From Echinostoma caproni (taxonomy: Eukaryota > Platyhelminthes > Trematoda > Plagiorchiida > Echinostomatidae): a DNA stretch of 64,000 nt. The notes under the pieces are model-generated. The model was not told where the DNA came from and ran no database searches. It saw only the letters and a program-made list of their open reading frames with translations. The number at the start of each line of letters is the position of its first letter. Position 1 is the first letter of the stretch. A program made the position numbers and the translations under genes. The stretch is from assembly GCA_900618425.1 (NCBI GenBank), contig UZAN01039523.1, forward strand, positions 1 to 64,000. Reading direction: 5' to 3'. Below, one piece after another: positions 1 to 64,000 of the stretch.

Positions 1-326
1 TTCAGTCCGATACCGAGTTCGCTCTATTCGATTTCGATTCCTATTCCGAATACTACAATTACTCAAAGCAACTATAAAAGCTCGAATTCGGAAGTAGCAC
101 AATAATTTCACCTCCAAATCAGAACAACTAATCTAAGCACTGCTTAACATTCCTCATGACATTTTTCCCACCCAAAAGACTTCTCCCATTGGTACGAGAC
201 CAAACATATTTTAGAACAATCCAAATTGGTCTAGAGAGCCTAAACTAAAAAACAAAATAAATGTAAATATTATAGGTAACATGCGAGACCAAGTGAAGAA
301 ATTATCTTGCAAATGAATAAACTTAC

Positions 327-362
327 ATATCCTCCAATGTGACCCGGTATTCCTGGATCTCC
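327..362 (-). CDS. COL4A: Collagen IV exon 7: Gly-X-Y repeats
   Basis: This 36 bp exon encodes [12 protein letters not shown] between TGCTACAG| and |GTAAGT. It is the last exon visible; the next intron runs off the left end of the window. Confidence 0.85.
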
Positions 363-3300
363 CTGTAGCAAACCAATAAGCAAACATATTAGTGGGAATG
401 TGCACATGGGTAAAGTGGTCATGTATCAGCATGTTACTGTTAGGCGCTTACACGAACAGTCACAAACGGCTGAGTAGACGTTTCACGACAATTTTAGTCA
501 AGCCGTGTTACGGCTGAGTCGTGTCCGGTTGAATTGCTGCGTCAAATGAATTGAAAAGACTGCTCTCCTTAATAATGTATTTTTTCGTCGACGGGATAAG
601 CTCCCTTGTTAGCCGAAACTGTTGTTTAACTTTGAAAAGATGGAAATATACTCACCACCAATGCTATTCATTCATTCATCATTAAAAACAACTGGAACAT
701 ATGAAGTCATGCATTTTTGACAGGCAGTGCGCTGGTGAGTGCACGGACAGTAGAATTTTCTGTTGGTGGGTATCATAAACATGCAATAGACCACTACTCA
801 TTTCAAGCTTTTCACGAGATGTGCACGCACTTTTCTCAAACACTGCGTTTACCAACTAAAAAGGTGCCTATTATGTCAGTCCAAGTTCAGCGGCACAAAT
901 CTCTGTCAGGCTGTGTTGTTTCACTAAGAATATAGAAACGGCTTTTTTGCTACTCAACATGACTCAGTGTAGACATAGGTATCCCATTTCGGGAATACAA
1001 GATCACCCTCATCAGGGCTTAGAAGATCTTAGTCACATATTTGATTGTTGCGCGCGATGGCGTTTAGGAATCTTCAACATTCCAGGTAACCTGTGTGGTT
1101 TCTCGTGATAGTGTTATCAGCCTTTCAACGTTCTCATTCCTTCAGTAGTCTAACACATAGGTTGTCTTAATACATGACCTTTGATAGTTATGTAGTGCAT
1201 TGTGTCGGATATAGATGGAACCTTGGACGAATGGAAAACTTCAGAAGAACTCTACGGTTGCTTCGACCCTGGTGAATTTCAAGGGTAGTGCGAATCCAAC
1301 CACGTGACTTAGGACCGAACCACTGACCTCACAGGCAAAGCTGAAGCTAACTATCCACTTGATCACCAGGAACCTGATTACCTGTTGCAATTGAGTAATG
1401 GAGGATCTGATTTTACCATGTGATGGGGTTTTTTGTGGACAGAGCAAACGGAGTGCGAACCAAATAGCCATGTAGCTGTTTTCACGTTTTGATGTGTTTG
1501 ATTATCATTTACGTTGTGCATCAACCGACTCAGTTGAGAAACGAACCCGAGACATCACAGACACAAGGCAAGCATGCCGCCCAGTTGATCATCTGGCAAT
1601 TGATGAAACCATTATTCTTTGGTTAATTTTTATCTAAGCCGAAAACTGAAGGTGGAGATTATAACTATCTCATTCGGGTCCCATGTACATCACAACAGTT
1701 TCTAGGGTTTAGGATACCGGGTTGTAGAAAGGAGCACTAATTTATCTTTGGCATACTTTTTTGTTCTTCCCGATGAAAAAGTGGCTGAAAACATTGACAA
1801 TAAAAGGTCATTCATTTGAAATAACCAAAAACTATTCCTTTGTAACTAACGCTGTCAAACGTATTGCGCCTTTTAATTCTCTTAACTCTGATATATATCT
1901 TTGATTTAATCTGTTATGACACGTAGCATTGGGTAACATTACTTTATTGAATGTAAATGATCATGTTACTGAACTGTAGTGCAGTCTCCGTAAATAATGA
2001 CGATGTTCTCCACTCAGAAATAATGTTGATATCGCAATTCCTTTAGGCAATGAGTGCAGGGTGAACCACGAGGTGTACACTTCAAACGGCATGTTTGAGC
2101 TTCGGTTACAGAGCGAACTGGAAAACAAGCTGTTTCTTACCCTTGGTCCCTGAGCACCTTCTGTACTCCATCCCGGATGACCTTTCACACCTTTTCGACC
2201 AGCAAACCCTGGCAGCCCTTTGATTCCGGAGATTCCGGGCATTCCAGGCATTCCGTTGTCACCCTGAAAATTAAAAAGGCAACAGAAAATTAATTACAAT
2301 ATTTCATCAACATTGTAATAGAGAGAGAGGATCGGCACTCAGAAGCGGCCGTGGCATTGTCATAGTATTAAATATTAAGGTCCGATAGTTTTAAACAATG
2401 AAGAATGAAGAACAAAAGCCTCCATAAGCATTGAACTGGGTCTGCTCATACGGTTAATATACTGAAAACTTGCCATTTTCGGTATACCATTAGGAGGTGG
2501 GGCTGTCGTGTCATGTTCTGAATTCTATTAATCAATAAGGAGTTTGTAATTCACCGCAATAAACTCACTGTATGAACATGGAAACCGCTTTTTTTACTTT
2601 ATACGTTATGTTATGACCAATCATTCAAAATCTAGTGACGTATTGTCTCTTCATTTATCTCCATTCAGTCGATCACTGGCACAGGTAGGATTCTAGTACT
2701 TATTTTATGAGAGTTGAGTTATTTTGAGCTAACAGGATCGATTGGTTAACTATCAGTACTTCCTCTCCTACCCAAAGTTGATCTAAATCGGTTGATAAAA
2801 CACTGAAAACAATCTTGCTTTTAACTTGTGTTGTTATAACATTATGTGTGATAAAACACATGGTGCGTCAGATGTGAAGGAGAAAACACATCGATCAGTC
2901 ACGGATTGGACTAGTTTTGTTCTTGGTTGACCTTTGCAGTCACAAACGCTCTTGGACCTATTTCACGGTGCTAGTTGGTGTTTTGCTGTGCGAAATCATT
3001 TGTTTTCGTCCCTATTCAACTCAGTATCTCCACGAAGAATCTCAGTTTCTGCCATCAATCTTAATAACGATTTGATGTTTCACACTGTGACATTTTAGCA
3101 TCATGATGCAAAGTCTACGCGCTCCCGACAGGTGTGGAATGACGCATCTCACGATGAGAATCGCAGACGGATGCAGGGATTAAAACTAAATCCAGACAGT
3201 ATTCGTCTGAAAACACGTGTGCAGGGAGCGTTTGCTAAATCTTTCCGTTTTTCCATGGGCACCTTATCGATTCGCATGCACCAGCCATTGATTATATTGG

Positions 3301-6300
3301 TTAGCTAAGTATAGGGCAATGAATCGTTCATATTCTGTATTGAATAATGTCATAAGTTACACAGGAGGATACATTCTGTTTTCGCTCGAATATTGATCAA
3401 TTCTTATCTGTCGAAATGCAATTTTAATCCTGATTGCTAAACCTTGAAATACCTTTCGCATTGCCGTCGTTTGTATGCTCAAAAGTTGTGTTTAGACCGA
3501 TGCATTATTTGTGTATCCTACAGTTCTTCCGGACACAGTACGAGAATTGTTCAATTGAAGTAAACTTGAATATTTCTGTTTGCTCGAGTGTCGATTTTTA
3601 TGATCCCCTTATGCACCCGTATTGTTCGGCAGAGTGGCAATCATTTCATTAGTACTCCTTGGCCTGTATTGCGAGATTGCTTTAATCAAGAGTTTGACAG
3701 ATACTGAATTTTAAGTGGAAAGTTAAAGGCGGTTAGATTTTTTATGGTACTTTATGCTGCATTTCCCTTAAATGGGAAGATTCCAACGGATGCAAATAAT
3801 TAACTTTGCATTTTTCTCGCTCAGATGGTATTCATTTTCCTGCAATACTCTCGGTTAGCACCAGTTACAAAAATATTCATATCTTAAACCTTTATCCGAG
3901 ATCTGAAAGAAAAGTAATATAGATTTGCGAAACGACACATCTCAACAAAACGGACTGAAGCATCTGCGTCTGACTAATTAGACATCCAAGTATGAGTTCG
4001 TACCGAGTCTTGATCTGCATGAAGAATAAATTGAATTCAATTCGGATTTCGTTCAGCACATAACTTACTGGGTCTCCGTAGCATCCCGGTTCTCCCTTGT
4101 CTCCTTTTGGTCCCATGAACCCGGGATTGCCCTGAGTCAAGGGATAACGGTAAGGGAGAAAAGCTCATCACACCATTGATTATCAGATTTCCACGTAATA
4201 CCGTGTAAATACTAACATGAAGATTACACACAGGACACTGTTTTTTCCGGACAATGTTTTGCATAGATCTTCGATTAGGACAGTTCAACATCTCATGAGA
4301 CCGGTGCTTCGCACGCTTTTGCTTGGGGGACAATACACATCTGGTTTAGGGATACGAACATCTGCGATGTGTTGTGTGCGCGTGGGTGGGTGTACCAGAC
4401 TTCAGAAACCGAGTCTGTACAACCCACAGCTAATAGAATAAGCGGCAATCACTGTTGTTAGTCACATTATGATACAAGCGCATTGCAAGAAAAGTAAGAA
4501 TGGCGAGCAGTTGGAAGCCGGAGCCTATGCGCATCAAATGAAAACATCCATCATGCATCAAGTGTTTACAAGCTTGATTTCTATCTTACCAAAACAGTAG
4601 GTTGTTTACCAGACCAACTGCTGGTAAACATATGGCGCGTCCCCGTCTAGATACAATGTTTAATGGAACTTTGCTTCCCGTAAACACAAATATGTTCCGG
4701 TTGGGAACAACGAAGTCGAACATAAATTTGTGCAGTTAGCTAAACTCCCACATGAACATGCAAAACATAATTTTTTTTCAATTGTCAGACAAATGCTATC
4801 GAGTAAGACTAGCGGGTGGCATTTTTCATGTATAATAATTTATTATTATGTTCTGTGCAACGTTTGCAAGCATTAACACGTTTTAAGTTGCTGTCAACAG
4901 ACCAAGGTCCAGAGGTTCGAACCCCACTAACGACAGCTTACGTTGCTGTTTTTTGACTCAGTGCTATGTCTAACCGAGCGGGGCCATGGTTGAATCCCCA
5001 CTCAAAGCCCCAGGGATTAGGTTACATGTTTCCATGGATGAAAATGACTTTCTCAGATCTACATCAATCGGATTACTTCTGACTTTCGAATCATTTCATT
5101 TCCCCGTGTAGATTTGCTTGTTCAGAAGCTTACCATTCAGTGAACTGAATGTGATTTCAATGTTCGTGCCCAGTTGAGGAATTAACAGAGAAATAAATAC
5201 ACTTCGTGATCATGATGTTACTTTTTGTTCTCATAGAAAATATTGATGCAGCTGATGACATCGAGAATGATACACATCCTGAAGTTTACCACGTTGAAGG
5301 AAGTTGGTCAAAGTTTGAACGGCACGAAAACTTTCTTTACAATGGTTACTCGGTGATTAGAAAAATGCAACCCTGTCCTGGGGGACTCGAATCAAAATTT
5401 AGATTCTTGATACGTAGATCGCAAATTATCCTTTCGTTCAGGTTTTGTAAAAAGTATTTCAAAATAGATTGGTAGCGGAATCCAGACAGATAAGCTCCAT
5501 TCCAAGAACGCATATTTGGGGACCGGGATTCTGCAACAGTGTGGAATGTAGTAAAATCAAAGTACAACATAGTATAACTTGTTATTGGCCATTCTGGTTC
5601 GAATAACAGAAGGGTAGAGGTAAAATAAATCAGATAAGATTCAATGAAACAAGCTATAAAGGAGAGCATAATAGGCCTCACTTACTGAAAGCCCATTTTG
5701 ACCATGATAACCAGGTGGTCCTTGAACTCCCTGTAAAATGAAACAGAAGTCAGTTACAGATTACAGAAACCACACAATTTGTCTCCCGGGTGAATGTATG
5801 TTTCACAGCCTAATAAGACTGACAAAAATGTTCTGTTGTGTTATACAAAGCACTAAATAGTAGTACTGAGACTAAAAAACATTGAGCTAAAATACTAAAC
5901 GCTTTCAAGGCGTCAAAGCGTTAATCTTGAATAAAATTTATTGAAGTAAACTTGCCTTATCCTACTACGTTGAATATGGCTGGAAATGTTTACTCTTCTC
6001 TATGTAGAAACTCACATTTAGGCCCAAAATTTATATTACACCTGATTTTTGGTCTTTCTATAGAAAGTATTCATTCAAATTATCTTTCAGATTCATGAAA
6101 CTTTATTCTCTGCTCGTATTTTACAGTTAGTGTTACAAACCTTTTAGTTATGATGCTGATTGTACTCCCATTTGTAGTCCTAAGAAATCCAGGATAATAA
6201 CCGATTACACATCTGGATTCACTTGAAGCCTTTCAAGGAGTTAACTGGATCCCAAGATTCAGAAATCCGGATACTATGGCAAGAAATATTAATTTTTGGT

Positions 6301-9300
6301 TACAGTGAACTTTCTTTGGAACTTCAATGTACCACGTATCATAAATTGTTTGTCAGCAATCAACACATTCAAAAACAAGCGAAACGGGAAAACCCATATC
6401 TCCTTGATGTTTTTTCTAGCGGGAAAAGCTCACCTGTTCTCCTTTGAAACCTTGTCGGCCCAACTGACCGGAATAACCCTTTTCACCCTTGGTTCCCGCT
6501 AGACCCATTGGGCCGGGATCACCGATAGAACCCCATTCACCTGGTGCACCGACCGGGCCTGGTGGTCCCTGCATTGAGGACATAACACAAAAATACGAGT
6601 TTTAAAGGAAAATTCGTTTGTGATTGTGGGTAAAATCATTTACAACATAATTAGCAGTTAGTTCACAGAGATGATGCAGGGGACGGATGGATGAATTAAC
6701 CAATAAGACATACCAGCAACACAACGTCAAGCTAGTGACTGTTTACTAAACTTGAAATGCTGTCAGTAAAGTGTGGGATATACAAAACCCGTGTGACGAA
6801 TAACTGGTATGCAATGCACTGATGTCGAAATCTCATTTCATATTCGCTATGGCTTTGTTTTCTCCGGATAGGAGCGACTACTGAACATAATAGGGAGACG
6901 TCAAAATTTACTGAAATACGGTTGTACGTAAGCGACCCGATAGAAATCATCAATAAATGATGTTTTTTGCACTATGATACTGCTTCGTTTGAGCTTTTTT
7001 ATTGTTCTAAGCACCCCCTTTGGGTGGAAGTTTTTCTTAAGTGATGGATTATATGCCTAAGCCACCACAATGATCAGTATCCATCGCTGGTAGCAGCAGT
7101 TGTAATAATCACGTATACTTTTTCTTCAATAGACATATGTACAATAGGTTATGTTTGATCATGGCCTACGATCCTTTGGCAGCGCATTCAGTTTATTGTC
7201 GCTCCCCCTTTCCCCGCTCATATTCAAGCAGCGCAAGGGACCTAAAAAGGCTATCTTTATTAGTCACCCAACAATGATGCCGTGCGTTCATTGTGGGTCT
7301 ATTCTGCCACTATAGTGAGGTGGATCACTAACTTCGAATCGAGCTTGCGTTTGACAGATGCCGGTCAAAGTGGTCGCGGGGTTTGTATGTGTGTTTACCG
7401 ACGCGTCGGTGTGTCTACACGCTCCTGCAAAACGAGTCAGTGAGCCAATCTGGCCCCGAAGATGTACGACTATGGTTGGCGGAACTCAATAGCGGACATA
7501 CTGATCCAGTTTTTGCTAAGTGTGGAACAATGTTTCTTTTTGAGTAATTTCACGAGGTTTGGTCGACTCTGACAGGCCCAAAGCGAAGCAAGAGAAATCA
7601 ACTCCACAAAACCAGGTGATTTCTTAAAACATGCACTTGGCAGTAAATGTCCATCAGAGCCAATTTTTGTGCATTAATCAAGGGTTATTATTTATCATCG
7701 TCACTGTCATATTTAAGGATGCTTTATTAATTCTTCAATAAATGCTGTGCAGCGCATACAAATTAAAATGATGACTATTGTCATATGTGTTACAGGTGGC
7801 AGCCTAATCTTTGGACGCAATTTCTCAGGACGAACAGAACTGAGTACATTCACTACTTATCAACCATGTGCGCGATAGAAATTTTTTTATCTAATAGCTT
7901 ATATACACACACACAATATGTATTTCCCCTTGAACAGGTCCGCAGCTGCAAAATGAAAATCATTGGAAAAACTACCCATTCATGCCTCATATTTCAAAGG
8001 CTCTGTGATTTTGAGCCAGAACTTTATTTCGTATGCAGGTACCATTCATCGAATTGCGCAATACGCCGCATAACCATTAAGGGTAAAATTTCAAATTCAA
8101 ATAGTTCTTCTACATAGAAATATTTCAGAATGACGTACCATGTTTCCTTTTATTCCAACACATCTGCATTTGTCCGGGGTACAAATTCGCTGACAGCGGT
8201 ACGGATCATCGTAGCCCCATTGCTACGAACCAATTGGCAATGAAGTCGAAGAAAGAAAATCACCAGTTTAGTATAATATTGTTCGACCGAAAGCAAATAC
8301 GGTTCTATTTAAATATTTCGAGAAGAAAAGTTGTGATATACATACATGTGCACATATTTGTTTTATTCTTCCAGGTCATCTGATTTCATTAATCTCGACA
8401 GCTACAGCTACGAAAGGAAATTTGTCAATTTCCTTAAGCAACTTTGTTCTGGTAGCTGTCCAGGAAAACATTCGAGTGCTACGTTTTATTCCCGTACCAT
8501 ATAGTATAGCAACTTTTCACGAAAGAATATATATTTATATATTATTATGGGTTTTGAAATAAGAAAGACAATCACAAAAACTACAAAGGGAGAATAAGCT
8601 TTCTGGTCGTGGTTAGATAATAATGAAATAATTTTAGCTTCATCAATCAGGTACCCGAATATCCATATGGTAAAACATCTATCGAATCAAGCACGCTGAA
8701 GGGTATAACAATTTCCATTCTAAGCTTCCCAAAAACAAGATAATTCATCACTTTAGCAATCAGTTCAATTTACTCATTGTTCTACATTCTTATTCTGGAT
8801 TCAAAGAGTTGATCTCATTAGCCTTAGACTAGACGCGGTTCGTATTATCTCATTCCGTTCAAACATAATCTCTTATTGACTGCGATTACTGTTTTTGCTT
8901 GCCAACTGATATACTGATCAGATATTACTAGTTGACAAAGGAAAAGATTGCATTTTACCATCCATCGGGTTCAGAATGGTTACCATTTAACAGTCACGTA
9001 TGACGCTCTCGTTTTCTTTGAGGTAGCTGCTGGCAACTTAGATCTCACTGAAACAAAGGGAACTTCAGATTTTCGAGATAAAAATATGCAAAATTGGGAT
9101 TAGTTTTGTTCAGTAACTGTGTTGAACAACAGAAATCACATCCTGGCTGAGGGTGAAACAATCTTATAATGAAGAGAGGCACCAAAAGGGCACTTACAAT
9201 GTGTAAAGGTATTGTGATCTTTGCAAAATAATCATGTTTGTTTGTGGCCAGTTAGCCCGTAACCTGCATGGAAGACCTCACTTGATGGAAGGCTTTCGAA

Positions 9301-10004
9301 TGAAGTTAACAGGTAATCAACTGTCTCCGTCCGTTGCTATCGGGCCAAATTGAACTGACCGACGATTTCTGACGACAACACCTGANTTCGGTTCAGCCCT
9401 GGCATGAGCTTGTTGGCAAAGTGGTAATGCACAAGCCTTCTCTGAGATGGATCCAGAGTTCAACTCACGGACGGGACGGTGGTTATGCACTAGTGATGAG
9501 CTCTAATAAGAGCGAAACTTGACTCTAGTGCTGCCAAGTTTATGGTTGACTAGAAGAACTGAGGAATGTGCTCGAAGGTGAAGTCTGAAGGATAATCAGT
9601 TCTAATCAATCAATCAATGTTTTTAATTCGTTTTTGATTTGACTATTCTGAAATGTCTCAATGGAACCAACTGATCCGGCTCGTCGCTTCACCTGGGTAA
9701 AGCTTTTCTGATTCTGCCATTCTAGATGAGCTGTTCACTAGTCATCAACATATGGAGCTAATGATCAAACAATGTATGTGTGCACCCGAGTCGACCGAGT
9801 GCTTAAAGGGACCCTTTCTAGTACAATACACAAATGAAACATGCCCATCTGGGATGTGTGATTCAAATCATTGTGTAAACTTGAAAAAGCATTTGTATGA
9901 CTCACGGCTGATATGTAGAGAGGAGCGATGATAAGAATTCCTAGGCATCCGATCAGTAACCTAAAACCAAAAAAACAATGGAAATTGTTGAAGAATTTTG
10001 CCAT
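327..10004 (-). CDS. COL4A: Type IV collagen alpha chain, 5' part of gene (7 exons, continues off left edge)
   Basis: This gene encodes a secreted basement-membrane collagen chain that trimerises and networks through its N-terminal 7S and C-terminal NC1 domains. I assembled it by eye from seven minus-strand exons: 9906-10004, 8139-8222, 6434-6568, 5686-5730, 4069-4131, 2141-2263 and 327-362. Together they give about 195 residues. Every exon is phase 0 with AG/GT borders, and each collagenous exon starts with a whole Gly codon, as is usual in collagen genes. In order the protein has a 33-residue signal peptide, a short non-collagenous stretch with Cys 43, 47, 52 and 54 (the 7S pattern), then Gly-X-Y repeats with a lone Cys near residue 138 and an interruption near residue 175. 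Introns are 0.7-1.8 kb and contain SINEs. The rest of the triple helix and NC1 lie beyond base 1. Joining the exons is inference, and small exons may be missing. The alpha1/alpha2 subtype is not decided. Confidence 0.88.
972..1015 (-). ncRNA. Weak hammerhead-ribozyme-like motif in collagen intron 6
   Basis: On the minus strand CTGATGA is followed by GGG, a 12-base loop, CCC and then GAAA, which is the order of the hammerhead core around stem II. Downstream a short hairpin (ATGGG/CCTAT, one G-U pair) could be stem III and is followed by GTC. No stem I pairing is visible and the spacing to the cleavage site is off by two bases. It may be a decayed retroelement end or chance. Confidence 0.25.
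1247..1380 (-). mobile_element. tRNA-derived SINE with decayed hammerhead (copy 1)
   Basis: Read on the minus strand, this copy has an A-box-like TGATCAAGTGG (1356-1366), a B box GGTTCGGTCC (1312-1321) and then, at 1247-1291, a relic aligning with the hammerhead of the other copies (GCACTAC, AGGGTCGAAGC, AACCGTAGAG). The CTGATGA core and the GTC cleavage site are lost. It lies in collagen intron 6. Confidence 0.6.
1467..1612 (-). mobile_element. tRNA-derived SINE with decayed hammerhead (copy 2)
   Basis: The minus strand shows an A-box-like TGATCAACTGGGCGG (1577-1591), a B box GGGTTCGTTTC (about 1538-1549) and a hammerhead relic at 1467-1519. The relic starts GCACAACG and ends GAAAACAGCTACATGGC. 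The GAAA and the ACAGCT of stem III survive. It is next to copy 1 in the same intron and orientation. Confidence 0.55.
2141..2263 (-). CDS. COL4A: Collagen IV exon 6: Gly-X-Y repeats with one interruption
   Basis: This 123 bp exon encodes 41 residues, beginning [12 protein letters not shown] and ending GAQGPR. The run GWSTE adds two residues between glycines and so breaks the triplet register; such imperfections are typical of type IV and not of fibrillar collagens. The borders are TTTTCAG| and AGG|GTAAGA. Confidence 0.92.
4069..4131 (-). CDS. COL4A: Collagen IV exon 5: Gly-X-Y repeats with a cysteine
   Basis: This 63 bp exon encodes seven triplets, starting [12 protein letters not shown] and ending GEPGCYGDP, between GACTCAG| and |GTAAGT. 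Type IV chains have a lone Cys inside the N-terminal triple helix (a GxPGC motif), and this matches it. Confidence 0.9.
4604..4629. repeat. Perfect short inverted repeat
   Basis: GTTTACCAG and CTGGTAAAC form a perfect 9-bp stem with an 8-base loop in collagen intron 4. Function unknown. Confidence 0.5.
4890..5025 (+). repeat. Possible tRNA-derived repeat fragments
   Basis: A perfect B-box-like GGTTCGAACCCC occurs near 4914 and a second, TGGTTGAATCCCC, near 4989. No clear A box or tRNA fold accompanies either. They are probably old SINE fragments in collagen intron 4. Confidence 0.35.
5686..5730 (-). CDS. COL4A: Collagen IV exon 4: Gly-X-Y repeats
   Basis: This 45 bp exon encodes five triplets ([15 protein letters not shown]) between TTTTACAG| and |GTAAGT. 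A length of 45 bp is typical of collagen exons, which come in multiples of 9 bp. Confidence 0.88.
6434..6568 (-). CDS. COL4A: Collagen IV exon 3: Gly-X-Y repeats
   Basis: This 135 bp exon encodes 15 uninterrupted Gly-X-Y triplets, beginning [12 protein letters not shown] and ending GRQGFKGEQ. Its borders are GCAG|GGA and CAG|GTGAGC. Lys and Pro occupy many Y positions (GTKGEK, GFKGEQ), as expected for hydroxylation and cross-linking sites. Confidence 0.92.
8139..8222 (-). CDS. COL4A: Collagen IV exon 2: 7S cysteine cluster and start of triple helix
   Basis: This exon is 84 bp, phase 0, between TAG| and |GTACGT. It encodes [21 protein letters not shown] and VGIKGNM. Four cysteines spaced C-3-C-4-C-1-C just before the first Gly-X-Y triplets are the hallmark of the 7S domain of type IV collagen, where they form inter-chain disulfides and lysine cross-links between four triple helices. 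The acceptor has a weak pyrimidine tract. An alternative acceptor inside the exon (CTGTCAG) would remove the first cysteine, so I prefer the longer form. Confidence 0.82.
8397..8460. repeat. Nested 64-nt hairpin in collagen intron 1
   Basis: The outer arms GACAGCTAC and GTAGCTGTC (9 bp, perfect) enclose an inner perfect stem AAGGAAAT/ATTTCCTT with a 6-base loop. The fold could form on either strand. It might be an RNA hairpin or a decayed transposon end; the sequence does not say which. Confidence 0.45.
9405..9600 (+). mobile_element. tRNA-derived SINE with near-intact hammerhead (copy 3)
   Basis: This is the best copy. The A box TTGGCAAAGTGG is at 9413-9424, the B box GAGTTCAACTC at 9456-9466, and the hammerhead fold at 9487-9531. 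A tail follows and ends in TCAATCAATCAATG near 9619. The pol III promoter plus ribozyme layout is that of schistosome Sm-alpha SINEs. It sits in collagen intron 1, antisense to the gene. One N lies just upstream. Confidence 0.75.
9487..9531 (+). ncRNA. Hammerhead ribozyme (type I layout), one core base changed
   Basis: Stem I is GCACTA/TAGTGC (6 bp, perfect). The core reads GTGATGA where CTGATGA is expected, so C3 is changed. Stem II is GCTC/GAGC with a TAATAA loop, followed by GAAAC, a short TTGACT segment and C before the 3' strand of stem I. The C3 change should strongly reduce or abolish cleavage. Fold and register were done by eye. Confidence 0.72.
9906..10004 (-). CDS. COL4A: Collagen IV exon 1: signal peptide
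   Basis: The reading frame encodes 33 residues, starting [14 protein letters not shown] and ending IIAPLYISA. It has a basic/polar start, a hydrophobic core (about residues 11-29) and Ala at -1, which suits signal peptidase cleavage at the exon border. I chose this ATG because its context (AACATGG) is good. An upstream in-frame ATG exists but would lengthen the N-terminus before the hydrophobic core. The exon ends GCC|GTGAGT, a good donor. The phase matches the next exon, which starts with Gln, so the mature chain would begin QWGYDD. The promoter would lie above 10,004, but I see no clear core element there. Confidence 0.75.
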
Positions 10005-13000
10005 GTTTGAAAATAATATCAACATCGAAATTCGTAGCGCACACAATGATGGCCAAAATTACTCATTTTTCTCCCCTTTCACCCGCAAGTATAATGCAAA
10101 TCTGATGGTCGAAAGAAGGTCGGAGTGTGTTTTCTCACTCTTTCAGCTTGTTTAGCTTGGTGCAGCTGTTGATCTAACCAGTTCTAATCCAGCTGCCCTC
10201 TAAAGAACATACAAATAAGTATTTTTGGTTACTGTTTTAGTCCCCATATCAATAACGGATGGTTTGCGGTAACCAAAAGGCACCTGGTGCACCTCATAAC
10301 CACTACACGGATCAAAATAGCATATTTATGTACACAGTCATTCATACCATTTCGATCGTGTTTTAACCCATTGGTTGACTTGGAAGCCACATGTAAGTAG
10401 AATTGGCTGACTTCGTAGACATCCGATGGCAACCGATATTGTGGATAATCTTAGTTGATTCGATTCTCCTCCTAGACGGATTATGATTCATCGAAATGTG
10501 TCTGCGTGTTTCTGTGTGTTTATAATAACGAGAACTTAAAAGGCATTAACAAGCATTTTCTTTAGTTGGATATCAAATCAATGGGAACTGACTTCTTCAG
10601 TCCGGGAACGTGTTGGAATTACCAGGCTCCGGTTTCAGACGATCGAAAGTTGACAAGAATATTCATCATACGCTGACCTTTAAATTCTCAGAAATTGTTG
10701 ATACAAGACATCCAGTTCCATTTGACTTCTTGCAGTATCCTGAAGTTTATGTTATCTGTATTAGGCGCAAAGTACCGCTTGGATTTATTCCTTTAGTCCG
10801 AGTAGGTTTCCCCATACCGTTTAAAAACATCTTAAACCTTTGTAGTTCACATCAAGTCGCAAATTGTAAAGAAATTTATTAATTGCACGAAAGACCGTAT
10901 TTGAAAATCTCTTTTTCTGTGCCACTGAATTAAAAAAATGAGAACTGCCTTTCTATAGTAGCACTGTTTGTGTTTAAGTAAACACATGTTAAGAAGTTTC
11001 ATCACGCTGGAGATTAAGTCCATATAACACAATAATCAATAATAACATTCTGTGGGTTGCGTGTCGGAACCATCTGTGTGCAATCCTCAGCAGTCAATCA
11101 ATTTTGCAGTTGTAGCTTTTCCCAACTGTGCATGCATGGATTGTGAGTTGCGAATTACTTAGAAGATCACGGTTTGATGAAGACCACAAATTAGAGTTCA
11201 TGGTTATTCTGTTCGGCCTCAACTCGGCAGGCAAACAATAATTTGTATTGAAAAAAGAAACGTGAACTTTATTTTATTGATTGTAATTTAATTTTTAGGA
11301 AGAGGATCACATAGCATTCGGTGAAAGTAATTTTTAGTTAATTGAGATTGTATTGTCGCTGCTAACAATGGGCAAATGATTAAGAAACCGATTTTTTTAA
11401 TTCTCATTTCCTTTATTGCACTCGGTAAACCATCATTGAAAAGATCACTAAATCTTCTCTCTTCATCATACCATAATCATTAGCAAACTGCTGAGCTAGC
11501 TTCAGTTAATAATCATTTTTTTCTCGTGAGATACAGTGTGCTTTATCTTGATATACAATAAAACAAACACAGTGGTTTAACCGTCAAACAAGCAATAAAT
11601 AGCTGATTATTCTGTGTTTGACTCGTCATTTGTGAGTATTATGTCCTTGAGCTAGCTCGACGTGTGAACGCATATTGGTTTTGCTTTACCTCAACTTGCT
11701 GGAAGTGATTTGTGGCAATATAAATCGTGGGAACTCGCAGGAATTTCCCCGTTCTCACAATGGACTCTGTGTAGAATTGTGCAGGATGCTGTTAATGTAG
11801 CAATCCAGAATATTGAATTAATACTAACCGGGGCACATCGTGAACCTGCTGTAAAACCCCGAGGAAATTCAGCGTCACTCAAACAGGGAGTCAACGACAG
11901 AAAATACAATTACGCATTTCAATTGAGAGTAGAATTAATCAACTGTAAATGCAGTCTACATTTCGATTCAATTTTTATTAGCTCACAAAGAAAGTAGTTA
12001 TTCCTTGAAAAGTAAGGAGCCAGGCAATGATAACCGCATAGAAGATTTCACGTCAGCATTTTTGCACTAAATTTCACATATCGTTTGGTTAGAAACATCC
12101 GCACTCCTCTATCGTTTTAAGATACGCGGATTTTCACGGTAGTGTAAAGAAAAGATTCTGATTATGACACGCTCAAAATTTGCCGTAAATGTGGTAATTT
12201 ATTTTATATTACATGCAATTTATGTAGCACATTTGATAGCAAGTATTCTCAGCAGAATATTTAGAAGCTGAAAGCCTCTGGAATGAACATTTCATGAAAT
12301 TCCTATTGATACGATGTCTTCGTGGAACGCGGGTTTTTCAAAATGAATAGTCAGGCTGAGGAAATTTGAGAAACATACTGACCAGTTTCGCTCCCCACAT
12401 AATACACGAATATGAATATCTTTTTAGTACAGATGGCGTTGGCTACAACGAACATTTTACTCGCCCATTTCACGCTCTCTTTCCTTATGGAACAATCCGT
12501 GCACATGAACACACATTGTAAAGTTTATTCTTTGCTGTAATCCACACAAAAGGCCATATGTTGCTCCCAGTAAAACAGAATTGATAAAGTTATTTGTGAA
12601 ATGATAATAGGAATATTGTGAAGAAAGTCTCAAAACCACGCCTCCCGTGGGATGAGATTCCCATACAAGACCAGAGGATTTTCCCAGACAAATGATTTCA
12701 TAGAATTTCCGTAGCCGAGTTGCGATGAAAAAACAGTTCCGATTTTACCATATCTGACTAGACTATTATGCCTTTTTGTGCTTCAAAGGCAAGTTTTTCA
12801 CAGAACTACAGACGATTTTGTGTACACAAGTAGTCCATGAAGTCATAATTTATGTTCTTCACTTGGCCAAAAAGGCTCACATGCCAGTAAAAGTCAGTTA
12901 TTCTCGGTCCGCGTACGTGGTATTTCATTAAAACCATGAGCATTGTGTGAAATAATGAAAACTGGTGTGCTAGAATTGCTCGTACCATCTATCGGGTTTG

Positions 13001-16000
13001 AAAACAGCATTTCAAGGCTCGAACAACGCATGTTCAGCGGATGCGTGCATTTACTAGATTGGACTGGAAAGAAGAGCACCGCGACTGATAGCTCATGTCT
13101 GCTAACGTAATCTCCGAAAAAGCAGCACATTTTGTAGTTTGGATTATTCGTCCTCGATGGGTAAGTCGCACTCCACTAGGTGCGTATTTCTGACGAGTGA
13201 ACCATGAAAACATGATCGGTTAGCCTGAACAGCGTGCGAAGCAAGAGAACCACAGATAGTTACGCACACTAGGACCATTTGAAGGCCTCGGGTTACGTGC
13301 GAAAATAGCGCACGTTTGTGTAGACAGGAGCAATCCAATCGTAACATTCGTTCAATTATCTCTGTTGAAGCTGTTCGTTTTAGACGCCATATTTTCCAGG
13401 TGGAAATGTTGAACGCCCGTCAGCCGTTTATTATCATCTATCAGATCAGGTTGCCCGTGGCAATCATGTGAGACGATTCCGCTAAAGAAGGGCACTCAGA
13501 TACGCCCACTTGGATCACATTTGTTTATCTACAAAGCACTCGTCAGAAAAAATACCGTGCGAACGGACATTTGGTAAACGATAAAATCTATAAAGGACAG
13601 AATATGCAACCTGTCGTAGGCGCGTTTGCATCAAAAACATGTAGATAAGCGTTCGCTCAGTTTATCGATAGCTATAAGGGGGAAATGGGTCGTGAAAAAG
13701 GAATAACTATTTTAGTCAAGGTGGGCTGATTTACCACCACAAAAGAGAAACACTCAATGATCATGAGGACGGTTGCATTGCTTTTGTGTGCACTTTTGAG
13801 ATGGCGACTTAGTTGGGGAACGGTGAAAACAAGTGACTTTTTGTTGTTTTTGTTTAGAGGCACTATTTTGAATGTGATCAAGTGTGAATGTTTCAGATGA
13901 ACTACAGATTTATGAAGACTTTTCTTACTCTTATTCAGATAGTGTGAGATAATTCACTTCATTCTTTGTTCCCTTTTTAGTTCATTCGATATGCAGGGAA
14001 ATAAAACAAACGGGAACCCTTCGTGCATATTAAAAAGAGAGGTTGAAAGAATAAACTAGACCTGTATTTGTGACTAGTCGAATATATACCACAGGTCATC
14101 GTAAATAAATCGTGGACGAGAAGCTTATGCACTCTTCTCCTGAATTACTATCACAGACGTATTTTTACTATCAAGTCTATATAAGATCGATTTGATAGGT
14201 GAAAAATAAGAAATGTTAATGTGCAAACGTTATAAGGCATTTGAGATGTACCTTACCTCAGTTCTATGGTGTATAACGGGAACCAATAAAATTTCGATCT
14301 CAGCCAATCAACAAATCAGGCCGAAAATGTTTTGTTCCGACCATGAAGCTGCCGCCAGTTGTTGCTTATTCAGTCCTTCTGCCTGATTTCATTCACACAT
14401 CATTTGACACGAAGCTGCGGTCTCCCAAGGGTTATGATCAATATGCCAATCTCCCATTCCAATTAGCAATATTCCGTTTAAAACGTAAACACATTTACAG
14501 GGGGATCCGCTGTGTTTGTACGATAAATTTATACTTCCTACACTTGAGTGAGGTGGCACATAAGTGCAATTCGTTATAAGTATCATTATGCGTCAACTAA
14601 ACTGCTAGCGACCAAATACTTTTTCCTTGGTGTTTACATCAGATACCAAATCAGTGAAGCAAAACGCTTGTTTATTTTACTTGGATGATGAGGTGAGAAA
14701 ATCAAAACATAAATGCTTGAAAAGTGATAAAAACGGTTCTCTGCACAAAGTGTACTCAGTGAATGGTCCTAGGAAATTGAAGGATATCAAAAATGAACTT
14801 CTATTTCCAGAAGTAGAGAAGTGCAGAGAGTGGATTTTGTGGAATATCAGATAAATTTATGAGCACAAATCATTTTTAATTCTTGAAGTTGTGTTGCTTC
14901 AGTAGTTATTCAACTGACAGGTGCCTATGTTTAATTTGTGAATACATCGTAAGCTTTGCTGGTATCTCAAACTCCACATGGATGCCGCGTACGTGTTTGA
15001 AGCCTCCGAAAGCTTCAGTTCACTTGGGCGCAAGTGCCTTGGGTGGCTTCTGGGAGAAGTTTCGAGATAAATCTGAATACCACAGCTTCAGTTATCTTGA
15101 GATGCCTTTCTCGAAATCCAGTTTGCTCAGTCGTTCCAAAACGGATACTAACATCTTTTGGCAAACTACTCTGATTTCTACAATCATATTATGATCATCA
15201 AGAAGTAAATGTCGTTTCTCGAGTGAATCACCTATTCTGGAATTCTGTAATTCGCCAAGAGATGTAGATGTTTGACAGCTTCAAAGAGCCACTATTATTT
15301 TCTTTTCTGGAAGTGTGCCCCTATTTTACTTATATGCAACAAAGCGAGTCAAGCAGTTGCCGTTACAATGTTTACAATCAGCTTCATTCTGACTATGATA
15401 CGTGATTTCACTAAAATACAGCTAATGAATTGTGCATACGTGCAATTTCGTGTGTATATGTATGCATGTGTTCAGCGAGAAACCGGTAATTTTTTCCTGA
15501 AGCCTAAGTTCAGGTATATATATATATACGAAAATCAGTGACAAATAAAACAAACAACCGTTATTTCATTCCGAATTAGGGATTTTTACGGTACATCTTG
15601 AACGAGATAAAGTTATTTTTATGACTAACATACCAGCTTTACCTAGATGAGGTGAAATCCTGTCGAGAAACTAGACTTTCTTGGCGAAGGCTGTTTACTA
15701 GTTAATAAAGAGTAAAAAGGAGGTAATTTTATCGAACACGGCCAATTGAACAAATTACCTCATCAGTATTTAGAGTTGATTTAAATTCAGGAAATTTGCA
15801 TCAGTGACTAATAGACAAATCTTATTGGGAAAAGGGTGTGTGGAGGCGTGGGTTAAATGAACATCTTACCCTTTGCTTTGGCCTAAAATTCACGTTGCCA
15901 GCTGCGGGTACAGAGTGATGCCACTGGGTGCTAACCAAAAGTGACTAATCCATCATTGTCTCGAGGTCACATACACACAGGGGCTTGGTTGAACAAATGT

Positions 16001-19000
16001 TGATTGTTCTATCGATTGCTTATTCCCGGCACGCCCGCCCGCAAACACACAAACACTCAAGAAGTCAAACCGACATCCTAACCGATGAGCTCGAACGTCG
16101 AGCGCTGTACATAATTCCTAAGGGTTTGATGTCTTTCCGTGTGTTCCCGTTTCGACCCACAATTTATTAGCCTATTCCGCGGCACACACATATGGCATCT
16201 GTGCATGTCATTTTCAGGTCAAGATTCATTCATTCATCGACCATAAGCCATCTGATTTCACGCGTCCCTTTCAGCTGACCGCATCTCTGTTGTGCGGTTT
16301 GGTTCTAACAAGCAGTAGCTCGCTCGACCAACATATTTACCCTTTGCGGTGAATTGTTATAGAACTTTCTGATGAGAGTAGGAGTATGATAGGGACAAGT
16401 TTCGTTTTGGATTGGGAAACACCTGTAGGAGATACATACATCACTGCGAAGAAAGTGACCGACCCACTTGGAGACTGTAAATCCGAGGAGTGTATGCTCG
16501 TGATAACTTAACAATAGCCAAATTTTTATAAGGCTTATGTGACCAGTTAGATAACCAAATAACACTCTGAGCACTTTGGCGGGATACGTAAGTACAAAAA
16601 GCGAAAATAAACTGAGCGGGAATCACACATAGTGGTCGGCAACCAAAGGTGCATGAATAGTTGAAATACATGATATCACAGTAATGAGGAAATATTCGTG
16701 GGCTCCGTTGCAGTACGTAATTTGACATTAATGATCTTGTGACTCCCGGACCAGTGGACTAGCAAAACCAATTTGCATATATCGTTCAGGAAACAAAACA
16801 AAATCATATAAGGATTGCAAAATGCAAAATATCCAAAATAGGTTCTTCCTACTCTATCGACAAAAGTTGTACCGATTGTCGGCCAGAGATATTCATCTAA
16901 GGTTGAAGATTGTCCCGAGCTGGGCGCTATCGTTTTATCTGTGGTCAGTTAGTTGTATTGCAGTGTTTCTCTTGATTTGGTCAGTCATAATAAACTTCAT
17001 TCGTTTTTTTGTTTTGGACCGGTAATGAGTTCTGAACGACTATGTTTCCATTCGAAGTGGATCTTGTTTTCTGTTTGACGTGTTTGGCAGATTGAACATG
17101 TGTCGAACTGACAGAAAATATTTCCATTTCTAGGTTTTTCTGAGTTCACGCCTTTACTGGAACTGTGTCAGAATCGAGTTACACGAAAATCAGCACACAA
17201 TGGTACGCTCCCGAGGGCGTGTGGAGAGTTTCAATTTTTGAACATCGAGAAACATCTCAACTGAGATGCGATTGTTTGTTTTTCGGTTCACTAACGGGGA
17301 TGAGATTTTCCACCCGAATTTCAAGAAATGCACAAAAGGTGCTGCTGACTGGGATAGAACAAAAACACTCTTAGACTGCCATCTCTATGATAGTCAACGC
17401 CTCTCATTCGTCCGCATACAAGCTTGTTATCCAAAGTATTTGCTTCCTGAATAAGATGCAATTTGTGAAACAACATTCTACACTGTGCCACTCATGTAAA
17501 ATGAATTATCTCTACAGCTGCACTGGACTGCGTTTATCGAACTTACTAAACTCCTTCTTGTTTTACAATTGCATCGAGAGTCAGTTTTATTTAAATAGTT
17601 ATTTATCTACAACTAAGTAACTCAACATATTTAAAAGAGCTTTAAAATGAGGAAAAATGTAGCAGATGCAAAGTTATCATGCTTGTATATATCCTAAATC
17701 TAAAAACTCCGTTTCCGTGAAATTTTATGAAATTTGAATTAAATGAATTTAGCAATAATTGTTGTAAACGATATTTGCCAATTTTGATTCAGCCTTCACT
17801 TGTAATTCAGATTTTTGCTTTGCGTCTAGCACTACTACGACACACATATGTCTACTGCCGAACGGAACTCTTATCGGGACTAGGTTTCCGGAATATTCTA
17901 TAAATCCCAGTAGTATAATGAATGCGATGAATTACGTGTTCTATTTGTACTATAAGCCAATCTGGTTGAATGCAATGCCAAATATTCCATTCAAAATGCC
18001 AAAAGCAAGACAAAAATAAACTTCCGAACAGTTAACTTTCTACATTTTCCTAACTCTACCGCGAAGATAATATTCTAGTTATTCGAAAAATTTGCTGTAT
18101 TCATTTTGACTTACTGAAGTGTTTATAATATAGCAATTTGTTTAATTGCCGATGCAGAATCCTCGCGCACACCACATGGAAAGTCAAGTCAATGAGATGA
18201 ATTTCAATTCAACCACGTTCACTTTTCGATTTCATCAGGTGAGTTATGTGATGCTTGGTAACCAAACAACCGCAATTTTCCCAGAGCTATTTGTCTGTGT
18301 TTCTTGAGCCTGTACCGCATAAGGTCACTTCTTTTAACCTTTCCAGTAGCTCGTCAAGCGTATAAAAAAATACTTTTGATTAATATCCAGTAACCATTTT
18401 TGATCCCGTTACACTGTTGGAAAATGATAACTTCACTATATGTTAGAACTGTTATCGACGAGAACAGGCTGATTTTGCAAAAATCAACGATATGGATGTG
18501 CACACACGAGCATCACACACTTTAAATGATTTCTCCCTCTCACATTTCATCATCAGTAACTTGAGATGTGCCTGAAAACAACATCAGCAAAACAAAAGCA
18601 TTGCCAAAGGAAAGCTATTCACAAACCGGATTAGCCAAAGCAGCGCACAGCCCACAGAAACAAATCAATTCTCTTATTTTTCTCCCGCATCAAACATTAC
18701 ACACAGCTCATGTACACACATTTCAGCTTTCTTTTAAGTCGAGTAACAGTGCAATAATATGTACTTCATCTCAGGTAACCCCGGATTCACCATTTCTTAC
18801 TTCTTTCCCTTCAAATATACATTCCATCGCAGCACGCCCCCCTTTTTCTGGAGACTTCTCTTTTCCTGATTACACATTCGCCTCTCACTTTCTTCTAACC
18901 TGTTGTGTAAGAATTTATGGACTTTGGCAATCGCCTTTCACAACTGTGCACGCCTACGTGTCATAAGTGAGGGTACATGGACTACTACACGGCAAATCTG

Positions 19001-20400
19001 ACCACAACTGCCGTGGCCGAATAGGTCGTCAGGCCATTTGGTCTGTGTGTATGTATGTGTGTGTGTGTGCATCCAAGGTTGACTACAAGTGTGTGCATTT
19101 GCGCGACCGTGTGTGTGTATGCAATCGCTTGCGGATATGTTTTCGCCTCGGGATAATTGTTTTTCCAAATCTCCCTAACCCGAGGCAATTGAAACACAGA
19201 TCTATCGGTTTTATTCTTTCTTTTCCACATGTTGTTTGATCCGTCAGACGAAAAAATTGTCCAATCTTATCCGCCGTGTACGTAATATTACAACTTGCGT
19301 ATACCCAGCTTCGACTTTTCAAAGCGTTTCATCCGTTTTCCTAAGCAGAACGTTACACAGAAAACGAAGTGGATCGTCCTTCAGTTCTGTTGTGAAAATT
19401 CTAGAACGTTCCGTTCGGACTCGTTCCGTGAAGAGGAGCTTCTATTCTTATCGAATTATACACAACATTATAGTCTTAAATTTGCCTGGTCTCCTATCTG
19501 TATGAAGCACATGTTCAGTGGAGCTGCCTATGGAAAATAATTACGGTTTTTTTAAGGAGATAGTCAACAGGGAATACAGTGGCAATGCATACAAGAAAAC
19601 GAAAAAACTATCAGAATAAAATTGCCTTGCAACTCTGTACATTCTACTAGCTTACATTCATATGTTCGTCAAACAGTTCAGCCGTCACCATAGTAGTTTG
19701 GTGACTTGAAATTAGTTCAAGATTTTTTCTGAATGGTGGCAGCAGTTGATTTAATTCGAACTGAACGGGAAACGTAATCGTTTTGGTTATCTATTGTAGA
19801 TCTTTTATCTGATCGAGATAACGACTGATATTGTCGACCGTTTCAAAACCACACCTATCCAATTCGGAACACTATGGGGTTCACGATTTCAAGTCTCATG
19901 GCTTAGGTTGCTGGTTATCACCAGGTAGCAATCAGGCACTGACTGCGGCATTTAATTATTCTGCTAAATCTGACGCAGTGTTTAATAAAAAACATCCAGG
20001 CCATTTATGAAATCTTGGAAACATGGCTGAGTGCTGTTTAGGTCAGGCTTACAGACTGAACCGGCAAACTTTCTACGCATTTGATTAAATGCACATATTC
20101 AGTATATTAGTTGAACTCTGTTGATCATAAATTCTATGAGGCAACTGCGAAAATGAGGTCGTATGGTGGTCCTACTCATCAGAAAGGGAAGTAAAAAAAT
20201 CACATCAGACACTAGCTGTACATTCGATAGCTTCACTTGCAATGACGTTAAGCAATCTGTTATTTATATACGATAGGTTTGGCAGAAGAAAGCTTGTGTT
20301 ATTGGGCACAATCAGCGGTGGAAGATGCACAATAAAACCCATGATAGATCATTTGAACGGTTCAGAAAACGTGGAATATCTGGAACCAACCTAGGATTCA
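10005..20400. other. No recognisable gene
   Basis: Only short open frames of unfamiliar composition are present, the longest 132 codons at 18568-18966. I found no splice-bounded exon I could defend and no collagen-like frame on the plus strand that would suggest a head-to-head partner for the collagen gene. Low-complexity tracts are TA-rich at 15516-15530 and GT/CA-rich at 19045-19135. Confidence 0.5.
19045..19135. repeat. GT-rich simple sequence
   Basis: Interrupted GT and GTAT repeats (TGTGTGTATGTATGTGTGTG and a second block near 19110) explain the overlapping open frames seen on both strands here. Confidence 0.8.
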
Positions 20401-20460
20401 CTGAAAAATTTGTCCACATTGGATGAATAAAATGCACTGTTGAGTTGACTTGACTTGATC
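20395..20460 (+). mobile_element. 3' end of a LINE with TTGAC tail
   Basis: A stretch with TCCACATTGGATGAATAAAATGC leads into a tandem TTGAC tail (TTGAGTTGACTTGACTTGA). The same TCCAC...TAAA...TTGACTTGAC ending closes the minus-strand elements at 43645 and 44245. Coding sequence upstream is not recognisable, so this is a severely truncated or decayed copy. Confidence 0.5.
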
Positions 20461-21240
20461 CACTTTTTGTCATCATTACAAATATTTTAAATTTGACTCA
20501 GTCTAATTCTCCAAAGAAGTCAAAATAATAAAATTTGATTATTCGTTGAACGCAAGAACAAATTAAGCTGTAAGCATCGAAACATTGAACAACTTTCCCT
20601 TCAGAATAGGTCGGAGGGAATGAAGCGTTCGTTTTATACCATGCTGTTTAAACAATTTAGAAATACCGATCATACATACATCCAAAATATCTCGAAGGAA
20701 GTCGAAACTTGGTTCATTCTAGGTTAAACCAAGGATGTTATTAGGAAAACAGATTAACTGAAATATTCATCCTCGCCATTAATTGTTGATAGAATGGCTT
20801 CCGGTTTCTTTCTATACAAAAATTAAATAAAACGACTAGTCATGTTTTGAACAATGTAACGATGTAGTGCTAAACTTGCTGACTCCAATCCAACAAACGA
20901 TTGCGCCACAATGTAGAAAAATTAATAAATTGTGCCCGATTTTAATTATGCATTCCTTTAAAACACCAATGATTTTTATTGTATTTGAAAGTTTATATAA
21001 AGTTACCGTTTTAAGTTTCAATTATGAAATGATCGCTATCCTCCTTGGGGTTGAAATTCCATGCATGGACACCACCTACGCGCAGTCTGTGTTCATGTTT
21101 GGATTCAGCTCTCAACGAGGCTACCGGGCTATTCACAATCTACTCACTGATGATCTGTCAATGATAATCATTTCACTGATCCTTCGGCCGGCTTGTGAAA
21201 CACATCCATCTTTTACAGCTTTGAACCACTCAAAGTGAAA

Positions 21241-21787
21241 AGGAATTTGGTGTGTTACCTAGAAAATAGAGTAATAAAGATTTGTAATGAAAACACAATG
21301 GAAGAGCCCCGGTTCTTACGTAATGTGTTTGCACACAATGGCCTTCCGAAACGACTAGTTGGCAAGATGATTCAGTGCATTGATGATACTGGGAAGTAGA
21401 CCGATGTCAATTCCGTATACAATGCCTCGCTGTTCAAGGCGGATATATCAGCATAGGTAATACAAAGGAGAATATCCGATACTGTTAGTAAGTAAGACCT
21501 TCTTTGGAGTAAAGCTCAATGTTTTGTTCACGTCCGAGCCAACTGGTTGTTTACGGCTACGGGACAAAATGTCGGATTCTGCCGTTTCGTTTTTTGTGTA
21601 CTCACTTACGCATTGCTGTGGCGTAACGTACATAAATCACTCGGTCAGTGGTTTGTCCGAACTAATCTGCAGTCACCAAACACAGAAAAGATTAGATCAC
21701 TCATTAGTTTATTGGTTTCATTCCTAGTTGAAACAAATTCCTCTGAGTAAGACCGAAGCACTCCCCCTGTGTTGCGTTTGTGGTCCC
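21241..21787 (+). mobile_element. Penelope-like element remnant: RT C-terminus and GIY-YIG domain
   Basis: A plus-strand frame (21246-21405) reads FLRNVFAHNGLPKRLVGKMI, matching the RT/linker region of Penelope-like elements (L..F..NGYP...I). About 110 bp later another frame gives LRLRDKMSDSAVSFFVYSL and CCGVTYINHSVSGLSELI. This is the GIY-YIG endonuclease start (VY...CGA.YIGRT.R.LSERI) with the YIG glycine changed to Asn. Stops and frameshifts separate the parts, so it is dead. The N gap cuts it off. Confidence 0.72.
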
Positions 21788-22367
21788 NNNNNNNNNNNNN
21801 NNNNNNNNNNNNNNNNNNNNNNNNNNNNNNNNNNNNNNNNNNNNNNNNNNNNNNNNNNNNNNNNNNNNNNNNNNNNNNNNNNNNNNNNNNNNNNNNNNNN
21901 NNNNNNNNNNNNNNNNNNNNNNNNNNNNNNNNNNNNNNNNNNNNNNNNNNNNNNNNNNNNNNNNNNNNNNNNNNNNNNNNNNNNNNNNNNNNNNNNNNNN
22001 NNNNNNNNNNNNNNNNNNNNNNNNNNNNNNNNNNNNNNNNNNNNNNNNNNNNNNNNNNNNNNNNNNNNNNNNNNNNNNNNNNNNNNNNNNNNNNNNNNNN
22101 NNNNNNNNNNNNNNNNNNNNNNNNNNNNNNNNNNNNNNNNNNNNNNNNNNNNNNNNNNNNNNNNNNNNNNNNNNNNNNNNNNNNNNNNNNNNNNNNNNNN
22201 NNNNNNNNNNNNNNNNNNNNNNNNNNNNNNNNNNNNNNNNNNNNNNNNNNNNNNNNNNNNNNNNNNNNNNNNNNNNNNNNNNNNNNNNNNNNNNNNNNNN
22301 NNNNNNNNNNNNNNNNNNNNNNNNNNNNNNNNNNNNNNNNNNNNNNNNNNNNNNNNNNNNNNNNNNN
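21788..22367. other. Assembly gap (580 N)
   Basis: This is a run of unknown bases. The left side ends inside a Penelope-like remnant. The right side starts in a 20-base poly-C tract, a likely cause of the sequencing break. Confidence 0.99.
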
Positions 22368-22369
22368 CT

Positions 22370-22604
22370 CCCCCCCCCCCCCCCCCCCCATGCATGCCAT
22401 ATCCCGAGTTGCCCAAAGATCGAATAACCTAGCATTGATGTGATTGTTCAAAAATCCCTTATCTGGTCTGACGACGAAGTTAGCCCCAAATAACCTAGGT
22501 TTTCCCTAAACAGGTGTTTGGATTTTGTACTTGAGTGCCAATACCTATGTACACATCGTGATATTAATTGTGATAACCAAGGCTCACGGAAAACTGGTTT
22601 GTTT
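22370..22604 (+). mobile_element. Foldback/MITE-like repeat, copy D (partial)
   Basis: After 20 C residues (22370-22389), the sequence from ATATCCCGAG to TCACGGAAAACTGGTTTGTT aligns along its whole length with the right half of the element at 37148-37605, at roughly 60-65% by eye. The left half is lost in the N gap. Confidence 0.6.
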
Positions 22605-25600
22605 TACACTACATGTTCTATTTGCGTTTTTGTTTCCGTTTGTATAAATAAGTACTACAGAACTTGGAGTTTCAGGTGAGTTCTGCCCACTTATTATGTG
22701 CATCGTCGATAAAAGCTCAAAACTACCTCTTGACAATGGTGATACACATGGAGTGATTTGTAAAATACACGTACTTTGCTGATGTGTTCAACGATACCTC
22801 AGTCGGCTACTCTGTTTATACACCTATTTCGACATTGCAAAGGGGTTCTAACGCGACCGTGTTTGTTTGATGAAATACAGCAACTGTGAACTAGTAGCAG
22901 CCAATGATTTCGATTAAAGTGGGTTTAACCACACAATGCTATGGAGTGGGGTGCGACGAGGACAACAGAATCCCGTCAGCCCATTTCAGTCAGCTGGCCC
23001 CATTGGCTAACGGAATCATGTTAGATGGGTCCGCTTTCGAACCAACTTCGTACACCTGCTGTCCTACTTCTACATCGCCGTTGGCAAGGTCAGAACAAAG
23101 ACATAGAGAGGATGAAATGTACGGTTTAACAAACGCCCAGTCACAGCACAGTGTATCGATAGGTGTACAAAAACAACTGTGGCGATAACAAACGAGACAA
23201 CGGCGCGCATTTGCTTACCCCTCAAATCCGTTATTCTGCCAGTGACGATATCAGGAATTCGATCGTGATCTACTCTTATTTATCAAAGCACACATGATTG
23301 GAACAGGAATAAGTTTGCTTCCCGAGTTTGGCTTCCCGTACTTTGATATGAAAAAAGAATAATTCAAGCTCTGAATATATAGCGTTATTTGAAACAAAAT
23401 GTTTAGTTATCTAACAACAGGAAATGTTATCTTCACGACCAAATTCTTGAAGTAGCTGACATCTGGGATGAGGATAATACAGGTGTTATACTGCCAAGAT
23501 GAAGCGGTGGAAAATGGAGCAAAGCGAGTCAACCCATCAATGTTGTTTCACGCATGCACACAGAAGAGAATATCCAGATCGTTTCACACCAGGACTACCC
23601 ATTCATCCGCCGATTCATCCTGCCATTACATAAGCAAATGACTCACATAAAAGAAATTCACTCTGTGTCACCTGTGAGTCATACCGCCCAACATGACACC
23701 AGTGTCACACTTAACCCAGAAAGACAACAGATGGTCTTATTTAGCCTACTCATTGAAGCAGCTTCAAAAGGAAGTTCTGAATGAAAGCAGCAACCCCATT
23801 ATGCCCTGGATTGAATCGCAGATACGGACCGAATCAACAAGCTTAGCCAAACTGAGTACAAGTTCTGTCTGCAAACAATGCAAAGTTAGAATTGTGGATT
23901 TTACTCAATTACACTGTTTCCCCCGTCAAATAACCTCTCCATACGGAAAAGCAGAATCAACATGACCGGTACTCGATTGCCAGTGTATATATTTTGTTCT
24001 CATTATGGGGTTTGAGTCTTTAATGTACTGCTTCTAACAGTTTACTGTTGTGATAGTGTGGCTAATTGAAAGAAATGTAGTAAACCGCTCTCTTATACAA
24101 CCTCATATCTTGTTAGGATGAATTTAACCCATGAAATTATATTGGTTACACGTTTACCGACTGGTTGCATTTGGGTGGTTTCCTAATGGTGCAGAAACAG
24201 CCGAAAATATCATTAGGAGTAAAGGTTTCCATCGCTAACTGGTTTGAACTATTCAGAAAGGTTAATTTATTGCGTTTCGAAAACGAATGCAGTTTGTTTC
24301 CGGTAATATGAGAAATATCTATATGAGGAATGGTGAAAGGCTTGCATTCGTTGCAGTGTTCACTTCTCAATCAATCCATATATATTAGACTAAATCAGAA
24401 CTACTCATTATCATTCCCTTTAAAGTAAATTTTAGACGATAAGAAGACAATGATGATGTTATGCATAAGGAAGTTCTCTTTAGTGTTTAAACTATTCGGA
24501 CTGCAGAATAAAACTGGGTTCATGTTTTGGGACAAACAAACCCGTTTTGGAAGCAAGTTAATTACGTCCTATGCGCACCGTCTCACATTGCATGGTCTTT
24601 TACTTTTCTCTCTGTCTCTTTCACGGTGCGCGGCTGTGACATAACCAGATCAACAATATAACGGTACCGTGAAAGAAAATAAATCGGTAGCAACGAAAAC
24701 GGATTTTGCGTTCACAGTTAAACTTATAAACTGAATGAAGATGAAAATAAATACAACCGTCAAAAATTAGGCATGCGGAAAGGCGATCGTTCATTTTTCA
24801 TAGTTATTTGTTCCGTTTCACGATTGCCCAAACTTGTTGGTAGTCTATGGCGAACATGCTAACATTTCTGGTCAGATAATGATAAATGTGATATACCTGG
24901 ATCTTATCATATTCACTGAATTCATTGGCTCATCCAGAATAACATTCCACTAAACATGCGGATTTGGAATAGGCAAATTTTAAACGACCGTCTATTGTGC
25001 TGGAAATAAATGATTAGCAATTTCAAGGATGAGGTCAGATGAGGGTCAGTCTGTACGATGCATTTCTTGTTAGACATCATTTGCTGCCGTAAAGGTGAAC
25101 TACTATTTTCAAACCCGTCTTGTTTTTGTGGTATAACACAATAAAATGTAACGGTTGTTTCCCAATTTTCCTAATTTTACTTTTCAAAGGATTATATCGA
25201 TGAGACCATCACTTATATTATGCCTCGTTTTATGTCCCGAAAGTTGAGACTAAATTAAATCAGAATGTCGTTGCTCGAACCAAGACACCGTGAGTCCCCT
25301 CCCCCCGGTAAATACCTTGATCAATAACTTGCTCGTAAACCGAAAATCCTGATATGATTGCCTACTTGCAACGGATTACGCTGGCGGGTCTTCATTTGTT
25401 TCTTGCGCTGAATCTGGCAAACTAATGTATTCTGTTTTTGCTTCCTTTTTCGGCTAGTTTCTGCAGCCAATTATTATTTGGTTCCGCAGTTGCATCTTTT
25501 GCTTCAGTTCAGTGCATCTCACGATATTTTGAAGGCAACTTTTAACAGTACAGTCCGTTAATGCATAGGATACCCATCTCTTAAATCGGGGCTCAAAATT

Positions 25601-26306
25601 TCAAATTCCAATAGACCGCTTGAACGTCCATCACCGATGAGCTCTATCCAGGAAACAACTCAAAACCGCAACTTTCTGTCTGAGTGACTGAAGATGGTAT
25701 GTTAATATTATGTCAAAGGTATTAGCATCCCTCAGTTCTACGCACAAGTATCTATGACTGAAAAGTGAACAACACATTGTTCAATTGTAATAGGCGGGAA
25801 CAGAAACCGACAATAGTTCTCCGTTTTAATTGCTTTTAGTAACTAAACCAATTCGGGATGCGCTCTCTGTAGTATTTTACAAGTTGCACAGCACTGTCAA
25901 ATAACGTGAAAACAATCAAACATATTACAGTTAATGCCTAATTACAGAGACCATTCCATATCCCAGTTTCCTCAGGGTTGCAGCTTGCACAGAAAGGCAC
26001 ACTTATTGCTGAGAGATTCATAGAATTAGACTGAATAGATATATTTAAACCTGATTATAATAGGAAATAAATTAGACAAACAAATGATGACATGTTGTTC
26101 GAGACTGTGGAACTGTGCATATCAACCGTTTTCCCCGGTCTGTGACGGTTCCTGTAAAGATCGTGTGATGCTGCTGTCAAAAATGAGAGCGCGGGAAAAC
26201 TAAATTGTCTAGAACACTCGTGAGCGGTAAATGAAATCACCGAATAGACAACTTTTTGCTTAGTTTTCAACACTCAGCGTACTGTTAAAGTTAATTAGCG
26301 GGATGG
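22605..26306. other. No recognisable gene
   Basis: Short open frames at 22904-23188 and 23554-23965 show no motif I recognise and lack convincing splice borders. A very decayed candidate SINE-hammerhead copy may lie near 25600-25680 (GATGAG...GGAAACAACTC), but I do not call it. Confidence 0.45.
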
Positions 26307-26813
26307 TCATCTCTCTCTCAAAAAAAAGAATTCACTGAATATTGACTGACGGGAGAAGTTTCTCTCAAACAAAAATAAGTATGTTCCAAATTTTTTTGCC
26401 TTTTTCCTTTTTCTACAGAAAAAGTTACAAACTAGTGGCTTAATTCTCTTAAAGTCACGTTTTTTTCGTTCGCGCAGTTCCTCACTGAGTTCCTCCAATA
26501 GTCGCCACTTGAGTGCCCTTACTAATTTGGCGATTTCCTTTGTTAACAAGGGCTTATTCAGCATTTAAGTCGATGACTCGTTATCAACTTTTTGATTTTC
26601 CACAATTTTAATGAAGCCAATTCCCTGTTTCTCAAGTGTAGTGTTTGCGTGAATGTGTTCTCTGTGAAACTGGTTAAAATTGTGTTCGCTATTAGAAATA
26701 TGTGCTCTACACAACGTTTTTTGCTTGTATGTAGAAAGAAACAAAACCTGCTGTTCTGTATTCACAAATGTTAGACAGGAAATCCTTTTCAGATTGGGAC
26801 CGGCTGATTTCAC
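26307..26813 (-). pseudogene. Unidentified long frame with one internal stop
   Basis: Two open stretches lie in one frame, 26565-26813 and 26307-26564, separated only by a TAA directly followed by ATG. Together they span about 168 codons. The second begins MLNKPLLTKEIAKLVRALKW and stays rich in charged, helix-forming residues for about 45 codons before turning low-complexity. I do not recognise the product. It could be a decayed gene or retroelement ORF, or chance. Confidence 0.2.
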
Positions 26814-27172
26814 GGAGACTATTCATGAGATCAAATTATTTAGACGTTTTAGGCCCTTAAATAACATCTAAAAATTGATTCCCTCCATCATACCCCGAAT
26901 GCGAGTCATGGCTATTACGTGATTGTAGTGAAAACCTAATGAATTTAGTATAGTTTACATTTTCTTGGTGTTTCTAGTTATACTATTTTGCCTTCAGTTA
27001 TTACGATTTCATGGGAGAAGTTTATTTTCCAATCAAGCTCCTACTTGGAGCCCGAAACAAGGGAGTCGTCCCTTGCTCTAAAAAGCAGAGGTGTCTGTAA
27101 TAGATCATCTCATCACGGACGACAAAACGTCTAGCAAACATCTCGGGAACTTACCGAATTGGATCTAATCGG

Positions 27173-27203
27173 CACCAGTGCATTTTGCTCCAGCGCACTG
27201 GTG
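27173..27203. repeat. Perfect short inverted repeat
   Basis: CACCAGTGC and GCACTGGTG form a perfect 9-bp stem with a 13-base loop in a locally GC-richer stretch (27050-27480). No gene is recognised around it. Confidence 0.45.
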
Positions 27204-27494
27204 GAGGATTGTACACGTGCAATCAAATACACAGCACAGCAAACTCAGGGACAATCCTTTGTAGCAGGCACAACAAATCAGGCTCGGGATTACGGAGATC
27301 GGGCACAAGGTCGGATACTGTTCTCAGACAACTTGCTGTTTAGAGAGAGAGATATACAGAGCTGAACCAGAAAGACCAGTGCTGTTGGAACTCCGGATCC
27401 GCGAGCCCACGAATACGTTTCATACACTGCTGTTCAGGAGGCCGGCCAGCCGGTCAAACATTGTTCGGTACACGCACGACCGCACGTTTACCTG

Positions 27495-27635
27495 AATACA
27501 CACACGCATTGCAGGGGCACGTATATGCACACACGCACACAATCACGCGTTAAACACACCCGTTCCAGCACACTCACAGACANACAGACACTACACACCA
27601 TGCACACAGACACACACGGGCACCCACACTGGTAC
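27495..27635. repeat. CA-rich simple sequence
   Basis: Degenerate ACAC/CACG repeats (for example ACACACGCACACAATCACGC) with one ambiguous base at 27583. A related CA-rich stretch lies at 28130-28400. Confidence 0.8.
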
Positions 27636-28252
27636 GCTTGCCCTAATATGTGGTTGGATTGTTGGCGTCCACAAGCACACATTGGTGCAGGGAGAAGCAG
27701 TCGGAAAGGCATACTATGATGACATTGAATGAGAAAAAGAGCTAAAAGCATTTTGTGCATGTGTGCCTCGAGTATCAGGCGCTACTTAACCTCTCACATG
27801 CACGGGAATATTCTTCGAACGGAGCAATTGCGGGTGAAAGTACAATTCGTTTTCTCCAGGAGTATATTGCGTAGAATTACATACTGAATTACCCATCTCT
27901 TTGGCTGATTTGAAAACCGTAACCATGCCAGGTCTCTAGAGTTCATAAATATGTACTAAAAATTCGTCAGAGCAATAATCTATATGCACCTAGATACTGA
28001 TACATTTTAATCCAATCTGTTAGTTTACGGTATCCTTCATTAAATGATATTCATACAAACCTTGTCGGAATTCAAACGATATCAAAGAATAACAGACTGT
28101 GCCAAAAAGGCAGCCACCGCACAAAATGTGGGTACACACGAGCACGCATCTGCAGGCACATTCAGTTACACACGCGCATGCGTTTGTCGAAAACTATGAA
28201 CGCATATCAAGTATCCATATGTCCTGAGGATGTGCCAACCAACAGCCGGTAA

Positions 28253-28273
28253 ACCGGCTTCAGGAAAGCCGGT
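28253..28273. repeat. Short perfect hairpin
   Basis: ACCGGCTT and AAGCCGGT form an 8-bp stem with a 5-base loop. Function unknown. Confidence 0.4.
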
Positions 28274-28776
28274 AGGACATAATGGCCGCTTCAAAGTCCA
28301 ACTCTATTGGACGGCTGAAAAACGAAGGCATACACGCACGCACACGCGGCCATTTGGAAGTCATTGTACGCTAACCGACGCACACCAGCAAGCACACACA
28401 CAAAAGATATGCTTGTAAGAAGAGCCAAAACCATGTAATATGCAGTTGCACGCTTAGGTGGATGCAGCAGGAGGGAATAGCCAAGCTGTTCATTTGATGT
28501 GCCACGTAGATAAATGTTCATGTGCATGAATAGAATCAAGCAGAACAGTACAGTTGTGAGGTATTTTGTTTAACGCCCGGTCGGTGACGTATGCTGTGTC
28601 AAAGAATGACCTCATCTTTTGCGGTTCCTACCATCAAGGCAACTATTTAGATCGGCGAGAAAGAAATGAATAAATCGAACGATGCTGATTGTTCGTATCT
28701 GCTTTTGCTTGCAATTAATTTCCTGTGATCTATTCACAAACGGCCTCATCCAACATAGTACAATTCATTGTTCTTA

Positions 28777-28789
28777 GGGGGGGGGGGGG
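28777..28789 (+). repeat. Poly-G tract
   Basis: Thirteen G residues are followed by TAAATAAACTTGATG, which resembles the sequence after the poly-G tract at 57623-57638 (TAAATACTTTGAAATTC). The two loci may be copies of one repeat. Confidence 0.6.
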
Positions 28790-29419
28790 TAAATAAACTT
28801 GATGTTGAAGATTCAGTTAACTAGTTTTTCTTTAAGGGTCAAATATCCGTAAATAACATTTATACTTTAACGGTTTTGAGAGCTGAAGTCCTATTAGTCC
28901 TGGATGGATCAAGTAACTTTGCTACAATCCCTCGCTACACAGGACAATACAATGCAGATATCAAATGCATGTTTGTATCTGATTCCTCTCCAAACTAACA
29001 AATCCGTAAGTGTACGCGAATCCACTTAACAACAGCAAAATGTGAGAAGGGATCCAAAAGGACACACTGGATGAGTAAAGGCACCATCATTCACAGAAAA
29101 TAATAAACACCTACACAATTAAGCATATTTTCCATCAATGCTGATGGGTGGCGCACAGATAAAAATTCTAAACTCGCATAAATTTAAGAAACCATTTTGA
29201 CCTAAACAAATTTTTTCTTGTTGCTGAAAATAGTTTTCGTCAACTTTGTTCTCACCATCACCCACAATGTCATTCAATCCTACGGTGTCGTATGCAGTCA
29301 TATGCAGAATAGCCTGGTCCGGAAAGTTTCTAGCCGAGTCATAACCCTAGAGCTCAGTGGTGAAATGAGCGAGATTTGATGGCCACAACAAATGTGCAAC
29401 GATGGGTTGCACCACATTT

Positions 29420-29575
29420 TGGTATGGTCAGCCGCCCGGTGCTCAAGATTTTAGCATACTCGCGTTTACACGAGAGTTCGGTCTACAAATTCTCACTGAG
29501 GATGAGACCCAATCAAAGTTAAACAACTGTCCAGTGCTTCTTAGGTTTTCACGCTTCACAAGAAATTTACTCAGT
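29420..29575 (+). mobile_element. tRNA-derived SINE with decayed hammerhead (copy 4)
   Basis: A B-box-like GAGTTCGGTC (about 29474-29483) is followed at 29494-29536 by a hammerhead relic. It has CACTG (stem I), AGGATGA in place of the core, GACCC (stem II 5' arm), TTAAAC in place of GAAAC, ACAACTGT (stem III), C and CAGTG (stem I 3' arm). Stem I and the GTC cleavage triplet are intact, while stem II has lost its 3' arm. Confidence 0.6.
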
Positions 29576-30224
29576 ACACGACGAACTGCATTTAATAATA
29601 TGGACCATCATAATTACCATCATCTACATCAGTTAATCAACAACTGACGCATCATCGTCATCACTACCATCGGACAGGCACAGGCACTATTATTGCCGTC
29701 AATATTGTTATTCAAAATGTGAAAGTTTGGCAGATTTGTTTTGTCTATGAAGGTTTATTTATCAAGCAGAATTAACGTCTTGATAACCATTGAAATTTGT
29801 TTGACGTTTTGTGTTTACTTTATCTTTCTCCGAAACCATAATCACTCTACCGATCTACTGAATCCACTGTGATCCGAACTCAGGCTAATGACTTGATCCA
29901 TATTTGTAGACCACCAGCAACTGTTAGGTGCATTTTCAATGCTACGTGTATGATGCTCAATGTTGATGAATGTACCGGACGCTAATAGAACACAGATCTT
30001 TTCCCTTATTTCACAGTGACTTTTATGGTCGAACGAGTTTCCAAGTATTCTAGTAGTAACTGAATGTTCATTCACAGCTTGTGCTCGACATTCACAACAC
30101 TTACAACGTCGTTCTGGATGGAGGAGTCTACTTGGTAGATGTCAAATGTTTATCGGATGTGGGTGCATGTTCGGGGGTGGTGGGAGGGTGGGAATGAATT
30201 CCCCCGGGAACGGTAAAGGTATTC

Positions 30225-31120
30225 TACTTCACCTGTTCGCCGAGCTTGACAATTTGTTTGCACACGTTTCATCACCAGCCGAGGTGACATCATCAGTGCT
30301 TGTGATGTGGCAGTCTTCTGCTTGTATCCGTTCGTTTATTCGTTATTCTCCACTGACTATTTTCGTCCCTTGTTCTCACTGTGTTCGACTCGGTCCGCCG
30401 TTGAACTGCTGCGAGCGGGTGGGGGTGGGAGGGGAGGAAGTTGTCCTTTCGTCCCGACTGCGGTTCCCGTCCGTTCTCACATCACAGCGTGACGTTTGTT
30501 GCGTCATTTNCTTCAGTTGCATTGGCGTGTAGACGTGATCCAGTTCGATGTGACCGTTTATTGAGTTGATTGAAGAGTGCCAGGCCTCAAGAAATCCTCT
30601 GGCCTGTTTTGACCGGGCTTGGTCGGAAATTCTCTCTGATTCGAAGTCAAATTGATGTCCTTCTTGATCTTCGTGGAGGGAAATCAACGATAGTGTATGC
30701 CTCCTGACTGCCGATTGGCGTTCACGGATCCTTGTCGACAGTTTTCTCCCAGTTTGTCCGATATAGTGTTTTGAACAGTTCTTGCAGTTTATTTTGTAGA
30801 TGAAGCTGCTCTTGTCCCTCTCCATTGTTTTCTCTTTGGGTTTTGACAGAAGTCCCCTTATACAGGCGATCGGTTTGTAAGCGACTTGGATACCATACGA
30901 TCTGAGCAGTCTTGCTGTCATTTCCGAAACGTCCTTGATGTACGGCAGGGTCTTTCTTGTTCCCGATTCTCCGTCTGTTGTTACCTTCTTTCTTTGGGTT
31001 AGAGTTCTTTTGATGGAGTTGCGGGTGTAGCCGTTGCGAGCAAATACTCTGAGGAGATATCTGTCTTCTTCTTGAGTTTGTTGGTACTGCAGTGCGTTTG
31101 GATTCTTCTGCACAAGATAC
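30225..31120 (-). mobile_element. Penelope-like element, GIY-YIG half (minus copy of inverted composite)
   Basis: An open frame of about 245 codons (30376-31113) encodes the C-terminal part of a Penelope-like RT protein: a thumb/linker with LLRVFARNGYTRNSIKR and LPYIKDVSEMTARLLRSYGI, then the GIY-YIG endonuclease with SSFIYKINCKNC, YIGQTGRKLSTRIRE and EAWHSSINSINGH. The key Y, YIG, R and E positions look intact. The frame has one N near 30510. An inverted repeat of the plus copy's end occupies about 30225-30395. The catalytic RT palm is missing, so this copy is not autonomous. Confidence 0.85.
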
Positions 31121-31750
31121 TAACACAGCATTTTTGTGGCTGTGTGGATTACTGTGGTCATGGACAAAACGGACTACATTCGAAAGGTTACAGAACTACT
31201 CCAAGACAGAAACATGTACCGCAGGGTCGACAGGTACCCCACTGCAAAACTGGAAAACAAAATCAGCACCACATTAAAACGACTGTAGGAACTACATCAA
31301 ATAACAAGGAAGGAATTCCCTTGAGACCGATCGTCTCTCTTCCAGGAACAGCTGCATACAAGTTAGCACAGAGTTGTGGAAACGACTGAAGCCGCTCATC
31401 GCTGGACACGAGTATCGCGTCATGACCTCAAGGCAATTCCTGGACAAGCTCAAAACTGTCCACATTCAAGAAGACGAAATAATGGTCTCGTTCGACGTCA
31501 CCGCTTTGTTCACTTCGATCGACTTGGACCTGGCAAAATCCACTTTGTGGAAATTGATAACTAAACCCAGTCGAACACAATGAGAACAAGGGACAAAATT
31601 GGTCGGTGGAGAAGAACACATATAAAAGAACGGATACAAGCAGAAGACCGCCACATTACAAGCACTGATGATGTCACCTCGGCTGGTGATGAAACGTTTG
31701 CAAACAAATTTCCAAGATCGGCGAACGGGCAAAATAGAATTCAGTTCATC
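31121..31750 (+). mobile_element. Penelope-like element, RT half (plus copy of inverted composite)
   Basis: Plus-strand frames give ITVVMDKTDYIRKV (31143-31185), PLRPIVSLPGTAAYKLAQ (near 31320-31370), then FLDKLKTVHIQEDEIMVSFD and VTALFTSIDLDLAKSTL (31437-31548). These are RT fingers and palm motif A of Penelope-like elements. A stop (TAG near 31290) and a frameshift break it. The frame ends abruptly and joins the element end at about 31565, so the DD-containing motif C and the GIY-YIG domain are deleted. The end (31565-31750) is the inverted repeat of 30225-30395. Confidence 0.82.
31655..31735 (+). ncRNA. Hammerhead-like motif in Penelope-like element end
   Basis: CTGATGA is followed by an arm (GTCACC/GGTGAT, one G-U pair), then GAAAC and a palindromic GTTTGCAAAC. 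The copy in the inverted repeat (minus strand, about 30240-30300) keeps GTC where this one has TCC. Hammerhead ribozymes are known in the terminal repeats of Penelope-like elements. An extra U before stem II and no visible stem I pairing leave the call uncertain. Confidence 0.45.
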
Positions 31751-31759
31751 CGATCTACG

Positions 31760-32984
31760 AGAACCGATTTTCAATACTTTGTCAACGGTAAAGGTAACCA
31801 CTTTTGGGAGGCTACTCAGTATGAAAGACGATTAGTGAAGAACTCAACAATGACAGCAGATATACATGCTTAAATGCTTGACTGGGAATGTTAACGAATG
31901 TTAACGGAATCTAACGCCTCCAGTAACCTCTGAGAAATGATGTGGCTGGCTAATTACTTTTTTATCTAAATCTCAAAACGTAAGCCATGTTAACAAACCA
32001 GGCAAGCGTGAGAATAAAATTGAGAGGCATTATACACAGTGAGATGTCTTCTGAAAAACATAGATGCACGAACACTGTTGCGGAAAGTTGAGGAAGTGTA
32101 GTTCTACAAATACAGAAATACGTGTAAAGGGTTCAGCACAAGTCCATGTAAGTGAACTCGACGTCTCGTTTTATATAAATGTATTTCCTCCTCCACCTGT
32201 TACTCTATTATTGTACCCAAAGCATATGATTGCGCCGTTACACTAGTTAGTTAGTTAGTTTGCGGAATAATACTAATATTACAAACATATGAACACAGAA
32301 TCCAGTATTAGAATTATTCACCAAAACATTATTTAAAACTTTGACATTTCGGCGGAACCGAATGGTAAACTTGGTAGCAAACCACTGTGGACAATGTTGG
32401 GGACTCAAAATTGTTCTTAGCTTAAACCATTTTGCTGAACAACCAAAAATAAATTATTGAAGCGATCTATCTTTTTTTGAATTGGTGAATCGGATATTCT
32501 GAATTCGAGGCAAGGTGCAAACAATAAGGATTATTCATTTTTTCGGGATTACAAAATAAATAAAATATGATGAATATAATGTAAAAAAGTGTGTGAACCA
32601 GCATCTTATGAATTTGAACCAAATTTATTTATTCATGTTTTTTGTTTTAACAATGAAATGGCACTATTTATGATGTAGTAAATGCAAAAGTAATGAAACG
32701 TATATTGATTTGAGTGGAAAATCTGAATGAACGGTCATTGAGAGGTCATTGATTGCACAATCTCCAGGTCTTGCAATCGATACGTGATCAGTGCCATTCC
32801 TATAGTGCGCGTAGCGCAATTTTCCACTGACCACACCATTCAACGGTGTGACTTGCTTCGGGCGCATATGTCATGCATCAAATGCTAAGTTGTAATTGCC
32901 TCAGATGAACTACCGACCTTATCGTGTCTCAAAGCTGTGACCCTGAAGCTAATTCAATCTTTTAGTAAATATCTAACTCCGAGG
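31760..32984. other. AT-rich stretch, no gene seen
   Basis: No open frame with recognisable motifs. A short tandem TTAG occurs at about 32246-32262. Confidence 0.5.
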
Positions 32985-33185
32985 GCGGTGGTGGCCCGGT
33001 GGTAAAGTTACCAAAATTGTGACCCGAGAATCCTGGGTTTGAACCGCTTCACCACCGCTCGTCTTCCCGTTTCTGTATTTACCCAGGCAGAAATTGTATG
33101 GTCTCGATCCCCTCCCTGAAATTTAAAAGTACATTTGTATATTCAATAAATAAAAAAGCAGTAAAAAGACATTAAAAAAGGCATT
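32985..33185 (+). mobile_element. tRNA-derived SINE without hammerhead
   Basis: The head folds partly like a tRNA: GCGGTGG (32985-32991) can pair with CCACCGC (33052-33058). The A box is TGGCCCGGTGG and the B box GGGTTTGAACC. A non-tRNA body follows, containing CCCCTCCCTGAA, TGTATATTCAATAA and an A-rich tail. The body resembles that of the minus-strand element at 53415-53625. D and T stems do not pair properly, so this is not a working tRNA gene. Confidence 0.7.
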
Positions 33186-33260
33186 CACACATTTACAATA
33201 ATTAGAATAATTTATACGACCTTATCTAATCGAATGTGAAGAGAACAGTGCTACGGGAGT

Positions 33261-33342
33261 GACCGCGTAGCTCAGCTGGTAGAGCATACGCGTACAAAGT
33301 GTAGGTGGCGTTCATGCGTGGGTTCGTGTCCCACTGAGGCTA
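33261..33342 (+). repeat. tRNA-like sequence (pseudo-tRNA or SINE head)
   Basis: The D arm is perfect (GCTC AGCTGGTA GAGC, 33270-33285) and so is the T stem (GTGGG/CCCAC, 33318-33334). The T loop reads TTCGTGT, with the conserved A58 changed. The anticodon region is about nine bases too long and the ends (GACCGCG and TGAGGCT) cannot form an acceptor stem. It is probably a tRNA-derived repeat. Confidence 0.6.
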
Positions 33343-33344
33343 CT

Positions 33345-35210
33345 GAACGTTTCACAATCGAAATACAAACTTCAAATCTGCCAAACAACGATTTGAACAA
33401 CTATCCTTGACTAAGAAGCTCATTCGGTGAGCTCTGGTGAATTCCAAAGAAAACCTGCTGATCCAATATGTTGAATTTGAAGAGAATGCAATTATGAGCA
33501 GGAAATGATATATTCCTATAGGTTACCATTCATGTTTACACAGTCGCCCTCGGTTGAGGATAATAATTTGTGTGACTTCTCTGATAAAGAAAATATAACA
33601 ATCACGAATCTATTGAAAACTCTGATAAATGTTTTACTTCAAAACATCATTGCAGTACGGTTCCCGATCAGCTGTAACAACTTTGGACGAAGGGCATTGT
33701 TGCCTGGAGCTCACCCTGTACACCAGATACGCCTCACCTCTCTTCCATGTGTACAGGAGCTTCAGTCCTAAGTAATAGACCGTTAGATCATAAATATCAC
33801 TGAAAATCTGACGAAATGCAATTGAAAAAAGCATTGATGGGTAGTGACAGTCATTAAAGATTGCAGTTGAATAAATGACTAAAATCATGGAGGTATATCC
33901 TGACAGACCCAAGTTATTAGACCAAGAAACGTGTGTTCACTAAATGTTTCAATAATTTGACAAATTGTTAAAACTACGGAGTAAATACCCGTTTCTAGGA
34001 AAAACGACTGGCTGGATAACAATCACAAGGGGATGTTTTGCATCAACATTATTCCGGAGAAGATGATATAGGAAGAGTACAGGGTATTCGACGTTCCTTC
34101 AGTCTACTATACTCAGATGACACATTTGAATACAACACGTGAAAATATTGTTTTCCATCTATCTGTTTCATTACTTTGATCACTTTCCCACTATGGACGC
34201 ATTCAATGATGAATTTGAATCATCGCCACTCAGTCTTCTACATTCACTCATTGTATAATTGTCAATTCACGAAGATTACGATTTATCATATAAAACCTAT
34301 AGGCATTAGAGTATTTTGTCAGATTAACACAGAGGCATTGCATTTTTCGGTGCGATAGAATGAAGCTTATTATTGTCTGTGGTGCGTGCAGTTCTAACAA
34401 TGCATCATCTGGAGTTAGATTTCCCTCGATTGAACATTTTTTTTCGTCCGCTTGTCTGCAAGGGCTGCCCGTCAATATAATTAACTGATAAATCGGTCTT
34501 TTGGTATTAATGTGCGTTTTCAAAATTATACCTGAGTATCGATTTTTTTCCGTTTTTAGGACACCTGCCAACTTACAAAAGAACCTAAGTGATCGTAACG
34601 AAGGAGACGATAAACTAAGTGATCATCGCCCAATGCAAGCGAACTATCCTTGATCTCAGGACAGGACAGGCATCAAACGTATCAAAGAACATCAAAATAT
34701 ATATCTTATACCCGGCGAGATGGGATCTCAAATTTCCCTGTTGCACATTGGATCAAGCAGAGAATATGGTGGACACTAATTCGGCTTTCATCAACCTTTT
34801 TTCGGGTTCAAGGACACAAATCCAAAGTCGCTTAAATTAAAACAATAGCGGAAGAGGGGAAATGGTCATTTTCGAGTTTGGATTAGAACTTGGAGCACAA
34901 AAATATTGGTTTCTTCATTGAAAGTGGGTTACATCCAATTATGGCCGAATGATAATCCCCATTAAATGAGAGAGTAGATTGTCCCTCTGCGACATTTTCG
35001 TAATAAACCAATCGACCGCTATCTTTTACCCACGTCATTTTATTCTCCTATGGTTTCCTTTAACATATATGGTGGCATTTACTTGAGAATGTGAAAACCA
35101 GTAAGGTTTTTATACCGACAATTAGTGGTTTGGAGACAACGTTGGGCTCATTTCGTGACTTGAATTTATCCCATCCAGCAAAGTGGCGACAGAAAGATTT
35201 ATGTTGACCG
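33345..35210. other. No recognisable gene
   Basis: Only short, unfamiliar open frames on both strands. Confidence 0.45.
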
Positions 35211-35214
35211 ATAG

Positions 35215-35335
35215 AAAGTACTGGAAATCGGCTTCGTCCTGGTTGGGAATTGTCAAGATTCGAACATTCGGGTCAGTATTTCAAACATGTACACCTCAGC
35301 CACCCAGTCATCACCGAGTGCGAATGGTTTAAGCA
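35215..35335 (-). mobile_element. tRNA-derived SINE with decayed hammerhead (copy 5)
   Basis: The minus strand reads A-box-like TGGCTGAGGTGTACATG, B box GTTCGAATC, then CCCAACCAGGACGAAG (stem II arm, loop, arm and GA) and TCCAGTACTTTC (the 3' stem I region). Stem II of type TCCC/GGA is what I expect for the family ancestor. The core CTGATGA is lost. Confidence 0.6.
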
Positions 35336-35799
35336 GTTAGGAGTAATAAACTTGGAATACTTCATTTGATTTTAGCAGGCACCAGGAACTGTTCTTTCTC
35401 TTAGGTGTGGATGTCACTCTTTTAGAGGTCGTTAAGGTCCACTAGTTGAATTTGTTTATAGGAAAAACATCCACAGTGCCTGGTGGATGTGAATAATCCA
35501 ATGGATTATTCCAAATATAATACTCATGATGATTCAGCCTATTCATATCCTCCCGTCTCCCTCTAGATTGTGTGACATTGCTTGTGAAATTGATTGTTTT
35601 GCATACGATGTCAACTACTTTTGGTAACCTGCAACATCTGAGAGACATTTAACTTTGATGTTAAAATACCGCAATATCTGAGTTATCAGAAGACATGCTA
35701 TTACTTAATTGGATACAATGAATTTTGTCATCTAATGAGCCAATGAAACGTAAAGAGCAAACCTGGGGGGCACTTAACAGCTGCTTCGATCTGGTTTGG

Positions 35800-35960
35800 C
35801 CTCACCAACAGTGCAAACCCGTCGACCCAACTGGTGTCTTTTATGGTTCAATCCCGATTTGAGTCGATTATTTCACATTATTGATAAGACTCAACAAATC
35901 AAAACAGCTGTTCAGTGCTTCCCAGTTTTTCCGTTCTCGTTGCATTTGCTCTTTATAGGA
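35800..35960 (+). mobile_element. tRNA-derived SINE with decayed hammerhead (copy 6)
   Basis: A B box GGTTCAATCCC (about 35845) is followed at 35874-35917 by a hammerhead relic. It has CACATT, TTGATAA in place of the core, GACTC, CAAA in place of GAAA, a perfect palindromic stem III ACAGCTGT, T at the cleavage position, and CAGTG. The 3' flank CTTCCCAGTTTTTC matches copies 3 and 4. It lies about 0.5 kb from copy 5, in opposite orientation. Confidence 0.6.
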
Positions 35961-36059
35961 CAAAGGTCACAAATCAATCACAACCAATTCCTCTATTACT
36001 TTCATGTAATTAAATATGAATAAAACTGTGATCACTATATTCCGGGATTCGCTTGAAAG

Positions 36060-36362
36060 TTACCCAGCTGGTACGAGAGGTGCCCAACACAAAAAATCTT
36101 AGTGCTGTTAGAGAACTGCACAAACTCTCCCAACTAAACCCGATAAGCAAACTGGTATCGTTGTGATGGATCATATAGTAGACATTTCGAAATCGTCAAC
36201 CTCATTACACGGTGAATCTGAGTTCAACCGAAACGGGTCACAGTATGACGGAATCCAGAACACGGAACATAAAATACAGGGCGTTTCTAACGATCCAGAG
36301 ACCCAGGGTGTTTATCAGTGAGCTGTGGATTTCAACGTAGCTCATCTACCCACCCTGGGTTT
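36060..36362 (+). mobile_element. Penelope-like element fragment (N-terminal RT region)
   Basis: One frame carries AVRELHKLSQ and the next carries PTKPDKQTGIVVMDHIVDIS (36140-36190), followed by EFNRNGSQYDGIQNTEHKIQ. The KPDKxxGIVVM signature precedes the RT fingers in Penelope-like elements. The order and a frameshift between the two frames fit a decayed copy. No palm or GIY-YIG part follows. Confidence 0.62.
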
Positions 36363-37147
36363 CCACATTGACTAACGTACTCCTAAAACGGCATAGAAAA
36401 CCGCACACCAAGCATTTTATTGAATGTAATATCAATTGTACTGTACGTTGCGGAAATACAAAAGGAAAAGTGGCTGCAAAGTGTTCTTTGAATAGTGATT
36501 TGACTTCTTTTTGTGTAGGAGATTACTTAACTCAATTTCATCGATTACATGTGAACTTTAAACTCCGTGTTAGATGATGAGCCTGCCTTGGGCAAATGAA
36601 TAAACGGCGCTGTAACGTCACAGATGCTGGAATATACGATACTTTCCTATGTGTCGGTTGTTTTGTGTCTTGCGACGAAGTAAGCACATGATGAACTGTC
36701 CGGGGAAACAAAATGAATCAGAACGTTCGAGTAATATTGATAAACTTAGGTGGATGGCGGGGGACACATGTCCCTTCAGAAGTAACCATCAATACTTTGG
36801 GATGTCAAGTTATTTCTGAGTGGTCCTTAGAGTATAAACATAAAACAGACTTTTCTAAAAGAATAATACGATAATATGGGATACCTAATTTACCCATATT
36901 TGAATCGTTTTCTCTTTGCCACGTTTTCTAATGGAACAAAATGTTTGAGATACAGTTGTGCACCTAAATTTCGAGTGAAATCTAAACTGCACGTTCTCAG
37001 CTGCTATACATGGATCTAGTGTCTCTACTTGTGTATTTTAATGGCTGTGAATTAATTTATGTCTTGAACACTGTATACGGTGACACATAGAAATTCATTC
37101 CGTCAATTATCTCAACAAATTTTGGAGCACATTCTGGAGTGTTTGTT

Positions 37148-37605
37148 GAACAAAGAGTGGCGAGCAAGCTCGTTTTCAGTGAGTCGTAGTCATGCCAATA
37201 CATCACAATCACTATCATGCTGTTTGTATGGGTATCAGTATTCAAATTAAAAAAAAATTATAAAACACCAATTAAGTAATTTGAGGAGAGAAAAATTTAT
37301 ATCATAAGAATTTGCCTGCATAAACTCCATCTGTCTGCCCACCACACACAACATATCCCGAGATGTCCCAAATATGAGACCTAACAATTATGTGATCAAT
37401 GGGAATTCCATATCTGGTCAGAAAACGAGATTATCCCCTATAATGTTCACCTATCCACGTATAATGTTAGTTTTCCCCTGACCAAAACAATTTTTTGGGT
37501 TTCATAGTCAAATACTGATACATATTTAAACAGGATGATATTTACCGTGATGTATTTGTATTACTACAAATCACCGAAAACGAGCTTGTTCGCCACTCTT
37601 TGTTC
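37148..37605 (+). mobile_element. Foldback/MITE-like element with long inverted ends, copy E (complete)
   Basis: The left end GAACAAAGAGTGGCGAGCAA and the right end, read in reverse, GAACAAAGAGTGGCGAACAA continue together as near-perfect inverted repeats for about 33 bp. They then stay alignable at lower identity for about 110 bp on each side. The internal part contains ATATCCCGAGATGTCCC. There is no coding capacity and no clear target-site duplication. Copies D and F show it is a dispersed family. Confidence 0.72.
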
Positions 37606-39991
37606 TATTTGAAATGTGCGCTGTTGTACTGTTTAGACTATGTTTGATGAATTCCGTTACGCAACCCACACGTAAAATCCTGAGGTTTACAAGGAACTCG
37701 GTGACATCTGTTGCAAAATACCCCACAATAAAGGATCTAAATGTCGTTCTTCTTTTGGCTTTCGGATCATTGTTGCTCATTCGTAATGCTAAGAGTTTGG
37801 CAATCGGTGATGCGTTATTGAACTGATTATATGATACTATCTTGTGCACCCAAAGTTCCACTTTTCGCTTCTAGATTTAGAAGCCATTGTCTACATTTAC
37901 GAGACTGAACACCCGGGGTTGAAAACCTGATGTGGTATATAGAGTTTTCCGTCATCGATTACGGAGAGAAAACTAAATGTCAATTTGTTTGCAACATGCA
38001 TTTGCGTTCGGTCTTTATGGACTGTTATATATTAGCCGAAAAGCTCACGAATCCGTCAAAAACTAATGCTTTTTGATGGGTAAATGGTTGAGAGTGAACA
38101 GTTTTCAAGTTCCTCGTCAGATACGTCCAAAGGAAGGAGGAGAGTTGAATAAATTATCGCAACTTACTACAGAGAAAACAAAGGACGATTTCACACCAAA
38201 AATTTAAAAGTCATTCAACTGTCAAGAATGTGACCGATCATAAGTGAGCGTTAAAGATTACCCATTATTTGTTGTCCCAACTAATTGATTATCTATACAT
38301 TCGGATACATTTTAGATGCGAATGAACGGGTTAAGATGAGAGGCAGTTCTGTAGGCGCGTGTCGTGACTCATTTCCGATCAACCGAATGAGTGTTGTTCA
38401 GAGTGTCAGAATAAGCATCAGTACCTGCGCGCATGAGTAGGTGCATAGCACTATCCCGAAAACGCATTCTCCATTGTTCCCCGTTCAAAGAGAGAAAGAA
38501 ATTCAAACTCACCTTTGACGAAGTGTAAACTTGTTATATTAAACCCAATGGTTACTCTTTAGTTAGCGGTTCATCATCATGGTCTAGGCCAACCACTACT
38601 GATGAAATTGGAGTATCCGCTAAATTGTGAGCAATTCCATTATCAGATTATAAACTAATCAGAAATATTACCGATCTAAAGACTCAGTGAAGCTTGTTTT
38701 TTATTATTCGGCAAAAATATTTACCTCAATATAAATTTTGTTGCCTATATGAACCCACAAAGCGACTCGTTGCTTCAGTTTCTATTAGACTGTATAGTGG
38801 TTTTAAATGCGTTCATTAATGTAGGTATGCTAAATTGCATTTAGTGACATGTTCATGTTTTTGTTGTCGTCGTTATGGATAATATCACCTGTGGGGATTC
38901 AGATTTTTACGTAATGTGAGCTGCATTTTAGGAGGATTTATATTCGCAAATAACTTTACTCATATAAGACCAAGCTGGTTAAAGCCTACTACGACGACTT
39001 ATTATTTTACGCATCTGTTATTGTAGAAATCAAATATTGAAATCTATTTAGCTTGAGAATAATGATTACTGTCATCATTGGTAATTTACGGTACCATAAC
39101 ATATCAAATCATTTATTGAACGATTTACTGGTATCAGCTAAATGCATTTGCCATTCCATTTATGGGTCAATTAGACATTACCTATTCACGTCAAGCTTTA
39201 TGCACCCAATGTCGAATTCTCGTCAGTCTACGACATGTGAGTCTAGCTGAATTGGAAAAACTAGAGCTCACTAGTAGTCGGTTGTAGATAAGATACCTGT
39301 TGTACGACTGAGCCCGAAGCGACATAGATAAGGCATGCAAAGAAACCGAATTGGCAGAATTTCTTCAAAATGAAAGTGAAAATAAATACACATTTTCTGT
39401 TTGGATGAATCTCCAATCCAAGCGAATAGTAAACAATGAGATTTTTAAGTTCAAGACAAATTCCAAAAACTGAACACAAACCCATGTGAATAACGTATAA
39501 CTTATCTGCTTGACAAGAAAAAGGAACGCGTTCCTTTTACCACCGGTTCATTGATTTTGGGGATTTTCTTTTCAGTATTTCCACTGTTCATCGCGATACA
39601 CCGTTTTACCGTGATTAAATATTCTGCAGTTTTCTTATTCTAGATCTGATTTACTCCAATAGCTTATCACTGAATATATATTTAATACAGTATGTACACT
39701 CTTTTTCGATGACACGTTGGTTTTAGATTCAATTATTAACTAGCAACGTTCGTTTCATCACTGATCTCTTGGATTTGTCATTCTTAAGACTTTGAGGGCC
39801 ATTTGATTTTATCTTCTTATTTGCACACTTACGGCTGAACCAGCTTGCTGCGGACATGCTTGTATTTATCGACAATTTCCGTTTATACCTGAAGGACGGA
39901 GTTTGCACCGGAAAGAAAGCAGGTGGTAAGGACTGTCAGGACTGGACTCTCAAAATTTCGGATTGGGACTCCAAACCGTTACCGGGCACTG
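37606..39991. other. No recognisable gene
   Basis: Open frames at 37571-37861 (minus) and 37614-37826 (plus) overlap and run into the end of the MITE-like element. Neither has a motif I know. Confidence 0.45.
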
Positions 39992-40063
39992 GGCACTCTT
40001 GGTGGTCTTGGGTGAGGGTTTCAATATTTGGGAGATCGGTAATTCCCAACCCCCAAGAGTGCC
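39992..40063 (+). ncRNA. Candidate microRNA-like hairpin
   Basis: A 72-base hairpin has about 19 pairs. The lower stem is GGCACTCTTGG/CCAAGAGTGCC (11 bp, perfect), then a one-base mismatch, GGT/ACC and three G-C pairs with small bulges, and a loop of about 30 bases. Size and shape suit a microRNA precursor. Only expression data could show whether it is transcribed. Confidence 0.35.
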
Positions 40064-41224
40064 TGTTGCCTCTTAACAATCAAATGGGCCAATTCAAGCT
40101 TGCTACCGTAAAAGCCATTCAATGATATTTGCACAACGGCATTGACTGCCCATTACTTCATTCGCATTCTGTACTCTCTCTTCATAATTCATACTTTTGC
40201 ACATAAAACATTACTAGTACTTCCAACGGCTCATTTTTATGGCCTCTAGTTTCAATGTTAATAAAGGGTTAGAAATTTTTAGAAATGGTTTAAACCATGT
40301 AAAAGCCCTATCTGCCTCTCTTTGATACATCAAATCAGAGACAGATTTATTAAAAATTAGGCCGAATTCTTTTGTCTTATTTTAACTTCGCCTGCCCCAA
40401 TCAGCGGTCACTAACCGATTTTCTTAACGCTCAGGATATGGTCCCATCCCACTTTCTCACTCTTTTAGGCACACTGGTGAAATTGACATCCTTTTTGTGT
40501 ACCAGCTAGCTCTAAAACACTTCTCTTCCACAGTCCCTGTTGCAGGCATCCTCGTGGTTTACCTTTAATGGGATCCTGTTGCCTCTCTTGCCTAAAATAT
40601 CAATATAGTAGCGCAGGGAGCACTTTTACAATGATCAACATTGGTGTTTAAGCGCATTTTTGTAAAAATGAAAAAGAGAAATGGATGGAACGACTTCTTC
40701 CATTTCTGCCAAATTCTGTGCATTCGTTGTAGCAGATTATATGGAACGGATTTTGGTTTCTACGTGGATAGATAACAATACCACGGAACTGCATTGTAGG
40801 CGCGGAAAGGATACACCGCACAGTTATACAATTAGATAATGACCTCCAGTTTCATGATGTTGAACAGTGCTGCCCAAATAATCCTAGTTTCCAGCGGAGC
40901 GTTTAAACTCCTTCCTAATAAACCACGAATAACGGTTCTCATGGCATATTGTCATCAGTTTTACTGCTTGTTGCTGTTGGTATGATCAATGTCTTTACTG
41001 TTCTGTTTAATACATCCGTTTACACGTGTCATACCTGTGATTTGTACAGATCCATGACGGCTATCTTCATTCATTAACCTAATTAATTACCAATTTCAGC
41101 GAACCATGTTTGTCTCTTTGTTTCCCCAATCATTGGATTCTATATGCACAAAGTTGTGTCATTCTCAAATATCTAATCTATTGAGAAAATTAGTTTGCCT
41201 AAGCAACGACGAAAGAAAAACAAA
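40064..41224. other. No recognisable gene
   Basis: AT-rich sequence without a defensible exon or repeat. Confidence 0.45.
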
Positions 41225-41230
41225 ACAAAC

Positions 41231-41298
41231 CACAATGCGTTGGTGACAAAGTTTCGACCCACTTCGAAGGCCTTTCTCAAGTCTTGAAACGAATTGTG
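41231..41298 (-). ncRNA. Hammerhead-like hairpin of Penelope type
   Basis: On the minus strand the arms CACAATTCGTT and AACGCATTGTG pair at 10 of 11 positions (stem I). They enclose CTTGAGA (a changed CTGATGA), a short arm pair GGCC/GGTC, GAAAC, TTT and GTC. Order and spacing follow the hammerhead layout of Penelope-like element ends. The core is mutated, so activity is doubtful. No element coding sequence is next to it. Confidence 0.45.
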
Positions 41299-41299
41299 T

Positions 41300-43280
41300 T
41301 TTGATGTTTTCGTTCATCGTGGATAAGACTAGCTAATTTCCTCAACAATCTTGAGCACGACGCCAAACTGTTTCAGTGAGGTGCTCTCCATCCATAGATC
41401 TTGTGTGATTAACATTTTCCGGTTTATTCTTTGCATATACGAAGAACAAATCCACTTTGAAGTCGTCCCAAACATGGGTGTATTCTTTGTACTGTATTAT
41501 ATTCCAGCTTTAGAGAGCTATGTACAAGCTTTCAGCCAAAAAATCATCATGTAACTAAATTCCTGGACACCACTGCACTATCTGTGGGGGGCTTTAGTGG
41601 TTCTCAGTCCGCCTTTGACTTTGTTTCCCCATCCCATCCTCTTGCGTTAACTGGAACACACTTAACTGTCCCAAGAACCTTGTGAGGTGACTGGGTGACC
41701 ACGTTATAAGAATAATTCATTGCACTAACGATTGGTTACGAGCACATCCAATACTATCGTGATAAATACGAAAATTCTCAAAGGGAGTAATTCACTTACC
41801 ATTGTTGATTTCCACCATGATTTACCCCTCATGAAGTGCTCCAGCTTAGCTGAGAATGTGTCTACCTTAAATCTCCATGAGACATCAAACCAAATTCTTT
41901 CAAAAGATTTCCAGCAATCTGTCACTTATTAAAGATATTTCTGCTCAATACGTAACGACCCCTAGTTTATCAAAACGCTTCAAATAAAGACTTACATTTA
42001 CCTGCTTCTACCTGTGGCCCTTCCGTTATATATACTTAAAAGTAACCATCGGCAAACGTCAGAGGTAAACATCCCATATTTACAAAGGGGCGCATAAACT
42101 GTGATGACTATCGATTTATATATGAAAGCCCCAATGTATTACTGCCAGACAAGAAATAACCTTTAATTCGGTTCATCAATCAACTTTCTTATTTATGTTA
42201 CTCGGTAACTTTTAAGGTCTTCTAAAAAGATCTTAAAGGTTTTTGCAGCGAAATATCGATTATCAGTCTTGTATACGTCATACTTCTCCTTGAACTATCC
42301 ATTCAGCGTTTACACAGCGATTTATCCCAGTTTCAACGTCGCACTTTCCGCCCATGGCCTCCTACCCCTCCAGAAATTCTACGTTTTCTTGGTTAGCTCT
42401 AATACACAGAAATTGCTTTGAGTTTCTTTGTATTTTCACAGTATCTTTTGAAGGATAATTTTTAAACACTCAAGGTTTCCCTTCATTCTGATAAGTTGAC
42501 GTAAAACTTTTGGCTAAACTGCCTTAGGTTGTCTATGCAAAAGCCTAAAGAAACACAAAAAGTGTGATAAGGTGGACGTCAGCTCAGATGTCCTGCAATG
42601 ACATTTGGTGCGTCATTGGTGAATGATTCACTCTGCATCGTTGAAGCAAGCCACCAAGAATTGGTCTGTGTCAAACCGTTGAAAACGAGAACCAGTTTGC
42701 TGTTGTTAGCCTGCGGTGCTTCATTCTAAAATACTACTTCATTTTTAATAGATTTCCGTTTTTCGGACAAAAGTAGAAATCAATCAACTTTTAAACCCCT
42801 TCAGCCGTAAACATTATCTTAAGTCTGTTTACAAAATCTGTTTTTCATCAGCTACAGTAATTAATAAGCTTAATAGGTTGTCTTTATCGAACATTATTAC
42901 TGGAATTTTGGTGGTTGAAGTGTTTTGAGATCAATGAAGCTTAGGCACTAACTAAAAGGTTTACCAAGTTAATAATTTTACCTGTGAATCAAGGTAGGGC
43001 ATTATCTGAAACCTTAAAAAGTGGGGTGCGAGTTGGAATAAGGATAAACTTGTTATTGTTTCTTTGTACCTGATCCTATACTATTAAAAAAACATGAAAT
43101 AAATGTGTTCTCTATTGAATTTTACTGATATAAATGCTCGAAATAAATCTGTTATCAGTTTGCAGGCTAGTGCAAATTGTAGTGCGAACGCTTGTGAACA
43201 CTAGAAGAAGCGCTGAGTTGGATGCATCGTCGAGAGCTAGGCAAAGTGACCGAATGTATGAAAGAAAAACAGAATGTAGC
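41300..43280. other. No recognisable gene
   Basis: Short unfamiliar frames only. Confidence 0.45.
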
Positions 43281-43282
43281 CT

Positions 43283-43515
43283 ACACAGAGTGATGCAGAA
43301 GACCGTTCTGAGTAATTCGTAGTCACACCAATGAATTACAATATATATCTCAATAAATATGTATCATTTCTCAAATATTAGAATTTTTTATGGAAAAGGA
43401 GAATTAACATTATGCATTGTTTGAGGCTAATTTCGTTTCTGTATCGGACCTTGGATTCTAAATGCTCAAATAGTTGTTTGTTAAGTTATCCTATCGTCAA
43501 GACTACTCGGAATAA
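43283..43515 (-). mobile_element. Foldback/MITE-like repeat, copy F (partial, reversed)
   Basis: ACACAGAGTGATGC...TTCGTAGTCACACCAAT matches the terminal part of copy E. The following AACATTATGCA, GGCTAATTTCGT and ACTCGGAATAAGG match the body of copies D and E read in reverse. The other end is missing. Confidence 0.6.
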
Positions 43516-43644
43516 GGTGCAGACTTAGCGGGCCTGGAGAACTCACGGGTTTGCACAAATTGGTTTCGGGAGCACAAAACGAAACTATGTGGGTTGTTTT
43601 AATAAATGGTTCGAAAAACAATTTTTAGGTGTATACATTTCAAC

Positions 43645-43725
43645 AGTTCAAGTCAAGTCAAGTCAAGTATTTGCTTTATGCACCCCGAAAGGTGGATATT
43701 CAGTTACTACAAGAGTTTTTCGTTA
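43645..43725 (-). mobile_element. Truncated LINE 3' end with TTGAC tail
   Basis: Read on the minus strand, TGAATATCCACCTTTCGGGG and TGCATAAAGC lead to four tandem TTGAC units. The same 3' end closes the LINE that starts about 0.5 kb further on. Confidence 0.65.
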
Positions 43726-44242
43726 AATGTGGTCATCTCTAAACATTCTGAAAGAGTGAAACTTTATTTTGGCTTTTAACATAATATGAAACAAAATAAA
43801 CTGATATGTGCTTTTGTGATTATTCGCATTCATCATGAAGAGAAACTGAGAAAAAACTGCACCAGTCTAGCATTAACCCATCTCATGATTTGATTATCAC
43901 GTACATCATTACGTTCATAATTTTGAAAACATTCACTGGATATATTTGTTCATCCAATTCTTGATTTTACCTTTTCTTTGGGGAAAAAGTGTGAAATACT
44001 TTTAATGAAATTCATTGTTTCAGAATAACAAATGCTTCGTAATATGCATACATTTTGAAGTTATGACCTTCACTAAATACCTTGAAAAAAGGGTGAAATC
44101 ATTGCATATTTAATATCTATCACTGGTTATGCATATTTCATGTTCCCACTAGAGTGTAACAGACGCGGGTTCTAAACGCGGAACTGGAATTTCTACTTGG
44201 AGGCCACTCCGTATGAAATAAGCAACGTTCAATTATATTTTA

Positions 44243-46720
44243 ATCAGGCCAAGTCAAGTAAACGAATGGCTGTATACACCTCGGAAGGTGGATATTCAGC
44301 AACCACGAAACCAGTGTTTCAACTAAAAAGAAGAAAAACAATATAATACAGCAACTAAAGGACGTGAAAAAGGACAGCAACATCAAAAACCAATGGCATA
44401 CCCTGGTGTTTATGATTTATTTAGTTTAGTAACTGTGCGCAGATTTCCTGCAACGAGTTCATGGTTTGTTAGAAATCTGGCGAGATAAGGGGCAATAGAC
44501 CGCCTGTAAGCTTCAGTGCGTGTCTTCTTATGTTTGTGAGTGGAACGGGTGGATGAGTGAGAAAGACAATGACTAAGGGCGGAATAAAGAGGATGGGAAA
44601 TATCAGATAAAATATTGGTGGAGAATGTTTTACAGGACTTGATGTGATGTGTCACCGCATACTGTACTAGATGTTTCCGTGGTATGAGACTGCAAACTGA
44701 CAGAAATTTGAGGGATCAAGAAATGAGTTTGAGGTTTTTGTTAAAGAGACCAGGGAGGAAAACAGAGGACCCATAAAGCCAGTGAGGCAAAACGCACGCA
44801 AAAAACAAAACGCCTTATGAGCTGGTTTGGAATGGAGAGTGATTTAAGACATAAAACATAAAACGTGAGCCTCCTAACCTTCAGAAAAACGGCACTAACA
44901 CAGTCAGATCAGGTGAGGTTACGGTTGAAAATAACCCCAAGATATTTGACAGACGGTTTTCGTTCCATCTAGTCACTGAGGATAAATAAAGGCGGGCTGG
45001 CATTTGATAATTCATAATAATTTTCCTCTTTCCGAAAGGACAAAATTACGTTATTACATTTATGGGGGTTCATGTGGATCTTCCTTTGTTGCGATCTTTT
45101 AACTATTTCTGACACGTCCTCTTGTAGAGTGGTTTGAAATGATGAGTTAAGGTAGGGAAGTCCGAGGATTATATCGTCTGTTTACCCAATAAGAAGACAA
45201 GAATTGCTCACAGGCATAGGTAAAATGTAAGCAGAAAAAAGAAAATGGGATAAAATAGCTCCTTACAGTACGCATTGTGAGGAGGGCAGTAGTGAAGAAA
45301 TACAACCTTTGTAGCGTGTGAACTGCTGACGGTTGGAGAAATAATTGGCCAAGAGGTCAATCGTAGAAGGTTGAACTCGGCCCAAATAGAGGGTCTTTAG
45401 CTATATTTGTCGATCAATTGTGTTTGAAGCATCAATGTAGTCAAGGAAGCATATGCGTACAACCTTGCTTTTCTTATCTAGGTTGAATAAAACAAAGTGG
45501 GACAGGGAAGCAAGGGCATGCAGGGTACCGCGGCAATGGGTGTATGTAAACTGATTCGATTCACCAATATTGAACTATCTAGACAGGGTCTTAATGAGAA
45601 GCCTCTCAAACACCTTCAAAACAACTGAGGTGCAGGCAATGGGCCGGAATTTTGAGGATCCTTTCTTCGATACAGGGGTGGTAGATGCTATTCTCCATCG
45701 GTCGGGTATTCGTTGATGTGAAATACAAGTTTTAAAAAGTTCACTCAGTACAGGGGAAGAGAAGGCAGCACATTCTGTCAGGACAACGAGTGAGAGTCCT
45801 TCGGAGCCGCAGGACTTTAAATGATTTAATCGAGCCAACTCTTGATAACTATCGACAGGTGCAACTCTGGTGACTGGATCAGTCGTGTTTACTTCATATC
45901 CATAAGATAGAGCAGTGAGAACGGTTCCGCTGTTGGTGAAACTGTGATTCAGTCCACTGCAGCACGTGCGCGGTGTTAGGTTTTGATGCTAGATATTCGC
46001 ATGAGGGCTTGCCAGGTTTCACCACTATTTTTGTTGTCATGCGGAGCACAGGCGTATAAAGAATTTAGCCTTCGAAGTTTAGCCCGGATGGATTTATAAA
46101 AACAGCGTACCTCTTCGCGTTCATGTATTTTGAAGGCACGCTCTTTTCTACGACGGAGTTGTTTTACGCGTCGGGTGGAGAATCGATCGGGGCGAAGATA
46201 AATTGTCTCCGAGGCAGAATAAACATCGTAGCAAAAGTTTAAGTAGCTTGTTAGTTGATCACAGAAAACGGAAGGGTTGGGACCAGAAAACAAAGTAAGG
46301 TCGGAGTGTCTGATTATTTGCCTTAACATCATGAAATTTGCGATCATGACTTCGAGTAAAGAGACGATGGTTCGTTCTGCTAAAGATGGTGGAGGAAAAC
46401 TTCAACATAGAATGATCAGACGTTACCAGTTCTACAAGAAATAAATTGGGAAGGTTGATAAACCCAAATCCAGATGTGCATCAAGCCTAGTGGAAAAGAT
46501 AATGTTTTGAACACTTAAAGTGGTTAAGAAACGGGTACCGGAATTATTGAAGTCACCACCAGTGATACATACTGAAGTATCTACATATTCAATCGGTGTA
46601 GTTGAAAGAAAATATTTACTATTGGTAGGTTTGTCTGTTCAACTCAACGACCGACAACAAGAACTGAGATTATCCTCAAAGTTGAAATGAAAGTGAATTC
46701 TATTCAGATAGCACATATAT
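44243..46720 (-). mobile_element. Decayed CR1-like non-LTR retrotransposon (LINE A)
   Basis: From 5' to 3' on the minus strand there is the C-terminal half of an APE endonuclease, with GDFN at 46546-46557 and SDH at 46412-46420 in different frames. A basic linker follows (45976-46347), then RT fingers with RWRIASTTPVSKKGSSKFRP (45575-45838), palm motif A FLDYIDASNTIDRQ (near 45430), motif B CVL*GAILSHFLFSAY, and motif C reading *TDD (45173-45184). The C-terminal TRTEAYRRSIAPYLARFLTN is in 44410-44655, and the TTGAC tail is near 44243. A stop replaces the Tyr of the catalytic YADD and several frameshifts occur, so it is inactive. Confidence 0.82.
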
Positions 46721-46750
46721 CAGGATAATTATTTGGAGGTTGGAAGTTAG

Positions 46751-46772
46751 TAATAATGATAATAATAATAAA
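46751..46772. repeat. (TAA)n microsatellite
   Basis: Short TAATAATGATAATAATAATA tract. Confidence 0.85.
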
Positions 46773-46774
46773 AT

Positions 46775-48895
46775 GGCTATGATGAATATAAAGTAAGGAA
46801 CAAATTTAACAGCGAGGTCAAACAATTTACTCCGTAAACGAGTGTATTGAACAGATCATTCATCTCTGAAAGTACAAATTGACATTGTCTGTTATAGGGA
46901 AAAGGTTTCGTTTAAGAGAATGATTTCCATCTGTTTATTTGCATGGTGTAAACTGTTGTGCTACAGTAATCGATGCGAACCTGAGTCAAAAATATGCTTT
47001 CCGGTTCCAGCCTCATGCACATCCTAGATGCATAGTCTGGTCTTTCCCAGAGCGTTCGCTTTGAATTCATCCTTGGGTTTGCGCAAAACATAGAAAAAAG
47101 ATTTGTCAATGGATGATTGATCGGCCGGTGTCTATTGGGCTTTGAGAATGGAACACATGATGACTGCAATGAAAGGGAATTAAGCTATATTCTAACTTTT
47201 TTCTACTTTTGTCTCTCACTCGTTTCTCCATATGATTTGGATGATGTGGGCGGTATAATAATCCACTTGTAGGACATTGATGGATTTAGTCAATAAACAG
47301 AGTACCGTTATTTTATCACTCAATAAATTCCATTTCTCACAACCGTGCATTTCAAATCCTATTGGATTCAAATGAACCAATATGGCTGAGTAGTAACAAT
47401 AAATGTGGAGGAGTGGATTATTCAACTGCTATTTATGCAAGGATTTTGGTTATCATAAAGGTGGTCCATAATGCTGGATTGATATTGTATTTACTTGGAA
47501 TTATGACAAAGTTGTACCTATAACTACACAACCTGTTGACAGTTATTGAATTGAATTGGTAATCGGTGGTAAATTTTGAAAATCAATAGCTTTAACTGAT
47601 AAAACGGTGCACTTTTGACATCGCCTTGTAACTACGATTTAATCACGTTTTGTAATGGCGGTAAACATGTACACTAAATACTGTGAGATATAAAACCTAG
47701 TGTAGCCTAAATCCGACACTACCCTGCAATCAGGACTGTCGAATTCAGAACAGCTTCATAAAAAATAACGAGAATCCTGGTTGTTGACAACATTCTCAAC
47801 ATCGGTGAAACATTACATGCAAGATAGCGAATCGTAGACATTGGAGGCTAGAAAAAGTGTATGAAAAGGTTCACTACTTAATCGTTTGGCCTGTAGTTAT
47901 TGTGTTGATAATTTTGATACGACGAATTGCGGTTCATTCAGACTGTTTTCATCTCCCCAGCGGTGCCAAAAACATGAAAAAGGTTGACAAATTTGGTGAG
48001 GGAAACAAGGAGATAAATCATTTAGACTCAGCAAATGCACGCTCGAGGTTCCTAAAAGAATTTCAAGGTAGTCGCAATGAGAACGAATGTGCGTGCCCGA
48101 CTGCGTACTGACCGAGAAGTAGTGTTCACGAGTTCATTGAATCTTAGTGAAAGGGGTTACTGAGAGTGTGGACAGCAAAAGATGTGGCAGCTGTTGGTGG
48201 ATAAGATTTGAATTTGTTCATGACGCTTGTTAAGTATAAGTCAAGCGGTTCTGTACAATGTATCATATTATTGCCGGGCAACAATCTGTAGAGTTATACA
48301 TGAATGCAGTAATATAAGTGAGTTTGCCCGAGGTGGAATATTCACACACGTAGACGTCTAAAGTCCCAGGAATAATGTTGGAAAAACAGTCGGGACCACA
48401 ACGTGGCAAAATCAGCCGTCCTTCAGCATAGCGCGTTAGTCGTATAGCATTATTCCTCAAACAACATTTGCCGAAACACCGAGGAAAGCAATACAAAACA
48501 TCTAACGACATGTTCTCTTGATTAACTATTAAACAGTTACTGTTTGCACAAACGGTACTGTATTGTAACAACTTCTGTAGGTATAAGGCCTACATTTCAG
48601 TTAAAATTATACAGTTGGAGAAATGGAGAAAATTAAAATAAAAAGGAACGAAAAAGGGGTTTAAATACCAAAACTGTTAACAAAGTCTGTAAAAACCCGT
48701 CACTTTGTAACTAGAATACGTGCTAATGAGCGTAATGTAGAGTTAAGATATATGTTTGTTCGAAAGGGAACCCAACTGTGTTAGGATGTAGTTGACTGAT
48801 GGGAACAGTAATAGGTGAAATTCGCATGTAGCGGACGTTTGAATTCGATATTAATCTTATGTACAAACGTTTCACATGCATACAAATGAAGTTCT
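46775..48895. other. No recognisable gene
   Basis: An 84-codon plus frame at 47857-48111 starts with a hydrophobic stretch (YLIVWPVVIVLIILI) but has no splice support or known motif. The upstream endonuclease part of LINE A may extend a little into this region. Confidence 0.4.
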
Positions 48896-48899
48896 CACA

Positions 48900-50130
48900 G
48901 ATTAGTTACCAACTCCTCCAGCGGGATTGAAGAGACACAGCTAGTGGTAGTCAGTTCAAGTCGAAGCAGTCTGAGATCTATCTTCAGGAGATTGAAAAAA
49001 ATAACAGGTAAAAAGTAGAGTAAAGCGGAGAAAACACACACGAATTTGGAAATAACCGCTATTTGAATACGAAACTGACGAATTTTATGGAAATGAAAAA
49101 AAAATCATCGAAGTTTACAGATTATATGTTGAATGTGAGAGGTCCAGTTAAGATTAACATCAATTAAAAACCCCAAGTATATAATACAGCTTACCAGGCA
49201 CACTGGTTCAGAGCCAGTTGATAACGGTTCAGATGGGAAAGAGCGTTATGATTTAAAGAGTCATTCGAAACATCCGGAGGGACTAAGAGATAGGCCAGAT
49301 GTGGCGGAAAACTGTTGAAACTTATCCAATTGGTCAAGAAATTGTGAAAGACCAGAAGAATTGGAGATGGTCCGACATAAAACCACATCCTCAGTATTTT
49401 AAGAAAGAAGTAGGGGCGCTAGCAAACAAGTCGCTATTATACCTAGAAAATAAGCATGGGGAAAGAAACGCACCTTAAATTACCCCAGAATAGTACACCA
49501 TTTCTTTGGATCTCTTCCTACCTAACCTAGTACATTCAGTTCCCCTGGAGTAGTAATCAGCAAGCATTGCTAATAACTACCTAGGACAACCGAAGGTCCC
49601 CAGTTTACGAAGAAGAAGGGAACAAGAAAATAGACTCAAAAGCAGATAAGTGGTCCATAAACACACAACGAACAGATTTCGTAGAGTCATTGAAGGATTT
49701 GGTAATTTTACGTACAAGTGAGGAAACTGCACCTCACGTGCATATGTTTTTGCTTGATAGGTAAACTCAAGAAAATCAGACGGGACTCCAAATTAGGACG
49801 GAATGTGCGTAAGAGCAACACGTTCCGCTAGGTTAAGTCCAATGAAAGTTAAAGCAATAGGATGGAAGCGTTCGATTGTAACGTTTGAAGTAGAGGGTTT
49901 CGGAATGGGAACAATTGTTACTGGTTTTCGACAGTCCGGTTTCTTAGAAAGGTTTTTAACGAAATGTTCAAAATGATGTGCAGTTTTCACTGGGGGAGGG
50001 ATAGACCCAATATCTCAGAAAACAAGTGTATCAAGTGAATGAAATTTCTTTGGAAGCAGAACATTTCGATTTAGAACTCACGGATTGAAACAAACAGTTA
50101 GTGAAAAAAATTGGTCAGGTGTGAAAAGTT
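48900..50130 (-). mobile_element. Decayed non-LTR retrotransposon, RT part (LINE B)
   Basis: RT fingers lie at 49793-49990 (PVTIVPIPKPSTSNVTIERF, HPIALTFIGLNLAERV). After a stop come FLEFTYQAKTYARG and SFNDSTKSVRCVFMDHLSAF (palm motif A region, about 49632-49760), then VI*GAFLSPCLFS (motif B, near 49455). A C-terminal KLYYILGV-like segment lies near 49175. Stops and frameshifts are frequent. The endonuclease part was not found. The RT sequence differs enough from LINE A and D to be another family of the same superfamily. Confidence 0.72.
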
Positions 50131-50134
50131 TGAA

Positions 50135-53060
50135 CAATCATCTAGTGTTTGCTCGTAGTCCATTCTCATCGACTGTATTAAATAGGGTAGATAAAGTATA
50201 TTGTATTCTTTGGAAACCATAATATATTCAACTTAATCCACAAAACCCTCAGTTAACCTTAATTATAAACAAAAATACTGTTCTGTTTCAACCGCGAAAA
50301 GTGACGCCAAATAGTGCTCACTTTCATATCGTACAAACATTCAATTAATCCGCTTCCTTGCCTACTATTCGGAACGCAGTCGTGCTAAGAAGTGAGATAT
50401 CAACAATCCGTAAGTTTGAAGGCATTTGGCCAAAGATCGACAGAGACATTGTTTGGCGTAACTTTTGCGTCATTCACTAAAGAAACCAACATTTTTTTCG
50501 TTTTCAGTTACTTCTAATTAGAATGGATCAACTCCGGAATTGTTATACTAAATATAATCGTTGCTGGAACCGTTAACCTGAAATACAAACCAGCCTAATT
50601 TTAAAGGCCAACAGACTGAATGTACACGGTGGATATGCTTTGTCTTTCCTATCAAATTGAATCACTTACATTTGAGCGCTATCATTGAAAACAAGAGCAA
50701 AACATTCTCAAGTGGCTCCATTCCGACTTCCGTTCAACCATGGTGGATTCCGTGTGCATGTTGGCTTTTGGTCACTTTTTGAGAACACCGCCTACGTTAT
50801 TAGAGAACCACTAATTGGGAACCATCTAGATCCTCGTTCGCATTTACCTATTTCTTTATTTAGTAATGAGGCTCCCTTTTAACCTCAGCTTGCTGGTTGC
50901 TCCGACTGTGTTATCGCTCGAAATGCTGTGCATTGTCCAAAAACCCCGAATCGACCTGAATTTTAGCAGTGTAAAACTACATGTCATTTTTCATGAAGAC
51001 GTGAAAGGAAATCCTCAGCATTCTGTTAGTAACACAGCAGTTCTGCCTAGTAAGTCTATCGGTGACATTTGCGCTCAGCTTATTAACTGCTTCTAACGAA
51101 TGCCTTCAGTATCACAGCCTCTGTCAATTTTGATGATTCGTTTCATTGAACACCTCATCTAAAAGCAACTGAATAGGTAGTTTCAGTCAATTTTATAGAC
51201 TGCTTTCCATGTTTACCCAACGTTTCATGAATCTTGGTAGTACGTGGATCGAGAACAAGTTAGAGTGAACTATCAATGAACAAAACTATGCAAAAGCCAC
51301 GTGACTCAGGGTAAGTAAATAGCTCATCCATTATCCATTCCTACTTCTAATTAATCGATAGACAGAAACTTGTTACTAAAGCTGTGAACAAATAGTTGAT
51401 TTTTGAACAGATGCTGTCCTGTCTATCCTTTGATTAGTCTCAATTATGATCCTTAAATATTTTTCCCAATCAACGGGTTAACTAAGGTATCTAAATATGG
51501 ACTGACTAAATTCAAATAACCTATATTTGCTATTCAAATTTTAATGAAGAACTTCAGGTGTACCATTGAAGGTCCAAATTAACAGCTGTTTGTCATATGG
51601 ACCATAGATTTAATCGAAATTCAGTTGTGCGGATTTAAATACTTATGTACGACGAACATTTTAGTTACTTATTCATAAACATCGCGTAAAAGATGCCCAA
51701 TGCATGCCTTGAATACACAAAAATAGTTCATATCCTTGTCGAAGCACTCTGAAGGAAAACATTTATGCGTTTGTCTTCTTCTTCCGCCAAATAAACCTGG
51801 TTACAAATGCTTTACTCGCTTTACTTCCAAGTCACATGAGTTGGCTTTGCACATAACAATCCCCAAACCGCTTCCTCTGTCCGTGAAGAGAGCAACAAAG
51901 ACTGATACGGTGACCGGAATATAGGACGTGCGGAAAGTGCAAATCGGTCTTAGTAAACGCGAATTGTGAGTTCTAGATTCGAGCTACGTTCTTATGTACG
52001 ATTGAAAGCCTAGATAAACAATCGTCCGTGAATCTTTCTACTGTGTGTTTACATATAGTGTGTACCTCTATTGCGAGGTGAATGAGCATCCACAGCATTA
52101 GTGCTCTGGCTTGAAACATCGACTTTGGCAACTATCAAACTTGGGATAATATCATTGAAGTGACAATGACAACCGTTCGCTGCCAATTTTGCAAACATCG
52201 AAGAGCGAAGTACACTCAAGTCCGGGAATTACCCTCGGGCAAGTAAAAACGCGCTAAGTTTTCAAGTCTGATACTTTGTGAAAATAAGCTGAAAGAATTG
52301 AAACTAGGTTTGCCTGGAGGAATTCTCAAATGGTTTGGTGGGCAGATAATAAAACTTTCCGGAGGAAAAAATTAATTGCATCGGGTTCAGATAGAGCATA
52401 CCAGTCAAGATAGGATGTGTAAGTCATCAAACCACGTTTAGTGATGAGTATCATGGTTTTTATTCAGTGATTCCCACAGTACCCCGTGGGTAGTAATAAA
52501 TTCGATACCTTTGATCTCGTTCCAAATTACACTAAAACTCACTTGACCTGGGGAACACTATATGGAAATATAAAAAATAAATGAAGCAATTTGGAGAATG
52601 CGGGATGAAATAACAGGTATTATACAAAAATGCTGCACACAATTTCTAAGCATTGCAATCCGGAAAACAAGCACTCAACGTTTCTTACATTACTCAAACT
52701 ATGACGGTGCGGATGAGAAAGTACGAACAATACAACTGAAGCCTAACTTGATCCAAGTTACCTTTGCTCATAATGTGCGTTCTAAATTAGGCTTTATTAT
52801 ATTTTTTGGAATTTCGTAATTAGTCATTACTCGAGGTACATAATGTACACCAAAAAGCGGAAAATATCATTATCTTACAAACAACTGCACAGTATTGATG
52901 GGGGGACATTCTTCGTGACATTCATTGTGGAATCTGCGGTTGATCACTGAAAAGCAATCGCAAGGGGTTGAATAGTCGTTTTGGAGATGAATCAGTAACA
53001 GGAAGAACGGCTTTATGCTGAGCTGTCGAAAACTGCCTAAGAAGAAGAGCAATCCTAATA
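50135..53060. other. No recognisable gene
   Basis: Open frames at 50685-51096 and 51736-51924 (plus) have no recognised motif and lack clear splice sites. Confidence 0.4.
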
Positions 53061-53414
53061 TCAGGTATCGCTACGAACTCCTTTTTGAGATCCATTTAGC
53101 TCTTGCCAAGAATTGAGGAGTTATAGGGTCGGAAATTAACCTGAACACATGAAATGGAGGTTCAAAAATGTGGGTTGAATAACATATAAGAGGGGAACAT
53201 TGACTACCAGGATCAACCAAATATGTAAACCTAGGAAAATAAGAGTGGGAATGCATATTAGGAGCATAATAATTAAGTTTACAATATAAAGACATAGAAA
53301 CTGATTTTTCTGAACCAAAACGACTTTAGTGTGACAGGGCGCTAGAGCACTTGGATCTAATATGAGTGATACACGCGTATGCACCAGAACATAATTGATA
53401 GTGATGAAGAGACC

Positions 53415-53625
53415 ATAGTAATTCATTTTTCATTTTCATTTTATTTCCTGTTATTGAATATACAGTGATACAATGTTCAGGTAAGGGGAAGCGGCCAATC
53501 TTAGGGCTGCCACACAACACATGGAAAAAGTCAGGTAGTGGTGGTGGGATTTGAAAACACATTCCCCGAGGTGATAATTTGGTGACGTTACCATCAAGCC
53601 AACTAAGGGAGATAATAATGTAGAA
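53415..53625 (-). mobile_element. tRNA-derived SINE-like element
   Basis: The minus strand reads A-box-like TTGGCTTGATGGTAACGTCACC, B-box-like TTTTCAAATCCC, then CGCTTCCCCTTACCTGAAC, TGTATATTCAATAA and a tail of AAAATGAAAATG. Layout and 3' body match the SINE at 32985-33185. It sits directly after the 3' end of LINE C, so it could instead be that LINE's own 3' end. Confidence 0.5.
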
Positions 53626-53629
53626 TAGC

Positions 53630-55230
53630 TCTGTTGTTAAAACCAAGGGTATGGGTAATACTTTGGGATAAACGGTCTTAGATGAACATTAGAATGACGG
53701 AAACCGGGCGGACGTTAAGGTTCACTAGGAGTGCTACCAAAATGACTTGATGGTCGCAAATCGACCTTAAAAGGTCAAAAAGATCCATCGTCCTCAATTG
53801 ATGTAACATGGGAAGAGTTTAGGTATACGAATATTTTGCTAGCCGCTCGCGGTGCCCCACTTATTTGAGAGCCTTGGAGGTGTCGAGTAAGTCCAAATGA
53901 AATTTATCAAGGTGATCAACCACTGAAGATCCAGTGTGTGACTTGAATACCTAGAAGTCTTCGATCGGTATGTGACAGAAAAAGATGTAATAATGACCGT
54001 TTGATTGGTAGTTGCGTTCAGAGCGATAGAGCAATTATTTCACAGACATTAGTTGTATGACCTCAGATAGAGAAGGAGAAACTGAAAGAAGGAGAATAAA
54101 TGGACACTGTCTGAATCAGAAGATACACTCAACCAAGGGATAGAAAACGCATGTATGGTCTTTTACAACCGAGAGGTGGAGAAAGAACACTATATAGGAT
54201 AGGAGCAAGCTCTCATGAGCACGGTGGGCATAGTTTGAAATAAAATGGAACACGGACATCTAAGCCTTCTAGAATTCATCTAAAACTAGTCTGCTAGAAG
54301 TGTTTCAGTGATTGAGGAAAGCGAAGAGGGGCACAGCTCTTGGAAAATGACTTTCTGATGAGACTAGGAGGAGCACCTCCTTTATAAAAAGCTAGCGAGT
54401 TTGAAAACCTAAGGTTTTAAAAAGCTTTTTCCTTTCTATTTGATGGAACAGACTTTGTTTTGGGCTCGCGCATAGCATCGATGAAGCGAAAGATTTGAGG
54501 ACAAACATATATAAACGTGTGAAAATGTTTTCTTTGCCTACTGACCCCTGCGGAAAAACATGTGAAAACCATTCGGGAAACTGTCATATCGCAAGCAGAG
54601 AAATGTCGGGAATAGATGTATGCATGACTTCGCGAATAGTTTCCACAACAGGCACGTAGTGCAGTGGTCGAGTGGGTAGCAAACACCTAAAGATGCTAGG
54701 TATATGATAAGAGTAATCGTCCAAAATCACTTCATTGATCAATCTGATGACTCCAGAATATGATCAAAGAATGGCATTTTAAGATCACAAATGGAATGGG
54801 CAAATTAAAATTGATAAGACAGCAGTCCCATGAGACTTGAGATAACGATATAGTCTAGTCGGTCGAAAGAGAGAAGCTGAGATTGACTACAAATAAAGTG
54901 CTTTGAGCGCACTTTTTGTATGACCAGGGATGTGATGTGAAAGGTTGCCGATTTTCATAACCTGTTGACAACTTTGAAAGCTTCTGCTTCGCTGCTCATA
55001 TTTGTGGTTGTTATGGAGTGCACAGGCCATTCGTTTTTGTGAAGGTGTCTGGGAAATTTTCCGGAATATTGGATTGGATGCAAAAGTAATTTCAATGCAC
55101 CACAAGGTAAGACGACACATTGAACAATCAAAATTGGTATGATAAACTTAAAGGATATACATTTAGTTATTCGGGGATTCGCTGCGAATAACAAGTCATA
55201 ATAGCTGAAATTACCCATAAGGAAAATCAA
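53630..55230 (-). mobile_element. Strongly decayed non-LTR retrotransposon (LINE C)
   Basis: Short minus-strand segments fit the order of a LINE: an endonuclease-like stretch at 54887-55230 and an RT C-terminal stretch with KALK*VGHRERLAKYSY near 53830-53900. No catalytic motif is readable and every frame is interrupted. The call rests on weak resemblance and on the density of similar elements nearby. Confidence 0.35.
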
Positions 55231-55234
55231 GATC

Positions 55235-56100
55235 AGGTAAAAGGGGAAGAAACGAACAACGTATTTGACTAAGACCTATTCAGCGCATAGTGAAAGAACC
55301 ACAGGTCTAACTTTATACTTAAAGAAGGTAACTGAGCCCCGGAGGAGAAACGGATTAGCGGGAGGTATCTTGAAGGCGATGGTACACGGTATTGAAGTTA
55401 CTATTGAGAGCAAACGTCCATCCGGCAGTCTGAGAGCGTTTTTTGTTTGGAACTATTCACGTTGTAACGTGCAAATCCTTGTTGAATATTTTACTAACCC
55501 GGTAGTTCATTCTGCGGATCTAGAGTCGGGACCCAAACAGGATCACGAAAATGTGTGATATTTCGCCGGAAGAAGCTGGAGCTTTGTAACACCATAAAAT
55601 GTGATATTTGGGTTAAAACATGAACCACACGATCCCACCACTTTCATTAGAAAACGCACGCAAACAACAAGATTATGTGCTATGAGAGTCGACAAACCGA
55701 CTCAAGCATATGAAAACTGTTTTTACCAGCTAATCGTTCAACAGCTAACCGGAAACCCATCTCGCGATCTGTTTCGCACATAGAGAGCAGTGGACCCGTC
55801 AACTGTTTGTCTCGGCTGGATTCGATTCTCTTAGTTTTCGTTTAGGAAAAACTAATTAGAATTTTTTCGATAGTTGAGTATATACTTGACTTTGTGGGTG
55901 ATCCATCTTCGGCGCCCATCTTCATGTATTCCGTTTAAGTTCATTCTGTAAACCACATATCCATAAAGTATCGAAATCGAGTTTTACCGTTATGAACCTC
56001 CACATCATTGTGTTTCATCGCGAATCTCTAACGTTTTGTGAAATAGTACTTCCGGGTAAGCTTGTCCAATCCTAACCTTTGTTTTATGCAGTTGAATCAA
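55235..56100. other. No recognisable gene
   Basis: Plus frames at 55265-55558 and 55601-55783 show no known motif. Confidence 0.4.
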
Positions 56101-56171
56101 TCATTAAGATACCTTAAAGATAACATACTTGCCTGGTGGATTAAGTTTTTACCACGGGAGCTCCTCGCGCT
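56101..56171 (+). repeat. 71-bp duplicate, left of gap
   Basis: This matches 56565-56635 base for base except one position (TGGATTAAG here, TGGACTAAG there), and it ends exactly where the Ns start. Confidence 0.95.
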
Positions 56172-56564
56172 NNNNNNNNNNNNNNNNNNNNNNNNNNNNN
56201 NNNNNNNNNNNNNNNNNNNNNNNNNNNNNNNNNNNNNNNNNNNNNNNNNNNNNNNNNNNNNNNNNNNNNNNNNNNNNNNNNNNNNNNNNNNNNNNNNNNN
56301 NNNNNNNNNNNNNNNNNNNNNNNNNNNNNNNNNNNNNNNNNNNNNNNNNNNNNNNNNNNNNNNNNNNNNNNNNNNNNNNNNNNNNNNNNNNNNNNNNNNN
56401 NNNNNNNNNNNNNNNNNNNNNNNNNNNNNNNNNNNNNNNNNNNNNNNNNNNNNNNNNNNNNNNNNNNNNNNNNNNNNNNNNNNNNNNNNNNNNNNNNNNN
56501 NNNNNNNNNNNNNNNNNNNNNNNNNNNNNNNNNNNNNNNNNNNNNNNNNNNNNNNNNNNNNNNN
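56172..56564. other. Assembly gap (393 N)
   Basis: A run of unknown bases, flanked exactly by the two copies of a 71-bp sequence. Confidence 0.99.
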
Positions 56565-56635
56565 TCATTAAGATACCTTAAAGATAACATACTTGCCTGG
56601 TGGACTAAGTTTTTACCACGGGAGCTCCTCGCGCT
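56565..56635 (+). repeat. 71-bp duplicate, right of gap
   Basis: The second copy of 56101-56171, beginning at the first base after the Ns. Confidence 0.95.
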
Positions 56636-57158
56636 CAGCTCGTCTACATATGGAATATACTTGATCAGTAACATTTATCTTGCCGATATTTTTTTTGATT
56701 TGTTAGATATCGTCGTTTCCTGAGTAAAATACATCGGGATTGGTGTTTGTGTCATCCTCATTTTCAACAGAATTTCTCAAAAATGCGAAAGGGTTTTGAC
56801 ACGGGAATCTTTGTAAATTCGCAATATGTTAGCAGTCAAAAACCTAGAGTTTCCTAAAGGTGCACAGATGAAAACACCTTGTTTACTCCGAACCAGAACG
56901 GTTAACAACAAACACCATTAGACAAAATTCGTATCTGTATAATACAGTTTGCTTGAATAGCGCGCGACGAAACCTTAGGATCTTCCCTTCTTTTCCGCTT
57001 CCGTATTGACTGACGAAAGCGACATCTTTTCGTTCAAATCGGATACATTCATGAAGATATAGCGCCAAGTAGCTCATGACGACTGAGGCACCAAACCTGT
57101 TCCTTTCATCGAGCTCTACTTATAATTAATAAGCATGCAAAGTATCATCTTCACTAAC

Positions 57159-57164
57159 TTTATT
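57159..57164 (-). terminator. Poly(A) signal AATAAA
   Basis: AATAAA on the minus strand lies 83 bases after the stop codon of the candidate terminal exon at 57247-57312, a normal short 3' UTR distance. Confidence 0.55.
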
Positions 57165-57246
57165 CTGGGCATGCTGAGACTGTCTTTTCAATATAACTAT
57201 TAGCTTCCAACAACAAATGCTATTTCTAAGTAGTAGACTGTTATTA

Positions 57247-57312
57247 TCATCTCGGACGAGGAGGCTTGCCCATTTTCCAATATGGTGGTGCTATTGAACC
57301 TGTGGGCTTTAC
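57247..57312 (-). CDS. Candidate terminal coding exon, unidentified small protein
   Basis: After a good acceptor (TTGTTTCAG|), 21 codons read VKPTGSIAPPYWKMGKPPRP plus R. They are followed by TGA and tandem in-frame TAA TAA, then an AATAAA 83 bases on. The peptide is Pro/Lys-rich with a WKMGKPPRPR end. I do not recognise it; a small mitochondrial protein is only a guess. It fits phase 0 with the exon at 58426-58587. Confidence 0.5.
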   Translation of the reverse strand, partial: VKPTGSIAPPYWKMGKPPRPR

Positions 57313-57622
57313 CTGAAACAACAAATATAATTTGGCGCAACAACTGCTTATCCAGAAATTCTCATGCTGAACATAGCATCTGTCCTGAGTAAGCGTTTGT
57401 CACAGTCAACTTGCGTTTGTTAGCAGATTTGGTTTACTGAGCCTACGTGACTGGAAGGCGGGAAAGATCGAGCCTAGTAGATCAAAAATCACAAATGTTG
57501 GAGTGCCTGAACCGAATGCTCTTGAGCTCATAGCTTACGATCCAAATTTATAATCCCGATTGCCTCAACTACTTATATAGTGTGTGTTTTGTTGGACGCT
57601 CTTCAGTTGTTGGTTTCTTTNT

Positions 57623-57638
57623 GGGGGGGGGGGGGGGG
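57623..57638 (+). repeat. Poly-G tract
   Basis: Sixteen G residues after an N at 57621. The 3' flank resembles that of the tract at 28777-28789. Confidence 0.7.
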
Positions 57639-58425
57639 CAAGATAAATACTTTGAAATTCACGTTTAACTGATATCTGGTGTTCACTATGTGCACCTGAT
57701 TGATGGTGAAATTTCATTTGCAACGACAGCTCAAACCGCTCATTTTATCAGTTTTCAAAATTCTCGCTGGTCGTGTCATAGCTGCCCGAATTCTCGTTGG
57801 TCAGAATTGGCACAGCTGTTAACAGTTCATTTCTGTAAATGTCTGCAAATGATTGTTGTTTTGTTTACTGCAGCACAAACGGAGGAATACGGTTGCATTC
57901 TACTTCATACAAACGTCTTTTTCAGAATTTTCAGTCAGTTTAGTTTGATAGGAACTCAAGAAACAAAGCTATTCCTGAATTCAAGAATATCCGTCTACCA
58001 TTTGAGATATTTTCACTTTGATTCCAGACACCGTCAAGTTGCTGTTGCCACAATGAAGAAAAAAGGTATCACGTTTTACGTTCTCAAACGTTTTTACTTT
58101 TAGAATGCGATTACTGATGATGGCACGACCAGAAAATCATATATGATGGGGAAAACACTGATATTTGAAATATATAGGTGTGCAGTGGACGCGTATATCA
58201 ACTGAATCGTACAGAATGTTTGCTTGAGGTTCCTAAATAAAGGTGTTCTTCAACATGAAATCAACTTGTGATCTTCACTTGACAAACATCTGTGCATGCA
58301 TACGTGAATAGGGTGAAAAATTTCAATTCTCATGGATACAAATTGATCTGGAAAATTAAAATATATAGATCAGTGGCGTGAAATTTCACTTACCTAATTG
58401 CTTTCACATGCTATTTTTACCCTAC

Positions 58426-58587
58426 TGAACCCATGACCTTCAGATATTTGGGAGGTAAATGTATGTTATCCGGGTATTTCACATAAACCATTTTCCTGTA
58501 CTTGGGTTTATTCATCTGTTGTAGAAAGTCTTGCTGAGCAGATGACAGGGTGTCACGGGTGTTAGGTTTATTCTTCGTCAGTAATAT
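58426..58587 (-). CDS. Candidate internal coding exon, unidentified small protein
   Basis: An open stretch of 54 codons runs between CTGGCAG| and TCA|GTAGGG. It includes RDTLSSAQQDFLQQMNKPKY and then VYVKYPDNIHLPPKYLKVMG. Its composition is protein-like, phase 0 at both ends, and joining to 57312 continues the frame (KVMGS then VKPTGS). The frame stays open upstream to about 58617, so an acceptor at 58617 is also possible. Without splicing it stops two codons on (GGG TAA at 58417-58419). The donor is only moderate. No upstream exon was found; a LINE occupies 59.1-60.7 kb. It could also be a retrocopy fragment. Confidence 0.45.
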
Positions 58588-58624
58588 CTGCCAGGTTACA
58601 GCACGATCGTTGGTTACTTTAAGT

Positions 58625-59060
58625 ATTTATAAAGGACGATACTTGTGAGGCGAAAGCCCAGAAAATCCTCGGGTACTGCCACAATTCATTCACGGGCAGT
58701 TGTGCACTGAGGCTGAGTTTGCCCTATTAACCACCAGAACGGTGATGGTCCCTCTATCTAACCCCTGAAGATGAGCTATGTAACATGATATTTAGTAGTT
58801 ATGGCTGACACAGAAGGTGGATTCAAGTATCAGTACGACACCTAATCATTATTCCAAAATATACATAACGCAATTAAAAATTGAGGCTACAAGACGAACG
58901 TAAAACAACTTCTCTTATGAAAATGGTATACATCACATTGATTTTATTATTTAAAAATTAGGCAAAATTTTCCAAAAATCTATGGCGCATTGTCTACTGA
59001 TTTGTTCCTTCTTTATATTACACCTCAATAGTAAATCATTCTTCTCTTGCCAAGGGGAAA
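58625..59060. other. No recognisable gene
   Basis: The part at 58640-58760 (with CAGTGCACAACTGCCC on the minus strand) looks repeat-derived. The rest is AT-rich. Confidence 0.35.
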
Positions 59061-59064
59061 AGCA

Positions 59065-60660
59065 GCAATGTCAAAGACGAAGTTTTATTATGGGAATAAC
59101 TTACAAGCTCGTGCTTCTCTTGTCCCCATAGGATATTTACACAGACGAATCGGTACACGTCGGAAAAGGAATCACATAGAGTTCCGGGTAGGAGATAATA
59201 AAGAATGTAGGCTACAGTGAATTTCCGTTTGCTTTTAATGGTGTTTGAATGTAAGGTGTGTCAAGGTTTCATCGATTCTATGTTTGAAAGATTCATTGGT
59301 GGATGCACAAATGACGTGAGATGGAAGGGCGTTCGAAGAACTGCATACTCTGACTGCAAAAGGCTGGCGCCGGCATTCTAGTCGACACTTTAGAATCAGT
59401 AACTTAAAACGGTCTCCCCTTGGATGTATGTACATTATTTGATAACATCAGCAGCGATCGACACGGATGGTTTGGGTTCTGTAGTATTTGATACGTCAAA
59501 ATCAAATTTCCCCGAGTTCGGCGTTACTAAGCATAATATAAGCCCAATGATTGTAATCTCTCCTCATATGTCAAGTAATACAATCTCTTGACCATCTTGG
59601 TGACCATCCTTTGTGGACGCTCAAGTAGCTTGCGATCACTTTGAAGCCATGGACTCCAAGCTTGACTCTGTGTAGGGTCTAATGTACGCTGATAGCAAAC
59701 GTGAGAATAATGATGATTCAAGCCGACCAAAGACTCACATATGTAAGCCGACATTCTTCGTAGCAGCGGACGAAGCCTTAGCACAATTTATGGAGTTGCT
59801 TAAATCCTTCTGAACAACAACACCTAAGTCCTTTTCACTAGAAGTGTATGGTAGCTGCTGATCCCCGAGGAAATACGAGAATTTCCGCTGTGGCGCAGGG
59901 ATAGGACTTTGCATTTAGCATCTCTAAATTCAATGTCACTCTTCTTAGACCATTGATAAGCTGTATTGCGTTATTCCTGAGGTGCTAAAGAGCCCTCTGA
60001 TTCTGATACCTTGTTCCAGATTTTGGCTTCGTCTGCAAACAGTATTTTTTTGGGCCTAACACTTTGGGTAGATCATTTATGAAGGTAAGAAACACATGGA
60101 GACCGAGTACGGACCATTGTGGAACACCGCTGGTGGCTTTGATTGATCCAGAAATGGAATCAGAAACACGAACTGATATGGTTCGTTTTTTGAGGAATGC
60201 TTTATCCAATCCAATGCGAAATCTCGAATGCTATAGTTGTAGATCTTATGAAGCAAACTTTTGTTATTCGCCCGATCAAATGCGTTCGAGAAGTCTAGAT
60301 AAATCGCATCCACCGCATCCCCTTCGTCGACTGTTGTGGTCCATTCGTCGCGAAAAAGAAGCAGTTTGGTGGTGCAGGATCGCTTTCGCCTGAACCCGTG
60401 TTGAGCTGTCGAAAGAATGTTGTATCTTTTGAGGTGTTCCATCAGAGAATCTACCACAATTGACTACACGACTTCCGATAACACCGGAGGCAGGGTTACA
60501 GGTCGGTAGTTAACGGGGTCACTACGACAACCACCTTTGTATATGGGCGAAATGACTCCTTGTTTCCACGATTCGGGGAAGGTTCCTTGGTTGAACATTC
60601 GTTGAAACATAATGACACCACTGCTACTGAAAGCTGTCACGCCGGTTCACCCGTAAGTTG
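59065..60660 (-). mobile_element. Decayed CR1-like non-LTR retrotransposon (LINE D)
   Basis: From 5' to 3' on the minus strand there are RT fingers with FPESWKQGVISPIYKGG and DPVNYRPVTLPPVLSE (about 60480-60600). Palm QHGFRRKRSCTTKLLLF and AIYLDFSNAFDRANNKSLL follow (60220-60410), then frameshifted motif B/C debris (60000-60210, INDLPKVLGPKK). The thumb/C-terminus has WSPWLQSDRKLLERPQRMVT and MVKRLYYLTYEERLQSLGL (59527-59784), and the end segment RGDRFKLLILKCRLECRRQP is at 59235-59435. A 3' UTR runs to about 59065. The motif C aspartates are not readable in frame. The endonuclease is missing, as usual for 5'-truncated LINEs. Confidence 0.82.
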
Positions 60661-60669
60661 CGAGTTAAA

Positions 60670-63600
60670 AACCTTGCAGCCTCATCAAGTGAAAAAACCG
60701 AGAAATAACAACGTATTTTCCTTTATCCTCAAACCGATTGTTGGACTTAGCATTCTCTTCTCAGTAACAGTCACCTCAACGTAAGTGAGAACCGAAATAT
60801 CTGCGTTCATCTTCAATCGGCGAAAATAAGAATAATAAAAGAATATTACCCAATCGGCGTTATGGGTAGATGCAACTAATGTTACTTTATCGCACGTGTT
60901 TTTCGGGTACTGACAATTAAAAATCCGTTCGCGAACCTCTTCGCCTTCTAACGTGTCCTGTTCCCCGGTTTCATGTTCGTTATGATGTTGCTATGCTTAG
61001 CAGTCAAACTTAAGCACGAATGACCGGGATAAGACCATCTGGTCTGTACAATGACGTGAATGAATTCAATAAATTCGACTTCCACAATAGGAAAGGCCAT
61101 GAAATCAACTAACGTTTGAAAGTTAAATGCTAAATATCCGATAATAAAGAATTCTTCTACATTTTACATGAAATGTTCTCCATGTTGGTCATTTACCCAG
61201 TGTTAAGGGAAAACATCCCCAAGTCAACGAAATGAGTATACCCAATCAGGCAGCGTATTCTATAGATTCATGCAGAATACTGTTTGTTCCGATGAGCGTC
61301 AGAATTAGTGTGTATATCTAGAAACATCTGGTGCAATTTATCTTCGATTGTTCAGTTTTTATTCATGTAAGCTACTATTTATGGACGGGCTCTCGAACAA
61401 ACGTTTCCGATGTTCCCAGGGTCATTATGTTCGGTGCTGTGCCCAATGATAACCGAAAACAGGAACATTTTGCGATACAGAGAATTCGGGGAATGTGATG
61501 CAGTGATTCCCACTTGATCGACCGGGTTGCATCATACTGGTAACTGATTCCGATGCAACAGTACATAACTGTACACAAACATGATACTTGTAATAAACAA
61601 AATATTATTCACAGTTAAACTACCGCAGGAATATAATAGCAAATTCTATGTGATAAGCATTCGCCGTGTTGCGCAGAGCATCATGAAAAGTCCGATCAAA
61701 AAGAGTTCCGTATAAAACGTTGCATATTAACCAGTCAGTTTTAAACAACTAGAAATACTGATTACAGATTTTCATGAGTGATTTAAGCTCTTCACTTTAT
61801 TTTGAGAGGACCAATATGAACGAACATAAATTTTAGCAACTTGTGAGAATTACACTCAGATTTGATTAACCAGATTTTGAACCTGTCCCACTAGGATGCT
61901 CCATGGAAAGTGAGAGTTTTCATGCCAACCTTTGTTGCAATGATTTTGCTACAGAAACGTCTGTTTTCCTAGGGAACTCTTTATGAACACTTGGTAACTT
62001 CTGTTTATAAAATAAAGGTAAATAAATTTTCTGATATTGATAATTAACCCTTTTTTGTTTAGACGTCACTAATTATGTAAGTGCGTATTTCAACGGTTAA
62101 CACCACGGCGGTTACAAAACAAGAATAAGTTTTGTTTGGGTTTTTACATTGCTTAGGTTGTAAAATATTTTTCATAGGTAGAAAACGAAATCGAGAAACA
62201 TCAGATTGATCACGAGAAAAAAAATCTGCTTCATGAAATCTGTCTCAAAGGTCCTTGGTAATAGATTAGTAGAAAAAGATCATTTTATGCATTCCAGTCG
62301 ATGCAATTAACAGTGAGGTGCCCGCACCTTTTTGGCTGACATCACGTCACTTTGGACAAGCAAATGTAAACATTAGTGAAAGAATACAACAGGATCAATC
62401 TAAACCAAAACCAATCCACACAATGAAGCAGAAAGTTTTCGTGATTAGGGAAATCGGTAGACGCTGGCCACACACGTGATCATTTTGAATACATCCTTTG
62501 CTTACCAGTGTCCGAGATCGTGTCGTATGGATATGAGAAGATACAAAGGTGGCGGTAACTGGTGTGATTTTTGTCGCGATTGTTTGATGTGCAATTGATA
62601 AGCGTCTCACATCGGATAAAGGAAAAGAGAAACAATAAAACATAGCAACTAAGTATGGTATTCAAGAATAAAGAATAAAGAGGACTGATCCACTTTGTAT
62701 GCATCTGCCAAGAGTTGTTGGCTCAATACTTAGGGTTTCTTGCCATAAAAAATCAGCGCTAAAACACTTTCATATCTTCCAAAACATAAAGTGCCAAAAA
62801 GTACGTACTACTCAGACAAAAGGTTCCTAATAGTTGCAGGTAACTAGATTAACTAATTAACTAACTAACTAATTAACTAGATTAACTAGATTCTTTTGAA
62901 TTTAGAGTTGCATTATATTGAATTCGCTTTTGTGGAAACAGGGAGCTGGATAGAGTTAAACACCAATAGGATTTGTTTTAATGGGATTCTGAATTTGAGC
63001 AACCTCTAAAACTCACTGTTCTTGCGATATGAGAAAGCCTAGGTCTCGTTTTCATGATTATGTTCATACCATATGCGACTTTCTTCTAAAATCGCTTTAA
63101 TGAAGTGGACTCTGCTCTCTAAACTTGCAGTTTTGCTTTTTGTTTTACTGCATACATTACCCAATGTGAAGTATTATTATTGATTCTAACATGCTACTAA
63201 CATAATCTTCCTCTTAGGGATGACAAACGCCGAAGGTTTGTCGAGTTTCATTAGTTAAATATCTTTTGTTCATTTTAGTCTTTCCCTCGGGTTTATCCAA
63301 CCTTGTGTATGTAGGCTATGGTGGCCGACTTTCTTTACACAAAACCGGTGAGCCATGAACCAACCTCCCAATTCTTTAAAGCACATTGCTAGTACAGTGC
63401 TCTTTAATCCTTTGAGATAACTGCTTTGTCGTTCGAACTACACAAATCGCACAACTGTTGCCCTTGGATTGATACACACCCACAGATGAGAACAACATAA
63501 GCCGTTTATGTTTGTTGCATCATCGTATATTTGGTGGCGTAGACGCATCTTATCAGAACGGCATTAAAGATGGACTTCACCGCTGCGGATAAACCTCTAC

Positions 63601-64000
63601 TGACCAGGACACCGGCTATATCATCTTAGAATAGGAGTTTTATAAAAAGCAAACAGTCCATGCTGGCTCACAAAGGGTAGGAGTGGAGCTGTGTCAAACT
63701 CGATCGTTGCTCATCTGGTTGAGACGGGACACTTGGTTGATAAGCGGTCGCTGTTTACAATCATTTGTCGAGTCTGACCTCATTCCTCGATAGCAACTCG
63801 GTTTCAACGTTAGCAACCTTAGAGGCGATTAGCATTCGAATCATGAAGTCTGACCTGTGCGTACAAAGAAAACCGATCCAATATCTCAAACTCTGCTGGC
63901 CAAGGAAAGATAAAATCATTTTTCCATTAAGACCATGACGTAACATAGTGACTTTTGGTTACGTTGTCCAAACAGCATACAAACTTGGAGTTCTCTTGAT
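60670..64000. other. No recognisable gene
   Basis: A minus frame at 62480-62704 has a signal-like start (LFLNTILSCYVLLFLFSF) and a GTAAGC donor near 62507. Frames at 61375-61578 and 63761-63946 are unfamiliar. None is supported well enough to call. Confidence 0.4.
62841..62891. repeat. TAAC/TAAT tetranucleotide repeat
   Basis: Interrupted tandem of TAAC and TAGA units (for example TTAACTAACTAACTAATTAA). Confidence 0.8.

Follow-up and report, generated by a model that had tools for sequence, protein, structure and literature searches.

Is the combination of RNA polymerase III promoter boxes and a hammerhead-like fold at position 9405 of this DNA a SINE of the kind known from schistosomes, and, if so, how would such an element be copied? 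The Smalpha and Sjalpha hammerhead SINE-like elements of Schistosoma are said to go back to the work of Ferbeyre in 1998 and Laha in 2000, and the Smalpha unit is about 330 bp long. Published accounts describe the Schistosoma hammerhead SINE-like element W36.2 (PMC8490949), relate Smalpha to tRNA-Gln and count more than 38,000 hammerhead candidates in S. mansoni (PMC2770079), place its A and B boxes before the hammerhead (PMC2576457), and record such elements from four or more Schistosoma species (PMC8490949, PMC2770079, PMC5993326). Here we analysed a 64-kb stretch of DNA, hereafter the window, together with further samples of the same genome. We conclude that the 9405 locus is very probably a decayed tRNA-derived SINE of the Smalpha/Sjalpha type (A and B boxes, type I hammerhead, tail), one member of a dispersed family in which three or more subfamilies coexist.

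The hammerhead remnant at 9405

The locus carries the following features.

9387..9610, plus strand: subfamily-A hammerhead SINE copy with tRNA-like head, hammerhead and 3' tail (BLAST)
9414..9424, plus strand: A box TGGCAAAGTGG (11/11 against the consensus string)
9457..9467, plus strand: degenerate B box (8/11 against the consensus string)
9479..9543, plus strand: hammerhead remnant (Rfam HH9, 29.8 bits; pair table)
9487-9492/9526-9531, plus strand: stem I, 6/6 pairs
9493-9499, plus strand: core GTGATGA
9500-9503/9510-9513, plus strand: stem II GCTC/GAGC, 4/4 pairs
9514-9517, plus strand: GAAA

The letters that the first-pass annotation had read between 9405 and 9600 (boxes, stem I, GTGATGA, stem II and GAAAC) are correct on a letter-by-letter check. 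By BLAST, the unit has relatives in sampled stretches of the same genome, which we designate by L-numbers (L001, L003 and so on): L005:4150-3926 (78%), L009 (73-76%) and L010 (72%, from 9260). Terminal inverted repeats, at which the relatives in L005, L010 and L015 hinted, were rejected at 9405, as 120 of 300 shuffles equalled them.

The best Rfam match to the copy is RF02275 (Hammerhead_HH9), which we take to be an amniote motif and with which it has the stem II GCUC-NNNNNN-GAGC in common. The match to 9479-9543(+) has an E of 9.8e-6 on 301 bases and of 0.0021 over the whole window and 4227 Rfam families; its 29.8 bits lie below the HH9 gathering score of 52. Indeed, no hammerhead in the window reaches any Rfam gathering score, the 34-bit cut-off of RF00163 (Hammerhead_1) included. 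In this copy C3 of the core has become G, and mutation of G16.2 has disrupted the stem III pair 15.2-16.2. Loss of C3 should abolish cleavage, as hammerhead mutagenesis indicates. For the hammerhead core, PMC8490949 cites Ruffner 1990. The remnant at 9405 is genuine and, because both C3 and G16.2 of stem III are mutated, it is predicted to be inactive and should be dead.

Copies in the window and elsewhere in the genome

Seven candidate copies lie in the window, three on the plus and four on the minus strand. Those other than 9405 are listed with their leave-one-out E values, that is, from a profile built without the copy under test.

1232..1299, minus strand: hammerhead remnant (the 1247 copy) with destroyed core and head upstream on the minus strand (E 0.0044)
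1462..1577, minus strand: head-to-tail neighbour of the preceding copy, head recognisable (the 1467 copy; E 490)
29485..29560, plus strand: hammerhead remnant, subfamily B-like (the 29494 copy; E 2.1e-8)
35198..35270, minus strand: hammerhead remnant, subfamily C-like (the 35215 copy; E 0.084)
35758..35822, minus strand: hammerhead remnant, inverted partner of the next (the 35780 copy; E 7.4e-9)
35869..35945, plus strand: hammerhead remnant, subfamily B-like, B box 9/11 at family offset (the 35874 copy; E 4.2e-8)

Four copies are solid (9405, with a leave-one-out E of 2.9e-5, 29494, 35780 and 35874), 1247 is fair and 35215 is marginal. The 1247 copy has an A box of 10/11 and a B box of 8/11, both at family offsets; collagen-like exons were observed at 1964-4164(-). 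The E of 0.084 for 35215 is better than that of the top non-family stretch (0.9), yet weak, and BLAST aligns 35198..35270 with L009:5532-5595 (75%, E 6e-6). What would place the 1467 copy in the family is its tRNA-like head alone (1520-1577 aligns with L003:9240-9297, BLAST E 2.8e-5), its hammerhead part being without independent support. Thus, among the five further loci that the first-pass annotation had proposed, three of them on the minus strand (1247, 1467 and 35215), 29494 and 35874 proved strong and 1247 fair, 35215 stayed marginal and the hammerhead part of 1467 (E 490) found no support, while its count of at least six copies had missed a seventh, at 35758-35822(-) (E 7e-9). It had also tied its reading to a significant covariance match and to alignment outside the A and B boxes: one of its six loci gives such a match (HH9, E 0.0021), and the copies align beyond the boxes in profiles and in BLAST.

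When the seven loci were aligned pairwise, 6 of the 21 pairs beat 500/500 dinucleotide shuffles, and these are all the pairings of 9405, 29494, 35780 and 35874; the remaining 15 do not beat all 500, several being no better than shuffles. A palindrome at 35724-35964 spans the 35758 and 35869 copies (BLAST). Rfam at E<=10 reports no hammerhead in 29440-29600 or 35740-35960, so the copies there are recognised by homology and not by an intact fold.

The family extends beyond the window. From a genome of 426.5 Mb in 12,689 contigs we drew a first batch of 20 stretches of 10 kb, picked by contig number (174,338 non-N bases; two stretches all N), and a second of five stretches (41,112 non-N bases), four from copy-bearing contigs and one from the window's contig. 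With the seven-locus profile, the first batch yielded 13 new copies at E<1e-4 and the second none; when the window and all samples were reversed, the best profile E was 0.59. These 13 copies outside the window give the family the dispersed, high-copy character of a Smalpha-type SINE. At face value the density is ~6 per 100 kb and scales to tens of thousands of copies genome-wide, an estimate with a wide error since the sample is small and the copies are clustered. RF00163 matches L009:5558-5599 with 43.7 bits and L004:9479-9515 with 34.1 bits, both of subfamily C, against its cut-off of 34; below that cut-off are L003:9371-9415 (subfamily B, 32.5 bits) and L014:5584-5628 (23.1 bits). Rfam reports no hammerhead at E<=0.5 on the five loci of the second batch, ARAGORN finds no tRNA in 18 sampled loci, and the scan of viral contigs for the hammerhead motif gave 0.

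Scored against consensus strings, 7 of 19 copies have their best A-box match at offset 42-46 (9-11 of 11, a score of 9/11 being common by chance) and 10 of 19 have their best B-box match at offset 85-88 (8-11 of 11). Both boxes stand at family offsets, 42-44 nt apart, in five copies; in the other 14 one or both best matches lie elsewhere, the head being lost or replaced or a better match occurring elsewhere. The hammerhead starts ~20 nt after the B box, and copies that keep a head have the order head, hammerhead, tail, the A and B boxes preceding the hammerhead as in Smalpha. In subfamily A, homology starts as early as ~150 nt before the A box (9260-9609 versus L010), which is odd for a plain Pol III SINE; the transcript start is therefore uncertain and a retrozyme-like origin possible.

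Pairing and decay of the hammerhead

The three subfamilies were sorted by eye from alignments, and their stems II differ by compensatory changes. Subfamily A, which includes 9405, has stem II GCTC/GAGC and, in its best-kept member, stem III ACTCGAGT; subfamily B has GACC/GGTC, stem III ACAGCTGT and the site GTA; subfamily C has GTCC/GGAC, the same stem III as B and the site GTC. The claim of the first-pass annotation that a family related to Sm-alpha SINEs occurs here is borne out by these stem II changes and by the RF00163 scores of 43.7 and 34.1 bits. The ancestor that it had reconstructed matches subfamily C most closely, and also B apart from stem II and the cleavage site, but 9405 itself belongs to subfamily A.

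Over 18 aligned copies, 79.6% of the cells for hammerhead pairs are paired and 30 cells are altered on both sides, versus shuffled means of 71.6% and 15.8, with 0 of 500 shuffles reaching either observed value; slid controls never exceed 44.9% and 9. Of the five covariation measures, two, namely the number of pairs with double changes and that of further pair types, are not above shuffles, and the independent events are few because changes are common to members of one subfamily. RNAalifold predicts no consensus fold on the same alignment. At the family level, a type I hammerhead is indicated by RF00163 at or over its cut-off at two loci together with the covariation.

Decay was counted in the same 18 copies, 1467 and weaker matches being left out. 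CTGANGA is kept in 8 of them, GAAA in 5 and a cleavable U-H site in 14; three copies keep all three core elements and none is fully intact in core and all stems. The core is broken in all six window copies of this alignment, where CTGANGA occurs in 0/6, and these present-day copies should not cleave. G12 has become A in 8 of 18 copies, with CGA changed to CAA in 6 of those, which looks like CpG decay.

Head-to-head pairs of copies

The 20 copies include five neighbour pairs within 300 bp, versus a mean of 0.39 at random placement (0 of 5000 placements reach five), a crude null given that insertion hot spots could also cluster copies. Four of the pairs are inverted, all head to head (35821/35870 in the window, L003, L009 and L014), and in L005 a partial copy forms an additional inverted partner. 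This excess of head-to-head pairs over random placement was unexpected and is the part worth following up. We found no report of head-to-head hammerhead-SINE pairs among the literature matches listed, which cover few subscription journals and are weak evidence of absence. In all sampled DNA, inverted repeats within 900 bp occur at 12 loci. Five of these overlap with hammerhead SINEs and one (L001) consists of Penelope sequence; the other six belong to neither kind. The arms are more alike than either is to other copies at L003 (110/128 aligned positions identical) and L005 (88%), whereas those of the window (35724-35964) are 67% alike versus 70-76% each to L003, which makes a single copying event per pair doubtful. 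On both strands of three inverted loci, folding gives z of -5.9 to -33. Strand-biased G-U pairs as a mark of RNA-hairpin selection were rejected (45 G-U versus 32 A-C over six arm pairs), and such selection was dropped because the arms are simple inverted duplicates and the excess of G-U over A-C is unclear.

The fifth pair is direct (1298/1524, ~226 bp apart) and bears on whether these elements are instead non-LTR retrozymes, unit-length repeats that give rise to circular RNA, the boxes being relics or coincidence. Animal retrozymes, described as tandem repeats of 150-450 bp with type I hammerheads in platyhelminths too (PMC7229834), share with our copies a small non-coding unit, a type I hammerhead, a weak stem III and, possibly, tandem arrangement, and both the head-to-tail pair at 1232-1577 and the subfamily A homology upstream of the A box speak for such an origin. 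However, this tandem pair is the one direct pair seen among 20 copies and rests on the weak 1467 copy, while A/B boxes are present in several copies and, in a minority, stand at recurrent fixed offsets. We regard a retrozyme identity as possible, without thinking it probable, and retain that of a tRNA-derived SINE.

A Penelope-like element in the window

The window also holds a Penelope-like element with the following parts.

30221..30394, minus strand: pseudo-LTR, inverted relative to 31565-31740 (87.5% inverted match)
30251-30311, minus strand: minimal hammerhead in the first pseudo-LTR (profile match)
30376..31113, minus strand: Penelope-like ORF, GIY-YIG endonuclease region (35 relatives, best E 6e-79)
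31565..31740, plus strand: second pseudo-LTR (87.5% inverted match)
31650-31709, plus strand: minimal hammerhead in the second pseudo-LTR (profile match)

The pseudo-LTRs, of ~175 bp, bound the ORF, and each minimal hammerhead has an intact CTGATGA and GAAAC. Among named sources the relatives of the ORF are flukes and sharks, the nearest being Clonorchis (49%), followed by sharks, Heterobilharzia and Schistosoma; its Pfam GIY-YIG match is below cut-off. A reverse transcriptase fragment has its nearest relative in Echinostoma (56%), and one further query had no match. The host is probably a trematode. Such minimal-hammerhead stretches number six in the sample, two with core changes or a deletion, and 0 in reversed sequence. 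Since the folding z of one of them (-0.74) is unremarkable and Rfam over the window does not report the Penelope minimal hammerheads, the call is one of resemblance to the described motif.

Head-to-head inverted pseudo-LTRs and self-priming are described for Penelope (PMC3846280), and these elements have been proposed, from co-occurrence, to mobilise retrozymes (PMC7761336). Because the head-to-head SINE pairs match this arrangement, the Penelope machinery is a testable mobiliser. Tentatively, and on grounds of analogy, it may copy these SINEs, the inverted pairs being a footprint of self-priming and stem III serving dimer cleavage of multi-unit RNAs; we consider this conceivable rather than likely. 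Reading the inverted duplicates as such a footprint would make Penelope, and not a LINE, the partner of a Smalpha-type SINE, and would join the SINE pairs with Penelope copying. In a lizard Penelope, insertion is reported to have used mainly uncut RNA, and RNA ends at the cleavage site were reportedly not found (PMC11167929); movement may therefore not depend on the hammerhead.

Could the motifs then be stray pieces of Penelope pseudo-LTRs, with their own minimal hammerheads? The window element does have hammerhead-bearing inverted pseudo-LTRs, and hammerheads and head-to-head inversion are common to both kinds. However, the stem II (GTCACC/GGTGAT) and flanks of the Penelope motif differ, BLAST of 29700-31900 against the window and 25 loci matches no SINE copy, and the SINE units, in which no coding sequence is seen and which have no BLAST-detectable sequence in common with the window element, carry tRNA-like heads in several cases. 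We think this very unlikely.

Discussion

Even less probable is a resident hammerhead kept for a host role, such as intronic cleavage, and not a transposon relic. HH9 is the best Rfam family, intronic amniote hammerheads have been described as resembling those of trematode retroelements (PMC6155905), and the window has its collagen-like exons; against this stand the breaks in C3 and stem III position 16.2 at 9405, the lack of CTGANGA in the window copies and the many dispersed copies. Chance resemblance of short box- and hammerhead-like strings picked by eye in 64 kb, to which the failure of 1467 in leave-one-out and the marginal 35215 could point, has a negligible probability and is refuted for the family by the whole-window E of 0.0021, by 13 unseen copies against 0 in reversed sequence and by the compensatory changes, and may apply to the hammerhead part of 1467 alone.

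Under the preferred reading, a Smalpha/Sjalpha-type SINE, the sequence suggests the following life cycle. The A and B boxes would drive Pol III transcription; an intact hammerhead would cut the RNA just 5' of the 3' strand of stem I, where the last base before the cut corresponds to 9525; reverse transcription in trans would then act on uncut, tandem or ligated RNA. A palindromic stem III could, in addition, pair two ribozymes for dimer cleavage. Indeed, in each of the two sequence types the inner four bases of stem III form a self-complementary stretch, and pairs 42-45 and 43-44 are kept in 12/18 and 14/18 copies. A double hammerhead in which stem III spans 8 bp is the homodimer fold of L009_5599 (subfamily C), L015_5785 (A) and L003_9369 (B); this fold is absent in 4 of the 7 natural copies tested. 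Dimer cleavage is possible since natural copies fold so, since the Rfam type I consensus structure has a loopless stem III and since there is precedent in the newt and other amphibians (PMC6155905, PMC7229834). It fits the data and is not new in kind. A dimer need not be obligatory, because the Rfam type I structure is already loopless and schistosome hammerheads whose stem III is described as extremely short did cleave in vitro (PMC8490949). Stem III sequences differ between subfamilies yet stay palindromic, a hint of selection for ribozyme-ribozyme pairing.

The family resembles Smalpha/Sjalpha in its tRNA-like promoter head, type I hammerhead, very short stem III and dispersed high copy number, and the core of the subfamily C copy L009:5558-5599 is one base off the Rfam type I consensus CUGAcGAGUCCCAAAUAGGACGAAAC. 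It differs in its three subfamilies, two of which have another stem II or III (A and B), in its inverted pairs and in its decayed copies, the likeness to Smalpha being one of description and not letter by letter. Hammerhead SINEs were already known from schistosomes; what is new is the family as such in this genome and the inverted-pair signature.

SINEs are said to be scarce in flukes in one fluke genome report (PMC6191129). If the host lies outside the schistosomes, the hammerhead SINE family would be wider than that report implies. Should the excess of head-to-head pairs hold genome-wide, DNA sequence by itself would reveal a footprint of Penelope copying, which bears on how hammerhead SINEs and retrozymes move.

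Further hammerheads

Among the 18 hammerhead SINE copies aligned in A2, the core position G12 (column 37) is replaced by A in eight. Of the SmPoMuc intronic hammerheads of S. mansoni, G12 is retained by one group only (PMC2576457).

A hammerhead of an additional type was observed in L003, a ~10-kb stretch sampled elsewhere in the genome (3117-3188, minus; 26.7 bits with the Rfam model HH9, 23 bits with R2). Its stem II is GCGG/CCGC and its stem III a loopless ACCGGT, and the cleavage position is occupied by G despite intact CTGATGA and GAAA motifs.

Other elements

The window also carries retroelement sequences, in which the minimal hammerheads are putative, being recognised by their resemblance to the motif described for Penelope elements:

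30221-31740, Penelope-like element with inverted pseudo-LTRs
30251-30311, minus, candidate minimal hammerhead in one pseudo-LTR
31650-31709, plus, candidate minimal hammerhead in the other pseudo-LTR
60080-60463, minus, reverse transcriptase fragment (closest relative Echinostoma caproni, 56%)

The repeat at 37148-37605, with inverted ends of 95 bp (83%), is MITE-like, and similar stretches occur in two other sampled loci, L004 and L021. Neither of two long palindromes overlaps any listed hammerhead copy:

L003:7264-7820, 68%, relatives in samples L011 and L023
L021:8124-8604, 79%

At 33261-33342 (plus), a tRNA model match of 34 bits, called tRNA-Cys (anticodon ACA) by ARAGORN, is possibly another tRNA-derived repeat. 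Finally, two collagen triple-helix matches, both under the Pfam cut-off, are probably minus-strand exons of a host collagen gene:

1964-2293, minus
3895-4164, minus
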